Below are positions 1-64,000 of a stretch of 64,000 nucleotides of DNA, in pieces (the stretch's first letter is position 1; every line of letters begins with the position of its first letter). Under the pieces are notes generated by a model that made no database searches, was not told the DNA's origin, and saw only the letters and a list, made by a program, of their open reading frames with translations. The translations under genes and the position numbers were made by a program. This DNA comes from Fibrobacter sp. UWB13 (GTDB lineage: Bacteria > Fibrobacterota > Fibrobacteria > Fibrobacterales > Fibrobacteraceae), in assembly GCF_900177805.1 (NCBI RefSeq), contig NZ_FXAX01000001.1, positions 186,001-250,000 on the forward strand, read 5' to 3'.

Positions 1-2
1 AT

Positions 3-140
3 CGATTGCATTATTCTGTAAGTGAAAAGAACCATAAGGACAGGGATTTTTTCTATATGATAAATCCAAAATCCAAAAATAAAGTCCTGCGAAAGTACAT
101 TTCAGGTATGCCCGAAATTGAAGTAAAATTCAATAAATAA
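3..140 (+). CDS. C-terminal end of an unidentified protein (partial)
   Basis: An open frame enters from the left edge and stops with TAA at 138-140, giving about 45 residues ending in PEIEVKFNK. It is lysine-rich with no recognisable domain. The frame has no stop from the first base, which fits the tail of a gene that starts before the window. It could be chance, because the stretch is short and AT-rich. The following 120 bases to the WYL regulator show nothing recognisable. Confidence 0.4.
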   Translation, partial: RLHYSVSEKNHKDRDFFYMINPKSKNKVLRKYISGMPEIEVKFNK

Positions 141-262
141 CTGTCACGAGTATTGCTTCAACGATTCGCTTGGAGCTGTCGCTGAACAAATGATTTTGTT
201 TAAACTTTTTTTATACGTAAGAAATACTGCAGGATTCTAGTGTATTCGGTCTTTTACAAAAA

Positions 263-1300
263 TTACTCGCCGTAATTTTCAAGCAGGTATTTAGCGTAGT
301 CCCTGAGACTATTCCGCAGTGACGCTGGCTTTATGACGCGGGCGGCTGTCGTGTAAGATGTAATCCAGTTTACTAAGAGCTGGTTGACATCCGCTTTCAT
401 TGTCACCAAGATTTTGGCATTGCGCAATACTCGCATGTGCATGGATTGGTTGAACTTGTTTTCCATAAGGTAGTTGCGTACCCGCCATTCAAATTCGATT
501 TCGATATCTTCGAGATGCGGTTCCTGTTCGCTCATGAACGCAGCTCCCGATGCGACTTGTCTACGCAATTTGTCTATGACTTTTGGATTTTCGACAAACG
601 TTTCCTTTGAAAGCTTGACTTGGAGAATTCGGCGGAATTTTAGCGTGTAGGTGGCGCCCTTGACTTTTTCCGATTCGCAGGCCACATAAATTTCGTTTTG
701 ATAGACGATAATCATCAAGGGAATGCGCGTAGATTTTCTTTCGGACGTAGAAGGACCCATAAACGTCGTCGCGCCCATATAAAAAACATCTATTTTGCGG
801 TGCTCGTGAATTGCTTGTAGAATGATTCGCAGTTTTTCGCTGGAGTCTTCCTCGAAATCTGGCGGCGTACCCATGAACAAAATCTTCGAGTTGAGTTCGT
901 CACCGAGATGTCTGAGAGTTTTTTGTTCGCTGTTCGGCAGGCTTTTTTCGATACGCTCTAGGAGCTGTGTAATGGTTTCGCTTGTCGCTGGGTAAATATT
1001 CGCGATGCGCTTGAGGAACACGAAGTGGAGCATCGTGTTTTCGAAATTCGGGAACAGGAGCCTTTCTGCATTGCGGAGCGCCGAGGTGTAATACGACGTG
1101 CGTCCAACAGTATCGACGGCGATGTAGCGACCACCATCCATCTCCGAAAGGAATCGCATGTCGCGCTGCACATTGCGGCGTTCTTCTGCGGGTATGTTGA
1201 ACGATTCCATCAAATCGTTGATAGTGAATTTCTTTTCCGGGTTAGAAATCACTTTTGCAAAAAGTTGCACAGTCCGTTCGCCACGCGTCATGTCCGCCAT
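263..1300 (-). CDS. WYL-domain transcriptional regulator
   Basis: A 345-residue protein with an N-terminal helix-turn-helix (about residues 5-60, including TINDLMESFNIP and NVQRDMRFL). A central WYL-type sensor domain follows (about 150-225; IPLMIIVYQNEIYVAC), then a C-terminal WCX-like part. Such proteins are DNA-binding regulators whose WYL domain binds a nucleotide or nucleic-acid ligand. The ATG at 1300 is preceded by CAGGAG at good spacing. It stands alone; its upstream neighbour GH116 reads the same way but a terminator lies between them. The regulated target cannot be inferred. Confidence 0.85.
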   Translation of the reverse strand: MADMTRGERTVQLFAKVISNPEKKFTINDLMESFNIPAEERRNVQRDMRFLSEMDGGRYIAVDTVGRTSYYTSALRNAERLLFPNFENTMLHFVFLKRIANIYPATSETITQLLERIEKSLPNSEQKTLRHLGDELNSKILFMGTPPDFEEDSSEKLRIILQAIHEHRKIDVFYMGATTFMGPSTSERKSTRIPLMIIVYQNEIYVACESEKVKGATYTLKFRRILQVKLSKETFVENPKVIDKLRRQVASGAAFMSEQEPHLEDIEIEFEWRVRNYLMENKFNQSMHMRVLRNAKILVTMKADVNQLLVNWITSYTTAARVIKPASLRNSLRDYAKYLLENYGE

Positions 1301-1405
1301 AAAAACTCCTGAGGTTGTTCAATTCAAAATATAATCAAAATGGAAAGCTCAGGAGAATGTACATCCTGTGTGCGACAAATGCGGTCGCATGGGGGAGGGC
1401 AAAAA

Positions 1406-1435
1406 AACAGGTGCTCCGCTTGGAACACCTGTTTA
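1406..1435 (-). terminator. Rho-independent terminator after the GH116 gene
   Basis: The arms AACAGGTG and CACCTGTT form a strong stem, and on the minus strand it is followed by a run of seven T. It lies about 130 bases beyond the stop of the minus-strand GH116 gene and ahead of the WYL gene. Confidence 0.8.
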
Positions 1436-1461
1436 AAGTTTATGGATGCAAAAACGTAGCT

Positions 1462-1577
1462 TACAAGTAATTGCATTAATCCGTAAGAGAATAAGTCGCT
1501 AAGCGAACAATTCGCAGCCGAAGGCGAGGACCTGTGAGCGTGCGAGCTTATTCTCTGCAGCTTGCTTTTTACTTGTA
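1462..1577. repeat. Nested inverted repeat at the GH116 3' end
   Basis: Two nested perfect inverted pairs are visible. TACAAGTAA at 1462-1470 pairs with TTACTTGTA at 1569-1577, and AGAGAATAAG at 1486-1495 pairs with CTTATTCTCT at 1547-1556. The right outer arm is the last codons and stop of the GH116 gene, so the left arm repeats those codons in inverted orientation. This looks like an inverted-duplication scar or a long RNA hairpin upstream of the terminator. Confidence 0.6.
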
Positions 1578-4500
1578 GAGCAATGCGAACACCATACCCG
1601 GACGGAAGTACTTACCAGCGGTGTACTTCAATGCCGTGCTGTGGAGGAGCGTGAAGAGCTCGTTCACATCGACCTTATTGCTCTTGGCAATGGCGCCGAA
1701 AGCCTTCGTGAAGGCGGCGAGATTGCGCGGGAGCTTCGGGCTGATGCGGGAGTCGGCGAGGAGTGCGCCCTTCTTCAGGAGTTCCTTGAGCATCTTGTCG
1801 GCGGCAGTTGCGCTGAGGCCGAATTTTGCGACGAGTGCTTCCGGGTGGAGGCGGCAAGAACCGTTGAATCCTTCCGGTGCAGCGAACGGAACGCGTGCTT
1901 CGTCATAGAGGTTTCCGATCATGGAATCAGCGAGCACGGAGGCTTCCTTTTCCAAACCGTGGAACATCATGGCGGTCATGATGCTGTACTGAATACCAAT
2001 CCAAACGTCGTGAGCCTGGAAGTTGAATTCGTCGAGCGGAGAACCGTCCTTACGGACAAGGTTTGCAGCACCGATGAGCGGGCTGTTGGCCTTATAGTTC
2101 GTATTGAAAATTCTGAGCAAATTAGACTTTGCCTTTGCGCTGTCGGTAATCGGTTCGAGGTCGAGCAAGCGGAGGTAAGTGTCTGCAAGCATCGTATCGG
2201 CGAACACGTCGTCGCAGTCGTTGGCTATCTTTGCTTCCCAGCTCTTGGTGAAAGCTTCCTTGCACTGAGCCGTAATCCAAGCCTTCTTGAGGCCGCGGAG
2301 TTCGTTCTTGGAGAGGTCTTCGCCGTCCGGGATTTCGCCTGCGCAGAGCCATTCGTTGATGGCCTTCACGCCAGCGTTCGGATCTTCCGGGAGTTCGAGC
2401 GATACCTTCACGGCTTCGCGGAGTTCGGCATACTTTTCAACGTTCAAGTCCTTCATTTCCATCGGGGTCACGAAGAAGCGGAAATAGCCTTCGTTTTCGT
2501 CCCAGAGGGAATCCGTGAATTCCTTGTTGGCAGCTTCGGACTTGGCGTTCCACTTGGCTGCCTGATCGTTATCGCCGAGAAGCTCTGCAATCTTGGCTGC
2601 AGCGCGGAGGCCTGCAATCCAGAGGGAACCGCAGTAAACGGAGATGCCGTAGCTGCAGAGGTTGTCGAACGTGTCGTCAGTACCGTGCGTGAGCGGGAAG
2701 TTTTCGCCCGGGTTCACCATCTTTTCGAGGTATTCCATGGCGGCGTAAACGGCTTCCTTGCAATCGGCGAGGCACTGCATGTCCTTCGTCTTGTGGTAGT
2801 GACGGTAGACCATGAGCACGTATTTCGGAGCGAGGTCCTTCCATTCCTTAACGTTGTGCCAGTCGTAGGCATCCGGTTCGGCGTCGAAGGGGCTACCGAG
2901 ATCGTGGATCACTGCGCCACGCACTGCACGCGGGCCTTCGAGCTTCGGGTCCGGGAGGTCGGCGTAGGGGAGGTTCACAAATTCGTGGTGGCGGCGACGG
3001 TTTTCGTTCACGGCGAGGATTGCATCGCCAAAGCGCTTCATCACAACGCCATCGAGACGCGGCATGAGGGCGAGCAAGCTAAAGCTGCCGTAGAAGTAAA
3101 CGTCGAGAGAGTTGAAGAACGGATAGTCGGCACATTCGCGAACGAGGAAGCGGTCTTCCTTGTCCCACACGGTGGCTTCAGCGAGGAAGCTGAGCGTGTT
3201 GATGGCTAGGCTCTTGAATTCAGCCTGCTTGGCGGCAGTCTTGTAGAGCTTGGCAACCGGCTTCTTCGGAACAAGGTTTTCAAATGCCTTGAGGCGATCA
3301 TCGAAAGTCTTGTCGGCAGCGAGAGCTTCCGTAAGGAGGGCGACCACGCGGCCATATGCTTCCGGGTAGAATGCGGTGTATTTCTTCGCGGAGGTGAGCT
3401 TGTTCAGCTTGATTTCCGGGAAGTCGAGCACCATGTTGAACTGGAAACTGACCTTCTGCTTCGGCTTGAGCACGGCGGTAACGGCTATGGCGCCGGCAAT
3501 CGTTTCACGACCGCTGTAAACGTTCTTGACCCAGGAGCTTGCAACGCGACCGCTCTGGAGAGCAGCCTTCAAGACGGACTTGGCGTCGTCCTGGTAGAAC
3601 ATCGGCTTCACGGAAACGTTGAGGTTGTCCTTCTTGTTCCAAGCTACGCTCACGCCCATGCAACCGTTGAAGTCACTTTCGACGAGAGCCTTTTCGTTAT
3701 AAAATTCGATACCGCGAACAGAGCGGCCATCTTCGAGTTCCTTGTCGAACTGCACACCCTTCGGGAAACGTGCTGCCGGAACGAGCACAAAGCTAGAGTC
3801 CTGAACACCCTGGCGGTCCTTCTTGGCCATGTAGCCCGTGATGCTGTCCTGAATCTGGACAATCGTCACTTCGCGGGTTTCCTTGGTGTTGTTTTCGAGT
3901 GTAAAGACGGTGGCGTTCACCGGGAGGCTGGAGAGGCGTTCGTCGCCCGGAGTCACGTAGCTGGACTGCGTCTTGGTGATGGCGACACCCTTGCCTTCGT
4001 AAACGGTTTCGCTGACCGGATAGAGGGCGGTGTACTTCATCTTGGCGGCGTCGTAGCCCGGCTGGCCGAGGAATTCGCTGTCGTTTGCCCAAGCGGCGGT
4101 GAGGGCGCCTTCGCGGGCTGCCTTTTCGCCAACCATGCCGTCGAAAAAGTCTATGAGCACGGCGCGGTTGATGGCGGCAGAGTCCTTGCCTGCGGCGATC
4201 AAAGCCTGGGTGCGGTCGCTGAACTGGATGTGCCAGCGTTCAAAAGCGGCCTTGTTCGTTTCGAAGAAAGTCTTGTCGGCGAGAACCTTGTTGAGCTTGG
4301 CTTCGGCCTTCTTCTGGTCCTTCATGTCGGCGTCGCCGAAAACGCGTGCGCCATTAGCATCGAGGAGTGGGAAGTTGTTGTTGTAGATGCCGAATGCGGC
4401 GAAGTTGCCAATCACAAGCGCAGCCTTTGCGCTGAGGACGGCTTCCTTGAAGAAGAAGTTGTTGAAGCGGAGGTCAGAAGCCTTTTCGGTGCGAACCTGG

Positions 4501-4712
4501 ACGCCCGGCATCACGTTCATCACGGGAGTCGTGCCTGCTGGCGTTGCGGTAAACGTAGAACCGATACCGCCCACGGCAATACCCGTGGTGGAAGGAGTTG
4601 TAGAAAGCGGGGTGTACCACGGCTGAATGAATTCCACAGCGAGACCCGGGGTCATCAGCTTCTGGACGGAGCCGGACATTTTTGCACCGGCAAGATATTC
4701 TTTAATGCTCAT
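1569..4712 (-). CDS. GH116-like glycoside hydrolase (beta-glucosidase / GBA2 family)
   Basis: A 1047-residue protein without signal peptide, so predicted cytoplasmic. The N-terminal half is a beta-rich domain like the GBA2 N-terminal domain (GGIGSTF near residue 50). The C-terminal half is an (alpha/alpha)6-type domain with family-like segments THGTDDTFDNL, YCGSLWIAGLRAA, DDVFADTMLADTYLRLLDL and HDVWIGIQYSIM. An Asp matching the GH116 acid/base is present in FADTM. The Glu expected just before the NTYD-like motif is not obvious. A roughly 90-residue C-terminal extension follows. It probably cleaves beta-glucosides such as imported cello-oligosaccharides, but the activity is uncertain. It is transcribed alone, with a terminator downstream. 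Confidence 0.7.
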   Translation of the reverse strand: MSIKEYLAGAKMSGSVQKLMTPGLAVEFIQPWYTPLSTTPSTTGIAVGGIGSTFTATPAGTTPVMNVMPGVQVRTEKASDLRFNNFFFKEAVLSAKAALVIGNFAAFGIYNNNFPLLDANGARVFGDADMKDQKKAEAKLNKVLADKTFFETNKAAFERWHIQFSDRTQALIAAGKDSAAINRAVLIDFFDGMVGEKAAREGALTAAWANDSEFLGQPGYDAAKMKYTALYPVSETVYEGKGVAITKTQSSYVTPGDERLSSLPVNATVFTLENNTKETREVTIVQIQDSITGYMAKKDRQGVQDSSFVLVPAARFPKGVQFDKELEDGRSVRGIEFYNEKALVESDFNGCMGVSVAWNKKDNLNVSVKPMFYQDDAKSVLKAALQSGRVASSWVKNVYSGRETIAGAIAVTAVLKPKQKVSFQFNMVLDFPEIKLNKLTSAKKYTAFYPEAYGRVVALLTEALAADKTFDDRLKAFENLVPKKPVAKLYKTAAKQAEFKSLAINTLSFLAEATVWDKEDRFLVRECADYPFFNSLDVYFYGSFSLLALMPRLDGVVMKRFGDAILAVNENRRRHHEFVNLPYADLPDPKLEGPRAVRGAVIHDLGSPFDAEPDAYDWHNVKEWKDLAPKYVLMVYRHYHKTKDMQCLADCKEAVYAAMEYLEKMVNPGENFPLTHGTDDTFDNLCSYGISVYCGSLWIAGLRAAAKIAELLGDNDQAAKWNAKSEAANKEFTDSLWDENEGYFRFFVTPMEMKDLNVEKYAELREAVKVSLELPEDPNAGVKAINEWLCAGEIPDGEDLSKNELRGLKKAWITAQCKEAFTKSWEAKIANDCDDVFADTMLADTYLRLLDLEPITDSAKAKSNLLRIFNTNYKANSPLIGAANLVRKDGSPLDEFNFQAHDVWIGIQYSIMTAMMFHGLEKEASVLADSMIGNLYDEARVPFAAPEGFNGSCRLHPEALVAKFGLSATAADKMLKELLKKGALLADSRISPKLPRNLAAFTKAFGAIAKSNKVDVNELFTLLHSTALKYTAGKYFRPGMVFALLYK

Positions 4713-4763
4713 AATGAGGTCCGATATTTAAAGGTTTATACGGGTGGAAAGATAGTAAATGAG

Positions 4764-4798
4764 TAGACGGTAGGAAGTAGGCAGTAGGCTGTAGACGG
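4764..4798. repeat. Heptamer tract (TAGNNNG)5
   Basis: Five contiguous 7-base units, TAGACGG TAGGAAG and three more, all starting TAG and ending G. It lies between the start of the GH116 gene and the small membrane-protein gene. It is the GC-rich version of the period-7 family seen at several other gene borders in the window. Confidence 0.75.
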
Positions 4799-4809
4799 TG
4801 GGCTGAATT

Positions 4810-4858
4810 GTCATCCTGAGCGAAGGGCGTAGCCCGAAGTCGAAGGATCTAGTAAAGT
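4810..4858. repeat. Dispersed intergenic repeat (TCATCCTGAGCGAAGG type)
   Basis: Contains TCATCCTGAGCGAAGG followed by CGAAGGATCTAGTAAAGTCT. The end GGATC-AGTAAAGTCTAG recurs near 24950, and the core recurs in other gaps of the window. No coding potential is visible. Confidence 0.6.
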
Positions 4859-4915
4859 CTTGTATTTTGCAGTCTTTTTACATGAAACGTTTTTGATTTG
4901 AATTATCTTTAGGGT

Positions 4916-5116
4916 ATGACTAAGTTGATTGCACATATGCTCCCCGGCGTTTTCCTCATCGTCGTGTTTTCCCTGTTGAAAGCTTACGTTATCCCAGCCC
5001 ACGTGACTTTTGAATCGTGGTTTGTTTACGTCAATTTTTTAGTCTGGGTTGTCTGCATAACGGTCCCGTGCGTCATCTATTATCTCCGCACCCCGCCCGG
5101 AATCGACCACAAATAG
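4916..5116 (+). CDS. Small two-helix membrane protein, unknown function
   Basis: A 66-residue protein with two hydrophobic segments (about 5-24 and 35-57) separated by a short polar loop, ending in a soluble tail RTPPGIDHK. No family is recognised. It begins with ATG 8 bases after a TTTAGGGT run and ends 13 bases before purN, in the same direction, so it is probably co-transcribed with purN-rnhB. The length and hydrophobic pattern support a real inner-membrane protein. The reading frame on the other strand here is a shadow. Confidence 0.6.
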   Translation: MTKLIAHMLPGVFLIVVFSLLKAYVIPAHVTFESWFVYVNFLVWVVCITVPCVIYYLRTPPGIDHK

Positions 5117-5129
5117 TTATATTTGGCCC

Positions 5130-5720
5130 ATGTTTAAAATTGGCGTCATGGCTTCCGGCGGTGGAAGCAACTTCAAAGCGATTATTGATCACATTGGTTC
5201 GGGTGACCTCGAAGCCCAGTGCAAGTTTTTGATTACGAACAACGCAGGTTGTGGTGCTGTGCATCATGCCGAGGAATACGGAATTCCTGTTTACCACATT
5301 TCGGGTAAGACTCATCCGGATCAGGCTGCATACGAAGCAGCCATGCTTGAAGTTCTCGACAAGTACGATGTGGACCTTTTGATTTTGGCGGGTTATATGA
5401 AGGCGCTCCCGCTTTGCATGCTCCAGCGTATGCCGGACCGCATTTTGAACATTCACCCGTCGCTGTTGCCGAAGTTTGGCGGTAAAGGTTTCTTTGGACA
5501 TCACGTTCATGAGGCTGTGCTTGCTGCGCATGAAACGGAATCTGGCCCGACGGTGCATCTTGTGAGTGAAGAAATTGACCGCGGTCGCGTCTTGGCGCAG
5601 ACCAAAGTTCCTGTGATGCCTGACGATACGCCCGACACGCTTGCCGCCCGCGTCCTCGTGCAAGAACACGCTTTGTACTGGAAGACTATTAAGGAATACG
5701 CGGCCTCGCTGGGTCTATGA
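5130..5720 (+). CDS. purN: Phosphoribosylglycinamide formyltransferase
   Basis: PurN transfers the formyl group of 10-formyl-tetrahydrofolate to GAR, the third step of de novo purine synthesis, in the cytoplasm. At 196 residues the length is typical. GGGSNFKAI at about 8-16 is the phosphate-binding loop. NIHPSLLP carries the catalytic Asn-His, and SEEIDRGRVLAQ carries the catalytic Asp. The last four bases overlap the start of rnhB (ATGA), so the two are translationally coupled. purF is 17 kb away, so purine genes are scattered here. Confidence 0.95.
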   Translation: MFKIGVMASGGGSNFKAIIDHIGSGDLEAQCKFLITNNAGCGAVHHAEEYGIPVYHISGKTHPDQAAYEAAMLEVLDKYDVDLLILAGYMKALPLCMLQRMPDRILNIHPSLLPKFGGKGFFGHHVHEAVLAAHETESGPTVHLVSEEIDRGRVLAQTKVPVMPDDTPDTLAARVLVQEHALYWKTIKEYAASLGL

Positions 5721-6520
5721 AATTTAAACTGCCCGCATTTTTGGAAAACATTGAATCCCCGGTAGAAGGGGAGGTGGCGCTGCGCAAGTTCGCGGCTAAT
5801 CCTCTCGCATTTGGTGGTGACTTGGATTTGTTTTCTGCGGGTGCGAATGGCGCACATTCTGAAAGTGCTGCGGAAAATTCCGCAATTGTCGTGGGCATTG
5901 ACGAAGTCGGGCGTGGACCGCTTGCGGGTCCTGTTGTTGCTTGTGCTGCGGTGCTCAAGTCGCCTGATGCGCTTCTGACGTTGAACGATTCCAAAAAGCT
6001 TTCTCGCCCTAAGCGCGAAGCGATGTTTGATGCGGTTAAGGACGCCTGTGCATGCTATGCGATTGCAAGTGCTAGCGTCGAAGAAATTGACGAAATCAAC
6101 ATTCTTGAAGCGGACTTCTTGGCGATGCGCCGTGCCTTGCAAGCGCTTGGGTTCCCGGGCTTGAACGAAACTGCCCCCGAAATCCCCATCGAAGTCAAAG
6201 GCTCTTTCGCCGAAGTGTTGGGAACGCCATCTTGTCCTAAAATCCTCATTGCAGTTGATGGTAATCTCAAAATTGACAAGATGCCGCAGAACATCCAGAT
6301 GCCTATTGTTAAAGGCGATGGCCGCATTGCAAGTATCTCGGCTGCGTCAATCCTCGCGAAAGTCTTCCGTGATCGCTATATGGATAAATTAGAAGAACTT
6401 TATCCGGGTTATGGTTTTGACAAGCATGCCGGTTACGGCACTAAGGCTCACCTTGATGCCATCCGCCGTCAAGGCTTCACGCCGGCCCACCGCAAAAGCT
6501 TCCACCCAAAAAGCTTGTAA
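5717..6520 (+). CDS. rnhB: Ribonuclease HII
   Basis: RNase HII cuts the RNA strand of RNA/DNA hybrids and removes misincorporated ribonucleotides. The catalytic block VGIDEVGRGPLAGP lies at about residues 54-67, and the C-terminal block GYGTKAHLDAI-RQGFTPAHRKSF is present. At 267 residues it is longer than usual (about 200): there is an N-terminal extension of about 50 residues, and an insertion near 145-170 (ETAPEIPIEVKG to TPSCPK) before the LIAVDGN strand. It is coupled to purN by a 4-base overlap and followed by a terminator. Confidence 0.93.
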   Translation: MKFKLPAFLENIESPVEGEVALRKFAANPLAFGGDLDLFSAGANGAHSESAAENSAIVVGIDEVGRGPLAGPVVACAAVLKSPDALLTLNDSKKLSRPKREAMFDAVKDACACYAIASASVEEIDEINILEADFLAMRRALQALGFPGLNETAPEIPIEVKGSFAEVLGTPSCPKILIAVDGNLKIDKMPQNIQMPIVKGDGRIASISAASILAKVFRDRYMDKLEELYPGYGFDKHAGYGTKAHLDAIRRQGFTPAHRKSFHPKSL

Positions 6521-6531
6521 CAACTTTTAAC

Positions 6532-6558
6532 TCGCGCTTTCTCGGCGCGCTTTTTTTT
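6532..6558 (+). terminator. Terminator of purN-rnhB
   Basis: CGCGC and GCGCG pair around a 7-base loop and are followed by a run of eight T, just after the rnhB stop. Confidence 0.7.
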
Positions 6559-6586
6559 GCTGTTCGTGCGTTTTTGCAAACAAAAA

Positions 6587-6621
6587 GAAAAGAGACTCAG
6601 CTTTCGCCAAGTCTCTTTTTC
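6587..6621 (-). terminator. Terminator of the tRNA-Arg gene
   Basis: AAAGAGACT and AGTCTCTTT form a 9-base stem. On the minus strand it directly follows the tRNA 3' end and is followed by a T-rich run. The hairpin is symmetrical and could also work on the plus strand. Confidence 0.7.
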
Positions 6622-6695
<74 letters not shown>

Positions 6696-6953
6696 GTTTT
6701 GTTTTTGTTGTCTTCTCTCGTCGACGGGCACAAATATAGAATAATCGAGATTTATGTCAAGGGTAAAAGGCAAAAAAAATGATTTTTTTTGAAAAAAGTT
6801 TCGAAAGTTCTGTTTTTGGCCATTATAACGGTCTTTTTGACTATTTGTACGTCTGAATTACCCCCATTTAACCCCTAATTACGTTCCCGTATAATTGAAT
6901 AGATTGCCTCGTTTAGCTATTTTTGTCCCCAAACTTTTTTAGTGTGACTTAAA

Positions 6954-9344
6954 ATGGATAAGTTCAAATCATTCATGAAGATTTTAGGCGCGGCCATTGT
7001 CAAATATGGTTCGATCGTTTGGCAGAAAATTTGGAGCTTGGTAAAGATTGCGTTTGCCAACAAGATTTTCCGCTGGTTCTTTATATTTATGTGCCCGATT
7101 TTCGTGGCGTTTATCGCTGCGCTAGTCGTCTATATCCATTACTCGCCGGAACTGCCGTCGCTTTCGCAGCTCGAGCAGATCAATCCGCGACTCGTGACGA
7201 ACATTTACGACAAGGATGGTCAAATTGCGCATGAATACTTCGTGGAACGCCGCGAATGGACATCCATTGACTCAATCCCTGTGAATGCGATTCATGCGGT
7301 GATGGCGACCGAAGACCGAGCTTTCTACAAGCACTGGGGCATGAACGTTTGGGCTATTCCGTCTGCGCTTCTTGAAAGTGCCATCTCGGGCAACAAGCTC
7401 CGCGGTGCATCGACTTTGACGCAGCAGCTCACCAAGCTCTTGTTCCTCACGCCGGAACGCTCGCTTTCTCGTAAGATCAAGGAAATGATGACGGCTATCC
7501 GCATTGAACAGACTTACACGAAGGAAGAAATTCTCGAATTCTACATGAACGAAGTTTACCTTGCTGGCGGTAACTACGGTTTCCAGGCGGCAGGCAAGTA
7601 CTATTTCGGCAAGCCTCTCGATAGCCTTTCTATCCCGGAATACGCTGTGCTCGCTGGTATGTTGCAGCGCCCTGAAACGTACCGTCCGGACCGTCATCCG
7701 AAGGCTTCCAAGCGCCGTCGTAATACGGTGCTCTATGCGATGCGCGATGCAGGCTATATCACGAACGAAGAATATCGCAAGTATATCGAAGAACCGATTG
7801 TGCTTGCCAAGAAAGAAGACGTGACTGGAACGGGCTTGTATTTCTTCGAAGAAATACGCAAGTACATGGAAAAGAAGTACGGTGAAAATTCGCTCTATGC
7901 CGATGGCGTGTCCGTCTATAGTACGATTGATCCGGAAATCCAGGCGTTCCTTGACAGTGTCGCCTATGCACAGGTTGAACGTGTCCGTCGCCGCATCAAG
8001 TATCGCGCTACTCGCAGACTCCAGCTCACTAAGAAGTACGACATGCCAGAAGACAGCGTTGTTGCGCACTTCGATAGCGTCTATACGCTTTTCAAGAAGG
8101 AATACCTTTCTGCTGATACGGTCCGCAACAAGCGTGGCCAGTTTGCTCGCTTCCCGGACAGTATCCGTTACCATCACGCCGAAGTGGCTGCAATTATTAT
8201 TGAAAATGAAACCGGTGCTATCCGCGCTATGGTGGGTGGTAGTGACTTCAACAAGTCCAAGTGGAACCGTGCTGTGCAGTCCTTGCGCCAGCCGGGTTCT
8301 TCGTTCAAGCCGATTGTCTATTCGACCGCCATGGACAATGGTGCAAGCCCCTGCGACTCTGTGAACGACCAACCGGTGACGATTCCGGATCCGGATGACA
8401 AGAACCCGAACAAGGTTTGGCGCCCGGGTAACTTCGAACATGACTTCGAAGGCATGATGACGCTCCGTCGTGCTTTGTACAAGTCCAAGAACCTTCCTGC
8501 TATTTTGACCGGTATGAAATACGGTCTCAGCAACGTGGTGAACTACGCTCGCAAGTTCGGCATCAAGCGCGCTCCGTTGCAGGCGGTCCCGAGCTTGGCT
8601 CTCGGTTCCGTGGGTGCAACGCTTATGGAAATGACGTCTGCTTACACGGTGTTCCCGAACGGTGGTAACCGCATCGAGCCGTACATGATTGAATCCATCG
8701 TGGACCGCAATGGTGAAGTGGTGGAGAAGAATTCCAAGGTCGAACACGAAGTCTTGCGCCCGGCATCGGCTTACTTGATGGTCGATATGCTCAAGGACGT
8801 GAACGTTCGCGGTACGGCTGGCCGTGTGTGGGCTTCTGGTTTCCGCCACCCGAGCGGTGGTAAGACGGGAACGACGAACGATTACACGGATACGTGGTAC
8901 ATCGGTTTCACGAAGCAGTACACGATGGGTGTGTGGGTAGGTTCCGATACGCCGGGGACCATGGGTGCCGGTCATACGGGTACCGAAGACGCTCTCCCGA
9001 TCTGGATGGCGACGATGGCTAAGCTGCACAAGGATTTGCCGAAGCTTCCGTTCCCGGTTCCGCCTGGCGTGATTAGCCGTGGCATCTGCAACCACACGGG
9101 TCTTATTGCTGGCGAGTTCTGCTCTGAAAAGACTTACTGCCTCTACACGGCGGGCTACGGCCCGACGGAACGTTGCGATGGCAACCATTTCTCGTCGCAG
9201 ACAAAGTCTGCTGATAACGCAACGTTGTTCAGCAACAAGAGCGTTGTCGAGAACAACCGCTACGAAGCCCCGCAGCCCAAGAAGAAAGGCAAGGGCAAGG
9301 ACGCCGCTCCGCCGCCTAAGCGCAATACGAGAAAGATGTTCTAA
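6954..9344 (+). CDS. mrcA: Bifunctional penicillin-binding protein 1A
   Basis: A class A PBP of 796 residues that polymerises glycan strands and cross-links peptides in the periplasm. One membrane anchor lies at about 38-60. The GT51 glycosyltransferase domain shows ATEDRAFYKHWG with the catalytic Glu, and GASTLTQQLTK. The transpeptidase domain shows SSFK (nucleophile Ser), SKN and KTGT. The C-terminal tail is basic and rich in Pro and Lys. It is transcribed alone from an AT-rich 258-base upstream region in which I see no other feature. A heptamer tract and a hairpin terminator follow. Confidence 0.95.
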   Translation: MDKFKSFMKILGAAIVKYGSIVWQKIWSLVKIAFANKIFRWFFIFMCPIFVAFIAALVVYIHYSPELPSLSQLEQINPRLVTNIYDKDGQIAHEYFVERREWTSIDSIPVNAIHAVMATEDRAFYKHWGMNVWAIPSALLESAISGNKLRGASTLTQQLTKLLFLTPERSLSRKIKEMMTAIRIEQTYTKEEILEFYMNEVYLAGGNYGFQAAGKYYFGKPLDSLSIPEYAVLAGMLQRPETYRPDRHPKASKRRRNTVLYAMRDAGYITNEEYRKYIEEPIVLAKKEDVTGTGLYFFEEIRKYMEKKYGENSLYADGVSVYSTIDPEIQAFLDSVAYAQVERVRRRIKYRATRRLQLTKKYDMPEDSVVAHFDSVYTLFKKEYLSADTVRNKRGQFARFPDSIRYHHAEVAAIIIENETGAIRAMVGGSDFNKSKWNRAVQSLRQPGSSFKPIVYSTAMDNGASPCDSVNDQPVTIPDPDDKNPNKVWRPGNFEHDFEGMMTLRRALYKSKNLPAILTGMKYGLSNVVNYARKFGIKRAPLQAVPSLALGSVGATLMEMTSAYTVFPNGGNRIEPYMIESIVDRNGEVVEKNSKVEHEVLRPASAYLMVDMLKDVNVRGTAGRVWASGFRHPSGGKTGTTNDYTDTWYIGFTKQYTMGVWVGSDTPGTMGAGHTGTEDALPIWMATMAKLHKDLPKLPFPVPPGVISRGICNHTGLIAGEFCSEKTYCLYTAGYGPTERCDGNHFSSQTKSADNATLFSNKSVVENNRYEAPQPKKKGKGKDAAPPPKRNTRKMF

Positions 9345-9353
9345 TGATGGTTT

Positions 9354-9388
9354 TTAGTCATTAGTCTTTGGTTATTAGTTTTTAGATA
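9354..9388. repeat. Heptamer tract (TTAGNNN)5
   Basis: Five 7-base units after the PBP1A stop: TTAGTCA, TTAGTCT, TTGGTTA, TTAGTTT and TTAGATA. TAG recurs on the sense strand of the upstream gene. The tract sits before the terminator hairpin. Confidence 0.7.
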
Positions 9389-9395
9389 ATATTTA

Positions 9396-9420
9396 AAGGA
9401 GCCTGCGCGGCTCCTTTTTT
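9396..9420 (+). terminator. Terminator of the PBP1A gene
   Basis: AAGGAGC and GCTCCTT pair around a 7-base loop and are followed by TTTTT. Confidence 0.85.
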
Positions 9421-9465
9421 CGTGTAGTCGTGCTTTGTTTCTTCATTTTTACTTATTTTATAAGT

Positions 9466-10257
9466 ATGAATTTAAAGCATGCTCTTTTCTCGCTATTCTG
9501 TTCTTTGTTTGCCCTAGTCTCTACAGGGTGTATCAATACGCATTTCCAAAAGTTGCACACGACGGCATCGGAAGCGCCCGAAGTCCATGGAGGAAATACT
9601 TCTCTGCAACCTCATTCCGCTTCGTGGCGTGTTACTGGCAAAATTAACAGCGCTACGCGAAAAGACGTAGAGATTACTCCTCAAGTTTCTAAGTCCAGAG
9701 ATAAGTCAAAAGAAGGGGTCGAAGCGGATTGGCTTTATAAAATGGGCGGTGTCGAGTTTACTGGCAAAGCGGATTTCCTGTACAAGGCTAATGGCACCAT
9801 TTTGGGCACGGGTGTAGGGTACAATAATGGTATATACCATCACTTCTTATTTGGTGCAAACTTTTCGCATGTTGAATATGGGTTATTCATAGGACTTTAC
9901 CACCACTACTCCGATGTCGAATATGATGGTGAACGTTGCGAACTCTTTATCTTTAGCGATGATAAATGTGATTCGTTTTCGAATGAAAGTCATGGCCTTT
10001 ATACGACTGTATTTGGCGGTGGATTTGCCGGCTTGATACTTGGCGATTTCTTTTTAAACTATAGCTTGAGCATCTACGTGCCAAGTCCTACTATTGAAGA
10101 CTCGAGTCCGGGACTTTCTGGAATTTATTCGAACTATTTTACGATGGGGTACAGGTTCCATTTTGTTGAATTGAGTGCTGGAGTTGTAGCGACGTTTGTT
10201 GATGAAGGCTTTGCAAATTACGGCTTTACTGGCGGTTTAAGTTTTTATTTGAACTAA
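9466..10257 (+). CDS. Putative outer-membrane-associated lipoprotein, unknown function
   Basis: Starting at ATG 9466 rather than the upstream GTG at 9430 gives a 263-residue protein with a classic lipoprotein signal: MNLKHALFSLF then the lipobox VSTGC (Cys about 22). The rest has many short alternating hydrophobic and aromatic stretches with Gly (GVGYNNGIYHHF, GYRFHFVELSAGVV, GFTGGLSFYLN), typical of a small beta-barrel or YfaZ-like outer-membrane fold. No named family is recognised. It lies between two terminators and is monocistronic. Confidence 0.65.
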   Translation: MNLKHALFSLFCSLFALVSTGCINTHFQKLHTTASEAPEVHGGNTSLQPHSASWRVTGKINSATRKDVEITPQVSKSRDKSKEGVEADWLYKMGGVEFTGKADFLYKANGTILGTGVGYNNGIYHHFLFGANFSHVEYGLFIGLYHHYSDVEYDGERCELFIFSDDKCDSFSNESHGLYTTVFGGGFAGLILGDFFLNYSLSIYVPSPTIEDSSPGLSGIYSNYFTMGYRFHFVELSAGVVATFVDEGFANYGFTGGLSFYLN

Positions 10258-10283
10258 GCATATAAATCAAGATTATGCAAAAA

Positions 10284-10311
10284 AATCCCGACTCTGCAGA
10301 GTCGGGATTTT
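10284..10311. terminator. Bidirectional terminator between the lipoprotein gene and groEL
   Basis: AATCCCGACTCTG and CAGAGTCGGGATT form a 13-base perfect stem flanked by A-run and T-run, serving the converging lipoprotein gene and groESL. Confidence 0.9.
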
Positions 10312-10378
10312 TAGTGGAGTTAGAATATGAAATTCTAGCAGCCTAGATGCGCGCTGTTCGCGCGCATTCAGCGGTTGA

Positions 10379-12028
<1,650 letters not shown>

Positions 12029-12045
12029 TTAAAATTCTTTTTGTA

Positions 12046-12327
12046 TTAGAGCGTTGCGATAACGTCGGATTCCTTGACGATGAGGTAGTTTTCGCCATCG
12101 ACATTGACTTCTGTACCGCTGTACTTGCCATAAAGCACCACGTCGCCAACCTTGACTTCCATAGCGACGAGTTCGCCCTTGTCGTTCTTGCGACCCGGAC
12201 CTACGGCCACGACCTTACCCTGCATCGGCTTTTCCTTTGCATTATCCGGAATGAAGAGACCGGAGGAGGTCTTCTGTTCAGCTTCTGCCGGCTTGACAAC
12301 GATTCGATCTGCTAAAGGCTTGATCAT
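12046..12327 (-). CDS. groES: Co-chaperonin GroES
   Basis: A 93-residue GroES that caps the GroEL cavity. It begins [12 protein letters not shown], has the mobile-loop region [13 protein letters not shown] at about 15-27 and the segment [13 protein letters not shown]. It is the first gene of groES-groEL. AGAGGA lies about 10 bases before the ATG, and a perfect TGGGCAGTGCCCA palindrome (12347-12359) lies about 20 bases upstream of the start. Confidence 0.98.
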
Positions 12328-12699
12328 CTTACTTATCCTCTTTTGGGCAGTGCCCAGTTAAATTGATTGATCCGACTGGATGTTGGAGTTGTTCCAAATT
12401 GGACCATATTTTTGTTTCGACCCTTTTAAAGCAATTTCCGTGCCAAATCATAAATAAACCAATCTTAGCTAGGTTTATGTGTTGACTTTGCTATGTGTGT
12501 TTAATTTTGAAACTTGTCCGCTCGTGCTAGTCCTCTATTGCTAAAAAGAGTGTTTCAATGTGAAATTGATCAACATGTGATATAAAAGTGGTACAAAATA
12601 ACGATAAAAGACAAAATAAGTTGCTTTTTTATTACATTTTTTTTATCTTTTGCCTCACTTGTGGGTGTTTTGCTACACTATAATAAAAAGGGTTTTTGA
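12328..12699. promoter_or_regulatory. Divergent control region between groES and the nucleotidyltransferase
   Basis: A 372-base AT-rich gap between divergent genes. TATAAT at 12679-12684 is a good -10 box for the plus-strand gene, leaving a very short leader before ATG 12700. Near groES the palindrome TGGGCAGTGCCCA (12347-12359) could be an operator or leader hairpin. I saw no CIRCE element and no open frame of note. Confidence 0.5.
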
Positions 12700-13623
12700 A
12701 TGAAAATAGTCCTCCCTGTTGCTGGAAACGGTGTCCGTCTCCGCCCATATACAGAAAATGTGCCTAAGTGCTTGCTTCCTGTTGCTGGTAAGACAATCTT
12801 GGATTGGATCGTCGAAAATACCATGTTCTTGAAACCTTCTGAAACGGTTTTCATTACGGGGTATAAAGCTTCGGTTGTGGACGAATTCTTGAAGCAGAGA
12901 CCGGAATGGGGCGCTGTCCGTACGGTGGTTCAGTCCAATCCTCAGGGCTTAGGTGAAGCTATTAGTCTTGCGCTCCCGTATGTCAGTGATGACGAACCGC
13001 TTTTGATTATCCTCGGTGATACTCTGTTCGAAGCCGACCTTTCCATTTTGAAAAATGAGAATGAAAACGTTCTTTACACGTTCAAGGTTGAAGACCCGAA
13101 GCGTTTCGGTGTCGCTGTTACGGACAAGGATGGTCATATCGAACGCCTTGTCGAAAAACCGCAGGAATTTGTTTCGGACGAAGCTATTGTCGGTATTTAT
13201 TATATCAAGGACGTCAAGGCTCTCAAGGAGGCTTTGAACTACCTCATGCAGAACGACATTCGCACGAAGGGTGAGTATCAATTGACGGATGCTCTTGAAC
13301 GCATGATCCAGCACGGTTGCAAGTTCCACACGGCTCCGGTCGAAAAGTGGTTGGACTGTGGTCTTGTCGAAACGCTGCTTGCAACAAATGCTCACGTGCT
13401 GCAGCGCAATGAAAAATCTGCACCGAAGGCTTTTGAAGGTTCCGAAGTGATTATGCCTTGCCATATTGGCGAGAACGTGGTCATCAAGAATTCCAAGGTT
13501 GGTCCTAACGTGTCGGTAGGCGATGGCTGCGTGATTGAAAACTCCGAAGTTAGCGATGCTATCCTTTGGGCAGGCGTGAAGGTTGCAAACCAGAAAGTTG
13601 CGGACGCTGTGATTCACCAGTAG
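12700..13623 (+). CDS. Sugar-phosphate nucleotidyltransferase with left-handed beta-helix tail
   Basis: A 307-residue cytoplasmic enzyme of the NTP_transferase family. The Rossmann-like domain starts with LPVAGNGVRLRPYTENVPKC, the nucleotide loop and conserved Lys region, and contains the metal-site segment ILGDTLFEAD. From about residue 250 the hexapeptide-like pattern HIGENVVIKNSKVGPNVSVG suggests a short beta-helix. Such enzymes make NDP-sugars such as dTDP- or UDP-glucose for envelope glycans. The exact sugar cannot be fixed. It is a single gene ending in a strong terminator. Confidence 0.85.
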   Translation: MKIVLPVAGNGVRLRPYTENVPKCLLPVAGKTILDWIVENTMFLKPSETVFITGYKASVVDEFLKQRPEWGAVRTVVQSNPQGLGEAISLALPYVSDDEPLLIILGDTLFEADLSILKNENENVLYTFKVEDPKRFGVAVTDKDGHIERLVEKPQEFVSDEAIVGIYYIKDVKALKEALNYLMQNDIRTKGEYQLTDALERMIQHGCKFHTAPVEKWLDCGLVETLLATNAHVLQRNEKSAPKAFEGSEVIMPCHIGENVVIKNSKVGPNVSVGDGCVIENSEVSDAILWAGVKVANQKVADAVIHQ

Positions 13624-13672
13624 TTTTTGAAGGGCGTAGCGCAGAAAAACGCGGCACTCTTGATGCGTATTA

Positions 13673-13704
13673 AAAAAAGGACATCGCTTAGCGATGTCCT
13701 TTTT
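13673..13704. terminator. Bidirectional terminator
   Basis: AAGGACATCGC and GCGATGTCCTT pair around TTA, with A-run before and T-run after. It serves the converging nucleotidyltransferase and DUF748 genes. Confidence 0.9.
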
Positions 13705-13707
13705 GCT

Positions 13708-16056
13708 TTATTGCACGTCTACATTGACTTTATACATCGGCTTGTCCTTGTAGCCGCGGAGCGCGTCTCTCGGTGCCGTGATGACCTTCAGGTTCTTCTT
13801 TGTGACTCCCGGCTGTGCGCGCAAGACCTTGAGGAGATCGTTGTTGCGCTTGGTTGCCATTTGCGGGAGAACCTTCATCATGTAGTTCTTGTCGATTTCG
13901 GCGGAATGTTCCTTGACGTAGGCTTGGAACTCCTTGTCCTTATCCTTGATTTCTTCGATGGCCCTGTAGTCGAGCTCGTTCAGTTCCGTCTTGTTGTTCT
14001 TTTGTTTGTAGAAGTCAATCTTGAGCTGCTTGACCTTGTATTCCTTGGCTGTCTTTCTCGGGTTGTAGTACTGCGTGAAGGTCAGCATTAACTTCGGATC
14101 CTTCTGGAGCATTTCCGTCATCTTGATTGCTTTCGCGTACTGTTCGCTAGTGAACGTTTCGGTGTTGGCATCAATCAGCACTTCGTTGTTCTTGCCGAGG
14201 TCAAAGCCGAGGGCGTTGGCGCCTGCCATGGCGAGGTTTCCGACGAGTCTGAACGGAGAGATGGCAACCTTCACGAGCAGGTTCACGACGGTCTTCCAAA
14301 TAATCTTGCCGTAAGAGAATTCCGGGTCATCCAAATTGCCCTTGACCGGGACGTCGAACTGAATCTTGTCGTCCTTGTCCTTCAAGATGTAGAGACCAAT
14401 CTTCATCGGGACGGTGTATTCCGGATCAATGTCGTCTACCTTGTCACCGACGGTGATGTTGTAAATGTCGATAGTGTTCTTGCTGTCGAGGTTGCGGTCT
14501 ACAATCTTGTTTTCGCTAGCGAAAGCGAGCGTGCCTGCCTTGAGCGGGTAGGCGGTGTAGTGCAACGAGTAATTCGAGAAGTGCTTAAGTACGAGGTTCT
14601 TGATGCTGATGTAGATGTCCATCGTCTTGAGGTTGCTGAGTGCACCATGGTACTTGAGCGAGAGGCTACCGCCTTCGGGGAATGCTGCGGAAACGGTCAC
14701 GTCGCAAGGCGTGTCGTAGTTGATGTTCTGACCGCTAACGGTAATGGCGCTTACCTTGTAATTGAACGGGCGGATGATGGTGTGGTCCGTTGCAGTTACG
14801 ACGGTATTCTTGACGAGGAGCTTGTTGATCTTGGCTTTGAGCTTCTTTGCGGCGGCGGACTTTTCTGCGGTGGCTGCGCTAGTTGTATCTGCGGCGACCT
14901 TTGTCGTGTCGGCGGATTCTTGTTTGGTGTTTTCTGCTGTTTCTGCGACCGGTTCTGCAGGCGTGGATTCGGCTGCGGTTGAATCAGTTGCGCTTTCTTC
15001 GACTTTGCCCTTCGGGGAGAGGAGAATATCAAAATTGTTTTTGCCGTTCTTGAACAAGTCGATATGGGCAAATGCGCCATCCACGATGACGGAGTCGATG
15101 AGGAATTCGTTATCTACGATGTTTGCCTTGTTGATGCCGACCGTGACGTTTTCTGCGCCGAGCTTGCTTCCGCTGACTTCGGTGAGGTCAATCTTGTCAA
15201 GCGAAACCTTGCCCTTGACGTTCGAGGCGAGGATGCTGTTGATGTTTCCGCTGATAGCGATGTTGGCGGAGAGGTAACCGGAGAAGTCCTTGTAGTTGAT
15301 GGAATCGTTCAGGTACGGCTTGATGCAGCTGAGGGCAAAACGGTTCAGGTTCAGGAAAATATTGAAGTCGTATGTTGCCATGTTGGCGTCGACCTTGACG
15401 CTGAGGTCACCGCCGTCTGCGAACTTGAGGCTCACGTCGACACCGGTCGAGTTGTCTTCGAGGTAAATGGCGGGGATGTTAATCGAGAAATCCTTGAGGT
15501 GGAACTTGGAGCCGACCTTTGTGTCCTGATATATAATATTGCCTTTGTCAAATACGATGTTGCGGAGGCTGAGCTTGACGGGGAGGCCTGCCGCAATTTC
15601 TGCAGCGCTCTTGCTGCTGTCCGATTCGACTTTCTTTTCTTCGGGGTGCTCGGCGTAGTAGAGGCTATCCTTTTGGGCTAGAAAATCCAGAATGTCGCTA
15701 AAGTTGAAGCGCTCGCCATGCTGTTTGACTCGAACGTAAAGCGCCTTCATGTAGATGTCGCTGATGTCGAGCGTTCTCGTGAAGAGCTTTAGCGGGTTGA
15801 TGTTCATGCTGAACTTGTCGAACGCGACAAAGCGGGTCTTGTCGTCCGCTTCCATGACCGCGAGCGTATCTACGTCCAAAACGTAGGTGAACGGGTTCAG
15901 GCTGATGTCCTTGATGGTGATGCTTCGGCCAATCATTTCCTTGGAGTGCTCTTCGATGTAGCTACGTGCAATCTTGGGCGCTACGAGTAGTGTGACGAAG
16001 TAGAGGAGGATCAGAGATCCTAATACAATGAGGGTAATTTTGAGTGGCTTTTTCAT
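13708..16056 (-). CDS. AsmA-like DUF748 family protein
   Basis: I place the start at ATG 16056, where MKKPLKITLIVLGSL begins an N-terminal membrane anchor. An apparent extension to 17088 runs antisense to the GH9 gene and is rejected. The 782-residue product has the DUF748/AsmA-like beta-rich pattern (SITIKDISLNPFTYVLDVD, YKDFSGYLSANIAISG, DDPEFSYGKIIWKTVVNLL). The family is membrane-anchored, periplasmic and probably helps bridge lipids or assemble the outer membrane. Residues about 345-410 are a low-complexity Ala/Thr/Glu/Lys insertion. The C-terminal part contains an OmpA-like-looking segment with Tyr/Lys-rich helices. Confidence 0.75.
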   Translation of the reverse strand: MKKPLKITLIVLGSLILLYFVTLLVAPKIARSYIEEHSKEMIGRSITIKDISLNPFTYVLDVDTLAVMEADDKTRFVAFDKFSMNINPLKLFTRTLDISDIYMKALYVRVKQHGERFNFSDILDFLAQKDSLYYAEHPEEKKVESDSSKSAAEIAAGLPVKLSLRNIVFDKGNIIYQDTKVGSKFHLKDFSINIPAIYLEDNSTGVDVSLKFADGGDLSVKVDANMATYDFNIFLNLNRFALSCIKPYLNDSINYKDFSGYLSANIAISGNINSILASNVKGKVSLDKIDLTEVSGSKLGAENVTVGINKANIVDNEFLIDSVIVDGAFAHIDLFKNGKNNFDILLSPKGKVEESATDSTAAESTPAEPVAETAENTKQESADTTKVAADTTSAATAEKSAAAKKLKAKINKLLVKNTVVTATDHTIIRPFNYKVSAITVSGQNINYDTPCDVTVSAAFPEGGSLSLKYHGALSNLKTMDIYISIKNLVLKHFSNYSLHYTAYPLKAGTLAFASENKIVDRNLDSKNTIDIYNITVGDKVDDIDPEYTVPMKIGLYILKDKDDKIQFDVPVKGNLDDPEFSYGKIIWKTVVNLLVKVAISPFRLVGNLAMAGANALGFDLGKNNEVLIDANTETFTSEQYAKAIKMTEMLQKDPKLMLTFTQYYNPRKTAKEYKVKQLKIDFYKQKNNKTELNELDYRAIEEIKDKDKEFQAYVKEHSAEIDKNYMMKVLPQMATKRNNDLLKVLRAQPGVTKKNLKVITAPRDALRGYKDKPMYKVNVDVQ

Positions 16057-16164
16057 AGTATAAAATCTAAATATAATTGTGACGAAAATGTTATGTTCCC
16101 TATAGTAAACACGTCTGTCGCGATTTGTTTTCCGTCTTTGTCCGAAAAAAGTTATTCTTAGGGT

Positions 16165-17832
16165 ATGAACGCGAAAATCCATTATTGTCATCCCGGTTAC
16201 GTTCCCTCGGCTTCCAAGACTTTTTTGGTGGCTTTTTCGGAGGACGTTTATTTGCCTTCGGTCAAGTTCAAAATTTTGGACAGCGATTCTCGCGAAGTCT
16301 ATAAGGGCGAGACTGAAAAAATTTCCCGTTGCGCATATACGGGCGAGTGTTTGTACAAAGGCTTTTTTACTGCAGTAACGGCACCGGGGCGATATCAGAT
16401 TGTCCTGGAAGACTTTGATGTGAAGTCGCATTTTTTTGAAGTCTCGGATGAATGGCTCGTTCGCGAACTCAAGGCAAATATCAAGTCGTTTTATTACCAA
16501 CGGAGCGGTGTCGAATTGCCGGAACGCTTGGCAGGGATTTGGGCTCGCCCGGCGGCGCACTTGGATGACAAGCTGGAATTCCACCCGACGATGGAACGTG
16601 CTGGGCTTTGGAACGCTCATGGTGGCTGGTATGATGCTGGAGATTACGGCAAGTACATTGTGAATGGTGGGGTGAGCGTGGCGACGCTGATGCTTGGCTG
16701 CGAACTCATGCAGGCTCATTCTCAAAAGTCTTCGATTGTTGGTGGGGCGGCGTTCAAGGAAACGTACGAACTGCCGGTAAGCTTGCTTGATGAAATCCGT
16801 TTTGAACTGGAATTTTTCTTGCGCATGCAAGACGAAGATGGTGGCGTATTTTTCAAGGTAACGCCTTACCGTTGGGATGGCTTTGTGACTCCGTTGGAAT
16901 CGGATGCTTCTCAAAAGCGCTACATTCTTGGCAAGTCTACATCTTCGGCTTTGAATTTTGCGGGCGCGCTTGCACAGGCGCATCACGTTTACGCAAATGT
17001 CGATAGCGAATTTGCAGAAAAATGTTTGTTTGCTAGTATCCGGGCTTTCCTTTGGGCTGAGAAAAATCCCGAAGTTGATTGGCCGCACAATACGGAAGGC
17101 AGCGGCGGCTATGGCGATTCTGATTTAGGCGATGACTTTTTCTGGGCGCGAGCCATGCTGTACCGCGAACTGAAAAATGTTGAAAGTATCGCTGATGTGG
17201 GCGTTGCCGGGATGCTTGAACGCCTGAAAAGTCAATTATTGGTGGATATGGATACGTACTTGCCGACGTATGGTTTGCAATGGCGTTCGACTCAGAACTT
17301 GGCTTGGTTTGCTTTGGCAACGACTGATTGCAAGTGGAAAGACCGTGCTCGAATGGCGTTCAAGTACACAGCCGATGAAATTTTGCATTTGCAAAATGAA
17401 GACCCGTATGAACTTTCGATCCGCAAGTTTATTTGGGGGAGCAATGGCGATATTGCGAACCATGCGCTGACTTTGTATTTGGCGTATGAATGGCTTGATG
17501 AATTGAAGTATCGCAATGCGGCGATGGAACAAATTGAATTTATTTACGGCAAGAATCCTGTGGACGTGAGCTTTGTAACAGGCTCGGCGTGGAGTTCTCC
17601 GAAGTTCCCGCACCATCGCATTAGCCATTCTGATGGCGTTGATGAACCTGTGCCGGGACTTGTCGTTGGTGGCATTAACGAAGACCGCCAAGATACTCAT
17701 CGAAATCCGCATTATTTGGGCGAAGCTCGTGGCATGTCCTATGCTGACGAACAATGCTCTTTTGCGAGTAATGAAGTCGCTATTAACTGGAGTGCACCGT
17801 TGACCGCTGTACTTTTATTGCTAAGCGCTTAA
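16165..17832 (+). CDS. GH9 family glycoside hydrolase, no signal peptide
   Basis: A 555-residue protein. Residues 1-95 form an Ig-like N-terminal domain like those preceding GH9 modules (VPSASKTFLVAFSED). The GH9 (alpha/alpha)6 domain follows. The catalytic base motif DAGDYGKY lies at about 158-165, a His-containing block near PHHRISHS, and the proton donor Glu in SNEVAINWSAP near the end. GH9 enzymes cut beta-1,4-glucan. The absence of an export signal or anchoring module suggests it acts on oligosaccharides in the cytoplasm, like some cellodextrinase-type members. It is monocistronic and divergent from the DUF748 gene. Confidence 0.9.
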   Translation: MNAKIHYCHPGYVPSASKTFLVAFSEDVYLPSVKFKILDSDSREVYKGETEKISRCAYTGECLYKGFFTAVTAPGRYQIVLEDFDVKSHFFEVSDEWLVRELKANIKSFYYQRSGVELPERLAGIWARPAAHLDDKLEFHPTMERAGLWNAHGGWYDAGDYGKYIVNGGVSVATLMLGCELMQAHSQKSSIVGGAAFKETYELPVSLLDEIRFELEFFLRMQDEDGGVFFKVTPYRWDGFVTPLESDASQKRYILGKSTSSALNFAGALAQAHHVYANVDSEFAEKCLFASIRAFLWAEKNPEVDWPHNTEGSGGYGDSDLGDDFFWARAMLYRELKNVESIADVGVAGMLERLKSQLLVDMDTYLPTYGLQWRSTQNLAWFALATTDCKWKDRARMAFKYTADEILHLQNEDPYELSIRKFIWGSNGDIANHALTLYLAYEWLDELKYRNAAMEQIEFIYGKNPVDVSFVTGSAWSSPKFPHHRISHSDGVDEPVPGLVVGGINEDRQDTHRNPHYLGEARGMSYADEQCSFASNEVAINWSAPLTAVLLLLSA

Positions 17833-17883
17833 TTGCTGCTTGCGTGAAATGCGCGGCTAAATAGTCTTGCTCAGTGACGTTGT

Positions 17884-17936
17884 CATGCCCGCCGGAGCCT
17901 GTCCTGAGCGTAGCCGAAGGATGCGGGCATCTCCAT
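17884..17936. repeat. Dispersed repeat with ATGCCCGC...GCGGGCAT arms
   Basis: ATGCCCGC at the left and GCGGGCAT at the right enclose GGAGCCTGTCCTGAGCGTAG-type sequence. Related pieces occur at 22165, 25619 (inside rsgA) and 63588. It lies between the converging GH9 and DUF218 genes and may also serve as their terminator hairpin. Confidence 0.65.
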
Positions 17937-17940
17937 TTAG

Positions 17941-18912
17941 TTATTTCTTGCCTTGCTTTGCTGGCGTCTTGTTAGGCGCTTTAGCATCAGTCTTCTTTTC
18001 CGCAGCCTTATCCTTCGGCGTTTCTTTAGCCGTGGCTTTGGGCGTTTCCTTGGCTTGTGCTTTTTCAGGAGCTTTTTCCTGCGTCTTGCTTGATTCTGTC
18101 ACAGACGTTTTCACGGAATCCTTAACGGTTTCTTTCTCCGATTCTGTCTTTATCTTGTCTTCAATCTTTGGTAGGAGCTTTTGCAAGTTGACGTTCGAAC
18201 GAAACTCGCGCTTGTATTCTGCGTAAGATTTAATGGGCTTGTAATAAGAGGAATCGACTGCTTCAAGCGTGTCTGTGTTGAACAGGTCAAGGTATGAAGC
18301 AAAGAGTGCTGCCCAGCCACGGAGCCAGGTTTTGCGCGACTCGCGATTGCTGTACCAGCAGTTGGGATTGTATGTCACGTGATGGATGTCTTTGGTCACG
18401 TAAACAGGGCTATTGCCCGAAAGTTTTTGGAAAATTCTCTTGACGCGATACGTCGATGCTGCATCAGTCAGCAAGAGAACTGTATCGATATTATGCTTTT
18501 TTAACCAAGGAATAATAGAGTAGGCTTCGCTAATGGTGGAGGGGTCGTTGTGCGGAACAAGGAAAACGGCATTGCTATCAAATGCACCGAGCTTCATAAA
18601 GTCTTCGGCGTAGAATTCGGAATTGCTGCGTTCTCGGTAGACACGGCGACCAAGGAGCAATACGGAATCGGCTTTGCCTTCTTTGACGAGATTTGCCGCA
18701 TAATCGCTACGTTCAAGATCTGCGGTTTGTCCGTCGAGTACTGCAACCCATTTGACGTGGTCGACTTCATCATTTTGGACAAGCCAGTGACCGCTCTTTT
18801 CAAAAATGGCGTATGTGAGGACTGCAATAACAAATAAAATCAGCAGCGCTATGCCCACGCTGAAGTTCTTTTTCTTTCGATCGTTCTTGTCGGATTTGCG
18901 AATTATTGACAA
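17941..18912 (-). CDS. DUF218 (SanA/YdcF/ElyC-like) membrane-anchored protein
   Basis: A 323-residue protein with a basic N-terminus, one membrane segment at about 18-40, and a DUF218-like domain at about 50-200. The domain contains VAVLDGQTADLERSDYAANL, ADSVLLLGRR, DPSTISEAYSIIPWL and TVLLLTDAASTYRVKRIF. DUF218 proteins are linked to envelope integrity and lipid-carrier metabolism in other bacteria. The last 80 residues are a Lys/Ala/Thr/Glu-rich disordered tail. It is the last gene of ddl-tsaB-rimI-DUF218, 5 bases after rimI. Confidence 0.75.
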   Translation of the reverse strand: MSIIRKSDKNDRKKKNFSVGIALLILFVIAVLTYAIFEKSGHWLVQNDEVDHVKWVAVLDGQTADLERSDYAANLVKEGKADSVLLLGRRVYRERSNSEFYAEDFMKLGAFDSNAVFLVPHNDPSTISEAYSIIPWLKKHNIDTVLLLTDAASTYRVKRIFQKLSGNSPVYVTKDIHHVTYNPNCWYSNRESRKTWLRGWAALFASYLDLFNTDTLEAVDSSYYKPIKSYAEYKREFRSNVNLQKLLPKIEDKIKTESEKETVKDSVKTSVTESSKTQEKAPEKAQAKETPKATAKETPKDKAAEKKTDAKAPNKTPAKQGKK

Positions 18913-18917
18913 AATAA

Positions 18918-19346
18918 TTACCTGCTGAATTTGTACAATGCGGCGTCTTCGCCATCGGAATAATATTTCTTGCGAACGCTATACAGCTTGAATCCGTGCT
19001 TCTCGTAAAAGGCGCGAGCCTTGGCGTTGCCATCGCGAACTTCTAAAAAGCATTGGTCTCCACTTTCGGTGAGTTTGTCCAAGCCCGCTTTCAAAAGCTG
19101 GCTCCCGATGCCCTTGCGCTGTTCAGATGTGCGTGTCGCAATACTTAACAGTTCGGAATCGGGACCGAGCAAATGGAATATTGCGTAGCCTAAAAGCTTG
19201 TCGGCTTCTTCACAAACAACGCAGTACGCGTAACTTGCACGGATTTCCGACGAAAATTGCTTTTCGTTCCAATCCTGAAACGCAAGTTCCCGTTGCAATT
19301 CGAGAACTTGTGGCAAATCGGATTCTGTCATATTTCGCAACTGCAT
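18918..19346 (-). CDS. rimI: Ribosomal protein alanine N-acetyltransferase-like protein (GNAT)
   Basis: A 142-residue GNAT acetyltransferase with the acetyl-CoA motif RTSEQRKGIGSQLL at about 91-104, followed by FLEVRDGNAKARAFYEKHGF, the hallmark of RimI. RimI acetylates the N-terminus of ribosomal protein S18 in E. coli; the target here is inferred. It follows tsaB, a neighbourhood commonly seen for rimI. The 47-base gap to tsaB holds a heptamer repeat tract. Confidence 0.9.
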   Translation of the reverse strand: MQLRNMTESDLPQVLELQRELAFQDWNEKQFSSEIRASYAYCVVCEEADKLLGYAIFHLLGPDSELLSIATRTSEQRKGIGSQLLKAGLDKLTESGDQCFLEVRDGNAKARAFYEKHGFKLYSVRKKYYSDGEDAALYKFSR

Positions 19347-19365
19347 TTGTGATTCCAGCTTTTCT

Positions 19366-19393
19366 CTTCCTACTGTCTACTTCCTACCGCCTA
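19366..19393. repeat. Heptamer tract (CNNNCTA)4
   Basis: Four units, CTTCCTA CTGTCTA CTTCCTA CCGCCTA, directly abut the tsaB stop. On the minus strand, which is the sense strand of tsaB, every unit supplies a TAG. Confidence 0.75.
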
Positions 19394-20023
19394 CTAAGTT
19401 TTCAGCTTCTCGAAGTAAGAGGGCTGGATGTAGTTCGCTTCTTGAATGAGCGAAGGCTTCACTGTATCAAAAAGCGGAGTCCACATGTTGAGCTTCTTAT
19501 CGGTGTCGAGAGTCGTTGCGATTCCCTTGTCCTTGAACACGGCGACGAGCGCTTCGTCTGCAAGTGCAGCTGCATCGACAACGGCGTTCTTCACAGAACT
19601 TGCCTGGAGTCGTGCAACGACATCTGCAGTTTCGATAAAGCTCTCTTCGTTGTTCAAGCGCAAGTACCAGAATCCATTGCGTGCACGAATTACGACTGCT
19701 ACAGATTCATCGGAAACGCCGGCAAAGCAGGCGAGTGCTTGCAATGTCGTCACACCATACAAATTGCGTTTGCCGCTGAAGCAAAGCCCCTGGCAGAATG
19801 CAACGCCCGTGCGCAGTCCGCTGAACGAACCCGGTCCGACAGTCACCATGACGCGCTTCACGTCATCGAGAGTGGCGCCGACCTTAGCCAAAAGGTTATC
19901 CAAGCTTGCGCTCAGAATTTCGCCCTTGGCAGACGGATCGACCATTTCTTCGTACACGGAGTCCGCGCACAGCGCCATTGCAATACCCTTTCGGGATGTG
20001 TCTACAAAAAGATCGTAGTTCAT
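19394..20023 (-). CDS. tsaB: tRNA threonylcarbamoyladenosine biosynthesis protein TsaB
   Basis: A 209-residue ASKHA-fold partner of TsaD for the t6A37 modification of ANN-decoding tRNAs. The N-terminal block DLFVDTSRKGIAMAL and the family signature VGPGSFSGLRTGVAFCQGL are clear. It starts 2 bases after the ddl stop, so it is tightly coupled to ddl. tsaD is not in the window. Confidence 0.93.
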   Translation of the reverse strand: MNYDLFVDTSRKGIAMALCADSVYEEMVDPSAKGEILSASLDNLLAKVGATLDDVKRVMVTVGPGSFSGLRTGVAFCQGLCFSGKRNLYGVTTLQALACFAGVSDESVAVVIRARNGFWYLRLNNEESFIETADVVARLQASSVKNAVVDAAALADEALVAVFKDKGIATTLDTDKKLNMWTPLFDTVKPSLIQEANYIQPSYFEKLKT

Positions 20024-20025
20024 GA

Positions 20026-21060
20026 CTAACGCTTAATCTCCAAGCTCTTGTCGATGATGAGGTCGATGAGCTGGCTGTAGGTGATGCCAACGCAAGCTGC
20101 CTGTTGCGGCAACAGCGATGTCGGGGTCATGCCCGGGAGCGTGTTCGTTTCAATTGCAAAGAGTTCGCCGTCCTTCGTGATGCGGACGTCCGTGCGGCTA
20201 TAGCCAGCGCCGCCCAAAGCGTAGTGGGCGTTCTTCACAAGTTCCTGGATGCGAGCGGTAAGTTCCGGTGCAAATTCAGCCGGAGTGACTTCCTGGCATT
20301 CGCCGTTGTACTTCGCTTCGAAGTCAAAGTATTCACGGGTCGTCATGCGCATTTCAGTCGGCGGGAGCGGCTTTTCACCTTCGATGTAACCGCAGCTCGC
20401 TTCGCCACCGGCGATGAACTTTTCGCAGAGCAAACGGTTAGAATCCTTGAACAAGTCCTGTGCAATCTTGCCGGCTTCGTCGAGATTCTTGGCGATGCCA
20501 ATGCCGATGGAAGAGCCTCCCAGCGGGTCCTTGATCACGAGCGGGTATCCGAGTTCGTCGGCAACGCTTACGAGTGTGTCACCGGTAAAGTCGTGCTTCC
20601 AGATCACGCGGTAAGGCGGAGTCAGGATGCCATTTGCACGGTAAATTTCTTTGGACTTGATCTTGTCCATGGCGAGTGCCGATGCCAAAAGGCCGCAACC
20701 CGTGTACGGAATGTTCCAGTTTTCGAGCATTGCCTGGATGTGGCCGTCTTCGCCCCACTTGCCGTGGAGGGCGAGGAATGCGATGTCAGCTGACGGGAGT
20801 TCCGAAAGTGCCGGAGACTTCTTCTTGTTGGCGGCTGAACCTTCGAGGCTGTGGAAATAGTTTGCCGAGAAATTTGCTTTCTGGTATGGAGAAAGTTCAC
20901 GGGAAGACCAGTGCCAGGTGCCGTCCTTGTCGATGAGCACCGGGTGGATATTGTACTTTTCCGGATCCATGGCGCGCACAACGCCAGTACCGCTAACGAC
21001 AGAAACATCATGTTCAGTAGATGGACCGCCCATCAATACCAAAACGCGTAAACGGGACAT
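20026..21060 (-). CDS. ddl: D-alanine--D-alanine ligase
   Basis: Ddl makes the D-Ala-D-Ala dipeptide for peptidoglycan precursors using ATP. The start at 21060 (SRLRVLVLMGGPSTEHDVS) has TGAGG at good spacing; an in-frame ATG at 21132 is less likely. At 344 residues the length is typical. ATP-grasp landmarks are PYTGCGLLASALAMDK, VIKDPLGGSSIGIG and the metal-binding ETNTLPGMTPTSLLP near the end. It is the first gene of an operon with tsaB, rimI and the DUF218 gene. Confidence 0.95.
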   Translation of the reverse strand: MSRLRVLVLMGGPSTEHDVSVVSGTGVVRAMDPEKYNIHPVLIDKDGTWHWSSRELSPYQKANFSANYFHSLEGSAANKKKSPALSELPSADIAFLALHGKWGEDGHIQAMLENWNIPYTGCGLLASALAMDKIKSKEIYRANGILTPPYRVIWKHDFTGDTLVSVADELGYPLVIKDPLGGSSIGIGIAKNLDEAGKIAQDLFKDSNRLLCEKFIAGGEASCGYIEGEKPLPPTEMRMTTREYFDFEAKYNGECQEVTPAEFAPELTARIQELVKNAHYALGGAGYSRTDVRITKDGELFAIETNTLPGMTPTSLLPQQAACVGITYSQLIDLIIDKSLEIKR

Positions 21061-21173
21061 AAAAACCTCACTAGAAATTTCGAGATTTAATCTAGTAATT
21101 TCACGTAAACTCTTGCCGGATTGAACTGACATAATCTATATTGAAAAAGATAGGTGTTGAAAAAGGAGTTCTT

Positions 21174-22094
21174 ATGCGAGTTTTTGTAACGGGTGGAACT
21201 GGTTTTATTGGCCATTACGTGGTCAAGGCGCTTTTGGAGAAAGGTCACGAAGTTGTTGTCGCAACGCGCCACCCGAACAAGGTGCCGACATTAAGAGCTA
21301 ATCCGAACGTCTCGTTTGTCGAGGCTGCTCTTACGGATTTTGAAAAAATGGGCGAAGGCCTGATTGGTTGCGACGCTTGCATCCATGTGGCTCTTGGCTG
21401 GGGCGATTCCCCGAGCGCTATGCTCATGAACGATACCCGTGCAACGGTGGCTCTTTTGGAAATGTCCGCTCGTGCAGGCTGTGAAAAGTTTATCATGACG
21501 AGTAGTACTTCGGCTATGGGCCGTGTGCGTTCCGAAATGCGCGAAACCACAAGCAATATGCCGATTGACTTGTACGGCGCCACCAAGGCGGCGGGCGAAG
21601 CTTTTGTACTTGGCTTTAGCCACGGTTACGGAAGCCAGTTCCCCGAAGTCAAGATGAAGCGCAACATCATTCGTCCGGGATATACGTTTGGCAATCCGGC
21701 GTTCCCCGATGGCTGTTCGCAGCCGGACCGTCGCTTCTTTGAAATGGCTTACGCCGTCAAGGAAAACCGCGATATCAACATCATCAAGAACGATGGCACG
21801 CAGTTTATCCATGCTTCCCAGCAGGCTCAAATTTATATGAAATTGCTGGAATCCGACTACAATGAAGAAATCTTCTTGGGACTCGGATCCGAATGGATTA
21901 GCTGGAAGGAAATTGCGCAGAAGATGATTGCCCTCAAGCCGGGTTGTACTTCTAAGATTGTGGAAACTGACATGGGCTGGAGCGACGATCCGATGCTCTA
22001 TGATGTTCAGAAAATCAAGGATTGCTTCGGTCTTGCGTTTGACGCTCACGACTTCTTAGACGAACACATCCGCTGGACTTTCGAAAACGCATAA
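21174..22094 (+). CDS. NAD(P)-dependent epimerase/dehydratase (extended SDR)
   Basis: The start at ATG 21174 follows AAGGAG with good spacing; the upstream ATG at 21141 is rejected. The 306-residue product begins RVFVTGGTGFIGHYV, the Rossmann GxxGxxG motif. The catalytic region has TSSTSAMG and YGATKAAGE (YxxxK). It acts on a nucleotide sugar or similar substrate that cannot be named from sequence. It is divergent from ddl across a 113-base gap and ends at a clear terminator. Confidence 0.85.
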   Translation: MRVFVTGGTGFIGHYVVKALLEKGHEVVVATRHPNKVPTLRANPNVSFVEAALTDFEKMGEGLIGCDACIHVALGWGDSPSAMLMNDTRATVALLEMSARAGCEKFIMTSSTSAMGRVRSEMRETTSNMPIDLYGATKAAGEAFVLGFSHGYGSQFPEVKMKRNIIRPGYTFGNPAFPDGCSQPDRRFFEMAYAVKENRDINIIKNDGTQFIHASQQAQIYMKLLESDYNEEIFLGLGSEWISWKEIAQKMIALKPGCTSKIVETDMGWSDDPMLYDVQKIKDCFGLAFDAHDFLDEHIRWTFENA

Positions 22095-22099
22095 GCGAT

Positions 22100-22128
22100 A
22101 GTTGTTAGTTATTGATCCTTGGTCAATA
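22100..22128. repeat. Weak heptamer tract
   Basis: TTGTTAG TTATTGA TCCTTGG TCAATAG follows the epimerase stop. It is more degenerate than the other tracts but has the same period and the same TAG-type sense orientation. Confidence 0.45.
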
Positions 22129-22129
22129 G

Positions 22130-22153
22130 AAAAAGGCGGGCTTTAGCCCGCCT
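22130..22153. terminator. Terminator between converging epimerase and purF genes
   Basis: AGGCGGGC and GCCCGCCT pair around TTTA. The flanks are A-rich on the left and T/C-rich on the right. A dispersed-repeat copy (22165-22216, with GTCATGCCCGCC and CACCCTGAGCAACGCGAAGG) follows. Confidence 0.8.
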
Positions 22154-22224
22154 CTCTCGTCTTTCTGTCATGCCCGCCACCTTGCTTTTTCGTCACCCTG
22201 AGCAACGCGAAGGGTCCAGTTAAA

Positions 22225-23610
22225 TTACCCGCATCTCGTCTTTTCGGCGTGGGCGCCGATGTAGTCGGGGTAGCAGTTATCAAAGCATGCGGCGCAGTAG
22301 TTTTCGCCTTCACCAGTGCAATTCTTCATGCCTTCGACGCTCAGGTAGCCGAGGCTTTCGACGCCGAGCATCTTAGCGATTTCATCGGGAGTCATGGAGC
22401 TTGCGGCAAGTTCGCCCTGGCTCGGGAAGTCCATCCCGAAGAAGCACGGGTGCGCGACTGGAGGCGATGCGATGCGGATGTGCACTTCGAGGGCGCCTGC
22501 ATCACGGAGCATTCTAGAGAGAATGCGGAGTGTTGTGCCGCGAACGATGGAGTCTTCGACGACGCAAACTCGTTTGTTCTTAAGCACACCTTCAATCGGG
22601 TTGAACTTTAAGCGGACTTTCTGTTCGCGGACGTTCTGCGTCGGGTCGATGAATGTACGGCCCACGTAATGGTTTCTCAAAAGTCCAATTTCAAAACAGA
22701 TGCCGCTAGCTTGTGCGTAACCGAGCGCGGCTGTGGTGGCGCTATCCGGCACAGAAATAACGATATCGGCATCGACCGGGCATTCCTTGGCGAGTTGCTT
22801 GCCCATCTTACGGCGAATCTTGTCGCAGCTTTGTTCGAAAATCTTGGAGTCCGGACGGCTGAAGTAAATGTATTCGAAAATGCAGTGGGCGAGGCGGTCT
22901 TTTTGCGTAAAGCGTTCGGAATGGAGACCGTTCTTGGTAATGGTCAAGAATTCGCCGGGCTGGATGTCGCGAACGTAGTTTGCACCGAGCAAGTCGAAAG
23001 CGCAAGTTTCGCTAGCGACGCACCAGGATTTACCCATGCGGGCAATCGAAAGAGGTCTAAAACCGTAACCGTCGCGGGCGACGTACATTGTGTCTTTGCT
23101 TAAGAATACGAGGCAGAAGCTGCCGGTAAATTTGGTAATGGCAATCTTGATGGCTTCGCCTAAAGTGTCCGCCTTGGTGCGGGCGATTTCGTGCAGGAGA
23201 ATTTCAGAATCGGATGTGGTCTGGAAAATATGACCGTCGGCTTCCATCTCGGCGCGGAGTTCGGGAGCGTTTGTGATGTTCCCGTTGTGGGCGACTGCGA
23301 TTTGTCCCCATTTGCAGCTGATCAAAATCGGCTGAGCGTTCGCGAGGGTGGAGGCACCTGTTGTGCTGTAACGCACGTGTCCGATACCTGCAAAACCTTG
23401 CAGTTCGTCGATGTTGTAATCTCTTAAAAGGGTGGAAACCAGACCCATGGACTTGCGGACTCGGACTTTGTCTCCGTCAGAAACAGCGAACCCGGCACTT
23501 TCTTGACCGCGGTGCTGCAATGCGTAAAGTCCCATGGCTACATTGCGGGCCACATTATCACCGTTATAGATACCGATGACGCCGCATTCTTCATGCAATT
23601 CTTCGAGCAT
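22225..23610 (-). CDS. purF: Amidophosphoribosyltransferase
   Basis: PurF makes phosphoribosylamine from PRPP and glutamine, the first committed purine step. At 461 residues it resembles the Bacillus-type enzyme. A short propeptide (LEELHEE) precedes the catalytic Cys of CGVIGIY. The glutaminase landmarks GIGHVRYSTTG and HNGNITN are present, and VCVVEDSIVRGTT is the PRPP loop. Cysteines in AHCIFEY, AHPCFFGMD and YCAACF fit an Fe-S cluster. It starts after AGAGG and a highly structured leader. Confidence 0.96.
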   Translation of the reverse strand: MLEELHEECGVIGIYNGDNVARNVAMGLYALQHRGQESAGFAVSDGDKVRVRKSMGLVSTLLRDYNIDELQGFAGIGHVRYSTTGASTLANAQPILISCKWGQIAVAHNGNITNAPELRAEMEADGHIFQTTSDSEILLHEIARTKADTLGEAIKIAITKFTGSFCLVFLSKDTMYVARDGYGFRPLSIARMGKSWCVASETCAFDLLGANYVRDIQPGEFLTITKNGLHSERFTQKDRLAHCIFEYIYFSRPDSKIFEQSCDKIRRKMGKQLAKECPVDADIVISVPDSATTAALGYAQASGICFEIGLLRNHYVGRTFIDPTQNVREQKVRLKFNPIEGVLKNKRVCVVEDSIVRGTTLRILSRMLRDAGALEVHIRIASPPVAHPCFFGMDFPSQGELAASSMTPDEIAKMLGVESLGYLSVEGMKNCTGEGENYCAACFDNCYPDYIGAHAEKTRCG

Positions 23611-23715
23611 AACGCCTCTTTGAAGTGGAGCCTCCCTTGCCTCGAGGGCCTTAGCTCACCCATACGGGTGCAAGCGGGGAAGCGGACGCCGCGGATTAGC
23701 AAAATGCGTGCCATA
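23611..23715 (-). promoter_or_regulatory. Structured 5' leader of purF (Fibro-purF-type candidate)
   Basis: The roughly 100 GC-rich bases directly before purF contrast with the AT-rich sequence further upstream. They hold the hairpin CACCC-GTAT-GGGTG, GC-rich stems near CCGCGGCG and a CCTCGAGG palindrome, ending at the AGAGG ribosome site. From memory, a cis-regulatory RNA motif called Fibro-purF has been described upstream of purF in Fibrobacter. Position fits; sequence identity was not checked. Confidence 0.6.
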
Positions 23716-23789
23716 AACGTAAAACGCGCTTTCTACGAATGATATTACGTAAATTGTAAAACACAAAATGTAAAACATTACACAAAATG

Positions 23790-23812
23790 AAAATCTCCTC
23801 GGAAATGAGGAG
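23790..23812 (-). terminator. Terminator of the UbiA-family gene
   Basis: AATCTCCTC and GAGGAGATT pair around a short loop. On the minus strand this lies just after the UbiA gene and is followed by TTTTCATTTT. Confidence 0.75.
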
Positions 23813-23842
23813 ATTCATGGAAATCGTTAATAGCGCGGATTG

Positions 23843-24808
23843 TTATTGGACTATTGAGCAAAATAGGAGTGAAATGAGCCCGAGTAACATTGCAAATTTT
23901 GTGAATGTCTGTGCACGACGGTAATTTTGGCTGCTTGCACTCATGATGACGATGAAGAAACAAGGGGTTAGTGTCGCTGCTGTCATGGCGAGGAAAATCG
24001 GCGGATAATTGTGGTCGAAAAGTTTGTCTAAAAAGAAAACCGGGAGTGGGAGCGAAATCCACGTGAAAATGATGATATCGCCAGCAAGTCTTCTTGCTAC
24101 TTTGTCTCCAACAACGAGCGGGAATGTCATAATGCCAGCCTTGAGGTCTCCCGTTTTGTCTTCCAAGTCCTTGTAGATTTCACGGGCGATGGTCAGCAAA
24201 AACGCAAATGGAATCGCGGGGATGATGGCCCACATGTGTTCTTCAGGAAAGTCGTGGTTCGAAAAGTTAAAGAAATGTTGAACGGCATACAGTAGCGGAG
24301 TTGTGCAAAGGAACGCGACTGTGATGTTCTTGAGTGCTGGAGAACGCTTGAGCGTGCGGTTGTATGCAACGAGTAGTGCGCAAAGCAATGCAAAGAACCA
24401 CATCGGGAAAGACAAGATGAGTGCGCCCATCCAGCCGAAATCAAGAGCGTGTTCTGGGTCTTTAACAATATCAATGAATCTGATATTTTGTATGACGCTA
24501 TCGCCAATTCCGCAAAGAAGTGTTATAGCTGCCAAGGTATAGCATGTTATGCGGGCTGCCTTGACCGAAACTTCGCCGGTAGCAAGGGGGCGTTCCGGGT
24601 GGCTCAGCTTGTCGCACTCCAAATCGAGAATGTCGTTTTGGATGTTGGCGAATCCGATGGCGGTGGCAAAACCGAGCATTTGCAGGATTAAAACAGGGAG
24701 GGTGGGGTTGTGCTGTAGTAAAGTGTAGCCCACGAGAAGTGTGATTATGGCAATCACGATATTCACGGGACGAGTCATCTTAAAAAGCTTATAGATCGTA
24801 GAAATCAT
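23843..24808 (-). CDS. UbiA family prenyltransferase
   Basis: A 321-residue polytopic inner-membrane protein with about nine hydrophobic segments. Both Asp-rich prenyl-diphosphate sites are present: NIQNDILDLECDK at about 55-67 (NDxxDxxxD), with SHPERPLATG, and REIYKDLEDKTGD at about 210. The family moves a polyprenyl chain to an aromatic ring or to glycerol phosphate. The first motif resembles the digeranylgeranylglyceryl-phosphate-synthase-like branch, but the substrate is not certain. It is monocistronic, ending at a hairpin. Confidence 0.85.
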   Translation of the reverse strand: MISTIYKLFKMTRPVNIVIAIITLLVGYTLLQHNPTLPVLILQMLGFATAIGFANIQNDILDLECDKLSHPERPLATGEVSVKAARITCYTLAAITLLCGIGDSVIQNIRFIDIVKDPEHALDFGWMGALILSFPMWFFALLCALLVAYNRTLKRSPALKNITVAFLCTTPLLYAVQHFFNFSNHDFPEEHMWAIIPAIPFAFLLTIAREIYKDLEDKTGDLKAGIMTFPLVVGDKVARRLAGDIIIFTWISLPLPVFFLDKLFDHNYPPIFLAMTAATLTPCFFIVIMSASSQNYRRAQTFTKFAMLLGLISLLFCSIVQ

Positions 24809-24926
24809 TGATTTTCCCTTCGATTATAGCAGAATAATAGACAAAAAATACCTCTGTGAAAAGAGTCATGTCTTTAAAATTGCCTTAAATGTGCGAAAAA
24901 ATAGTTCAGTACGACTATACTGCTAC

Positions 24927-25010
24927 GTCATCCAGAGCGAAGCGATGGATCCAGTAAAGTCTAGTTATCAAGAAATAACTGGATGTTTCGTTCTTTGAAC
25001 TCAACATGAC
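24927..25010. repeat. Dispersed intergenic repeat
   Basis: CGTCATCCAGAGCGAAGCGATGGATCCAGTAAAGTCTAG is followed by AGTTAT-CAAGAA-ATAACT, a small hairpin, and CTCAACATGACG. It matches the 4810-4858 element at the GGATC-AGTAAAGTCT end. The rest of the 24809-25055 gap shows nothing else. Confidence 0.55.
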
Positions 25011-25055
25011 GTCTATAGGGGCTAAGCTCTAAGTTCTAATTTCTATCTTTACACT

Positions 25056-25343
25056 ATGCCTTTTTTTACGAAGAGTAATTTGGAAGATTTGAGAAAGGAA
25101 GCGGAACAGCTTTCTATTTGTGTTGAGCATTTTCTGTACGCCTCGGAACATATTCCCGAAAGTGACTGGAAAACGAAAGGTTTTTATGACAATTGCATCG
25201 AAAAGTGCAATGGCCGCCTGAAGGCGATTCATTTTTTGATGGAATCAATTCGCCGTGGACGCCCGGTGACTGAAGAGGAATTGGAAGAAGCGCGGGAGCT
25301 TGAAGACGAAAAACTTTCTAAATTGAAGAAAGATGCGAAATAA
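25056..25343 (+). CDS. Hypothetical helical protein upstream of rsgA
   Basis: A 95-residue charged, largely helical protein with no membrane segment or recognised family. Its C-terminal third is very rich in Glu and Lys (EEELEEARELEDEKLSKL). Its end overlaps the start of rsgA by 11 bases, so the two are translated together. This coupling suggests a ribosome- or RNA-related role, but that is inference only. Confidence 0.6.
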   Translation: MPFFTKSNLEDLRKEAEQLSICVEHFLYASEHIPESDWKTKGFYDNCIEKCNGRLKAIHFLMESIRRGRPVTEEELEEARELEDEKLSKLKKDAK

Positions 25344-26541
25344 CGATTTTGATTCCGACGAAAATGAAGCCCCATTGAAGAGTGTTCGCACGTCCAGGCG
25401 CGAACACAGAAGCCGCCGTATCGACGTGATGCGTGAATTGGAATCGGGAGTTGTTGATGAACGTCCGATCAAGGAACGTTTCAGTCGCGAATTTAAAAAG
25501 GCGAAAATCAAGCGCATCAAGAATCCGGTCGAAAACATCGGTGAAGAAAATTGCGTGGAAGGGCTTGTGCTCGAAGTCCACCGCCGCACCTGTGAAGTGA
25601 GATTAAACGAGAAGGAGGTGCCCGCTCAAGGCGGGCATGACAACCTTCCTACTTCCGACTTCCTACCGTCTACTGTTACCGCCATGTACCGTGCGACGAC
25701 GTCCAAAACGCTCGGGGAATTCCCTGCCGTGGGCGACCGTGTTTTGCTCGGACTCGTGAATGATGCTGATGATGAAGGCGATGGTGTCGGTTCGCAGAAG
25801 TATTGCGTTGTGCGAGTGCTCCCGCGAAAGAGCGAACTCAAGCGCCCGGGTCCGCGCGATAGCTTCTACAAGCAGCAGACGCTTGCCGCGAATATCGATC
25901 AGGTTGTGATTGTCGCAAGCGTGACGCAGCCGGAATTCAACTACGGGTTCATGGACCGCTTTTTGCTTGCCGCAAACTTGAACGATTTGCCGTTTGTGCT
26001 GGTGCTTACCAAGATGGATTTGCTGCCGAATGGCGAAGCGGACCTATCGACGGATATCCGTGATTTTATGAAAATCGTGGACAAGGTGATTCCCGTGAGC
26101 GTTAAAAGCGGGGATGGTCTCGAAGTCCTGCGCAATGAACTCGTCGGTAAATCTTCGGTCTTTAGTGGCATGAGCGGTGTCGGCAAGTCTACGCTCATCA
26201 ATGAGCTTGTTCCGCATGCCGAACTGCGCACGGGAGATGTCCGCGAACGTGACGGCAAGGGTCGTCATACGACGACCTCTTCGAGCTTGTTCGATTTCCC
26301 GGGTGGCGGTTACGTGATTGATACGCCGGGTATCCGTAGCATAGGTCTTATGGACATGGAACCCGAAACGCTCGCTAAGATTTTTCCGGGATTCTTTGAA
26401 GATGACTTGTTTACGTGCAAGTTTAGCAACTGCAAACATCTCAAGGAACCGGGTTGCGCTGTGCGTGAGGCTGTGGAATCGGGCAAAATCTCCGAAGCCC
26501 GTTATGCAAGCTATGTACGAATTTTGAATTCAGGAAAGTAA
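25333..26541 (+). CDS. rsgA: Ribosome small-subunit-dependent GTPase A, carrying an in-frame repeat insertion
   Basis: A circularly permuted GTPase that helps mature the 30S subunit. Motif order is G4 TKMD, G1 SGVGKST, HTTT switch and G3 DTPG, followed by the zinc site CKFSNCKHLKEPGC. The first 70 residues are a charged extension. Inside the OB-fold domain, residues about 95-117 (VPAQGGHDNLPTSDFLPSTV) are encoded by two non-coding repeat types known from gaps in this window. The frame stays open, so the protein may still work. At 402 residues it is longer than usual. The upstream small gene overlaps it. Confidence 0.93.
   Translation: MRNNDFDSDENEAPLKSVRTSRREHRSRRIDVMRELESGVVDERPIKERFSREFKKAKIKRIKNPVENIGEENCVEGLVLEVHRRTCEVRLNEKEVPAQGGHDNLPTSDFLPSTVTAMYRATTSKTLGEFPAVGDRVLLGLVNDADDEGDGVGSQKYCVVRVLPRKSELKRPGPRDSFYKQQTLAANIDQVVIVASVTQPEFNYGFMDRFLLAANLNDLPFVLVLTKMDLLPNGEADLSTDIRDFMKIVDKVIPVSVKSGDGLEVLRNELVGKSSVFSGMSGVGKSTLINELVPHAELRTGDVRERDGKGRHTTTSSSLFDFPGGGYVIDTPGIRSIGLMDMEPETLAKIFPGFFEDDLFTCKFSNCKHLKEPGCAVREAVESGKISEARYASYVRILNSGK
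25619..25678. repeat. Composite dispersed repeat inside rsgA
   Basis: TGCCCGC-TCAAG-GCGGGCA (25619-25637), then ATGACAA, then heptamers CCTTCCT ACTTCCG ACTTCCT ACCGTCT ACTGTTA (25644-25678). The first part matches the ATGCCCGC/GCGGGCAT repeat family and the second the CNNNCTA heptamer family. Confidence 0.8.
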
Positions 26542-26545
26542 TTCA

Positions 26546-26956
26546 ATGTCTGATTATGTTGTAAAAATTGCGCTCATCGCTTCGATTATTCTGATGGGCT
26601 ATAATATTTCGGAATTTGTGGCTAGCTATAAGGTCGTTTCTGAAAAAGCAAGCCAGTTTTTGCAAATGGCAAAAGACAATGCCGCCTCTGATGCCGATTT
26701 GCGCAGGTCCAATCTTTTGCTGTCTAGTGTGTTATCTATCGGCTATTCGGTGCTGATTTATTTTTCGGATATTGTGATTTGGCTTGTGGCTGTTGTGGTC
26801 GGCAAGTTGTTAATCACGTTGCTTATTTCGGATAAGGTCTTGATTCAAGTCTTACAAGACAGAACGCTTTCTCAAAAGAATTTTCTTGTCTCAAAGTACG
26901 ATGCTCTTTTGAATGCGGTAATGGGGCTTGTCTTTGCTTTAGCTTTGGTATTGTAA
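26546..26956 (+). CDS. Hypothetical membrane protein
   Basis: A 136-residue protein with hydrophobic segments at about 5-25, 53-85 and 120-136, and a polar helical loop (SEKASQFLQMAKDNAASD) after the first. No family is recognised. It starts 4 bases after the rsgA stop and ends 1 base before the next gene, so it is part of the rsgA operon. Confidence 0.6.
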   Translation: MSDYVVKIALIASIILMGYNISEFVASYKVVSEKASQFLQMAKDNAASDADLRRSNLLLSSVLSIGYSVLIYFSDIVIWLVAVVVGKLLITLLISDKVLIQVLQDRTLSQKNFLVSKYDALLNAVMGLVFALALVL

Positions 26957-26957
26957 T

Positions 26958-27602
26958 ATGAAACGTTTGAATGAAAATTTGTGGGCTTGGGCAAAGTGCG
27001 TTATTGTTGCTTTTGCCATTGCTTTTGTTGGAGCGACCTCTTCTTTTGCCCAGGGAACTTCGATGGGATCGACTCCGGCTGTCTCTAGTCCTTTTGGAAG
27101 TGCCTCTACAGGAAACGGAACTAACATGCGCTGGCCTCTGTTCTTGGGAGGCTCTTTTGGACTGGGTTCTGGAACGGGCGTAGGCGAGGGGCACGGTGTT
27201 GGCATTTGTCAAATTAAGCCGATGATTGGCGCTTGGATGCCAGGGCTTGCCTTTGTCCGTTTTGGTTACGGTTTTTCAAACTATGAAGAAAAGGATGATG
27301 ATAACCATAAAAGCGAAGTCAAGTCTTCGGACTTTAGCGTTGATGTGGGCGCTCATCTTTTCAGTGAATTTTATGTAATGGGTTCATATTCCAGAGCTAG
27401 TGCTCTCAGTGAAAATGGCGACATTGCGTGGAACGAATGGAGCTTAGGCTTTGGTACGTTTTGGATTGTTTTCTCGAGAACGTTCTTGACGTTGGATATC
27501 GGTTATCATTGGGTGCGCGAACATTATGACCCCATCATTGATAGGGATGTCACTGGTGGACGTTGGCAGATGAATCTTGGGTTCTCTGTGTTTGTCTATT
27601 AA
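26958..27602 (+). CDS. Exported hypothetical protein, probable outer-membrane beta-barrel
   Basis: A 214-residue protein with a Sec signal peptide (hydrophobic core about 12-30, cleavage near SSFAQG). A Ser/Gly-rich linker follows, then repeated amphipathic strands with aromatic ends (GFSNYEEKDD, DVGAHLFSEFYVMGSYSR, FLTLDIGYHWVREHY, MNLGFSVFVY). The terminal aromatic residue is typical of outer-membrane barrels. No named family was recognised. It begins immediately after the previous gene and is followed by nadD. Confidence 0.6.
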   Translation: MKRLNENLWAWAKCVIVAFAIAFVGATSSFAQGTSMGSTPAVSSPFGSASTGNGTNMRWPLFLGGSFGLGSGTGVGEGHGVGICQIKPMIGAWMPGLAFVRFGYGFSNYEEKDDDNHKSEVKSSDFSVDVGAHLFSEFYVMGSYSRASALSENGDIAWNEWSLGFGTFWIVFSRTFLTLDIGYHWVREHYDPIIDRDVTGGRWQMNLGFSVFVY

Positions 27603-27627
27603 TTTGTAATTATTGGTGAGTTTTGTA

Positions 27628-28257
27628 ATGAAGAATGTTGCTGTTTTGGGTGGTGCTTTTGATCCGGTCCATAAAGACCACATGCGTGTGGCTAGAACTT
27701 GTCTGGATCGTGGTTTTTGTGATGAAGTCTGGTTTATGCCGAGTCCCGACCGCTGGGACAAGCAACTGAACGCTTCGCCAGAAGACCGCTTTGCGATGCT
27801 CGAACTTGCATTCTCGGGCGATAAGCGTTTGTTCCTTTCTGATCTGGAAATCCAGCAGGGCGATTATCGCGGCTCGTACGTGTTCTTGATGAGCCTCAAG
27901 GAAAAATTCCCAGATATCAATTTCCGCTTGCTCACGGGTGCCGATACTTACGAAGGCATCCCGCATTGGCGTGACCCCTTGAATTTTTACGGCACGAACT
28001 ACAACGGCCATTTGCTGCTCCGCGATATTGAATTGATTGTCTTTGCCCGCAATGGTTATCCACAGCCGGATATGGAACAACATAAACGCAACGGCTATGC
28101 TCCGCTTTACTGGCTTGGACCGGAACAGGGCTTTAACGGCGTTTATTCGAGCACTGCCATCCGCAGGTCGCTTTTGCTGAACCGGGGTGTTTGCCCGCAG
28201 GGGTTGGAACAGTCCGTTTACGATTACATCATCAAGCACGATTTGTACAGGGAATAA
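27628..28257 (+). CDS. nadD: Nicotinate-nucleotide adenylyltransferase
   Basis: NadD joins nicotinate mononucleotide and ATP to form deamido-NAD. The start at ATG 27628 is chosen because KNVAVLGGAFDPVHKDH then begins at residue 2; a GTG at 27613 is less likely. The nucleotidyltransferase signatures GGAFDPVHKDH and SSTAIRRSLL (HIGH- and ISSTxxR-like) are intact. At 209 residues the length is normal. It sits 1 base before the pseudouridine-synthase gene, suggesting one operon from rsgA onwards. Confidence 0.92.
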   Translation: MKNVAVLGGAFDPVHKDHMRVARTCLDRGFCDEVWFMPSPDRWDKQLNASPEDRFAMLELAFSGDKRLFLSDLEIQQGDYRGSYVFLMSLKEKFPDINFRLLTGADTYEGIPHWRDPLNFYGTNYNGHLLLRDIELIVFARNGYPQPDMEQHKRNGYAPLYWLGPEQGFNGVYSSTAIRRSLLLNRGVCPQGLEQSVYDYIIKHDLYRE

Positions 28258-28258
28258 A

Positions 28259-29224
28259 ATGGGCAAGGCTCCGTCAGATATGTTCTTTGAAAGTGAAGTG
28301 CGCCCGGAATACGAAGGCCGCCTTTTGCTCGATTCCCTTTGTGACCGCTTCACGTACCACAGCCGCGAAGACTGGGTGGATCGCCTGACGCGCGGACTCG
28401 TGACGATTAATGGTGCAACAGCCAATGTAGAGACTGTAGCGCATCGTGGCGACAAGGTCGTTTACCATGTCGAAAATTACAGCGAGCCTGAAGTCCCGAC
28501 TGATTTTGAAACAGTCTTTGAAGATGATGAATTTATTCTAGTCGCAAAGCCTGCAGGTGTCCCTGTACACCATACGGGCCGCATTTTCTACAACACGTTT
28601 GCCGCAATCATCCGTCGTGAATTCGATTCTGAGACGGCAACGCCGATGCATCGCCTCGACCGCGATACGGGCGGACTTATCTTGTTTGCAAGGTATGGCG
28701 AAACGGCTGCACGTTTCCAGAAAAATTTGGACCGCATTTTGCTCCGCAAGTTCTACCTCGCGGTCGTGCGTGGAAAGTTCCCGGAAGGCGAAGTGGAATG
28801 CCACATGCCTTTGCGTGAAGACCCGGAGGACCCGATCCGCTTGCGCATGCACCACCGCGCCGATGGCAAGGAATGCTTTACGCGTTTTAAACTTGTGCGC
28901 CATTTGGATTGCCCTGAAGTTGCACCGGAGCTTTCGCTAGTCGAGGCTGAACTCATCACGGGGCGTAAACACCAGATTCGCGCTCACCTCGCTGAGATGG
29001 GTTACCCGATCGTGGGGGACCGCCTGTATTACCGCGATAGTGAATTTTACCAGAAGCTCGCGCAGGGTGGTGAACTCACTGACGAAGATATCAAGGTTCT
29101 TGGCGCCCACAACCAGATGCTTTTTGCGTACAAGGTTGAACTCCAGCTCCCGTATTGGAAAGAACCCCGTGTGTTCGAAAGTCGCGCATACCCTGCTGAT
29201 ATGGCAAAACTCCTCGCAGAATAA
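28259..29224 (+). CDS. RluA family pseudouridine synthase
   Basis: A 321-residue enzyme that isomerises uridine in rRNA or tRNA. The N-terminal 85 residues form an S4-like RNA-binding part (LTRGLVTINGATANV). The catalytic motif HRLDRDTGGLILFA carries the essential Asp at about residue 130, and LITGRKHQIRAHLAEMGYPIVGD closes the domain. Start ATG 28259 lies 1 base after nadD; an earlier in-frame ATG overlaps nadD and is rejected. The modified site (RluA, RluC or RluD type) cannot be assigned. Confidence 0.92.
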   Translation: MGKAPSDMFFESEVRPEYEGRLLLDSLCDRFTYHSREDWVDRLTRGLVTINGATANVETVAHRGDKVVYHVENYSEPEVPTDFETVFEDDEFILVAKPAGVPVHHTGRIFYNTFAAIIRREFDSETATPMHRLDRDTGGLILFARYGETAARFQKNLDRILLRKFYLAVVRGKFPEGEVECHMPLREDPEDPIRLRMHHRADGKECFTRFKLVRHLDCPEVAPELSLVEAELITGRKHQIRAHLAEMGYPIVGDRLYYRDSEFYQKLAQGGELTDEDIKVLGAHNQMLFAYKVELQLPYWKEPRVFESRAYPADMAKLLAE

Positions 29225-29228
29225 CGCA

Positions 29229-29255
29229 AAAACGCGAAAAAATGCGTTTTTTGCT
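29229..29255 (+). terminator. Terminator after the pseudouridine synthase gene
   Basis: AAAACGC and GCGTTTT pair around a short A-rich loop and are followed by T residues. Confidence 0.65.
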
Positions 29256-29320
29256 CCGTTTTTACATAAAAATTGAATCAGTGCGTGAATTTTTGGCGCA
29301 CTTCTTTGTATTTTATGCAC

Positions 29321-30112
29321 ATGAAATTTTCATTCCTTCCTAAAGTATTGTTGTGTCTGGGGCTTTCTGGCGTTTTTGCCGTTGCCCAAGAAACGGTAGA
29401 AAGCGTTCGTCGCCAAATTAAGACGGTCGAGGCCGAAACCGCTCGCGAAAAATCTATGCACGAAGCCGAAAAGAAGCGCCATGCCGAATTCGTTGAAGTC
29501 GGTCGCAAAAAGGTGCAGAACCTCTCGGCCCAGAACAAGTCCTTGAAAGCCGAAATCGATTCGCTCAAGGTCGAACTCAAGAAAATTTCAGCAGCTCGCT
29601 CCAAGACGAACGGCTCGATCCGCTACTTCGAAAACCGCAAGACGAAGTACGCCGATTCTCTTGCAACGGTCATCGATTCTCTCGTGCCGTTCTTTGAATC
29701 GGATTTCCCGTACCGCACGGACGAAGCAGTCAAGAACATCCAGGAAATCGCAAGCATGTTGCACAAGGGCTTGATCGAAACGGACGACGCCTTGAACCGC
29801 ACGATGGAAGTCTTTTACGACCGCATCCGCCTGGGTTACACCACCGAAGTTTGGAAGGGCTTTTTGCAGGTGGACGCTCGCAACGTGGCAGGAACGTATT
29901 TGCGCTACGGTGCAGTCGCTTCGATCTTTGTCAGCAATGACGGTAACGATGTCTTGTTCCTCACTCGTAACGGTCTCGGCTACTCCTGGAAGAACGTCTC
30001 CGAAGACCTCACGATGCGCACAGTCCTTAAGGACGTGATGAAGGTCGCCGAAGGCAAGACCGCTCCAAGACTTGTGACTATCCCAGTATCTTTCCCGAAG
30101 GAGGCTAACTAA
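29321..30112 (+). CDS. DUF3450 family periplasmic protein, first gene of a TonB2-type operon
   Basis: The start at ATG 29321 gives a signal peptide (KFSFLPKVLLCLGLSGVFAVAQ). The mature part begins with a long coiled coil (about 25-110, rich in Glu, Lys and Ala), then a globular part with VPFFESDFPYRTDEAVKNI and RLGYTTEVWKGFLQVD, which matches DUF3450. In Vibrio-like TonB2 systems a DUF3450 gene precedes the ttpC/exbB genes; the role is presumably periplasmic and accessory to energy transduction. Its TAA overlaps the next ATG (TAATG), so translation is coupled. Confidence 0.85.
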   Translation: MKFSFLPKVLLCLGLSGVFAVAQETVESVRRQIKTVEAETAREKSMHEAEKKRHAEFVEVGRKKVQNLSAQNKSLKAEIDSLKVELKKISAARSKTNGSIRYFENRKTKYADSLATVIDSLVPFFESDFPYRTDEAVKNIQEIASMLHKGLIETDDALNRTMEVFYDRIRLGYTTEVWKGFLQVDARNVAGTYLRYGAVASIFVSNDGNDVLFLTRNGLGYSWKNVSEDLTMRTVLKDVMKVAEGKTAPRLVTIPVSFPKEAN

Positions 30113-31608
30113 TGAGCTTCCGTAATTTTACCGCATTTGTATTTGCCGCAAGCCTCGTGGCGCTCACGCCGACTGCATCTCTTGCTCAGCAGAACGTGAC
30201 TGTCGATGCAGTCAAGAAACGCGCCGAACTCAACAGCGCAAAGGCTGACCTCGAAGAAGCCCGCCGCAAGCGCGACATGGCTGTCGCCGCCCGATGGAAG
30301 GACCGCGAAACGTTCAACAAGGAACGTGAACTCTTCAATGAAAAGTATCAGCTCGGCAAGGAACGCGTGGACGCCTTGATGTCCGAACGCACCCGCTTGC
30401 TTGAAGACGTGCGCGTGGCTCGCGAAGACTTGGCACAGGTCAAGCTCCAGGCCGAAAAGGCCCGTGCCGAATACCTCTCGCTCGCTGCAGGTCCGGAACG
30501 CTTGGAAATGCTTGCCAAGTTCCAGGAACAGGGCGTGCCGTTCAAGGTTGCCGATCGCGTCGAAGCGCAGAACAAGGTCAAGAAAGAGATGGGCCTCTAC
30601 CGTGATGACCCGCTCCGCATTGCCCGCGCGATGCTCGACGTTGCCAAGAAAGAAATGAAGTTTACGCGTGAAGTCCGCACCGAAAAGGCTGACCTCATGT
30701 TCGGTAGCTCGGTTGCCGAAGGCGACCGCATGCGCTTGGGTGGCCTCTTTGCCATGCAGATGGCGAAGGTCACAGACATCAACGGTTTCCATCCGTCGGC
30801 TTTGATGCTCCCGGTTGCAGGCGAAAAGAAGCGCGTCTATAGCTGGCAAGAAAATCTCTCTCCCGAAACGCGCAAGGACGTGGCAAAGGCTTTTGCTGGT
30901 GCGAATGATTCCGCTTTCGTGATGGTGCCGGTCGATGTGCTCCTCAGTACCGAACTTTCGAGCGAACTGGCTAACCACCAGGAAACCACGTGGAAAGAAG
31001 ACTTTGCTGAATTCTTCCATAACGGCGGCATCCTGATGTACCCGATTGCAACGCTCTTTATCCTCGGTCTTATCATCTTCCTCGTGCGCCTCGTTTGGCT
31101 CCTCGTCCTTGGCTTTGGTGGTCGTGGTGCCCGCAATGCGGCAAAGGCTCTCGCGAATCGCGACTTGAAACTTGCAACCGCTGAATCTGAAAAGGCTCAT
31201 GGCGAAGTGGGCAAGGTGTTGCGCTCTGTGCTTGGCAAGAATTTCAAGGACCGCGCGAGTGCCGAAAAGTCTCTCGAAGTCTTGTTCGCAGGCGAAGTGC
31301 CAAAGCTCGAAATGGGCCTCAGCTGGATTTCCGTGTTTGCCTCGACGGCTCCGCTCCTCGGTCTTTTGGGTACCGTTATGGGTATGATTGAACTTTTCAA
31401 TGTCATTACTATGCACGGTACGAGTGACCCGAAGCTTTTGGCTGGCGGTATTTCCATCGCCCTCGTGACGACGGAAGCAGGTCTTATCGTGGCTATCCCG
31501 CTCCAGCTCTTGCATACGCTCCTCGTGAACATCTCGGATTCTGTCCGTACACGCATGGAAAAGACGGGCCTTGCCGTCCTCAACGCTATCTGGATTAAGG
31601 AAAAGTAA
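30112..31608 (+). CDS. Long ExbB/TolQ-like protein with periplasmic coiled coil (TtpC type)
   Basis: A 498-residue protein: signal peptide to about residue 24, then a coiled-coil region to about 130 (LEEARRKRDMAVAARWKDRE), a periplasmic domain, a membrane segment near 305-330, and a C-terminal MotA/TolQ/ExbB proton-channel domain (GLSWISVFASTAPLLGLLGTVMGMIELF, GGISIALVTTEAGLIVAIPL). This architecture matches the TtpC component of TonB2 systems. It couples to the next gene by TAATG. Confidence 0.87.
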   Translation: MSFRNFTAFVFAASLVALTPTASLAQQNVTVDAVKKRAELNSAKADLEEARRKRDMAVAARWKDRETFNKERELFNEKYQLGKERVDALMSERTRLLEDVRVAREDLAQVKLQAEKARAEYLSLAAGPERLEMLAKFQEQGVPFKVADRVEAQNKVKKEMGLYRDDPLRIARAMLDVAKKEMKFTREVRTEKADLMFGSSVAEGDRMRLGGLFAMQMAKVTDINGFHPSALMLPVAGEKKRVYSWQENLSPETRKDVAKAFAGANDSAFVMVPVDVLLSTELSSELANHQETTWKEDFAEFFHNGGILMYPIATLFILGLIIFLVRLVWLLVLGFGGRGARNAAKALANRDLKLATAESEKAHGEVGKVLRSVLGKNFKDRASAEKSLEVLFAGEVPKLEMGLSWISVFASTAPLLGLLGTVMGMIELFNVITMHGTSDPKLLAGGISIALVTTEAGLIVAIPLQLLHTLLVNISDSVRTRMEKTGLAVLNAIWIKEK

Positions 31609-32240
31609 TGGACGAATATTCCGTCATCGAAGCGACCATGAGCATCCTGCTGCGCGGCGGCTGGGTGTTGCTCCCGCTATTCCTGATTGGGTGGCTGGGC
31701 TGGTTCTTGATGTTTGAACGATACGGCTATTATTTTATGCTGAAAGGCACTTCGACTTCGAAGTTCTTCAAGGATTTGGACACGGTGGGCGAGGAGGCTG
31801 CTTTTGCAAAACTCCGCAAGCGCCGCTTTGGCTACTTCTTGGCTCTGGTCGAAAACGTTCGAAAATACCGTAAAGATGGTCCTGTGGCTGTACGCAATGC
31901 GATGCTCGCGACGCGTCACGAACTGGACGTGAGCCTTTCCAAGTCGCTCAAGACGATTGTGACGTGCGCCTCGATTGCTCCGCTCCTCGGACTTTTGGGA
32001 ACAGTCTCAGGCATGGTGCATACGTTCGAGACGATTAAGCAGTTTGGCTTTGGAAACCCGGTGCTCTTGGCCGATGGCATTTCCGAAGCGCTCCTCACGA
32101 CGCAGGCGGGCTTGCTTGTTGCGTTCCCGTTGATGCTCGTTTATAACTATCTCGAAAGTCGAGTAGATTCTATTGGTGATTTTGCCTGGGGCGAAGCGCT
32201 CAAGTTCGAAGAACGTTGCTTTGCCAAGGAGGTTGAATGA
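31608..32240 (+). CDS. exbB: ExbB-like proton channel subunit
   Basis: A 210-residue MotA/TolQ/ExbB protein with three membrane segments: about 14-36, then the pair at about 120-145 and 160-185. Family signatures are ASIAPLLGLLGTVSGMVHTFE and GISEALLTTQAGLLVAFPLML. It forms the inner-membrane proton channel with ExbD and energises TonB. Start and stop overlap both neighbours (TAATG and ATGA). Confidence 0.92.
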   Translation: MDEYSVIEATMSILLRGGWVLLPLFLIGWLGWFLMFERYGYYFMLKGTSTSKFFKDLDTVGEEAAFAKLRKRRFGYFLALVENVRKYRKDGPVAVRNAMLATRHELDVSLSKSLKTIVTCASIAPLLGLLGTVSGMVHTFETIKQFGFGNPVLLADGISEALLTTQAGLLVAFPLMLVYNYLESRVDSIGDFAWGEALKFEERCFAKEVE

Positions 32241-32641
32241 GTTTTATCCGTAAACGTTCGAGAAGCGGTGGAGGCATTGATGTCTCTCCGATGCTCGATA
32301 TGGTGTTCATCCTTTTGATTTTCTTCATCGTGACTTCGACGTTCACGCGCGAAACGGGTGTGGATGTGACGAAGCCGAAGGCGAGTACCGCAAAGGAACT
32401 CGCGAAGGAAAGCATTTTGATTGGTGTCACCCGTCAGGGGACCATCCACATCAACGAGACGCAGGTGAACCTCTCGACTTTGCAGACCGTGCTCCGCCAG
32501 ATGATGGCCGAAGCACCGGACCGTCCGGTGATTATCGTGAGCGACCGTGACGCCCCCAACGGAGTCGTGGTCGACATCCTTGATGAATGTAATTTGGCGA
32601 AGGTGAGAAAAGTCTCCATTTCCGCGAATAAGGAGGAGTAG
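32237..32641 (+). CDS. exbD: ExbD-like biopolymer transport protein
   Basis: A 134-residue ExbD/TolR protein with a basic N-terminus, a single membrane helix at about 18-38 carrying the proton-site Asp (VSPMLDMVFILLIFFIV), and a periplasmic domain (RPVIIVSDRDAPNGVVVDILDEC). It overlaps exbB by 4 bases, implying a fixed ratio. Confidence 0.93.
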   Translation: MSFIRKRSRSGGGIDVSPMLDMVFILLIFFIVTSTFTRETGVDVTKPKASTAKELAKESILIGVTRQGTIHINETQVNLSTLQTVLRQMMAEAPDRPVIIVSDRDAPNGVVVDILDECNLAKVRKVSISANKEE

Positions 32642-32652
32642 CTCTCGCTCTC

Positions 32653-33294
32653 ATGCTTGACTTTTGTGCGAAATATTTCCGATTCCCGGTGGCGTTTGTG
32701 CTTTCGTTTGTCGTGGGCGCAGTGTTCTTTCTTGCGATCCCGGTCATCAACGTTCTGTTCTTCGATAAAGGCGTGAAGTCCGAAAAAGTTCTCGAAGAAG
32801 TGACCGAAGTTGAAGTTCTCGTGAGTGAGAAAAAGCCTGAGGTGAAGCAGAAGGTCATCCGTACGGTGGCAACTCCGAACACGTTCAAGGTTTCGGCGCA
32901 CATGGGCGTATCCCGTAGCCAGAATTTCCAGATGGACTTGTCGCTTGCTCGCGGTGCCGCTGGCGATGGCGTTGCCGTGGATGCAGGTTCGATGGAAAAC
33001 GTAATTTACGAGGCTGGCGAAGTGGATGAACAGGCGCAAGTGTTGCGTGAAATCCAGCCGAAGTTCCCGGAACGCGCCAAGAAAATGGGCGTTTCGGGTT
33101 ACGTGAAAGTATTTATTGTGATTGATGTGAACGGTGACGTGGCTCAGGCTCAGGTGCTGACGCAGGACCCGGCAGGCTATGGCTTTGATATCGAAGCGCT
33201 CAAGGCTATTCGCCAGTGGAAGTTCTCTCCGGCGCAGTTACGCGGCTTCCCAGTAGCACAAAAAGCTACAAAGGAGTTCCGTTTTGTTAAGTAA
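32653..33294 (+). CDS. tonB: TonB family energy transducer
   Basis: A 213-residue protein with one N-terminal membrane helix (about 8-36), a short linker without the usual long Pro repeats, and a C-terminal TonB domain (about 125-213): PKFPERAKKMGVSGYVKVFI, with YGFDIEALKAIRQWKFSPA. The YP motif of classical TonB is replaced by KFP. It is a short TonB2-like protein that would carry energy to outer-membrane transporters. No TonB-dependent receptor is encoded in the window. Confidence 0.88.
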   Translation: MLDFCAKYFRFPVAFVLSFVVGAVFFLAIPVINVLFFDKGVKSEKVLEEVTEVEVLVSEKKPEVKQKVIRTVATPNTFKVSAHMGVSRSQNFQMDLSLARGAAGDGVAVDAGSMENVIYEAGEVDEQAQVLREIQPKFPERAKKMGVSGYVKVFIVIDVNGDVAQAQVLTQDPAGYGFDIEALKAIRQWKFSPAQLRGFPVAQKATKEFRFVK

Positions 33295-34261
33295 GTTTGT
33301 CTACTGTTTGCTGCTTTTGCTCCTGCCGTTGAATGTTTTTGCTGCGGATGATTTCTTCTTCAAGGCGAACGAGCTTTACGATCAAGGGCGTTACAAGGAA
33401 TCGGTGAAGTATTACCGTGCGGCGATTGACGATGGCCGTTACGAGCCGTTTGCGTGGTTCAACTTGGGCAATGCCCTTGTGCAGCTTGGCAAAAAAGAAG
33501 TTGCGATGGTTGCTTACAAGCGTACTGTCGAACTCCTTCCGGACTTTGTGAAGGCCTGGATGCTTCTTGGTGATTTGTATTACCTCGCTGAATCTCCGAG
33601 CGATGCGATTGTCGCTTATAACCGTGCGATTGAACTCGGGACGGAAACGGACCACATCCATTTTGCCCTTGCGGAATGTTATATGAAGGGTAGCGACTGG
33701 ACGCTTGCGCAAAAGCATTTTGAACGCGCTTTGGCGTTGAACCCGGACCGCATGGATGCTTGGTACGGCCTTGCCGAAGTCTATGAAAAGCTTGGCGATT
33801 ACGAATATGCAGTGAAGACGCTCAAGAATGCGCTCCAGATGACAGCGACCGCTGGCGCCGACGTGCATTACACGCTCTCGTATTACTACCGCAGCATGGA
33901 TTCTACGCGGCTTGCGCTCAATGAAATGGAAAACGGCATCATGATGGATCCCGAAAACGTTTCCGCTCGCCGCTATCTCGCACAGATGTATGTCAAGAAT
34001 GAATCCCCGTGGATGGCTATTTTCACGCTTGAAGAAGGCCTCCGCCATAAGAAGGGAATTGCGGATTTGAATCTTGATTTAGGACAAATTTACTTTACGC
34101 AAAAGCGCTACGATGAAGCATTTGAATGTTACATGAAGGCTTGGCGTGCCGGCAATTCTCAGGGCCGCATCGGTGCTGAAAACGTTGGCCACATCTTCTC
34201 GAACGCAGGCGATACCGAAAAAGCCGAAGCCCTCTACGCCCGCATCCGCGATAAGAAATAA
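33284..34261 (+). CDS. TPR-repeat protein of the TonB2-type operon
   Basis: A 325-residue protein with a TTG start overlapping tonB by 11 bases. The signal peptide at about 1-20 is followed by about eight tetratricopeptide repeats from residue 25 on (AWFNLGNALVQLGKKEVA, DAWYGLAEVYEKLGDYEYA and similar). TPR proteins are frequent last genes of TonB2-type operons and probably act as a periplasmic scaffold. It runs up against the converging U32 gene with only 3 bases between stops and no obvious terminator. Confidence 0.85.
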   Translation: MLSKFVYCLLLLLLPLNVFAADDFFFKANELYDQGRYKESVKYYRAAIDDGRYEPFAWFNLGNALVQLGKKEVAMVAYKRTVELLPDFVKAWMLLGDLYYLAESPSDAIVAYNRAIELGTETDHIHFALAECYMKGSDWTLAQKHFERALALNPDRMDAWYGLAEVYEKLGDYEYAVKTLKNALQMTATAGADVHYTLSYYYRSMDSTRLALNEMENGIMMDPENVSARRYLAQMYVKNESPWMAIFTLEEGLRHKKGIADLNLDLGQIYFTQKRYDEAFECYMKAWRAGNSQGRIGAENVGHIFSNAGDTEKAEALYARIRDKK

Positions 34262-34264
34262 TTT

Positions 34265-36850
34265 TTACCCTTTCTTTCTATCTTGCCAGACGCTTTGATT
34301 GAACAGCTGGCCTTCGGAGAGTCCGTACTTTTCTTCGACGCCGGCTTTTGAAATGGCTGTGTCGATGTCGAGCTTGCCGCGGATGGCTTGCGTGTAAATG
34401 TCGATTTTGCGGCGGACAGATTCGGGTTCTTCGTCCAAGAGTTCCAGGCGGTAGCTGTTCACGTTCTGTGCGATGAGCCTTGGCAATAGCTTGAGGGCGG
34501 ATTGCGGCTTGCCGACAAAGAGCGTGTTGCGGCATTCGGCATCGGATTGCAAGAAGTGGCGTTCGCCTTTGTGGTCGAGAATTTCGACTTTATGTTGTGT
34601 GCAAATCTTTTTGCATTCGGGGAAACGGCGGCCTGTCGTGAGGGCGCGTGCGAAGGCGCAGTATTCCGAGTGGAATGCGGGCATGTACTGGTGTAGGGCG
34701 AGTTCGAGCTTGCTTCCGTCTATGTTCTTGAGCAAGTCAAAAAGCTGGGTGCTGTTGAGGTCCCACGACGGATGCAATTTTTCGAGGCCTTGTGCCAAAA
34801 GCCAATCGTAGCTGGCGCTGTTGGTGGCGTTCAGGCTGTAGTCGCCAACCATCGGAATTCCGGAATCCTTGAGGAGCGCGAGCGAACCGAGGTTACGCAC
34901 GAGTGCAAATTCCGGCATGAGCATGAGAATTTGTTTGATGTAATGGTTCTCGCCGGGCTTATGGATGCGGAGGGTCGCGATGCCTGCTTCAAAACCGAGC
35001 TTATGGATGCGTTCGAGCGGTTCGTCGTATTTGACGCCCCAGTCAAAGTCCATGACGACTTTGTCGATGTCGAACCCTTGAAGTGCGTCGATTTGTTCGG
35101 GACGTCGAACGAGAACGGTAATTGTGCGACGATTCTTGGAAGTGCTCGTGGTGCTGCCGGGAGTGCCCGCGACCGTGCTTGTGCTGCTTACGATGCTGTG
35201 TAGGAATGCGCGACCGTTGTCTGCAGAAGGAGCAAGTTCTTTCCACTGCAAGCGTTTCTCGTCAAATGCTTGTACCGCTTCTTGGCGGAGCGTGCGCAAG
35301 ACTTTGCCGGGGAGGAATGCGTTTTGCGGGAGCTTGATTTCGAGCTTGTCGAGAACGTAGGCGGTCGCGCTCAATCCGGAAAGTTCTTTCTTTGCGATGG
35401 CTTGGAGTGCATCGGGTGCGACTTCGTTGCGGGCTGCTTCGAGAATGGCGCCTTCGACGGTGACCGCGTGCGTCTCGTTTGCGGTGCGTGTTTCCGAAAT
35501 CGTGAGTTTGAGTGGTTCGCCAATTTTGCCTTCGAGTGTCATGCAAATGGGGATGTGCTTGGCGAAGCTCTTGTCGGTAAAAGTCTTGTGCAGTTCTTTT
35601 TCGAGAGCGGGGGAGTCGTTGCGGTAGGCTTTCATGCCGTAGCTGACTTTGCGCAAGTTGAATTCTCGACCGAATTCCAGACGAACTTGCGACTTCCCGG
35701 CGCGATTGGCGAATGTCGCTTTGTACAGTCGACTTCCCGTTTGGCGCGGTTCGGGCTCAGCCCTATATTCCTCAAATAAAATCCCGTCGCCCGGCAATAA
35801 AGTGCAAGGAACTGGCTTGTCTTCAAGTTCTACAATCACGCCGTTGCGGTCTACCTGAACGACGGTTCCGATAAATTCACCGTGATGGTTCGAGAACGAT
35901 CCGTCGACGAGTTCCTGGTGGTTTACGCCATCGAGCCAGCCTGTATTGAGTCCGCGAGAGAACAGGACTTCCAGCGGTTCCAAGTCCTGCGCAGTAAGCT
36001 CGGCGGCATTTCCATTCGCACACTCGGCATTTTCTTTATAACCTTTTTCGCTCAGTATTTCCAGCGCCTTGCGGTAGGCGTGCGAAACGGCGGCCACATA
36101 TTCTGGGCTCTTCAAACGCCCTTCGACCTTGAGCGATTCCACGCCGATTTCCCTAAGTTCTTCAAGCTTTGGGAGTGCACACAAGTCTCGCGTGCTGAAC
36201 AAGTAACGGGCCTTAGGGTCTTTCCATTCCTTGCCGTCCACAAAAATGCGGTAGGGAAGGCGGCAGCTTTGGGCGCACTGCCCGCGGTTTGCCGAGCGCC
36301 CGCCAAAGTTTTCGCTGGTGAGGCACTGGCCCGAGTACGAGACGCAAAGCGCCCCGTGGATGAAAACTTCCAGTTCTAGGTCGGTGAGGCTCTTGATTTG
36401 CGCAATTTGCTTAGCCGAAAGTTCGCGTGCCAAGACCGCTCTTGAAAATCCGATGTCCTTGACCAAGTTCACGGCTTCGGAACTCGCGAGCGTCATTTGC
36501 GTACTTGCGTGGATTTCCTGTTCCGGACTAATCGCCTTGATGAGCCTTGCAAGCCCGATGTCCTGAATGATGAACGCGTCCGGCTTTAACGCAATCAAGC
36601 GTTCCAAAAATTCCGGCAACTCCTGAATTTCGCGCTCGAAGATGAGGATGTTCATCGCGAGGTACGTCTTTACGCCACGAAGCCTTGCGTAGCGGATCAT
36701 CTCTTCGACATCTTCAAATGAAAAATCTTCGGTTCGACCGCGTGCGTTCCAGTGGGGCACACCATAGTAAACCGCATCCGCCCCGTTGTTGATGGCGGAT
36801 TCCAGCATGTCGCGCGTACCGACAGGCAAAAGCAGTTCAGGATTGTTCAT
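34265..36850 (-). CDS. U32 peptidase-like protein with DUF3656 (RlhA/TrhP-related)
   Basis: An 861-residue protein. The U32 domain spans about 1-300, with LLLPVGTRDMLESAINNGADAVYYG and the cysteine cluster region SGQCLTSENFGGRSANRGQCAQSCRLPY split over about 172-200. DUF3656-like and C-terminal U32-like parts follow. In E. coli, relatives RlhA and TrhP hydroxylate 23S rRNA C2501 or tRNA U34 rather than acting as proteases, so an RNA-hydroxylation role is likely. Residues about 555-575 are a Ser/Thr-rich low-complexity linker. Confidence 0.82.
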   Translation of the reverse strand: MNNPELLLPVGTRDMLESAINNGADAVYYGVPHWNARGRTEDFSFEDVEEMIRYARLRGVKTYLAMNILIFEREIQELPEFLERLIALKPDAFIIQDIGLARLIKAISPEQEIHASTQMTLASSEAVNLVKDIGFSRAVLARELSAKQIAQIKSLTDLELEVFIHGALCVSYSGQCLTSENFGGRSANRGQCAQSCRLPYRIFVDGKEWKDPKARYLFSTRDLCALPKLEELREIGVESLKVEGRLKSPEYVAAVSHAYRKALEILSEKGYKENAECANGNAAELTAQDLEPLEVLFSRGLNTGWLDGVNHQELVDGSFSNHHGEFIGTVVQVDRNGVIVELEDKPVPCTLLPGDGILFEEYRAEPEPRQTGSRLYKATFANRAGKSQVRLEFGREFNLRKVSYGMKAYRNDSPALEKELHKTFTDKSFAKHIPICMTLEGKIGEPLKLTISETRTANETHAVTVEGAILEAARNEVAPDALQAIAKKELSGLSATAYVLDKLEIKLPQNAFLPGKVLRTLRQEAVQAFDEKRLQWKELAPSADNGRAFLHSIVSSTSTVAGTPGSTTSTSKNRRTITVLVRRPEQIDALQGFDIDKVVMDFDWGVKYDEPLERIHKLGFEAGIATLRIHKPGENHYIKQILMLMPEFALVRNLGSLALLKDSGIPMVGDYSLNATNSASYDWLLAQGLEKLHPSWDLNSTQLFDLLKNIDGSKLELALHQYMPAFHSEYCAFARALTTGRRFPECKKICTQHKVEILDHKGERHFLQSDAECRNTLFVGKPQSALKLLPRLIAQNVNSYRLELLDEEPESVRRKIDIYTQAIRGKLDIDTAISKAGVEEKYGLSEGQLFNQSVWQDRKKG

Positions 36851-36867
36851 ACCCGCAAAAATAGAAT

Positions 36868-37215
36868 TTACACTTCGTCTAAATTGTAGCCGAATTGCAC
36901 AATGGCGCCGGTATTGGCTTCACGGAAAATGCGCAAGTGGGCGAGCCCATCGAGGATGGCGTTGTCGAGCGAGTCCTGATTTTGCGCCGCATCGTACCCA
37001 AGTTCAATGGTGGGTATGTCCTGCGAACCTTTGTAACCCTCGTGGATGACCTTCACGTAAGTGTATTCCGGATCCATCTCAAGGATTGCTTCGTGGATAT
37101 GCTTGTCGTTATAGCCCGGATCGCTCTCGAATGATTGTTCGGAACGGCTGCGGATTGTAAGTGAACCGCAATAGCCATCCTGTTTAAATTTCAACCATTT
37201 TTGTCCGACTGTCAT
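36868..37215 (-). CDS. Hypothetical cytoplasmic protein upstream of the U32 gene
   Basis: A 115-residue protein with no signal or membrane segment. Its sequence mixes acidic and aromatic residues (EMDPEYTYVKVIHEGYKG, QVFREANTG-like end), and no family is recognised. It ends 17 bases before the U32 gene, in the same direction, so it is probably co-transcribed. The ATG at 37215 follows GAGGG. It diverges from the small lipoprotein gene across 32 bases. Confidence 0.65.
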   Translation of the reverse strand: MTVGQKWLKFKQDGYCGSLTIRSRSEQSFESDPGYNDKHIHEAILEMDPEYTYVKVIHEGYKGSQDIPTIELGYDAAQNQDSLDNAILDGLAHLRIFREANTGAIVQFGYNLDEV

Positions 37216-37247
37216 AATTCCCTCAAAAAATAATCTAATTTTGCGTT

Positions 37248-37466
37248 ATGTTCAAGAAATCCCTTATTTTGTCGTCTTTAGTTTGCATTTCAATGTTTGG
37301 ATTCTCGGGCTGCTCCAACCAGGAGGCTGAGTACAAAATTGCAACTCTTACCGAAGAAAATGCCCGTCTGGCACGTCAAGTCCTTGTTCTCAAGGCTACT
37401 TTGGATTCATTGAACGCCCACAACAAGGCTGTGGATCACTCGCTCAAGTCCCTGGACATGAAATAA
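37248..37466 (+). CDS. Small coiled-coil lipoprotein ending in lysine (Lpp-like candidate)
   Basis: A 72-residue protein with a lipoprotein signal and lipobox FSGC (Cys 22). A single continuous amphipathic helix follows with heptad-like Leu/Val/Ile spacing (IATLTEENARLARQVLVLKA), ending SLDMK. Size, lipid anchor, coiled coil and C-terminal Lys match the architecture of Braun's lipoprotein. Sequence homology is not evident. It may tether outer membrane to peptidoglycan. Confidence 0.7.
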   Translation: MFKKSLILSSLVCISMFGFSGCSNQEAEYKIATLTEENARLARQVLVLKATLDSLNAHNKAVDHSLKSLDMK

Positions 37467-37566
37467 GAGAAACTTTGGGCTCATGTGCTCAAAAAAACAT
37501 ACAATTTTCTCTCATTTTCTTACAATAAACCGATTTTCTGCACGAAAAATTTGTTAAATTTGCGCT

Positions 37567-37745
37567 CGTGACTGGCCCCGGTTTGTCGCCACGGCGAAAA
37601 CCATTTTTGCTTCCCACGTGAAGCCCCCGCGACCGTCAAGTCTCCAAGGAGGCGCTAGTAAGATGGTCTTTAATTAACCCACACATTCCAGTCACCCCGC
37701 TTGCAGGTTATTTTCCAGCCTGCTCGTGTGGTTCAACCCTTACTT
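37567..37745 (+). ncRNA. Candidate structured leader RNA or small RNA
   Basis: GTGACTGG (37568-37575) pairs with CCAGTCAC (37689-37696), enclosing several hairpins: GGTTT-G-TCGC/GCGA-AAACC, GCTTC/GAAGC, CTCC-AA-GGAG. A second stem, GCAGG/CCTGC, and an ACCCACAC/GTGTGGTT pairing follow. The segment CCCCCGCGACCGT near 37624 recalls the core of cobalamin riboswitches, but other required parts were not matched. It ends about 15 bases before the ATG of the next gene, preceded by GAGGTG. Confidence 0.5.
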
Positions 37746-37759
37746 TATGAGGTGCCCAC

Positions 37760-38389
37760 ATGGAAATAATCGCTCTCGCACTTTCACTCCTCGCAGTGAT
37801 TCTGTGCATTGTTATCCTTGTTAAGGTTAATAAGCTTCTCACGATGCTTCGTACCCCGATTTTCAAGAAGCTCACCCCGGACATGAACTTGAAGCCGTCC
37901 GCCCGTCGCCCGATCAGCGCACAGGAAATGGCTCAGCGTGGTGGCAACAATAAGGAAAATCGCCAGAACAAGGAACGTCCGAACAACAATAATAAGGACA
38001 ACCGCAATCAGCAGCAGGCTCAGGCTCATGCCCCTGCAACGCGTGATCGCAATGAACAACAACAGCGTCCGGAACGTGGCCCGCGCCGCGAACGCCGCCC
38101 GGAACGCCCGCATCGTGAAGCTAACGCTGAAGCTCCTGTTGCTGCTGCAGAACAGGCCGCTCCGGTTGCACCGGCTGCTGAAGCTCCGGTCGCCGAAGCT
38201 CGTCGCCCGCTCGCTCCGCGCATTCCGGTTGAAACTCCGGCCGCTCCGGCTGTCGAAGCTGCCCCGGTCGCTCCGGTTGCTGAAGCCCCGGCTGAAGCTG
38301 CTGCAGAAACCGCTTTTGATCCGTCCAAGGTCCGCTATGGCCGCCGCAACGTGATCAAGAAGGCTCCGGAACTCTCCGAAGAAGCTTAA
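37760..38389 (+). CDS. Membrane-anchored, intrinsically disordered basic/Ala-Pro protein
   Basis: A 209-residue protein. Residues 1-25 form one membrane helix, then a conserved-looking cytoplasmic stretch (KKLTPDMNLKPSARRP). About residues 60-115 are extremely rich in Asn, Gln, Arg and Glu (RGPRRERRPERPHRE), followed by an Ala-Pro-Val-rich repeat region and an ordered end FDPSKVRYGRRNVIKK. The composition resembles the disordered RNA-binding tails of RNase E-like proteins. No catalytic domain is present. It is preceded by a structured RNA candidate and ends at a terminator. Confidence 0.65.
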   Translation: MEIIALALSLLAVILCIVILVKVNKLLTMLRTPIFKKLTPDMNLKPSARRPISAQEMAQRGGNNKENRQNKERPNNNNKDNRNQQQAQAHAPATRDRNEQQQRPERGPRRERRPERPHREANAEAPVAAAEQAAPVAPAAEAPVAEARRPLAPRIPVETPAAPAVEAAPVAPVAEAPAEAAAETAFDPSKVRYGRRNVIKKAPELSEEA

Positions 38390-38406
38390 TTCTCACGAGA
38401 ATTTGC

Positions 38407-38441
38407 AAAAAATCCCAGTCCAACCGGACTGGGATTTTTTT
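38407..38441. terminator. Terminator after the disordered-protein gene
   Basis: AAAATCCCAGTCC and GGACTGGGATTTT form a long perfect stem around AACC, followed by T residues. Confidence 0.92.
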
Positions 38442-38519
38442 TGTTTAAGGTTCGATAAACTTGGATGAATGATTGCTATTTTTGCAAATGACCTAATTTC
38501 AAAGACGCGTGCTATTATT

Positions 38520-39158
38520 ATGAAACTCTCAAAACTCCCGTGGTTGTCTGTATTGACTTTGTCGGCTTTGTGCCTTGTTGCTTGTAAGGAACTCGATACT
38601 CATAATGAGTATAGGGGTAAGGTCCTTACGCATAATTTTACCGATCCAAGGGACAATCAGTCGTATCCGGTTGTTAACATTGGTTTGCAAGTTTGGATGG
38701 CGGCGAATTTGAACTATGAAATGAGCGGTAGCTATTGTAGTAAGAATCGCTTAGAAACATATTGCGCTAAATATGGTCGCATTTACTCATGGGAGGCTGC
38801 GCAAAATGCCTGCCCTGCAGGCTGGCACCTTCCGAGCAAGGCTGAATTGGAAACTTTGATAACTACTGTTGGTGGAGATTCGATTGCAGGCAGGGTGCTG
38901 AAGAGTAAAACCGGCTGGCGCAATGATGAAAATGGTACAGACGACGTCGGCTTTAATGCACTCCCTGGCGGCTTTGGAAGTTCTTATCCGGATTTTGGTT
39001 ATCATATTATTCTTGATGGTCTTATAGGATCATTTTGGAGTTCCACCGTGTCTGATTCTGACAAGGTGTACTTCATGCACTTGGACTATCAGGATGTGGC
39101 TACTATACAGAACCCTAAGAAAAATTGGGGGCATTCTGTTCGTTGCGTAAAAGACTAG
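38520..39158 (+). CDS. FISUMP-domain lipoprotein
   Basis: The start at ATG 38520 gives a lipoprotein signal with the lipobox LVAC. The rest is a Fibrobacter succinogenes major paralogous (FISUMP, TIGR02145-type) domain: FTDPRDNQSYPVVNIGLQVW, MAANLNYEMSGSYC, CAKYGRIYSWEAAQNACPAG, WHLPSKAEL, and the end HSVRCVKD. FISUMP proteins are abundant surface proteins of this group with unknown function. It resembles the C-terminus of the 841-residue protein 500 bases downstream. Confidence 0.88.
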   Translation: MKLSKLPWLSVLTLSALCLVACKELDTHNEYRGKVLTHNFTDPRDNQSYPVVNIGLQVWMAANLNYEMSGSYCSKNRLETYCAKYGRIYSWEAAQNACPAGWHLPSKAELETLITTVGGDSIAGRVLKSKTGWRNDENGTDDVGFNALPGGFGSSYPDFGYHIILDGLIGSFWSSTVSDSDKVYFMHLDYQDVATIQNPKKNWGHSVRCVKD

Positions 39159-39176
39159 GTTTGATTTCGTTCGAAA

Positions 39177-39356
39177 ATGGCGTTTTTGCGTAAAAATAGC
39201 ATTATTCCGTTGAAACGTAATCAACGGTTTCTTGATACTGAAGCGAGCATCAAGGCTTTGCGTGGCGGTCTCTCGAAGTATGCGAATCCCGAATTGCGTT
39301 CGCAGGAAAGTTCTGCTTGGGCTTCTGCCGTAGAGGAAAAGTTTGCAAAACGTTGA
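39177..39356 (+). CDS. Short ORF of 59 residues, possibly a degraded or frameshifted gene
   Basis: ATG 39177 to TGA 39354-39356 encodes 59 residues with the coherent segment TEASIKALRGGLSKYANPEL followed by SSAWASAVEEKFAKR. The pattern recalls small antitoxin-like proteins, but I cannot name a family. Just after the stop, the +1 frame continues with NVDVAFDKALKKASSLEKPL before TGA at about 39420, which also looks coding. One base change in the AAAA run would fuse them. No clear ribosome site was seen. The rest of the gap to 39638 shows nothing convincing. Confidence 0.4.
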   Translation: MAFLRKNSIIPLKRNQRFLDTEASIKALRGGLSKYANPELRSQESSAWASAVEEKFAKR

Positions 39357-39638
39357 TGTAGCCTTTGATAAGGCTTTGAAAAAAGCATCTTCGTTAGAAA
39401 AGCCTTTATACTCGTTATGAAAATTTTTTCTACTGTATTTTTTTATTGGCAAATATTGCGTATTAAGTTATTTTTGCTGTACGATGTTGGGGAATGCTCA
39501 ATTTATATGTTTAAACAGGTTGGTCAATTTGCACGCCTGTAAAACGCATTTTCCCGTTTTTCTAAACTTACATTGTCAAATTTATGCACTCCGTATTGGC
39601 GAGGTGCTTTTCTGTATTTATAAATCGAGGAAAACAGC

Positions 39639-42164
39639 ATGAAAAGATGTTCCATAAATCGTTATGCAGTTGGTGCCGTTGTTCTTGCAATGGTGAACAT
39701 CTTGCTTATCGCTTGCGGAGGCGACTCCGGTAGTTCCACGAAACCCGCCGACGATGGTCGTGAGGTGGCAACTGTTGTTGACATGGGACGCTGCACTAAT
39801 GAACGTGAAGGCGATACTGTTTATGTCGCAGAAAAAATGACGGACTACCTTTGCAAGAATCGTACATGGGTGGATTTGAGTACGGTCTCTGACGACGAGA
39901 AAACGCTTTCCTCGTCAAGCGTTGCAAAGGGCACATTGTCTGCAGCTTCCGGTAATTCCTCCGCCGTTCAGGGGACATCTTCTGCTACTTCTGTTTCGGG
40001 AACTTCGGCAGGCAAAGAATCGGATCCGGCTCAGGGATTCATTCGGGAGAATATTTCTGTGACAGGTGTTGCTCAGAAGGGACCGTTCAAATTCGGTTCG
40101 CCGCTAAACTTGTATGAATTGAAAAAAAATTTGAATCCCTCTGGTCGTGTGTACAACGATGAAATCAACAGTAACAAGGGTGATTTCGTCATACCGAAGG
40201 TGAGCTTTGCTTACCCATACGCAAAACTTGAAGTCACTGGCCTCTACAGAAACGAGGTGACTGGCGAATGGTCCAAGGAACCTATGACGCTTTTTGCTTT
40301 GACCGATTTTTCGGATAAGAGAGCACAAACGAATTCAGATGAGCGTGTGCAGGTCAATATAAATTTGCTTACCCATTTGGAATATGACCGAGCCCTTTAT
40401 TTGGTGCAAGAAAAGGGCTACAGCGTCTATGCCGCGAAAAAACAGGCCGCTCAGGAGATCATGACGGCTTTTGAATTTGCGACCGCTGTGACTTATTCCG
40501 AAGACTTTGCCATCTTCCAGAACGATGGTGTAGGCTCGGGAACTATTGCGGGCAACGGAACTCTTCTCGCTATTTCTGCACTTGTTATGGGGAACCGTAG
40601 CGACGCTGAAATTCAAAGCGTCATCGACCAATTCCGTGAAGACGTCAAGACGGACGGCGAATGGAACGATTTGCAAACGAAAACCAACATGGCGGACTGG
40701 GCCCGCGATTTTAAATACGGCACCATTCGTGCTGCTGTAAAGAGCTGGAACATTTTGGATATCCCGGATTACGAAACTTACTTGGATGTCTATTGGAACA
40801 ATGTTTATGGCTTAGGCGGATGCTCTGAAATCCGTAAGGGGACTGTTGCCCCGAATAGCAATAAGTTGAGTAAATATTATAACGAATATTTTATTTGTAA
40901 AGTAGATGGCTCGAAATATAGCTGGGTGTCTGCAACTACAATAGAAAAAGACACTTACGAATGGGCCTCTGGGAAATCTGGCGAATTCAAGAAAGGTAAT
41001 GTGACTGATACCATATATACTTATAACGGCACCAAGTGGGAGGTTGCTGCGAGGGAAACTACCATTGGCGTTTGCGGATCAAAGAACGCTGGTGAGGTGA
41101 GTAAGTTTAACGGAATATATTACATCTGCAAGAGTAATGCTTGGGGAACAGCGACTGTGCTGGAATATGATACTTATGGCTGGAAAGCTGGAAGCGAAGG
41201 CTCTGTGAAAGCCGGTAATGTGAATTCTGATAAATATTATGTGTATGAAAATGGCGCTTGGCGGGCATCGGGTGGAGAGATTGAAAATAATCTTGGTGCG
41301 TGTGTTACGAGTCGTGAAGGCGAAGTAGGTGAGTCTGGGAATGCTTATTATGTCTGCAAGTCAAGCGTGTGGACAACCGCAACTGGTATCGAAAAAAATT
41401 TAGGTGGGTGTACTGCTAAACGAGAAGGTGAAATTGACTTGTATGGAAACACCTATTACATCTGCAAGAATAAAACTTGGACAATAACATCGTCTTCCTC
41501 TAGCTCGGCAAAAATGTCTAGTAGCAGTTCTTCTCAAAATGCCGTAGATCCATCGACTGTTGTTAAGGGGACTATGACGGATTCACGAGACGGTCAAATT
41601 TACAAAACTGTGAAAATAGGTAATCAGACTTGGATGGCTGAAAACTTAAACTACAAAACAGCAAATAGCTATTGTTATAATGACAGCTCGTCTTACTGTT
41701 CCAAATACGGTCGCCTTTACACTTGGGCCGCTGCAATGGATAGTGCTGGTACATGGGGTGCGAATGGCAAAGGCTGCGGATACAATAAGACTTGCTCGCC
41801 GACCTACCCGGTGCGAGGAGTTTGTCCCGAAGGCTGGCATTTGCCGACTCAAACGGAATGGAAAACCCTGTTCACGGCGGTGGGTGGACATTCTGCTGAG
41901 GGCAGGGTGCTCAAGTTCACGTCCGGATGGTATAGTAATGGCAACGGCACGGACGCGTTCTCGTTCTCGGCGTTGCCTGCTGGCAACAGGCTCGACGATG
42001 GAAGTTACAACCGCAAGGGCTACGAAGCGTACTTCTGGAGTTCTACAGGGGACGATAGCGACCTCGCGTACCGCATGCGCTTGGTCTGCAACTACGACAA
42101 TGCGTTCCTGAACTACAACAACTTCAAGTACGACGGGTATTCAGTTCGTTGTCTCCAGGACTAG
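39639..42164 (+). CDS. Large repeat-containing lipoprotein with C-terminal FISUMP domain
   Basis: An 841-residue surface lipoprotein: lipobox LLIAC (Cys 26), Ser/Thr-rich linker to about 130, then a domain at about 140-390 (ENISVTGVAQKGPFKFGSPL). Five or six short modules follow the theme LGGC-REGE-YGNTYYICKNKTW; an early copy lies at about 50-85 and the rest at about 395-620. A Ser linker (about 620-640) leads to a FISUMP domain to the end. It is probably outer-membrane anchored and exposed. RBS GAGG precedes the ATG. Confidence 0.85.
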   Translation: MKRCSINRYAVGAVVLAMVNILLIACGGDSGSSTKPADDGREVATVVDMGRCTNEREGDTVYVAEKMTDYLCKNRTWVDLSTVSDDEKTLSSSSVAKGTLSAASGNSSAVQGTSSATSVSGTSAGKESDPAQGFIRENISVTGVAQKGPFKFGSPLNLYELKKNLNPSGRVYNDEINSNKGDFVIPKVSFAYPYAKLEVTGLYRNEVTGEWSKEPMTLFALTDFSDKRAQTNSDERVQVNINLLTHLEYDRALYLVQEKGYSVYAAKKQAAQEIMTAFEFATAVTYSEDFAIFQNDGVGSGTIAGNGTLLAISALVMGNRSDAEIQSVIDQFREDVKTDGEWNDLQTKTNMADWARDFKYGTIRAAVKSWNILDIPDYETYLDVYWNNVYGLGGCSEIRKGTVAPNSNKLSKYYNEYFICKVDGSKYSWVSATTIEKDTYEWASGKSGEFKKGNVTDTIYTYNGTKWEVAARETTIGVCGSKNAGEVSKFNGIYYICKSNAWGTATVLEYDTYGWKAGSEGSVKAGNVNSDKYYVYENGAWRASGGEIENNLGACVTSREGEVGESGNAYYVCKSSVWTTATGIEKNLGGCTAKREGEIDLYGNTYYICKNKTWTITSSSSSSAKMSSSSSSQNAVDPSTVVKGTMTDSRDGQIYKTVKIGNQTWMAENLNYKTANSYCYNDSSSYCSKYGRLYTWAAAMDSAGTWGANGKGCGYNKTCSPTYPVRGVCPEGWHLPTQTEWKTLFTAVGGHSAEGRVLKFTSGWYSNGNGTDAFSFSALPAGNRLDDGSYNRKGYEAYFWSSTGDDSDLAYRMRLVCNYDNAFLNYNNFKYDGYSVRCLQD

Positions 42165-42223
42165 GTTGCCTGTGGCAAAGTTTTTCCACAAAAAGATTTT
42201 TATTATAACCAAGAGGTTTAAAA

Positions 42224-43309
42224 ATGAGTGACGAGAAAAAACATCTTACTAAGCTAGATTTATATGAACGATTCTGGATGTGCCGTGATTTTGAATTGAC
42301 GACATTGTGGCAGAAAGCCGTATTTTTAGGACCTATATTGGCTCTGGTTTTTACCGGATATGGTGCTTTTTTTGCAACATGTTTTATTGATGGGTCTGAA
42401 GTAAAGTTCATTGAATCGGGCTTTTGCGCGAAACATGTGGTTGCAATGGCTATAGCTATTATGGGTGTGTTGTTCTCTATATTATGGATTCGCATGATGA
42501 AGGGGTCTAAGGCGTGGTATGAAGTGTATGAACGCGCCATCGCTGCGATGGATACACAAAAGGATTGGATTTTTGACAGGGAACTTTTGGAATGCGGTGC
42601 GGGTTTTAAGTTACATAGACTTCCGGGGTATAAGCGTGTTAGCAAAACAGATAATCCACAATTTTGTGATTGCTTGTTTTCTACAAAGGGTGGTTGCTAT
42701 TCATCTTCAAAAATAAATATTGTCATTGGGCAAATTTCATTGGTGTTTTGGTTGTTAATTGTGGCAAGTCATTTGATTGGTTGCTTTGGTGTTTTTGAAA
42801 ACAATTCTGATTGGATTGCTGTAATAGTGTTTCTTGTAGAAATGGTTGTATTGCTTGTTGTGTTATTCGCTGTTTTCAAATGTTTATGTGTCGTAATAGA
42901 ATCTAAATGCAAACGAATGAAATTAATCAAAATATTTGAATGTAGAAGTAGTTCTTTAAAAGAACGTGATCCTGGTGTGTATTCGAAGGAAGGCTCTGAG
43001 AAAAGAATTTATACTTTGAGAATTTTTGATTTTGAAGGTAAAATTGAGGAGCTGATTAAAGTTTCAAAGATTCGCTCAACAGGGAATGCCCTAATCACCA
43101 AAAAGCCAATAGAAAAGCTCTCGTTGGAAGTTGTTTTAGATAAAGATTTTGAACGCTACGCTGAATATCCTTGTTATGCGAGTTTCAATTTTAAAGTCTG
43201 GTGCGATTGTAGAGGCGAAAATCCATCGAACGAGGCTGCTGAGAAATTTTACAAAGAAGAAGTCAATCCTGTTTTTGACAGTTTTAAAAGTGAAGTGTCA
43301 AGAGCGTAG
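42224..43309 (+). CDS. Multi-pass membrane protein of unknown function in a low-GC island
   Basis: A 361-residue protein with two pairs of membrane helices (about 27-50 and 67-90; about 165-190 and 198-225) separated by soluble parts. A 130-residue C-terminal soluble domain follows. The segment between the first helices and loop has ILWIRMMKGSKAWYEVYERA. No family is recognised. The base composition is clearly more AT-rich than the flanking genes, suggesting transfer. RBS AAGAGG precedes ATG. It ends at a terminator facing the converging small-gene cassette. Confidence 0.65.
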   Translation: MSDEKKHLTKLDLYERFWMCRDFELTTLWQKAVFLGPILALVFTGYGAFFATCFIDGSEVKFIESGFCAKHVVAMAIAIMGVLFSILWIRMMKGSKAWYEVYERAIAAMDTQKDWIFDRELLECGAGFKLHRLPGYKRVSKTDNPQFCDCLFSTKGGCYSSSKINIVIGQISLVFWLLIVASHLIGCFGVFENNSDWIAVIVFLVEMVVLLVVLFAVFKCLCVVIESKCKRMKLIKIFECRSSSLKERDPGVYSKEGSEKRIYTLRIFDFEGKIEELIKVSKIRSTGNALITKKPIEKLSLEVVLDKDFERYAEYPCYASFNFKVWCDCRGENPSNEAAEKFYKEEVNPVFDSFKSEVSRA

Positions 43310-43327
43310 TATCTTGAATAACTTATC

Positions 43328-43353
43328 AAAAACGACCGCTTTGATGCGGTCAT
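43328..43353. terminator. Bidirectional terminator between the membrane-protein gene and the three-gene cassette
   Basis: GACCGC and GCGGTC pair around TTTGAT with A-rich left and T-rich right flanks. Confidence 0.75.
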
Positions 43354-43377
43354 TTTGTGTGCAAACGGATTTGCAAC

Positions 43378-43662
43378 TTATTTGTTATCGCCATAGAAAC
43401 CGTGATCGGAATACTGAGACCACATTTCGAACATCGTTAAGTAATTGTTCTTGATGTATTTTTGTATGGTCGATAGCTCTTTGTCTGAAAGCGTTCCTCT
43501 TTTTTGGACTATGGTATCGCCATTCGATTTAATGAATAATTTCGCAGAACCAGTTTCTGTCAGTTTTGTATCGCTAGCATGAGCGTGGATACATTCGACG
43601 ATACATGCCATCGTGAAATAGAGATAGTAGCCTGCAATTTTGAAGGGAAAATATTTAGGCAT
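43378..43662 (-). CDS. DUF4160-like small protein
   Basis: A 94-residue protein starting PKYFPFKIAGYYLYFTMAC, followed by HAHASDTKLTETGSAKLFI and ending in a helix with FEMWSQYSDHGFYGDN. This matches the layout of DUF4160 proteins, in which PxI/YF..GYxxYF, HVHV and a W in the last helix are conserved. DUF4160 genes commonly sit with small partners in toxin-antitoxin-like cassettes. Its ATG shares one base with the stop of the preceding gene. Confidence 0.65.
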   Translation of the reverse strand: MPKYFPFKIAGYYLYFTMACIVECIHAHASDTKLTETGSAKLFIKSNGDTIVQKRGTLSDKELSTIQKYIKNNYLTMFEMWSQYSDHGFYGDNK

Positions 43663-43895
43663 TAGTCGTTACCAATCAAGTCTTTGTTTTTAAGGTAATA
43701 GGCTTGGACGAGGGCTAGGCGAGCATCGTCCATTGACGACATAACCATATCTCCATCTTTGTTGAGTACGCAGGCTTGGTCGGGATTGCTTAGATAGAGA
43801 ATCTTGATATCGCCGTTTTCTGTAACTGTGAACGAATAATTGGCGATAATCATGTCTGCATTGTCTGCAATTTCTTTAAGCTGTTGCTCGGACAT
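43662..43895 (-). CDS. Hypothetical small protein, middle gene of a three-gene cassette
   Basis: A 77-residue acidic protein without membrane segment; SFTVTENGDIKILYLSNPDQA suggests short beta strands and MDDARLALVQAYYLKNKDLI a C-terminal helix. No family is named. It overlaps the upstream gene by 20 bases and abuts the DUF4160-like gene, so the three are one operon with coupled translation. Confidence 0.6.
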   Translation of the reverse strand: MSEQQLKEIADNADMIIANYSFTVTENGDIKILYLSNPDQACVLNKDGDMVMSSMDDARLALVQAYYLKNKDLIGND

Positions 43896-44181
43896 CTTTT
43901 ACCTCGACAGACTTTATCGGTTGCAAAAAAGTTTTCGGGTCAATGTAAAGGTTTTCAAGTATCGGAATTAGGTCGATGTAGTCTTCGACAAGTTTATCTT
44001 GGTTATGACTATAAACGGCTTCGACCACAATATAGCCTTTGTCCCATTCTTTGACCTTCGCAATTCTGACGAGACTATACGGTCCTTTAAACCGGATTGT
44101 TCGTCCGTTAAATGAGAAGGATATGTAACTCCCGTCATTTGACAATAGAGCTTTTGAATTGACCATGTTCTTAATATACAT
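43876..44181 (-). CDS. Hypothetical small protein, first gene of a three-gene cassette
   Basis: A 101-residue protein with SYISFSFNGRTIRFKGPYSL and a central KGYIVVEAVYSHNQDKLVED followed by YIDLIPILENLYIDPKTFL. These small beta-plus-helix proteins often pair with DUF4160 genes. No family name is certain. GC content is low compared with nearby housekeeping genes. A promoter would lie in the short AT-rich gap to 44212. Confidence 0.6.
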   Translation of the reverse strand: MYIKNMVNSKALLSNDGSYISFSFNGRTIRFKGPYSLVRIAKVKEWDKGYIVVEAVYSHNQDKLVEDYIDLIPILENLYIDPKTFLQPIKSVEVKDVRATA

Positions 44182-44212
44182 TTTTTGATTGATTATCGTT
44201 GATAAAAAACGA

Positions 44213-44246
44213 CCCCGGCGCAGTTCAACTGGCCGGGGGAATATTC
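44213..44246 (-). terminator. Terminator of the SPFH gene
   Basis: CCCCGGC-G-CAG and CTG-GCCGGGG pair around TTCAA. On the minus strand the stem is followed by TTTTTT. A second small hairpin GCGGC-GAA-GCCGC lies at 44251-44263. Confidence 0.85.
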
Positions 44247-44272
44247 TTTGCGGCGAAGCCGCCTATCTTAAA

Positions 44273-44293
44273 CTAATGACTATTAATCAGTAA
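44273..44293. repeat. Heptamer tract near the SPFH gene end
   Basis: CTAATGA CTATTAA TCAGTAA, three period-7 units 8 bases after the SPFH stop. TAG falls in the SPFH sense strand. Confidence 0.5.
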
Positions 44294-44301
44294 CGTGCCG
44301 T

Positions 44302-45621
44302 TTACTTCGAAAGTTTTTCAGTAAGTCCCATAAGCATGTTCAAGCCGACTGCGTCCATGGCAGTGCTTGCGCCGCCCTTGGAGTCGCCGGTCATCATGAT
44401 TTCCGGGACGAGCGGGTGTGCGGACTTGGCAAGAGCTTCTGCAACACCGACTTTGGTCTTGTAATCCCATTCGGCGCGTTCTTGCGGAGTCAAACCGGCG
44501 CTGACGAGGGCCCTGTTTGCGGCGGCTTCAGCTTCTTTTTCGGCCTTGATTTTCTTAGCGACTTCGAGAGCTCTTAAAGCTTCGAGGCGGGCGACTTCTT
44601 GTTCCTTCTGAGCTTGGAGAACGGCCACGTCGCGTTCCTTTTCAGCCTGCGTCACAGCCTTGATCTTTTCCACTTCCTGGTCGGCCTTGGCCTGGGCGAT
44701 GCGAGCCTTACCTTCGGCTTCGGCGGTGATGGCGGCCTGCTTTGCGGTTTCAGCGGCGGTGGCGTTTGATACGCGCTTCATTTCGCGGTCCTTCACGATG
44801 TCGAGCTGCTGTTGAGCCTTCTGGTCGAGGCGGACGTTCTGGATTTCGAACTGCACCACTCTGATGCCGTAAAGACGGAGTGCCGAGGGCTTTGTCAAGA
44901 TGCGGTTGCCGTTCTTATCGAGTTTCAGCTTTGTGACCTTGTATTCTTGCGTTTCGGCTTTCTTGATGATTTTGCCTTCGGAATCGTATTCGTCTTCGCC
45001 GGCCTTTTCGGTAAGCACTTCGATCGTGGTGAGGTATTCACCTTCCGTGAGTTGGTCTTCGGCGATTCTTCTGAATTCGGCAATCTTTGTCACCTTGGCT
45101 TCTTCGGCGGTGAAGAGCGGTGCGGTCTTTCTAACGGCGGAGAGCACGGAGTTTCTGACAAGGTCATGCTTGAGCTTCTTGTCGGAGCGCTGTTCTCGGT
45201 GGATTTTCACGAGGTCTTCGCAGTCCGTCGGGAGCTGGTATTTGAGGTAGCCACTGATTTCGGCGTTTGCGTTTCGGGACAAGGTAACGGAAATATCGTC
45301 CTCGTCATCGTCGCCGCCTTCCCAGCCTTCGCCCTTTACCTTGTCTGTAGATGAGTTGAAGTAGAAGTCCTTGGTTCTGTCGTAAGAGTAGATGCTTGCA
45401 AATCCCTTGAAGTAAAAACCGGCGTGGTCGATGCAGGAGAGGGTACCAAACGGAGACTGCTTCACAAGAAGCTGCGTTGCACTGTTGTAACCGATATTGC
45501 ACTTGAGCAAAATAAGAGCGATAACAACGATGACCGCGACAATGATTGCTTTTGTGTAATTCTTTTGGGGAAGCTGTATTTTGGGTTGCACTTTGGGCTG
45601 TAATTTGGATTCTGTTTCCAT
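44302..45621 (-). CDS. SPFH/Band 7 (prohibitin-flotillin type) membrane protein
   Basis: The start at ATG 45621 follows AAGGA. The 439-residue protein has one N-terminal membrane helix (about 22-42), an SPFH domain (about 45-270; VVQFEIQNVRLDQKAQQQLDI) and a long coiled coil (about 270-390) of Glu/Ala/Lys-rich heptads. A short end follows with MMTGDSKGG. SPFH proteins assemble large membrane-bound cages that protect or organise envelope proteins. The partner protease (NfeD- or FtsH-type) is not adjacent. Confidence 0.85.
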   Translation of the reverse strand: METESKLQPKVQPKIQLPQKNYTKAIIVAVIVVIALILLKCNIGYNSATQLLVKQSPFGTLSCIDHAGFYFKGFASIYSYDRTKDFYFNSSTDKVKGEGWEGGDDDEDDISVTLSRNANAEISGYLKYQLPTDCEDLVKIHREQRSDKKLKHDLVRNSVLSAVRKTAPLFTAEEAKVTKIAEFRRIAEDQLTEGEYLTTIEVLTEKAGEDEYDSEGKIIKKAETQEYKVTKLKLDKNGNRILTKPSALRLYGIRVVQFEIQNVRLDQKAQQQLDIVKDREMKRVSNATAAETAKQAAITAEAEGKARIAQAKADQEVEKIKAVTQAEKERDVAVLQAQKEQEVARLEALRALEVAKKIKAEKEAEAAANRALVSAGLTPQERAEWDYKTKVGVAEALAKSAHPLVPEIMMTGDSKGGASTAMDAVGLNMLMGLTEKLSK

Positions 45622-45659
45622 TGTTTTTTCCTTCTTTAGTTTATGCAAACATAATATAG

Positions 45660-46514
45660 TTATTGCACCGCGTTTGTCAGTGTAAGCGCCGTCGTTCTTT
45701 CGGTGCTGCTCTTGACAATGTCCGCAATCGTCTGGCGGGCTTCTTCGCCTTCGGGGGCGGGGTAGAGGGGGAACACGTGTCCCAGTTCTTCGCCAACGTG
45801 GAGCGTGACGGATACGCCTGCCGCCTTCATTTTTTCACCGCAATTGACGATGTCGGGGTAGAATACTTCCCAGGTGCCGACGAAAATGTCGGTGGGCGGG
45901 AGCCCTTGCATGTTGCCGTAGAGAGGCGATACCGTCGGGTCGTGCGCATCCATGCCGTTTGCCCAAGATAGACCAAATTGATGTAGTTCGTCAATATGAA
46001 GCCAGTTGTCGTATTCTGCTATGGATTCATCGCCACCCGTGATGTCGACCCACGGTGAAATCAGGATGAGGTGCATGGGCGAGGGGAGCGATTGCTCTTG
46101 GATTTCTTCAGCGAGCGCAAGTGAAAAACCGCCACCGGCACTGTCACCCATAATGATGATTTTGCTTGCGGGGAAGCGTTTCAAGAGTTCGCTGTAGAGC
46201 TTTAATACGAGTGTATGGGCTTCGAGCGCCGTATGTTCCGGCAAAAGGGGGTAGTCCGGCATGACCCAACCGCAGCCAGTCGCCTTTGAAATTTCAGAAA
46301 GAATCTTCCAGTGGGATGGCGTAATGCCTTGCCTGTAGCCACCGCCGTGGAGGTAGAGGATGACGGGCTTGGTTTCGTCTGCGGCCGCCATCTCGTAAAC
46401 GTGCATGCCCTCGATTTGATATTCTTTTACGGGTCGCTTGTCGACGCTCACCAATGAGACAATCGCTACGAGCGCGAGCAATAAACAGGGCAAGAATATC
46501 TTTGCAAATTTCAT
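45660..46514 (-). CDS. Alpha/beta hydrolase (HSL-like esterase family)
   Basis: A 284-residue esterase with an N-terminal membrane or signal segment (about 2-24), the oxyanion motif YLHGGGY, the nucleophile elbow GDSAGGG and a final His in LGHVFPL. The Asp is expected near PTDIFVGTWEVFYPD. It belongs to Abhydrolase_3/hormone-sensitive lipase type and may deacetylate acylated glycans or short esters. I prefer ATG 46514 over the TTG at 46526. It is followed by the SPFH gene after 38 bases. Confidence 0.85.
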   Translation of the reverse strand: MKFAKIFLPCLLLALVAIVSLVSVDKRPVKEYQIEGMHVYEMAAADETKPVILYLHGGGYRQGITPSHWKILSEISKATGCGWVMPDYPLLPEHTALEAHTLVLKLYSELLKRFPASKIIIMGDSAGGGFSLALAEEIQEQSLPSPMHLILISPWVDITGGDESIAEYDNWLHIDELHQFGLSWANGMDAHDPTVSPLYGNMQGLPPTDIFVGTWEVFYPDIVNCGEKMKAAGVSVTLHVGEELGHVFPLYPAPEGEEARQTIADIVKSSTERTTALTLTNAVQ

Positions 46515-46581
46515 ACGAGGGGGCAATTACACCAGAGTTCTCGACAATATACTTTTTCCGTCGTGTAAACTCAAGTAAAAA

Positions 46582-46608
46582 AAAGAAGACCCCGCAACAG
46601 TGTGCGGG
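46582..46608 (-). terminator. Terminator of rpiA
   Basis: CCCCGCA and TGCGGGG form a 7-base stem. On the minus strand it is followed by TCTTCTTTTTTTT. Confidence 0.88.
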
Positions 46609-46617
46609 GCGACAATT

Positions 46618-46652
46618 CTAATAACTATTGACTAATGACCAATGACTAGAAT
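46618..46652. repeat. Heptamer tract overlapping the rpiA stop codon
   Basis: CTAATAA CTATTGA CTAATGA CCAATGA CTAGAAT run directly into the rpiA end; the stop TAG is the complement of CTA in the last unit (46646-46648). In the rpiA sense strand TAG recurs every 7 bases. Confidence 0.75.
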
Positions 46653-47335
46653 TCAATCAAGCCCTTGGCTTCGTCAGCGAGGATGACCTTCGTTGCCATG
46701 TTGATGAACAGGCCGTGTCCGACGATACCCACGATGTGTTCCAGATCACGGGCGAGCTTGTCCGGGTCTGCGATGGGGGCGAACTTTGCGTCGGCGATGA
46801 GGTTACCGCTGTCGCTAATCACCGGACCGTCCTTGCCAGGAGCGCCCATGCGAACCTTGACTTCGCCACCGAGCTTTTTCACGCGTTCGGTCACGACCGC
46901 GATAGCACCCGGGATGATTTCGAGAGGGACGGCGAACTTGGTGCCGAGCTGCTGCACGGCCTTGCCGGAGTCTGCGATAATCACGTAGTTATCCGTCATG
47001 GAGGCGACAATCTTTTCGAGGAGGTGAGCTGCACCGCGGCCCTTGATGAGGTTACGGTTCGGGTCGATTTCGTCGGCGCCGTCGATAACCATGTCGAGGT
47101 GGCTCACTTCGCCCATTTCCTTGAGCGGGATGCCGAGGCTACGGCATTGGAGTGTGGTGCTCCAGCTGGTCGAAACGCCCGTCACATGGATGCCTTCGGT
47201 CTTGATGCGTTCGGCAAGGCGGTTCACCATGTGAGCTGCCGTGCTGCCTGTGCCGAGACCGACAATCATTCCGTCCTTGATCATGTCTGCGGCACGAACG
47301 CCTGCAGCCTTCTTGAGTTCATCCATCGATGCCAT
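46646..47335 (-). CDS. rpiA: Ribose-5-phosphate isomerase A
   Basis: RpiA interconverts ribose 5-phosphate and ribulose 5-phosphate. Signature segments are VGLGTGSTAAHMV, DGADEIDPNRNLIKGRGAA and GVVGHGLFIN-like end GIVGHGLFIN. The start at ATG 47335 is preferred to 47344, because AAAGGAG lies immediately before 47344 and at 9 bases from 47335. That ATG overlaps the stop of the FKBP gene (TAATG). The product has 229 residues. Confidence 0.95.
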   Translation of the reverse strand: MASMDELKKAAGVRAADMIKDGMIVGLGTGSTAAHMVNRLAERIKTEGIHVTGVSTSWSTTLQCRSLGIPLKEMGEVSHLDMVIDGADEIDPNRNLIKGRGAAHLLEKIVASMTDNYVIIADSGKAVQQLGTKFAVPLEIIPGAIAVVTERVKKLGGEVKVRMGAPGKDGPVISDSGNLIADAKFAPIADPDKLARDLEHIVGIVGHGLFINMATKVILADEAKGLIEF

Positions 47336-47967
47336 TAGCGCCATCTCCTTTCGTTTGAGTCAAAATTGTCGTCGCCCATGCGATTGTCGTAACTGTCGTA
47401 GTTATCGTATCCGTCGTTAAATTCATCTTCATCCGGGAAGCCGGACTCCTGTTCGGTGAAGCTTGCCTCGACGATGTCTACAACTTCGACGTTAAAAATC
47501 AAATCCTTGCCTGCAAACGGGTGGTTCCCGTCCACAATCACGGTGTCTTCGAGAATTTCCTTGATGGTGTAAATGCCGTCGCACTGGTCATCATCGCCAT
47601 CCAAATTCAAGTCGTTCACAAATTCTTCGGCGGTGTCCGGCAACTGGAATTCGCGCATGTCGTTATCCTGGTACATTTCGAGTTCCATGCCGAGCCAGAG
47701 TTCTCCGACGTCGCGGAGTTCTTCTTTCGGGACCGTGAGGATAAGGTCCTTGCGGTATTCGCCATAACCGAGATTTGCCGGAATGCTCACCGTAAACTTT
47801 TCGCCCAGACGACGCCCCGTCAATGCGTCTTCGAGTCCGGGAATAATATTGTTGTATCCGTGGATGTACACGAACGGTTGGGAGGCGGGAACTTCTTCAA
47901 GAATTCGCTTGCCTTCTCTGAGGGTGTAGGCTATGCTCACCTTCATCTTGTCTTGAATGACTACCAT
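47335..47967 (-). CDS. FKBP-type peptidyl-prolyl isomerase, SlyD-like
   Basis: A 210-residue protein with the FKBP part at about 8-70 and 140-155 and the IF-type insert between. Landmarks are GYNNIIPGLEDALTGRRLGE, ANLGYGEYRKDLI and HPFAGKDLIFNVEVVDI. SlyD-type proteins are cytoplasmic proline isomerases and chaperones. The C-terminal 45 residues are rich in Asp, Glu, Tyr and Asn with no His cluster, unlike E. coli SlyD. It is co-transcribed with rpiA. Confidence 0.88.
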   Translation of the reverse strand: MVVIQDKMKVSIAYTLREGKRILEEVPASQPFVYIHGYNNIIPGLEDALTGRRLGEKFTVSIPANLGYGEYRKDLILTVPKEELRDVGELWLGMELEMYQDNDMREFQLPDTAEEFVNDLNLDGDDDQCDGIYTIKEILEDTVIVDGNHPFAGKDLIFNVEVVDIVEASFTEQESGFPDEDEFNDGYDNYDSYDNRMGDDNFDSNERRWR

Positions 47968-48036
47968 ACATGCCCAAATGTAGTAAAATTGGTCAATTTC
48001 ACCACTTATATTAAATTGTTTTTCTAAATTACGGAC

Positions 48037-48765
48037 ATGCTTTACGGTATTTGTTCAGATATCCATTCCAATGCCACCGCTTTCGAGGCTGTGCTCCAGT
48101 CCATGCGCGAAAATGGTGTGGAACGGAGAGTGTGCCTTGGTGATATTGTGGGATATGGCGTCGATACCGATGAGTGCGTCAATTTGGTTAAAGAGAACAT
48201 GGATGTGTGCCTGATCGGGAACCACGACAGCGTGGCGGTCCGGTACGAATCCAGCGCCGGGTTCAACCCGTACGCGAAGCAGGCGATTGAATGGACCCAG
48301 AAGAACCTTTCCAAGGAGTCCGTGACGTATATCCGCTCGCTCCCGTACATCCAGGAAGAAAACGATATCTGCTTTGTGCATGCGTCGCCCTTGTCTCCGG
48401 CAGATTGGGTCTATGTGACCGATCTCGAGGATGCGCTGAACGCTTTTGACCATTTTTCGGAGCGCTACTGCTTTGTGGGGCATACGCATAGCCCGGTTAT
48501 CATTGCTAGCCGCCCCTTGGCGATCCCGAAGATTCTGGACGAGTACGAGTACGTGATTGCGAATACCGAACGCTTGCTGGTGAACGTCGGCAGTGTGGGG
48601 CAGCCCCGCGACCGCGACCCGAGGGCCTGCTGGTGTCTGCTCGATACCGAGACCAAGTGCGTGCGGCTCATTCGAGTGGAATACGACATTCGTGAGACGC
48701 AGAACCGCATGAAAAAGCAGGGAATGCCCTCGTTTTTGATTGACCGACTATCGGTGGGGCGTTAG
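48037..48765 (+). CDS. Metallophosphoesterase (YfcE/MJ0936-like)
   Basis: A 242-residue calcineurin-like phosphoesterase with all metal motifs: SDIHSNATA, GDIVGYG, GNHD, VHASP and GHTHSP. It is cytoplasmic, with no signal peptide. The substrate is not predictable, though relatives act on phosphodiesters or nucleotides. It abuts the rlmH start with no gap, and folA follows 8 bases later, so a three-gene operon is likely. Confidence 0.92.
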   Translation: MLYGICSDIHSNATAFEAVLQSMRENGVERRVCLGDIVGYGVDTDECVNLVKENMDVCLIGNHDSVAVRYESSAGFNPYAKQAIEWTQKNLSKESVTYIRSLPYIQEENDICFVHASPLSPADWVYVTDLEDALNAFDHFSERYCFVGHTHSPVIIASRPLAIPKILDEYEYVIANTERLLVNVGSVGQPRDRDPRACWCLLDTETKCVRLIRVEYDIRETQNRMKKQGMPSFLIDRLSVGR

Positions 48766-49227
48766 ATGAAGTGGGTGTTGGCGGTGTTTGGTAAGGCTGG
48801 TTCCCCGTTCATTGCGGACGAGGTGGAAAAGTATGTGAAGCGTTTGCGCGGTTCTGCGATGCCTCTGGAAGTGGTGGAGCTCAAGGAATCGAAAATTGAC
48901 GACCATGCCCAGGCGCTTGCTCAAGAAGCCGCTCTTTTTGAGAAAAAATTCCCGCGTAACGAGTACCGCCGAGTGATCCTCTCCGAAGAGGGCAAGCTCA
49001 TGACGACGGTGAAGCTTGCCGATACGTTACAGGCCCGCTTTACGGGAAATATTGTGTTTTTGATTGGCTCCGCGTACGGCATCGACGAGAACTTAAAAAA
49101 GTCCGCCGACTTGCTCTTGAGCCTTTCTCCATTGACTTTTACCCACGACCACGCCAGGATTATTACGGTGGAGCAGCTCTACCGCGTCCAGATGGTCATG
49201 CAAAACCACCCATATCATCATAGGTAG
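48766..49227 (+). CDS. rlmH: 23S rRNA (pseudouridine1915-N3)-methyltransferase
   Basis: RlmH methylates Psi1915 in helix 69 of 23S rRNA. At 153 residues the length is typical; VFLIGSAYGIDENLKK is the SPOUT knot region binding AdoMet, and HDHARIITVEQLYRVQMVMQ plus NHPYHH is the conserved end. It starts directly at the stop of the phosphoesterase gene. Confidence 0.95.
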   Translation: MKWVLAVFGKAGSPFIADEVEKYVKRLRGSAMPLEVVELKESKIDDHAQALAQEAALFEKKFPRNEYRRVILSEEGKLMTTVKLADTLQARFTGNIVFLIGSAYGIDENLKKSADLLLSLSPLTFTHDHARIITVEQLYRVQMVMQNHPYHHR

Positions 49228-49235
49228 GAGGCGGT

Positions 49236-49727
49236 ATGTTAATTTCTGCAATTGTTGCTGTTTCTGAAAACAATGTCATCGGGCGTGACGGTCACTTGCC
49301 GTGGCACCTGTCTGCCGATCTCAAGCGCTTCAAGGCGATTACCTCGGGGCATGCCATCATCCTCGGTCGTAAGAATTATGACGATATCGGACGCCCGCTC
49401 CCGAACCGCACGAACTACGTGCTCACCCGCAACAAGGATTTCCAGGCCCCGGGCTGCATTGTCTGCTCTTCGCTCGGTGAGGCTATTGAGGCCGCTCGCG
49501 CTGCTGGTGAGACGGAATGTTTCATTATCGGTGGTGCCGCCGTGTACCGCGAAGCGATGCCACTGGTCGAAAAACTCTATTTGACGAGAGTTTTGTCGCA
49601 CGTGGAAGGCGATGTCTTCTTCCCGGAGTGGAACGATAAGTTCCAGAAAGAGAGCGCAGAATCCTTCCCGGCAGACGAAAAAAACGACTTCCCGACAACC
49701 TTTGAAATTTGGGTACGAAAAAAATAA
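49236..49727 (+). CDS. folA: Dihydrofolate reductase
   Basis: A 163-residue NADPH-dependent DHFR that regenerates tetrahydrofolate. It starts MLISAIVAVSENNVIGRDG and shows LPWHLSADLKRFK with the active-site Asp at about residue 27. HAIILGRKNYDDIG-PLPNR and FIIGGAAVY bind the cofactor. TAGGAGG precedes the ATG. It ends the phosphoesterase-rlmH-folA operon. Confidence 0.96.
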   Translation: MLISAIVAVSENNVIGRDGHLPWHLSADLKRFKAITSGHAIILGRKNYDDIGRPLPNRTNYVLTRNKDFQAPGCIVCSSLGEAIEAARAAGETECFIIGGAAVYREAMPLVEKLYLTRVLSHVEGDVFFPEWNDKFQKESAESFPADEKNDFPTTFEIWVRKK

Positions 49728-49766
49728 GGTTCTATTGCCCTTAGAATAACTTATTATATACTAGAG

Positions 49767-51458
49767 ATGTTGTTGAGGAATGGAAAGAAAATACTTAGAC
49801 TTCTCATTGCAGTGCTTGCCGCTGTAGTGGTTGTTCTATTTGTTGTCAGTTTTAATGGCATGTGCCGTCATGGTTCGTGCAACAATGTCATCGCTCTTAA
49901 CGATGGCTGGTCCATTTCTTTTGGCGGCATTCATCTTCCGCCGATGGAACATGTCTCCGATTTCCGAGTTCCCTCAAATATTCAGCCCGGCGATACGATT
50001 ATCTACGAGCGCGACATGCGGAACGATTCAATTCCCTTGCCGACAACGCTTCGATTCCATGCGTATCACGTTGCAGTAGCTGTCTATGTTGACAGTGTTT
50101 GCTATTACCGTTATGGTTTTGAACGCTTTAAAGAGGGAAAACTGGTCGGTAGCGGCATCCACCTTGTAAATATGCCGGAATTTCTTGACGACCATGTCAT
50201 TCGCGTGGTGACGATTGTGACCGAAAAAGCGGCCGCAAAATCTGTGGCGCAGATTGAACTTTTGCGTTCAAATAGCATGACTGACTATTTTTCGCAAAAT
50301 TCTGATTCCATTACCATTGGCATATTCCTAATGTTTTTCGGGATGATTGCCTTTATTACAGGCTGCTGTGCCGTCGGCTTTGACAGGGCTTATTACCGCC
50401 TTGTTCTGATTGGCTTGTTTGCTGGTTTGATGGGACTTTGGACGCTGAATTACGCGAAGGGTATCCAGATTGTTTCCACGAACTATGCACTGGATACGAC
50501 GTTGGAATACGTTTCGCTTTACCTTGCAGCAATCCCGTTTGGTCTTTTGATTATCAATATGCGTGCGGGCAAGATTTCGACCTGGAAGTTGAACGTGCTG
50601 AAAGTCATTGTCGGCTTTGGTGCGCTGTTCTTCTTGGTGACGACGATTTTGCATGTGACCGATATTGCGCATTACCCGACGTTCTTGCTCATTTACCATA
50701 GCTATATCTTTGTTTCGTTCCTGTTCATGGTGTTCTTCAAGGTCCTTTATGACCGCGGTGCCGGAATGCAAGAGAAAATTCTTGCGTCGGGAACGGTGGT
50801 GTTTGTGCTGTTTGGCATTGCCGATTTGTTCCGCTATAATGTGCAGAACTTGTTTGGCATGGAAAAATCCTTCTTGGATGCGACTTGCCTCCCGGTCGGT
50901 ACGCTCCTGTTCATCTTGTTCTTGATGGTGGGCTATCTTGTCTACATGTACGAGGAACTCATGGACAAGACCGAGAAAGAAGTGCTCCGCCAGATTGCCT
51001 ATCGCGATGCTTTGACGGGCATTTATAACCGCGCTAAGTGCGATCACATTTTTGAAGTGCTCAACCGCGATGATAGCGACTACGCTATCGTGAGTATCGA
51101 CGTGAATGGGCTCAAGTACGTGAACGACCACTTTGGACATTCGACGGGTGATAAGCTCCTGTGTGCTTTTGCCGATGTGTTCAAGAACGCGTTTAACGGC
51201 ATCGGGACGACTATTCGCATGGGCGGTGACGAGTTTGTGGCGATTGTCCGTGCAGAACACCTCTCGGATTTGAATACCGCTTTGAAGACTATGGTGCTTT
51301 TGGAAAAAGAAGCCAAGTTGCCGATTGAATTGAATGTTGCTTATGGTTATTCTGTGCGCCGTCGCGGAGATGCCGTGACTGCAATGGACGTTTACCGTAT
51401 GGCGGATGCTAATATGTACGCCATGAAGCTCGCCTCTAAGCAACAGCGAATGGCATAA
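49767..51458 (+). CDS. Membrane-bound diguanylate cyclase (7TM sensor plus GGDEF)
   Basis: A 563-residue protein with an N-terminal helix (about 11-30), a periplasmic domain of about 150 residues, seven membrane helices (about 185-395; 7TMR-DISM-type layout) and a C-terminal GGDEF domain. DALTGIYNRAKCDHIFE starts it and IRMGGDEFVAI is the active site, so cyclic-di-GMP synthesis is likely. The usual RxxD inhibitory site upstream of GGDEF is not seen (NAFNGIGTTIR there). The periplasmic ligand is unknown. Confidence 0.9.
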   Translation: MLLRNGKKILRLLIAVLAAVVVVLFVVSFNGMCRHGSCNNVIALNDGWSISFGGIHLPPMEHVSDFRVPSNIQPGDTIIYERDMRNDSIPLPTTLRFHAYHVAVAVYVDSVCYYRYGFERFKEGKLVGSGIHLVNMPEFLDDHVIRVVTIVTEKAAAKSVAQIELLRSNSMTDYFSQNSDSITIGIFLMFFGMIAFITGCCAVGFDRAYYRLVLIGLFAGLMGLWTLNYAKGIQIVSTNYALDTTLEYVSLYLAAIPFGLLIINMRAGKISTWKLNVLKVIVGFGALFFLVTTILHVTDIAHYPTFLLIYHSYIFVSFLFMVFFKVLYDRGAGMQEKILASGTVVFVLFGIADLFRYNVQNLFGMEKSFLDATCLPVGTLLFILFLMVGYLVYMYEELMDKTEKEVLRQIAYRDALTGIYNRAKCDHIFEVLNRDDSDYAIVSIDVNGLKYVNDHFGHSTGDKLLCAFADVFKNAFNGIGTTIRMGGDEFVAIVRAEHLSDLNTALKTMVLLEKEAKLPIELNVAYGYSVRRRGDAVTAMDVYRMADANMYAMKLASKQQRMA

Positions 51459-51504
51459 ATTCACAAAAATATTCATTCTCCGCAATTTTTTGATTAGATT
51501 TTGA

Positions 51505-52791
51505 ATGATGATTGAGTTCAATATCTTTTATAAGCTTGCGGCGGCGCTGGGTATCGGTTTCATTATCGGTATGCAGCGTGAAAACTCGTATTCCCGCAAT
51601 AATTCAAGGCACCCCGCTGGGCTGTGCTCGTTTTCGATTGTGAGCCTTTGTGGCGCCTTGTCTTGCTATTTGGGCGACCTGATGGGTTCGATTGTTCCCT
51701 TTGTTGTAGGGCTTGTGATTGTCGGGCTTTTGCTTGTGGCAAGCCATATTGCGTACGGCCTTTCGAACCAGAATAATGGAGGGCCTGCGGGGGTCACGAC
51801 GAGTGCGGCGCTTATCATGATTTATTTCTTGGGGGCGCTTTGCTGGTTCAACCGGCTCTTAGAAGCGTGTATCCTCATGATTGTGCTTTTGTGGCTGTTG
51901 GCGGTCAAGCGGCAGCTTCACGATTTTGCGAAAAAGATTTCGACCGAAGACATTATCGCGACCGTCAAGTTTGCGGTGATTTCTCTCATGATTTTGCCGT
52001 TCTTGCCGAATCGCTCATTTGGCCCGGCGGGGCTTGAAGTCTTGAATCCGCATACGATTTGGCTTTTTGTCGTGTTCATTTGCGGCATAGGCTTTGTAGG
52101 TTATGTGCTCATCAAACTTGTGGGTCCGGGTAAAGGCATTTGGCTTATTGGGCTTTTGGGCGGGCTTGCGAGCAGTACCGCGCTCACGCTGAACTTGGCG
52201 GGGCGTAGCGTTGATAACGAACAGTATGCGGCGGACTTTACGCTCGGCATTGTGCTCAGCTGGTCGGTGATGTATGCGCGACTCTACCTCATTTGCATAT
52301 TCCTGATGCCGTCACTTGCGCTCCCGTTGTTGGCGCCTCTGCTTGTGCCTGTGGTGCCGGGGCTTGGCTATGCGGCGTACTTGAAACTTCGAGAATCTAA
52401 GGATCATCGCCAGAAGACGACCGATTTTAACAACCCGTTCAAGCTGTTGCCGGCAATTAAGTTTGGCTTGGTCTTTACGGTGGTCATGTTCATCGCGAAT
52501 GCGGCTCATGCGTACTTTGGCTCGGGCGCGTTGATGATTTGTAGCTTCTTGGGCGGTGCGGCTGAAATGGATGCTGTGGCATTCTCGCTCATTGACATGT
52601 GCCGAAAGGCGACTCTTGAACACCACAACTTGATTTTGGCACTCCTTTTTGCGAGCCTTGCCAATACGCTTACTAAGGGCTGCATGGTGTATTTTCTTGG
52701 GTCTAAGTCCATGCGACGCCCGATTCTCCCGGCGGTGGGGCTTATCTGCGGCGTGTCCGTGGTATTAATTGGAATTTACTCGGTGGTATAA
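51505..52791 (+). CDS. MgtC/DUF4010 family membrane protein
   Basis: A 428-residue protein with about twelve membrane helices. The N-terminal third resembles MgtC/SapB (LAAALGIGFIIGMQREN, with the later helix GLCSFSIVSLCGALSCYLGD), and the rest is DUF4010-like (GLLGGLASSTALTLNLAGRS, LGGAAEMDAVAFSLIDM). It is probably an inner-membrane transporter or channel-like protein, with substrate unknown. The next gene starts 1 base after its stop. Confidence 0.85.
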   Translation: MMIEFNIFYKLAAALGIGFIIGMQRENSYSRNNSRHPAGLCSFSIVSLCGALSCYLGDLMGSIVPFVVGLVIVGLLLVASHIAYGLSNQNNGGPAGVTTSAALIMIYFLGALCWFNRLLEACILMIVLLWLLAVKRQLHDFAKKISTEDIIATVKFAVISLMILPFLPNRSFGPAGLEVLNPHTIWLFVVFICGIGFVGYVLIKLVGPGKGIWLIGLLGGLASSTALTLNLAGRSVDNEQYAADFTLGIVLSWSVMYARLYLICIFLMPSLALPLLAPLLVPVVPGLGYAAYLKLRESKDHRQKTTDFNNPFKLLPAIKFGLVFTVVMFIANAAHAYFGSGALMICSFLGGAAEMDAVAFSLIDMCRKATLEHHNLILALLFASLANTLTKGCMVYFLGSKSMRRPILPAVGLICGVSVVLIGIYSVV

Positions 52792-52792
52792 A

Positions 52793-53545
52793 ATGTCTGA
52801 AAAAATGAAATTTGCATTGACAATCGCAGGCTTTGATGGCTCTGCGGGCGCTGGAATTTTAGCGGATGTTAAGACGATGGCGCATTTTGGCGTGTTCTGC
52901 GAATCTGTATGTACTGCACTCACGCAGCAAAATGAAGATGAATTTGTGGCGCCTGGATGGGTTATCTGGGAACGCATCGAAGCGCAACTTGAAACGTTGT
53001 TTGCTAAGCGACAGTTCAAGTTCGTGAAAATCGGACTTGTCGAAAAAGCAAAGGTGCTACAGCGAATTGTAGAATTTGTCCGTGAAAAATCTCCGGATGC
53101 CTACATTATCTGGGATCCGATTGCTAGCGCTTCAGCGGGTTTCCACTTTATGCGCTCGGCTGAACGCGATGAATTTATGCCGGTGATGAAGCAGATTGAT
53201 TTGGTCACTCCGAATCTGGATGAGTTTGGATTCTTGGGATTTGAACAGGCTGCTTCTCGTGGAAAGTTTGAATTCGGGAAGGATTTCGCCCTGCTTTTGA
53301 AGGGCGGCCATTCAACGGATGACGAAGCCGTTGATACATTGTGGGATAGGGATGGTAAACAGTACAAGTTCACGAGTCCGCGAATTCCGGGCAATGGTAA
53401 ACACGGCACCGGTTGCCATTTATCCTCGGCAATTCTTGCAAACCTAGCGATTGGACATACGCTCCCTGAAGCTTGCCAAATGGCAAAGAATTACCTCACC
53501 GAGCTATTACAAAGCGGTGAAGGTCGACTTGCAAAGGATTTTTAA
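52793..53545 (+). CDS. Phosphomethylpyrimidine/pyridoxal kinase family protein
   Basis: A 250-residue ribokinase-fold kinase: AGFDGSAGAGILADVKTMAHFG at the start is the ThiD/PdxK signature with the substrate loop, and GNGKHGTGCHLSSAI is the anion hole with the catalytic Asp position replaced by GTGCH. ThiD-type enzymes phosphorylate HMP and HMP-P for thiamine; PdxK-like ones act on pyridoxal. Without thiamine neighbours the substrate is open. I chose ATG 52793, 1 base after the DUF4010 stop. Confidence 0.85.
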   Translation: MSEKMKFALTIAGFDGSAGAGILADVKTMAHFGVFCESVCTALTQQNEDEFVAPGWVIWERIEAQLETLFAKRQFKFVKIGLVEKAKVLQRIVEFVREKSPDAYIIWDPIASASAGFHFMRSAERDEFMPVMKQIDLVTPNLDEFGFLGFEQAASRGKFEFGKDFALLLKGGHSTDDEAVDTLWDRDGKQYKFTSPRIPGNGKHGTGCHLSSAILANLAIGHTLPEACQMAKNYLTELLQSGEGRLAKDF

Positions 53546-53556
53546 TTAAAACAAAA

Positions 53557-53583
53557 GAAGCCTCCCGTTGGGGAGGCTCTTTT
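53557..53583. terminator. Bidirectional terminator after the kinase gene
   Basis: AGCCTCCC and GGGAGGCT pair around GTTG between the converging kinase and FISUMP genes, with A-rich and T-rich flanks. Confidence 0.88.
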
Positions 53584-53599
53584 AATAAACTATTTTATA

Positions 53600-54235
53600 T
53601 TACTTCTGGATGCACCTGACAGAGAAAGCGTTGTTCTCTTCGATGGCGCGTTCCGCATAACGTTCGTTGTAACCGCCGATGGTCACGAAGTTTGCGATGT
53701 AGGTCGTTTCTTCGGTGGCTGTCCAGAAGAAGGCGGATTTTTCCATGTCTTCGTAAGCGAAATGTGTGTCGCTTTTGCCAGACGCATTGAATGATGCTTT
53801 GGTTTCTTCGCAGTAAGGACTCCACATGTCGTTGTTGCCGAAGCAGATCCTCTGGCCTGCTTGCTTGACTCTAAAGCCGTTCTTTTTGCTTGCGCCGAGG
53901 TACTTGCTCAAGAAATTCCAGTCTTTGCGGTCGGGGAGTCTCCAACCGGTTGGGCATGCCTTCATGGCGGCTTTCCACGTGTAGAGGCGACCGTATTTGT
54001 GACAGTTTTCCTTGTCGTCGTTGTAGCAGTAGCTACCCTTGGTCGTCTTGTAGGTGAGGTTTTCGGCGAGCCAGTTGTGGTTGCCGATTTTCACAATCTT
54101 GTAGGTGTGGCCGTCACGCGGATCCTTGAACTTTTTCGCGGAGGCCTTTTTGGAGGGGGCTGCTGCGGCGATGCAGGCTGCCAAAAGCATAAATACTAAA
54201 CCAATTCTCATGACGACAAATTTAGAAATTTTCAT
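53600..54235 (-). CDS. FISUMP-domain exported protein
   Basis: A 211-residue protein with an N-terminal signal (KISKFVVMRIGLVFMLLAAC), read either as a lipobox LAAC or a Sec signal ending AAAAPS. The FISUMP domain follows: FKDPRDGHTYKIVKIGNHNW, LAENLTYKTTKGSYC, CHKYGRLYTWKAAMKACPTGW, and the end FSVRCIQK. It is the third FISUMP copy in the window, without the repeat modules of the large one. It is monocistronic and divergent from the GntR-type regulator. Confidence 0.87.
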   Translation of the reverse strand: MKISKFVVMRIGLVFMLLAACIAAAAPSKKASAKKFKDPRDGHTYKIVKIGNHNWLAENLTYKTTKGSYCYNDDKENCHKYGRLYTWKAAMKACPTGWRLPDRKDWNFLSKYLGASKKNGFRVKQAGQRICFGNNDMWSPYCEETKASFNASGKSDTHFAYEDMEKSAFFWTATEETTYIANFVTIGGYNERYAERAIEENNAFSVRCIQK

Positions 54236-54278
54236 GATGGAAAATTTTGTTATTTTGTGAAATGAAGAGGATTTAAAG

Positions 54279-55604
54279 TTGCTTATTGAAGATGTAAAAA
54301 AATCGATTGCGGATGCCGGTTTTCACGATGGCGAAAAGATGCCTTCTGTGCGTAAGATGGCAGAACGTCTTGGTCTTTCTGTCAATACGGTTCATCGCGC
54401 TTACAAGATTTTAGCTCAAGAAAAACTCGTGCAGCTCGTTCATGGTAAGGGCTGTTTTTGGGGCACGGCTCCGTCGTTCGAGGTGAAGGCAGAAGAGAGT
54501 GTTTATTCGGTAGTCGAACGTCAGTTCCAGAACGATTTGGATAGTGGGTATCTGAATGCATTTGATGAGCTCCCTTCGTGCAAGGAGCTTTCGAACCGTT
54601 ACAATGTTTCGCTTTACATTGTCAAAAAGTTTTTGATGCAAAAGTGTGCGCAAGGGATTTTGCGCCATGTGGGGCACCGCTTTTTCTTTAGCGAAGAGCG
54701 CCCTGTCGAAAAGTCTAATTACATTTTGTTTGTGCATCGTTCGGATGAATTCGGGCGTTTGAAGATTGAGTCCGAACGCGAATCCGATGTGTTCCGCACG
54801 TTTGCGCAGATTGCCGCAGAACAGAAAATTGCGGTGAAGTTTATCGGGTATCACGAATCTTCGAACCAGTTCTATTTGTCGTCGGGCGAAACGTTTGTTG
54901 TAAAGAACGATACCCACTGCTTGGGTGTGTTCCTCTCGACGTGGCTGGTGGATGATGCGGCGAAGTTGTTTGCGCATTTTGCATCGTTCAAGAATCCGAT
55001 TTCGGTCTGGTGGGAATACGCGCCGGATGTGATTCCGGTGATTGCGCGCAATAAAAAGAAGTGGGCTTTCTACAACGTGGCTTTTGGAAAGGAAGCGGGC
55101 GTGATTGTTGGGCGCTACCTCAAGAGCAAGGATATGGGGCCTGTTCATTACCTCTCGCCGTACCACGCTAGTTTTTGGTCGAAGGCTCGTTTGCAGGGCT
55201 TGCTGGATGCGGGTACGGATGTAATCCCGCTTGTCGATGAACGCTATGCATCTCCGTTTGATTTGGCGGATGCGGCTGCGCACGAGGGCGTTGAACGCCA
55301 GGTTCTTTTGGACAACATTTTGGAATCGCTTTTGAAGAACGCGATTTTGGATAAATTTGTGTGTTCAAATGATTGGGTGGCAGCTTCGTTGATTGATTAC
55401 TTCAAGGCGAAAAAGTTGCCATCGCCGTACGTGGTGGGCTTTGACGATACGATTGAAAGTTACCGCTACGTGTTTGATTCGTTTGCCTTCAATGTCGGGA
55501 CGATGGTGAAAGAGGCAATTTACCACATTGTTGCGCCGACCATATATGCAGAACAGCGGCGCCAAATGCAGACACCGCTAGGAAGAGTTGTCGAGAAACA
55601 CTAA
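54279..55604 (+). CDS. GntR-type regulator with two winged-helix segments and LacI-like effector domain
   Basis: TTG start at 54279 with AGAGG 8 bases upstream; 441 residues. Residues 1-62 are a GntR winged helix (GEKMPSVRKMAERLGLSVNT). Residues about 72-140 form a second HTH-like unit (DELPSCKELSNRYNVSLYIV), and the rest is a periplasmic-binding-protein fold like LacI-type sensors (SNYILFVHRSDEF, VVGFDDTIESYRY). Such GntR/LacI hybrids sense sugars. Its neighbour, the converging GH8 gene, is a possible regulon member. Confidence 0.8.
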   Translation: MLIEDVKKSIADAGFHDGEKMPSVRKMAERLGLSVNTVHRAYKILAQEKLVQLVHGKGCFWGTAPSFEVKAEESVYSVVERQFQNDLDSGYLNAFDELPSCKELSNRYNVSLYIVKKFLMQKCAQGILRHVGHRFFFSEERPVEKSNYILFVHRSDEFGRLKIESERESDVFRTFAQIAAEQKIAVKFIGYHESSNQFYLSSGETFVVKNDTHCLGVFLSTWLVDDAAKLFAHFASFKNPISVWWEYAPDVIPVIARNKKKWAFYNVAFGKEAGVIVGRYLKSKDMGPVHYLSPYHASFWSKARLQGLLDAGTDVIPLVDERYASPFDLADAAAHEGVERQVLLDNILESLLKNAILDKFVCSNDWVAASLIDYFKAKKLPSPYVVGFDDTIESYRYVFDSFAFNVGTMVKEAIYHIVAPTIYAEQRRQMQTPLGRVVEKH

Positions 55605-55613
55605 ACGCAGTTG

Positions 55614-55668
55614 TCATCTCGGCCGCTTTGTCACCCCGGATTTATTCCGGGGCGGGATCTACTATGCT
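55614..55668. repeat. Dispersed intergenic repeat between the regulator and GH8 genes
   Basis: TTGTCATCTCGG, GTCACCCCGGATTTATTCCGGGG (CCCCGG and CCGGGG arms) and CGGGATCTACTATG, between converging genes; the strong hairpin could also terminate both transcripts. Confidence 0.5.
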
Positions 55669-56786
55669 CAAACATTGAATTTCCCGGAGCAGGCGAGGAG
55701 CCCGAGCATATACAGGAGTCCGTCGTAGTAGCGCCAGAGTCCGGTCGGGATTTCCATATTCCAGAGGTCTTCGGCGAACGGCTTGATGAGCGGATCGCCT
55801 GCGGGGAGTGCGACAGTCGATGCGGCGTTCATGGCAATCAGGCCGCCCGTAGCAGGCCTTGCCTCGCGCGGGAACGCGCTCCCGTCGACACGCATGTCGG
55901 CGAGATACGGGCGACGCCCGTGGAGGTAACCGAGAATCTTTCGGACTGCGGAAACTTCCCATTCGCTCACGTCGGTACGTTCGCCCTTGTCTTGCAATTT
56001 CGCAGCGTCAAGACCGATGTTCCACACGACGCGCCAAGCGTCCCCGCAGAAGCAATCGCTTTCCGGGTGCCACGGCGTTTTCTTTGGAGTTCCGTCAAAT
56101 TCACTGTAGTCGGCGGCAAGTCCCGTGACCGGGTGGCAAGCCTTTTTCAAGTAGGCAACGCTGTTGTCTGCAATCTTGTTCCAGATTTCATCGCTGCTGG
56201 CTTCACCGTACATTCTGTAGAAGGCAACCGTGTTGTAGCTCGGGTCGGTGTAATCGTTCCCCTTCATGGGCGAGAATCGCACAAGTCCTGCATTCACGTC
56301 CATCATCGTGTACACATCGCCAGCTTGCGGCTTGTGAGCCATGTCGTTGATGAGCTCGACGGCGTCGTGCTTGTATTGTTCGTTTTTGAAAACCTTGGCG
56401 GCGAATAGGAGCGCTGCGGCAAAGTATTCTTCGCCATCCGGGGCGGCACCCGGATCCATCATCGTGAAATCGGCGGTCGAGACTTGCCAGGAGTAATAAC
56501 CGGCGAGGTCGCCTTCGGTGTTTTTCATGTGCGTCTTGGCGAATTTCCAGAGCTTGTCGAAAAGGTCCTGCTTGCCGAGGAGTGCGGCAACCGTCATGCC
56601 GTAGCTCATGCCTTCGGAGCGGATGTCGTTGTGGCCGATATCCACGATGTACGCCATGTCATTGCCTTTGTCAAAGCAAATGCGTTCATTTTCGCGGTTG
56701 CCTTCGAATAGTTGTGTGAAAGCCTTGTTGAGTTTTGCCTCGATTTCGGCGGGAGTCTTACCAATTTCTTCAAAAATGTTTCTCAT
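55668..56786 (-). CDS. GH8 glycoside hydrolase, reducing-end xylose-releasing exo-oligoxylanase type
   Basis: A 372-residue GH8 enzyme without signal peptide. The general acid Glu is in RSEGMSYGMTVAAL at about residues 57-70, and DPGAAPDGEEYFAAALLFA and the Asp/Tyr region DYTDPSYNTVAFYRMYG complete the active site. This pattern matches Rex-type exo-oligoxylanases, which cut xylose from the reducing end of xylo-oligosaccharides in the cytoplasm. It fits an organism that imports and degrades plant oligosaccharides internally. The regulator gene converges on it. Confidence 0.9.
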   Translation of the reverse strand: MRNIFEEIGKTPAEIEAKLNKAFTQLFEGNRENERICFDKGNDMAYIVDIGHNDIRSEGMSYGMTVAALLGKQDLFDKLWKFAKTHMKNTEGDLAGYYSWQVSTADFTMMDPGAAPDGEEYFAAALLFAAKVFKNEQYKHDAVELINDMAHKPQAGDVYTMMDVNAGLVRFSPMKGNDYTDPSYNTVAFYRMYGEASSDEIWNKIADNSVAYLKKACHPVTGLAADYSEFDGTPKKTPWHPESDCFCGDAWRVVWNIGLDAAKLQDKGERTDVSEWEVSAVRKILGYLHGRRPYLADMRVDGSAFPREARPATGGLIAMNAASTVALPAGDPLIKPFAEDLWNMEIPTGLWRYYDGLLYMLGLLACSGKFNV

Positions 56787-56915
56787 GGCATCTAAAATAG
56801 AAATGTATTGGGCTCCCGTCCTGTTTTGTAGATGAAATAATTTAAAAGTGTTATGAGTGTTTCTTAGTGCGCTTGGAAAATTGTGGCAATTGTGAAAAAA
56901 ACTTGAATAAAATTG

Positions 56916-56938
56916 AAAATGTCATGATTTGACATTTT
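56916..56938. promoter_or_regulatory. Perfect inverted repeat upstream of the low-GC cassette
   Basis: AAAATGTCA and TGACATTTT with a 5-base spacer, about 70 bases before ATG 57007. It is a candidate operator or a terminator-like hairpin. The rest of the 56787-57006 gap is AT-rich with a strong GGGGAAGGAG ribosome site before ATG. Confidence 0.55.
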
Positions 56939-57006
56939 ATGAATCTATATTTATAAAAAATGAGTAATCCCGTTTTTTTTGCATGTAGACGGGGAAGGAG
57001 AAAAAA

Positions 57007-57561
57007 ATGAATGATGTATTAAATGGCTGCGTTGATATATGGCTAGATGAAATGGTTCCTTGCCTCAAGGATTTGGAAACAGGATCAATTGAAGAAACTT
57101 TCGTTTTTAAAATAGAAAGTCGTTCTGTTCTTAGAAAATATAATTCGTCCAATGGTTGGGGAATTGATTGGGTTAAAGTCCCTTTAAATGTTGATGTGTT
57201 TGCTCTTGCTTTAAAGAGAAATAATGAAGTACAGGGACTTATTGCGCTAAAAAAGGATTCTGATATTCGAGCCGTGTATTTGCATTGGACTTGTACGGCG
57301 CCTAGAAATAACATATATTTATTTGGAAAGAAAAAGTATAGTGGTGTCGGTGGTCATCTTTTTGCTATTGCTGTAGATATGTCTTTTAAATGGGGCTTTG
57401 ATGGATTTGTTTACGGCTTTGCTCTTAATAGGGAGCTTTTGAATCACTATATTGCGTTTCTCGGATGTTCTTTCGTTGGTATTCTTCATCCGTATCATTT
57501 TTTGATAGAACCTTGTGCGGCCCAAAAGCTTTTGGAGAATTACACTTATGAGTGGAATTGA
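57007..57561 (+). CDS. GNAT-fold-like protein, first gene of a low-GC pair
   Basis: A 184-residue soluble protein with strong RBS GGAAGGAG. The middle and end follow a GNAT-like layout: VQGLIALKKD then AVYLHWTCTAPRN, YSGVGGHLFAIAVDMSFKWG (like the acetyl-CoA pyrophosphate loop and helix) and FVYGFALNRELLNHYIAFLGC (typical last strand/helix). An acetyltransferase or degenerate GNAT is likely but no substrate can be named. It overlaps the next gene by 14 bases. AT-rich codons set it off from neighbours. Confidence 0.6.
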   Translation: MNDVLNGCVDIWLDEMVPCLKDLETGSIEETFVFKIESRSVLRKYNSSNGWGIDWVKVPLNVDVFALALKRNNEVQGLIALKKDSDIRAVYLHWTCTAPRNNIYLFGKKKYSGVGGHLFAIAVDMSFKWGFDGFVYGFALNRELLNHYIAFLGCSFVGILHPYHFLIEPCAAQKLLENYTYEWN

Positions 57562-57739
57562 AAAAAAGACCATGAATTTAGCGGATATTCAAAGCGAATA
57601 TTTGGGTTTCCCGAATCCTTATAAAGATGCTCCATCTTGTAGGTATGATCATCGTGCGCTTGTCGCATATGCCCAAAAAGTTGGCAAATCTATAAATGAT
57701 TTGTCTTACGAAGAAAAACTTGCTTTTATAATAAAATAA
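57548..57739 (+). CDS. Small conserved-looking protein paired with the GNAT-like gene
   Basis: A 63-residue protein from ATG 57548; an in-frame start at 57515 deeper inside the upstream gene is less likely. The core NLADIQSEYLGFPNPYKDAP, then CRYDHRALVAYAQKVGKSIN and LSYEEKLAFI, looks like a compact helical protein. Tight overlap with the GNAT-like gene suggests a two-component cassette, possibly toxin-antitoxin-like; this is inference. Confidence 0.6.
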   Translation: MSGIEKKTMNLADIQSEYLGFPNPYKDAPSCRYDHRALVAYAQKVGKSINDLSYEEKLAFIIK

Positions 57740-57740
57740 A

Positions 57741-57773
57741 AAACGCCCGCATTACTGCGAGCGTCTTTAAAAG
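57741..57773. terminator. Terminator between the low-GC pair and rpsD
   Basis: ACGC-CCGCA and TGCG-AGCGT pair around a short loop, with A residues left (T-run for rpsD) and T residues right. Confidence 0.75.
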
Positions 57774-57802
57774 CTTGAGTCTTGTTGGCTCTAAGCGGTT
57801 TA

Positions 57803-58408
57803 CTACCTGGAGTAGTATTCCACGACGAGCTGTTCTTCGAGCTTGACCGGGATCTGGTCGCGGAGCGGGAGCTTCACGAGAGTACCCTGCATCTTGCCGA
57901 GATCGACAGACAAGTATTCCGGAGCGGCAGCTGCAGAAGCGATTGCTTCCTTGATCTGCACGTGTTCCTTGGACTGCTCACGAACAGCGATCACATCGCC
58001 AGCCTTGATGAGGCGGCTCGGAGAGAAGCTACGAACACCGTTCACTGTGAAGTGACCGTGTGCAACGTACTGACGAGCAGCGAAGATCGTACGGGCAAAA
58101 CCCATGCGGTAGACGACTGCGTCAAGACGAGTTTCGAGCAAGATCATCAGGTTATCACCTGCAGAACCTTCACGACGGTTAGCTTCCTTGTATGCCTTGG
58201 CAAGCTGAGCTTCGGAAATGTTGTAGGTGAAACGAAGACGCTGCTTTTCGACCAACTGCTGCTTGTAAACGGAAGCAGACTTCTTGCGGGTCTGACCATG
58301 CTGGCCAGGTGCGAAGTTGCGGCGGTCGAGAGCCTTTTGAGTCTTCTGAGAAACGGCAACGCCGAGAGAGCGTGCTACTTTACCTTTAGGTCCGCGGAAG
58401 GAGGACAT
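57803..58408 (-). CDS. rpsD: 30S ribosomal protein S4
   Basis: A 201-residue primary 16S-binding protein with the S4 RNA-binding domain (ETRLDAVVYRMGFARTIFAA, QYVAHGHFTVNG). No cysteines are present, so it is the zinc-free (C-minus) form. It stands alone, away from the alpha operon where rpsD often lies, between a low-GC cassette and a nuclease gene. AGAGG precedes the ATG. Confidence 0.97.
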   Translation of the reverse strand: MSSFRGPKGKVARSLGVAVSQKTQKALDRRNFAPGQHGQTRKKSASVYKQQLVEKQRLRFTYNISEAQLAKAYKEANRREGSAGDNLMILLETRLDAVVYRMGFARTIFAARQYVAHGHFTVNGVRSFSPSRLIKAGDVIAVREQSKEHVQIKEAIASAAAAPEYLSVDLGKMQGTLVKLPLRDQIPVKLEEQLVVEYYSR

Positions 58409-58505
58409 ATTTACCTCTTTGAGGAAGCTCTTTGGTTACGCTCGCAAGTTGGCAGAGCTTGGCACGACATGCGAGATTTGGACTTCAAATTTAGTCAAAT
58501 GTTCA

Positions 58506-59249
58506 CTACTTGTCAACAGAATCTCGGCATTTCTCGAAGACGAAGGGGTTGTGGTCGCCTTGAACCTTGAAAATGCGGCGGTCGCGCTCGCATTCGCGTT
58601 CGGTGACGGGGTACATTTTGTCCCAGGCTTCGAAAAGCTTGCGGTCTTGCTTGGAAATGTTGATGTTGTAGGTCTTTTCCATGTAGAAATGCACGCGGGC
58701 GATTAAGCCTCGGACTTCTTTGCGGGGTTGGACCTTCTTTTCCTTGAAATCGACGATGGTTTCGCACTCGCCGTACATGGGGACCGGGTTGTTCGTCCAC
58801 TGGCTGAACATGAAGTTGCTGCGGTCTCCGTTCACTTCGCCGATGGCGGGGTAGAGGTTGTGGAGGTCGCCTTCCATGATTTTGAACGTGGAGTCATTGG
58901 CGCTGCAGTTCTTGCGGCCGCCGTCACGCCAGCAGGGGAGGTGTTGCCCCATGTTGTGGGCGGTCACGATGTGTTCCCACTCGATGCGCTTGGTGCGTTC
59001 AAGGCTTTTGCGGTTTGGGTTTTCGCGCGGCTTGTAGTTGCAGGTGCTAAAGTCCACATGTTTTTTGTCGAGGTAGCGGCAACCGCAGTAGATTGTCTCC
59101 TGGAGTTCGCCGTAGTAGATGCGCCTCATCTGCTTGCCTGCATCGCGGTAGTTGTAATGACGAGGTGCTGCCTCGGGATCGACTTTCGCAAACGAAAAAG
59201 TTGCGAAAACGCAAAGAATCAAAGCGACAGCGCTTGCTGAAACTTTCAT
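58506..59249 (-). CDS. Secreted endonuclease I family nuclease
   Basis: A 247-residue protein from ATG 59249 with a signal peptide (KVSASAVALILCVFATFSFA). The endonuclease I (EndA/Dns/NucM) domain follows: CNYKPRENPNRKSLERTKRI, WEHIVTAHNMGQHLPCW with the catalytic His, and EGDLHNLYPAIGEVNGDRSN. Six or more Cys suggest disulfides. It is likely periplasmic or extracellular, cutting DNA for nutrition or defence against free DNA. Upstream starts at 59300 are less likely. Confidence 0.9.
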   Translation of the reverse strand: MKVSASAVALILCVFATFSFAKVDPEAAPRHYNYRDAGKQMRRIYYGELQETIYCGCRYLDKKHVDFSTCNYKPRENPNRKSLERTKRIEWEHIVTAHNMGQHLPCWRDGGRKNCSANDSTFKIMEGDLHNLYPAIGEVNGDRSNFMFSQWTNNPVPMYGECETIVDFKEKKVQPRKEVRGLIARVHFYMEKTYNINISKQDRKLFEAWDKMYPVTERECERDRRIFKVQGDHNPFVFEKCRDSVDK

Positions 59250-59292
59250 ATAAACAAAACCTCTTTTTATGTGTGATAGAAATGTAATCATT

Positions 59293-59405
59293 TTGGTCAT
59301 TGGTCAATGGTCTGTAGTTTTTGTAATTAGTCTATGTATGCTGAAATAGCTAATGACTAAAGACTAGTGACTAGTAACTAACGACTAATAACTAATGACG
59401 AACCT
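59293..59405. repeat. Long heptamer tract between divergent endonuclease I and folC genes
   Basis: Left half: TTGGTCA TTGGTCA ATGGTCT GTAGTTT. Right half: CTAATGA CTAAAGA CTAGTGA CTAGTAA CTAACGA CTAATAA CTAATGA, seven contiguous period-7 units beginning CTA. The halves are roughly inverted with respect to each other (TTAGTCA-like versus TGACTAA-like), so a hairpin is possible. Confidence 0.85.
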
Positions 59406-59427
59406 CTAACTTTCTATATTGTAGACC

Positions 59428-60717
59428 ATGATTCAGAACGGATTGGAATATTTGAATTCCCGCCTCATATTCGGGATGATGCCGGGTCTTGCTTCTACCC
59501 GTAAACTTTGCGAAGCTCTCGGAAATCCTCAAAAAAAGTTTAAGACGATTCATGTTGTTGGCACGAACGGCAAGGGCTCGACGAGCTATTACTTGTCGGG
59601 TGTTTTGCAGGCGCACGGTCTCAAGACGGGACTTTATACGAGCCCGCACTTGGTGAGCATGCGCGAACGCATCCGCGAGAACGATTTGCCGATTGACGAT
59701 GAATCGCTCGACCGCTTGATTATGCAGGTCAAGGCCGCTGCCGAAGAAACGCAAGTGGAACCGACGTTCTTTGAAGTTTTGACGATTGTTGCGTTCCTCT
59801 ATTACGCAGAACAGAACATCGATGTTGCAGTCTTGGAAGCGGGCATGGGCGGTCGTTTGGACAGCACTGCCGTTGCTGATGGCGAACTGATTGTGCTCAC
59901 GAGCATTGGGCTGGAGCACACTGAAGTTCTCGGTAGCACGGAATCTGCTATTCTCAAGGAAAAGATGGGGGTAGCGGGTTCTGCACAAAGTATTCTTTCC
60001 AATGGCCATAGCAAGACTTTTGTCTTGGGTGGCTTGAATGATGCTTTGATTGCTGAAGCCAAAATATTTGCGGCATCGCATGGATGCTCTTGTGTTGTTC
60101 CGGAAATCCGTAACGATATTGAACTTCCGAATTTAGGACAACATTATATCGAGAATGCGAGCCTTTCGCTTAAGGCTGCGGAACTTTTCTTGAAAAAGTT
60201 TGATGATAAACTTGCGCTCAAGACTCTTACGACGCGTTCTTGGGCGGGACGTATGCAAAAGCTTATCGATGCTAACGGCGTAACGAAGTTTATCCTAGAT
60301 GGTGCGCATAATTCCCACGCGGTTCGCCGTCTGGTCGAGACGCTTGACAAGTATTACCCGAATCAAAAGTTCCATTGCGTTTTTGGAGCGCTTCGTGACA
60401 AGGATGTGGGCGAAATGCTCAAGCTCATGGCTCCGCATGTGAGCGCTTGGCATATCACGCGTACGCCGTATCCGCGTTTCCGCGAACTCATTGATTTGCA
60501 GGGCGAGCTTGAAAAGCTTGGTTTGAATGTCGCTAGTTCGGGGGAGTTTTCCCGCGAGTATCTCAATGAAGTTTGTGCGAGCGTTACGGATGGTTCGCCA
60601 GTGCTCATTACAGGTAGCCTTTACATGATTGGGGCGACTGTGCAGGCGCTCAAGGACGATTTTGACGGGCTCGCGTTTTTCCGTGGGATGGAGCCCACGA
60701 CGAACGAACACCGTTAA
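59428..60717 (+). CDS. folC: Bifunctional folylpolyglutamate/dihydrofolate synthase
   Basis: FolC adds glutamate to dihydropteroate and to tetrahydrofolate. At 429 residues, the Mur-ligase fold shows the P-loop VVGTNGKGSTSYYL, YTSPHLVSMRERIREND, EAGMGGRLDST and LDGAHNSHAVRRLVETL. It is a single gene with a terminator. Confidence 0.95.
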   Translation: MIQNGLEYLNSRLIFGMMPGLASTRKLCEALGNPQKKFKTIHVVGTNGKGSTSYYLSGVLQAHGLKTGLYTSPHLVSMRERIRENDLPIDDESLDRLIMQVKAAAEETQVEPTFFEVLTIVAFLYYAEQNIDVAVLEAGMGGRLDSTAVADGELIVLTSIGLEHTEVLGSTESAILKEKMGVAGSAQSILSNGHSKTFVLGGLNDALIAEAKIFAASHGCSCVVPEIRNDIELPNLGQHYIENASLSLKAAELFLKKFDDKLALKTLTTRSWAGRMQKLIDANGVTKFILDGAHNSHAVRRLVETLDKYYPNQKFHCVFGALRDKDVGEMLKLMAPHVSAWHITRTPYPRFRELIDLQGELEKLGLNVASSGEFSREYLNEVCASVTDGSPVLITGSLYMIGATVQALKDDFDGLAFFRGMEPTTNEHR

Positions 60718-60752
60718 TTGGCGCGTACTAATGGGCGCGTAGCGCGATTAAA

Positions 60753-60787
60753 AAAAAGACATTGGCTTTAAAAGCCAATGTCTTTTT
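60753..60787. terminator. Terminator between folC and the LPP20 gene
   Basis: AAAGACATTGGCTTT and AAAGCCAATGTCTTT form a 15-base perfect stem around A, with A- and T-runs; it serves both converging genes. Confidence 0.92.
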
Positions 60788-60809
60788 GCTTGAAACTTAA
60801 GCAGGATGA

Positions 60810-61349
60810 TTATTCCATTTCATCAAGTTCGGCGTATGCCTTTTCTGCAGCGGCGCGAACCTTTTCGGCTTCGTCCTTTCTTTCCTGTTCTTCGAGCATC
60901 TTGACGTATTCGGAGACGAGGTCAGAATCGAGCGTCATCACGCCGTAGACCTTGAACTTGCCGTCGGCAGTGGTTTCAACCTTGACGTCGTTGAGCGTAG
61001 CACCGTTGAGGCGCTGGTTCACGGAAGTCATGGAAGTGCTCTGGAAGTGTTCTGCAATTTCGTCGCTCACGTCTTCCTTGAAGTTCTTGATGAGAGCCTT
61101 GGTCTGTGCATCGATAGACTTGGCGAGGTCTACACGAGCGTTCTGGTCTGCCTTTTCAAGAGCAATCTGTTCATCAGCAGATTCGCCAATACCGATGCCT
61201 GCCGGAATGTGCTGCTTGATGTAGTTCTTTTTCTGCATCTGCATTTCGACGAGGATGCTTGCAGACTTTTCTTGCGGGGTCTGCGGAGGATTGCTAGAGC
61301 AACCTGCGAAGAGCGCTGCAAGAGCGAAACATGCGATGAGTTTTTTCAT
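60810..61349 (-). CDS. LPP20-like lipoprotein
   Basis: A 179-residue protein with lipobox LFAGC (Cys 17). The domain has GIGIGESADEQIALEKADQN and ARVDLAKSIDAQTKALIKNF and ends in a charged Glu/Ala/Lys helix, as in LPP20 family lipoproteins of unknown role. TTGGAGAA-like ribosome site precedes the start. It diverges from tolQ. Confidence 0.8.
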   Translation of the reverse strand: MKKLIACFALAALFAGCSSNPPQTPQEKSASILVEMQMQKKNYIKQHIPAGIGIGESADEQIALEKADQNARVDLAKSIDAQTKALIKNFKEDVSDEIAEHFQSTSMTSVNQRLNGATLNDVKVETTADGKFKVYGVMTLDSDLVSEYVKMLEEQERKDEAEKVRAAAEKAYAELDEME

Positions 61350-61498
61350 TGTTTTCTCCTTGGAATTAAAATCCAGATATATTGTTTTGTGATTTTAATA
61401 TACAAAAAATATCATGCAAAGAAGCAGTTTTGCAGCATTTGTCAAAAAAAGTGTTGTTAAACGTAAGGAATGACACTTTCGATAGTGCTTTTTTGTAT

Positions 61499-61504
61499 TA
61501 TAAT
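61499..61504 (+). promoter_or_regulatory. -10 box of the tol operon
   Basis: TATAAT at 61499-61504, about 38 bases before the TTG start of tolQ. A clear -35 at standard spacing was not identified. GATAGTG/CACTTTC elements lie upstream. Confidence 0.5.
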
Positions 61505-61541
61505 ATAGTACGTATATTTTTGTAAAATTTTGGAGGTTGTC

Positions 61542-62243
61542 TTGAACAATACAGTACCCGTCCTGCAAATGATTACGCAGTCCGATATTGTGACCATGGT
61601 TATTCTCGGGATTCTCGCTTTTATGTCGCTTGGCTCCTGGGGCATCATCATCGTGAAGTTCTTTAAGCATAAATCAAATTTGCGTGCGAACGCTAAATTC
61701 TTTAAGGATTTCTGCAAGCTTAAACATTTCTCGGAACTCCAAAAACTTTGTACGGTTTCGAACGATAGCGCGCTCCGCCTGTTGAGCGTCGAAGTCTTGA
61801 ACGAAGTGTCCAAGTTCAAGGGTAAAGTAACTTACGAATCCATTCAGCACCGCTCCTCCCTGCTCGAAGACGCAATTCAGCGTTCTATTGAAGGCATCCG
61901 CATGGGCGAGGACCGCTATTTGACTTTCCTTGCCACAAGTTCTAACCTCGCGCCGTTCTTTGGTTTGCTCGGTACCGTTTGGGGCATCATGATCGCTTTC
62001 TTCCAGATTGGTCATCATGGCTCTGCGGACTTGACGGTTGTCGCTCCGGGTATTGCCATGGCTCTTATCACTACGGTGGCTGGCCTTTTGGTGGCAATAC
62101 CTGCCTCTGCCGGGTATAATTACTTTACCTCTAAAAATGGAAGTAATGAAACTTCGTATTACAACTTTGGATCGCAAGTTTTGAGCTTGTTCAAGAGAGG
62201 TGACATGCTCGCTGTTGAAGGAGTTGCCGAGGAGGAAGCGTGA
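61542..62243 (+). CDS. tolQ: TolQ-like proton channel subunit
   Basis: The start is TTG 61542, fixed by GGAGG at 61532-61536; an upstream in-frame TTG would sit on that site. The 233-residue MotA/TolQ/ExbB protein has three membrane helices (about 14-36, 135-160, 168-195) with NLAPFFGLLGTVWGIMIAF and GIAMALITTVAGLLVAIPA. With tolR, tolA and tolB next to it, it belongs to the Tol-Pal system for outer-membrane constriction. Its stop overlaps tolR by 4 bases. Confidence 0.9.
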   Translation: MNNTVPVLQMITQSDIVTMVILGILAFMSLGSWGIIIVKFFKHKSNLRANAKFFKDFCKLKHFSELQKLCTVSNDSALRLLSVEVLNEVSKFKGKVTYESIQHRSSLLEDAIQRSIEGIRMGEDRYLTFLATSSNLAPFFGLLGTVWGIMIAFFQIGHHGSADLTVVAPGIAMALITTVAGLLVAIPASAGYNYFTSKNGSNETSYYNFGSQVLSLFKRGDMLAVEGVAEEEA

Positions 62244-62656
62244 AACGCAGCCGCCGTAAGGACTTAAAGCAGGAACTCAACCTCACGAACATGATTGACA
62301 TCGTGTTCGCCATCTTGATTGTGTTTATTTTGTGTGCACCGTTGATGAGCCAGGGCGTGAAGGTCAATCTCCCGCAGGTCAAGGCTCCGACGATGGAACA
62401 GCAGAAACTTTTGAAAGTTTCCATCACCAAGAATCTCGAAATTTTCATCGCCGATATGCAGGTGGACATGGAAAGCTTCGAGAGCATTTTCAAGTCGCTG
62501 TGGAACGGCGAAATGGCTGTGGTCATCAATTCGGACGAAGCAGTAAGTTACGGCTTTGTGATGAAGGTTGTGACGCTGGTACAAAAGCTCGGTGTAACGA
62601 AGCTCGGTTTCTTGACAATGACCCCAAAAGACGAACTGGTAAATGAAAAGAAATAG
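62240..62656 (+). CDS. tolR: TolR-like protein
   Basis: A 138-residue ExbD/TolR protein with GTG start in the GTGA overlap with tolQ. The membrane helix carries the proton Asp in LTNMIDIVFAILIVFIL at about 14-30, and the periplasmic domain follows. It overlaps tolA by 14 bases. It is shorter at the C-terminus than E. coli TolR. Confidence 0.9.
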   Translation: MKRSRRKDLKQELNLTNMIDIVFAILIVFILCAPLMSQGVKVNLPQVKAPTMEQQKLLKVSITKNLEIFIADMQVDMESFESIFKSLWNGEMAVVINSDEAVSYGFVMKVVTLVQKLGVTKLGFLTMTPKDELVNEKK

Positions 62657-63578
62657 GGACCATATCCAATATTTCGAGACGGAAAACGATGGATCTTTAT
62701 TCAAGATCATCGTGTGTGCTGTCGTGTTTCATTTGGCGGTTGTCGGGACTTTGATGGCTTTGCACAATATTGATTTGAGCAAGCCTGCCGAAGAAATTCC
62801 CGTGTTCGAAATGGTTCAAGTCGATGAACCGGTAAAGCAGCCGGTGGCTCATGCCCCGAAGCCGGAACCTGAACCGCAGCAAGCGCCGAAGGTGGAACCG
62901 CCTCCTCCGAAACAGCCCGAGCCGGTGCCGGAAACGACTCCTGAACCTGAACCCGCTCCAGAGCCGACTCCTGTGAAAACGCTAGAGCCGGAAGCTCCGC
63001 AAGTTCCTGAAGAACCTGCTCCCGAAGTGAAGCCGGATACGCCGGAACCTGTGCCTGTGCCGGAACCCAAGTCCGAAGAAAAGAAGCCGGAAGAAAAGGT
63101 CGAAAAGCCAAAGCCGGTTGAGAAGCCTGTTGAAAAGCCGGTGGAAAAGGTCGCGAAGAAAACGGTTGAAAAGAAGAAGGTCGAAAAGAAACCTGCGAAA
63201 AAGCCGAAGGATGACGACGACTTTGATATCGACGATTTGAATTTGCAGAAGTCGTTTGAATTGCCGAGCCTCAAGGCGGTAAATCCGATTGATATGGACC
63301 CGCTGATGCAGGTGTTCCTGGAACGCGCGAAGGCAAAAATCATGAGCAATTTCAATCCGCCAAATGGACTGACGATTAATCGTGATGCAAAAACGACGGT
63401 ACAGTTTACAGTTGAACGTTCTGGTACGATTACTAGTGTGTTCCTCAAGCGTTCTTCGTCGAATAGCGCATGGGACCACTTGTCGATGCGTGCGGTGAAG
63501 ATTTCGAAGTTGCCGGAACTCCCGCCGACGTACAAGGGTTCAAGTCTTGTGTTGCAATTTAACTTTACGCCGAACTAG
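62643..63578 (+). CDS. tolA: TolA/TonB-like protein with long Pro-Glu-Lys linker
   Basis: A 311-residue protein with one membrane helix (about 18-40) and a long linker of EP/KP repeats (about 55-185). A C-terminal domain (about 210-311) has MDPLMQVFLERAKAKIMSNF and ends VLQFNFTPN, with TVERSGTITSVFLKRSSS as in TonB/TolA C-terminal domains. By position between tolR and tolB it is the TolA equivalent, spanning the periplasm. Confidence 0.82.
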   Translation: MKRNRDHIQYFETENDGSLFKIIVCAVVFHLAVVGTLMALHNIDLSKPAEEIPVFEMVQVDEPVKQPVAHAPKPEPEPQQAPKVEPPPPKQPEPVPETTPEPEPAPEPTPVKTLEPEAPQVPEEPAPEVKPDTPEPVPVPEPKSEEKKPEEKVEKPKPVEKPVEKPVEKVAKKTVEKKKVEKKPAKKPKDDDDFDIDDLNLQKSFELPSLKAVNPIDMDPLMQVFLERAKAKIMSNFNPPNGLTINRDAKTTVQFTVERSGTITSVFLKRSSSNSAWDHLSMRAVKISKLPELPPTYKGSSLVLQFNFTPN

Positions 63579-63585
63579 AAAAAGG

Positions 63586-63632
63586 AGATGCCCGCCCTTC
63601 GACAGGCTCAGGGACCTGGCTGGGTGTAGCAA
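63586..63632. repeat. Dispersed repeat between tolA and tolB
   Basis: GAGATGCCCGCCCTTCGACAGGCTCAGGGACC, the reverse of the CCTGAG-CGAAGG-GCGGGCAT type seen in other gaps. It fills most of the 61-base gap in an otherwise overlapping operon. Confidence 0.65.
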
Positions 63633-63639
63633 ATTTAAT

Positions 63640-64000
63640 ATGAATAAAATAAAATTGCTTTTTGTGTTTGTTGCGATGGCGCTTGCGGTGCCTGCGTTTG
63701 CGGTGATTGATACGATTGCTGTGGATGTGGGAATTTCGGTATTCCAGACGATGCCGATTGGCGTTGTGCCTTTTGAAGAAAATGGAAACATCAAGTGGAC
63801 AAATGAAGCTCCGCATTTGATTTTGACGCGTGATGCAAACCTCACGGGGCGTTTTGAAGCTGTGAGTTCGGATAAGTTTGACTTGGTGCTTTTTAGCAAG
63901 AAACGCGCTCGCCAGTACGTGACCGGCAATGCGACCAAGCTCCCGAACGGAAAAATCAAGCTTGATTGCTATCTGTATGCTTCCGAGACGAAGGACGTAT
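63640..64000 (+). CDS. tolB: TolB N-terminal part (cut by the window end)
   Basis: ATG 63640 opens a frame of 120 codons running off the end. A signal peptide (NKIKLLFVFVAMALAVPAFA) is followed by VDVGISVFQTMPIGVVPFEE and LTGRFEAVSSDKFDLVLFSK, matching the N-terminal domain of TolB (pattern I-V-P-F, then DL-SGRF). It is expected to be the periplasmic beta-propeller Tol component. The stop and propeller lie outside the window. Confidence 0.8.
   Translation, partial: MNKIKLLFVFVAMALAVPAFAVIDTIAVDVGISVFQTMPIGVVPFEENGNIKWTNEAPHLILTRDANLTGRFEAVSSDKFDLVLFSKKRARQYVTGNATKLPNGKIKLDCYLYASETKDV

Follow-up and report, generated by a model that had tools for sequence, protein, structure and literature searches.

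The window that we analysed, a 64,000-nt stretch of the Fibrobacter sp. UWB13 genome, carries rsgA at 25333..26541 (+), encoding a 402-aa small-subunit biogenesis GTPase. The product was assigned to the RsgA family by Pfam (PF03193), and its nearest relatives of known structure are RsgA chains, including several solved in complex with the 30S subunit (E. coli 5no2 and 2ykr). Comparison with orthologues delimited a variable loop at 25603..25674 (+), corresponding to the 24 residues 91-114 of RsgA (LNEKEVPAQGGHDNLPTSDFLPST), a position where empty orthologues have 5-8 residues; a preliminary description had placed the insert at about residues 95-117. The reading frame is unbroken across the loop. 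At its left end is an arm, TTAAACGAGAAGGAGG (25603..25618, +), whose counterpart in relatives, TTAGACGARAG, is an inverted match of the heptamers on the right-hand side. The REP-like palindrome AAGGAGG-TGCCCGC-TCAAG-GCGGGCA-TGACA spans 25612..25642 (+) and is 94-97% identical to intergenic copies. Its core, TGCCCGC-TCAAG-GCGGGCA at 25619-25637, has a perfect 7-bp stem, and its TGACA tail at 25638-25642 gives a TGTC tag on the opposite strand. The right-hand side of the loop is a period-7 array of four degenerate heptamers in the stop-free orientation, CTTCCTA-CTTCCGA-CTTCCTA-CCGTCTA-CT (25645..25674, +), 30 bp that are 96.7% identical to a non-rsgA array in L123. Among the peptides of the RsgA loop of the window species is EVPAQGGHDNLPTSDFLPSTVTAMYR. 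The insert of the window allele did not fold clearly better than shuffled sequences (z −1.57); those of L018 and L023 each form a single long hairpin (z −3.35 and −5.33, respectively). A search of positions 24900-26600 against Rfam 15 gave no match up to E = 1.

Both the palindrome and the heptamer families are otherwise almost wholly intergenic. The 23-mer palindrome was found at 13 places in the own genome with up to 3 mismatches, compared with 0 for a reversed control, and the chance expectation for the palindrome pattern at up to 2 mismatches is 0.30 per window. Across 864 kb of the own genome we detected 38 TGACA-tagged perfect hairpins, against 0-3 with most scrambled tails, and just 4 of the 38 lie inside predicted genes. 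Of 46 copies, 40 have an A directly after TGAC and 2 have a G, which defines the tag as TGTC. Heptamer units here are of the CTAATGA, CTTCCTA, CTCGTCT, CTAAGTT and GAATTCC types. Period 7 dominated the tandem repeats of non-coding DNA (49 arrays at 20/28 matches, 3 of the 49 in predicted genes), while periods 4, 5, 8, 10, 11 and 13 gave 0-2 arrays each; period 7 is thus near-exclusive across the 864 kb examined.

The earlier claim that both elements recur in the gaps of the window held for the heptamers, which occupy six stretches. These are an array of the CTACCGC/CTTCCTA type at 4757..4808 (−), arrays at 9345-9396 and 46611-46653, one of the same type as in rsgA at 19359..19394 (+), a CTAAGTT-type array at 25010..25059 (+) in the gap 5´ of the small ORF that precedes rsgA, and two opposed arrays, TTGGTCA and CTAATGA, at 59293..59413, of a mostly closed type that has no representative in rsgA. 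The claim failed for the exact palindrome: the only other window member of the perfect-stem TGACA hairpin family lies in a gap at 55634..55652 (−), and exact copies are found elsewhere in the genome. Another gap of the window, at 17886-17932, holds a TGCCCGC...GCGGGCA palindrome with a CCTGAGCGTAGCCGAAGGAT element nested in its loop.

RsgA was recovered from 58 genomes of the genus, many of the relatives being represented by metagenome-assembled genomes. The flanks of the loop, EVHRRTCEVR and VTAMYRAT, are invariant or almost so, and between them the loop ranges from 5 to 54 residues; it is always stop-free, and no internal stop was present in RsgA from any of the 58 genomes. The loop is empty, with 6-8 residues, in the outgroup family (6 aa in L071 and L072) and in the early-branching L060-L066 clade; it is also empty in L069 and, with 5-8 aa, in many species besides the outgroup. 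Elsewhere we observed fillings of CTTCCTA arrays, opposed CTCGTCT/AGACGAG arrays, CCGAACT and CCTGGAA arrays and TGACA palindromes, with nested palindromes in L016. The inserts match intergenic repeats at 93-98% identity over 31-88 bp, and the long-loop palindrome of L046 and L047 has an intergenic counterpart in the window's own genome (88 bp aligned at 93% identity). The alignment of Fibrobacter RsgA proteins that had been suggested as a check thus bore out that repeats of intergenic type have been inserted in frame into the OB domain, as the segment is missing from orthologues or replaced there by different repeats. The turnover is extensive: on a tree of the rsgA flanks, the filling class switches at least 28 times and the empty/filled state at least 11 times. 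The L050 and L044 alleles, whose flanks are 2.5% apart with no SNP peak beside the loop, have unrelated fillings. G045 (9 contigs, 100% complete) has the same 24-residue filling as the window, with flanks that are 3.7% diverged. Some of the filling changes may reflect exchange between lineages, in which loop alleles are swapped by homologous recombination between species, and not new insertions.

rsgA proved not to be the sole genic target: HemA, TilS and CobA-HemD emerged when we scanned for REPs and compared coding against intergenic DNA. In the own genome, in-frame copies of the repeat families of rsgA are present in HemA, in TilS, in a CobA-HemD fusion and in one lipoprotein linker, and the linkers of an AhbAB-like protein, a family assigned by inspection alone, probably carry repeats as well. 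Across the genus, HemA has one repeat-filled variable loop and TilS three. CobA-HemD has several separate repeat sites. Individual elements are shared between proteins: the peptide LNEKEVPAQGGHDN is common to RsgA here and TilS of G001, a different species, and a PSPYADHAHISAKALSDQR element is carried by G004 in both RsgA and TilS, by G050 in RsgA and by G045 in TilS. The insertion first described for rsgA is therefore real but was drawn too narrowly, since it represents a single allele of a loop that is hypervariable throughout the genus and has counterparts in TilS, HemA and CobA-HemD. Several other apparent in-gene arrays resemble start-codon miscalls at gene edges and were left out of the counts.

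We considered whether a single insertion in the ancestor of the genus, followed by just slippage, deletion and drift together with exchange of loop alleles between species, might explain the RsgA loop with no repeated insertion. Repetitive DNA is prone to slippage and recombination, many filled alleles share the end motifs TTAGACGA ... TCGTCTAA, and related fillings have been kept in G000/G045 and in the L018/L020 clade, all as expected from such a history. We nevertheless judge it unlikely, since several unrelated fillings match separate intergenic families (REPs, GATCCTTCGACT...CAGGATGAC elements, and CCGAACT and CCTGGAA arrays), the early-branching L060-L066 and L069 lineages and the outgroup are all empty, and TilS and CobA-HemD have three and several sites of their own.

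The repeats found in rsgA are a filtered set. Of the 154 arrays outside rsgA, 92 are of the CTAATGA or CTAAGTT type, and the majority of these lack an open frame on either strand; such mostly closed types account for at most 2 of 26 distinct arrays within it (Fisher p 6e-7, an optimistic value given that related alleles are treated as independent). CTTCCTA arrays, a type that is open mainly on one strand, are in the open orientation in all 10 instances in rsgA, and the open-frame count thereby confirmed that the heptamers lie in the orientation free of stops. The scarcity of closed array types in rsgA is the signature expected when purifying selection maintains the frame. Selection does not preserve any one peptide, because the palindromes are translated in four open frames, all of which were found in proteins (EMPAQGGHD-like, LKAGMT, CHAGLRSGIS and VMPTQVGI).

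A structure prediction for the window RsgA was weak overall (mean pLDDT 56) and was used for strand order alone. The OB strands in the model are at residues 74-83, 86-91, 114-119, 136-141 and 157-163, and residues 95-112, between the second and the third, have pLDDT <50 in this weak model. The segment is modelled as a disordered loop between OB strands, and the insert is predicted to lengthen the turn that joins strands 2 and 3.

With a probability of nearly 80%, we read the window segment as one allele of a repeat-filled loop in a genus where small repeats spread and purifying selection keeps in-frame, stop-free copies in tolerant loops. Loop fillings are swapped between close relatives, and on this reading the lineage has again and again made protein sequence out of repeat DNA. 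REP-like palindromes and heptamer-armed hairpins would spread through Fibrobacter genomes, mostly into gaps, moved by an enzyme or by a single-strand DNA process. A genic copy would survive only if its length were a multiple of three, its frame open and its host loop tolerant of added residues, terms that the turn between OB strands 2 and 3 of RsgA, the three TilS loops and the HemA and CobA-HemD loops would satisfy. A resident repeat would then make its site prone to more entry or replacement, in the form of nested REPs, changes of heptamer type and deletions. This would be why the RsgA loop turns over fast while the rest of the protein is conserved. We infer that events ran in this order, and the loop peptide is probably neutral, tolerated rather than selected. 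More tentatively, a live process might insert small repeats with a preference for the tips of hairpins already present (a REP inside another REP or inside a heptamer hairpin), so that a genic repeat becomes a permanent landing site, a possibility to which we give limited credence. If true, hairpin-tip insertion would allow loops of housekeeping proteins to evolve fast with no dedicated transposase involved.

The active spreading mechanism that the preliminary description proposed stands insofar as elements are gained and lost between relatives; present-day activity is something we infer, and a dedicated transposase was not found in the genomes searched. The hairpin with its conserved end tag has the architecture of a RAYT substrate, and the own genome encodes an IS200-type Y1 transposase, but movement of the palindromes by a RAYT, as proposed for GTAG REPs, is improbable. 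The own-genome match is an IS200-like TnpA of 147 aa, the tag is TGTC (40/46) and not GTAG, and the combination of a GTAG tag with a RAYT gene was found neither in the own genome nor in the genus genomes. Furthermore, Y1_Tnp (PF01797) had no match in 41 of 61 genus genomes, including the near-complete, filled-loop G045 and G050, and we rejected a RAYT as the mover.

Diversifying selection on the loop, for example if RsgA were tuned to its own ribosome and the repeats were only a convenient source of sequence, might also explain why a single site in a single protein has changed time and again in most species. This explanation is quite improbable, given that the unrelated TilS, HemA and CobA-HemD are filled by the same repeat elements as RsgA in several frames, that 5-8 residues suffice in many species, and that the loop is predicted to be disordered. 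Although many relatives are metagenome assemblies, an assembly error or a miscalled gene with an untranslated segment can be set aside as highly improbable, as the frame is kept in 58 of 58 genomes with conserved domains on both sides and the 24-residue filling is shared with the 9-contig G045 assembly across the 3.7% flank divergence.

Several known systems resemble the Fibrobacter repeats in part. Small palindromic repeats lie in frame in exposed regions of conserved housekeeping proteins in Rickettsia (RPE-4/6/7) and Wolbachia (WPE) (Ogata et al.; PMC3767692); in the Rickettsia palindromic elements ATGAC is a characteristic motif, and different RPE groups share one site in orthologues (PMC3767692). 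The Fibrobacter palindromes likewise lie in frame in housekeeping proteins, with different elements at one site, and have many intergenic copies and in-frame, stop-free insertions in conserved proteins that are missing in orthologues. They also contain an ATGAC motif, a likeness noted at the level of the motif. However, Fibrobacter belongs to another phylum, and its heptamer arrays form arms or replace the palindrome. Whereas Rickettsia RPE sites were reported to be filled in every orthologue examined (PMC3767692), many Fibrobacter species retain the empty state, and fillings are exchanged between alleles that have diverged by a few percent. CGTC-tagged intragenic REPs are 20-40 bp stem-loops with a conserved GTC-type end tag, mostly intergenic, with some in ORFs, including RNA-related genes, and they have no known dedicated transposase (PMC3733652, in which Fibrobacter is not named). 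The Fibrobacter stem-loops are of similar size, likewise end in a conserved GTC-type tag and are mostly intergenic, with some in ORFs, RNA-related genes among them, and no dedicated transposase found, but their tag is TGTC in 40 of 46 copies and not the CGTC tetranucleotide. The TAACTGA direct repeats of Beggiatoaceae, Cyanobacteria and Bacteroidetes are intergenic 7-bp arrays near genes, a few of them overlapping or inside ORFs, and their origin is unexplained (PMC4679880). The Fibrobacter arrays are also intergenic with few in ORFs; unlike TAACTGA repeats, they comprise at least five degenerate types, none with the exact TAACTGA unit, are often opposed around a hairpin, and when in ORFs lie in the middle of conserved proteins. 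Finally, the P6b stem-loop of the Nostoc tRNA-Leu (UAA) intron holds length-variable repeat arrays in a conserved gene, with side insertions and replacement of repeat classes (PMC4476775). Fibrobacter rsgA has comparable length-variable arrays in which one repeat class replaces another, but the Nostoc case is an RNA intron and not protein coding.

No report of Fibrobacter heptamers or intragenic REPs was found in the open-access literature searched, and they are not mentioned in the S85 genome paper's main text. As far as the searched literature shows, the novelty lies in how these features combine, in the phylum and in the speed of turnover. Rickettsia and Wolbachia have supplied most of the known protein-coding palindromes, as inserts of long standing. 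In Fibrobacter, such sites pass between empty, filled and refilled states over about 60 sampled species, and matching copies lie in gaps within the genus; this makes it possible to test how small repeats that have no known transposase move and how non-coding repeats are converted into protein sequence. The variable stretches of RsgA, TilS, HemA and CobA-HemD in Fibrobacter derive from repeats, and they are best masked before trees are built or functions assigned. The hosts of the repeat-filled RsgA loops are rumen and gut Fibrobacter.

We also noted repeat variation at other sites. An alignment of G000 with G045 over 283 kb showed repeats in gaps that are present in one genome and absent from the other. 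At G000:C1:775773 the difference is a perfectly clean 94-bp indel, a hairpin with heptamer arms, and no target-site duplication was visible at this single perfectly clean indel examined. The 94-bp unit (G000:C1:775755-775883), which consists of opposed CTAATGA-type arrays around a GGCGCCAATGGCGC hairpin and is cleanly missing from G045, is a candidate mobile unit. The neighbouring tetrapyrrole genes hemA (G000:C1:433772-435076) and cobA-hemD (436638-438524) differ between G000 and G045 in their in-frame repeats. TilS (tilS G000:C1:909765-910961; L200-L229) has three hypervariable repeat loops that are more extreme than that of RsgA, with an open frame of about 480-550 aa in some species. About 4.8 kb downstream of the rsgA start in L115 and L120, a 517-523 aa protein has an N-terminal tail of REP and heptamer sequence (MFRRKNSSVILSGVEGSKKKSLVSR...), and its start codon may be miscalled.
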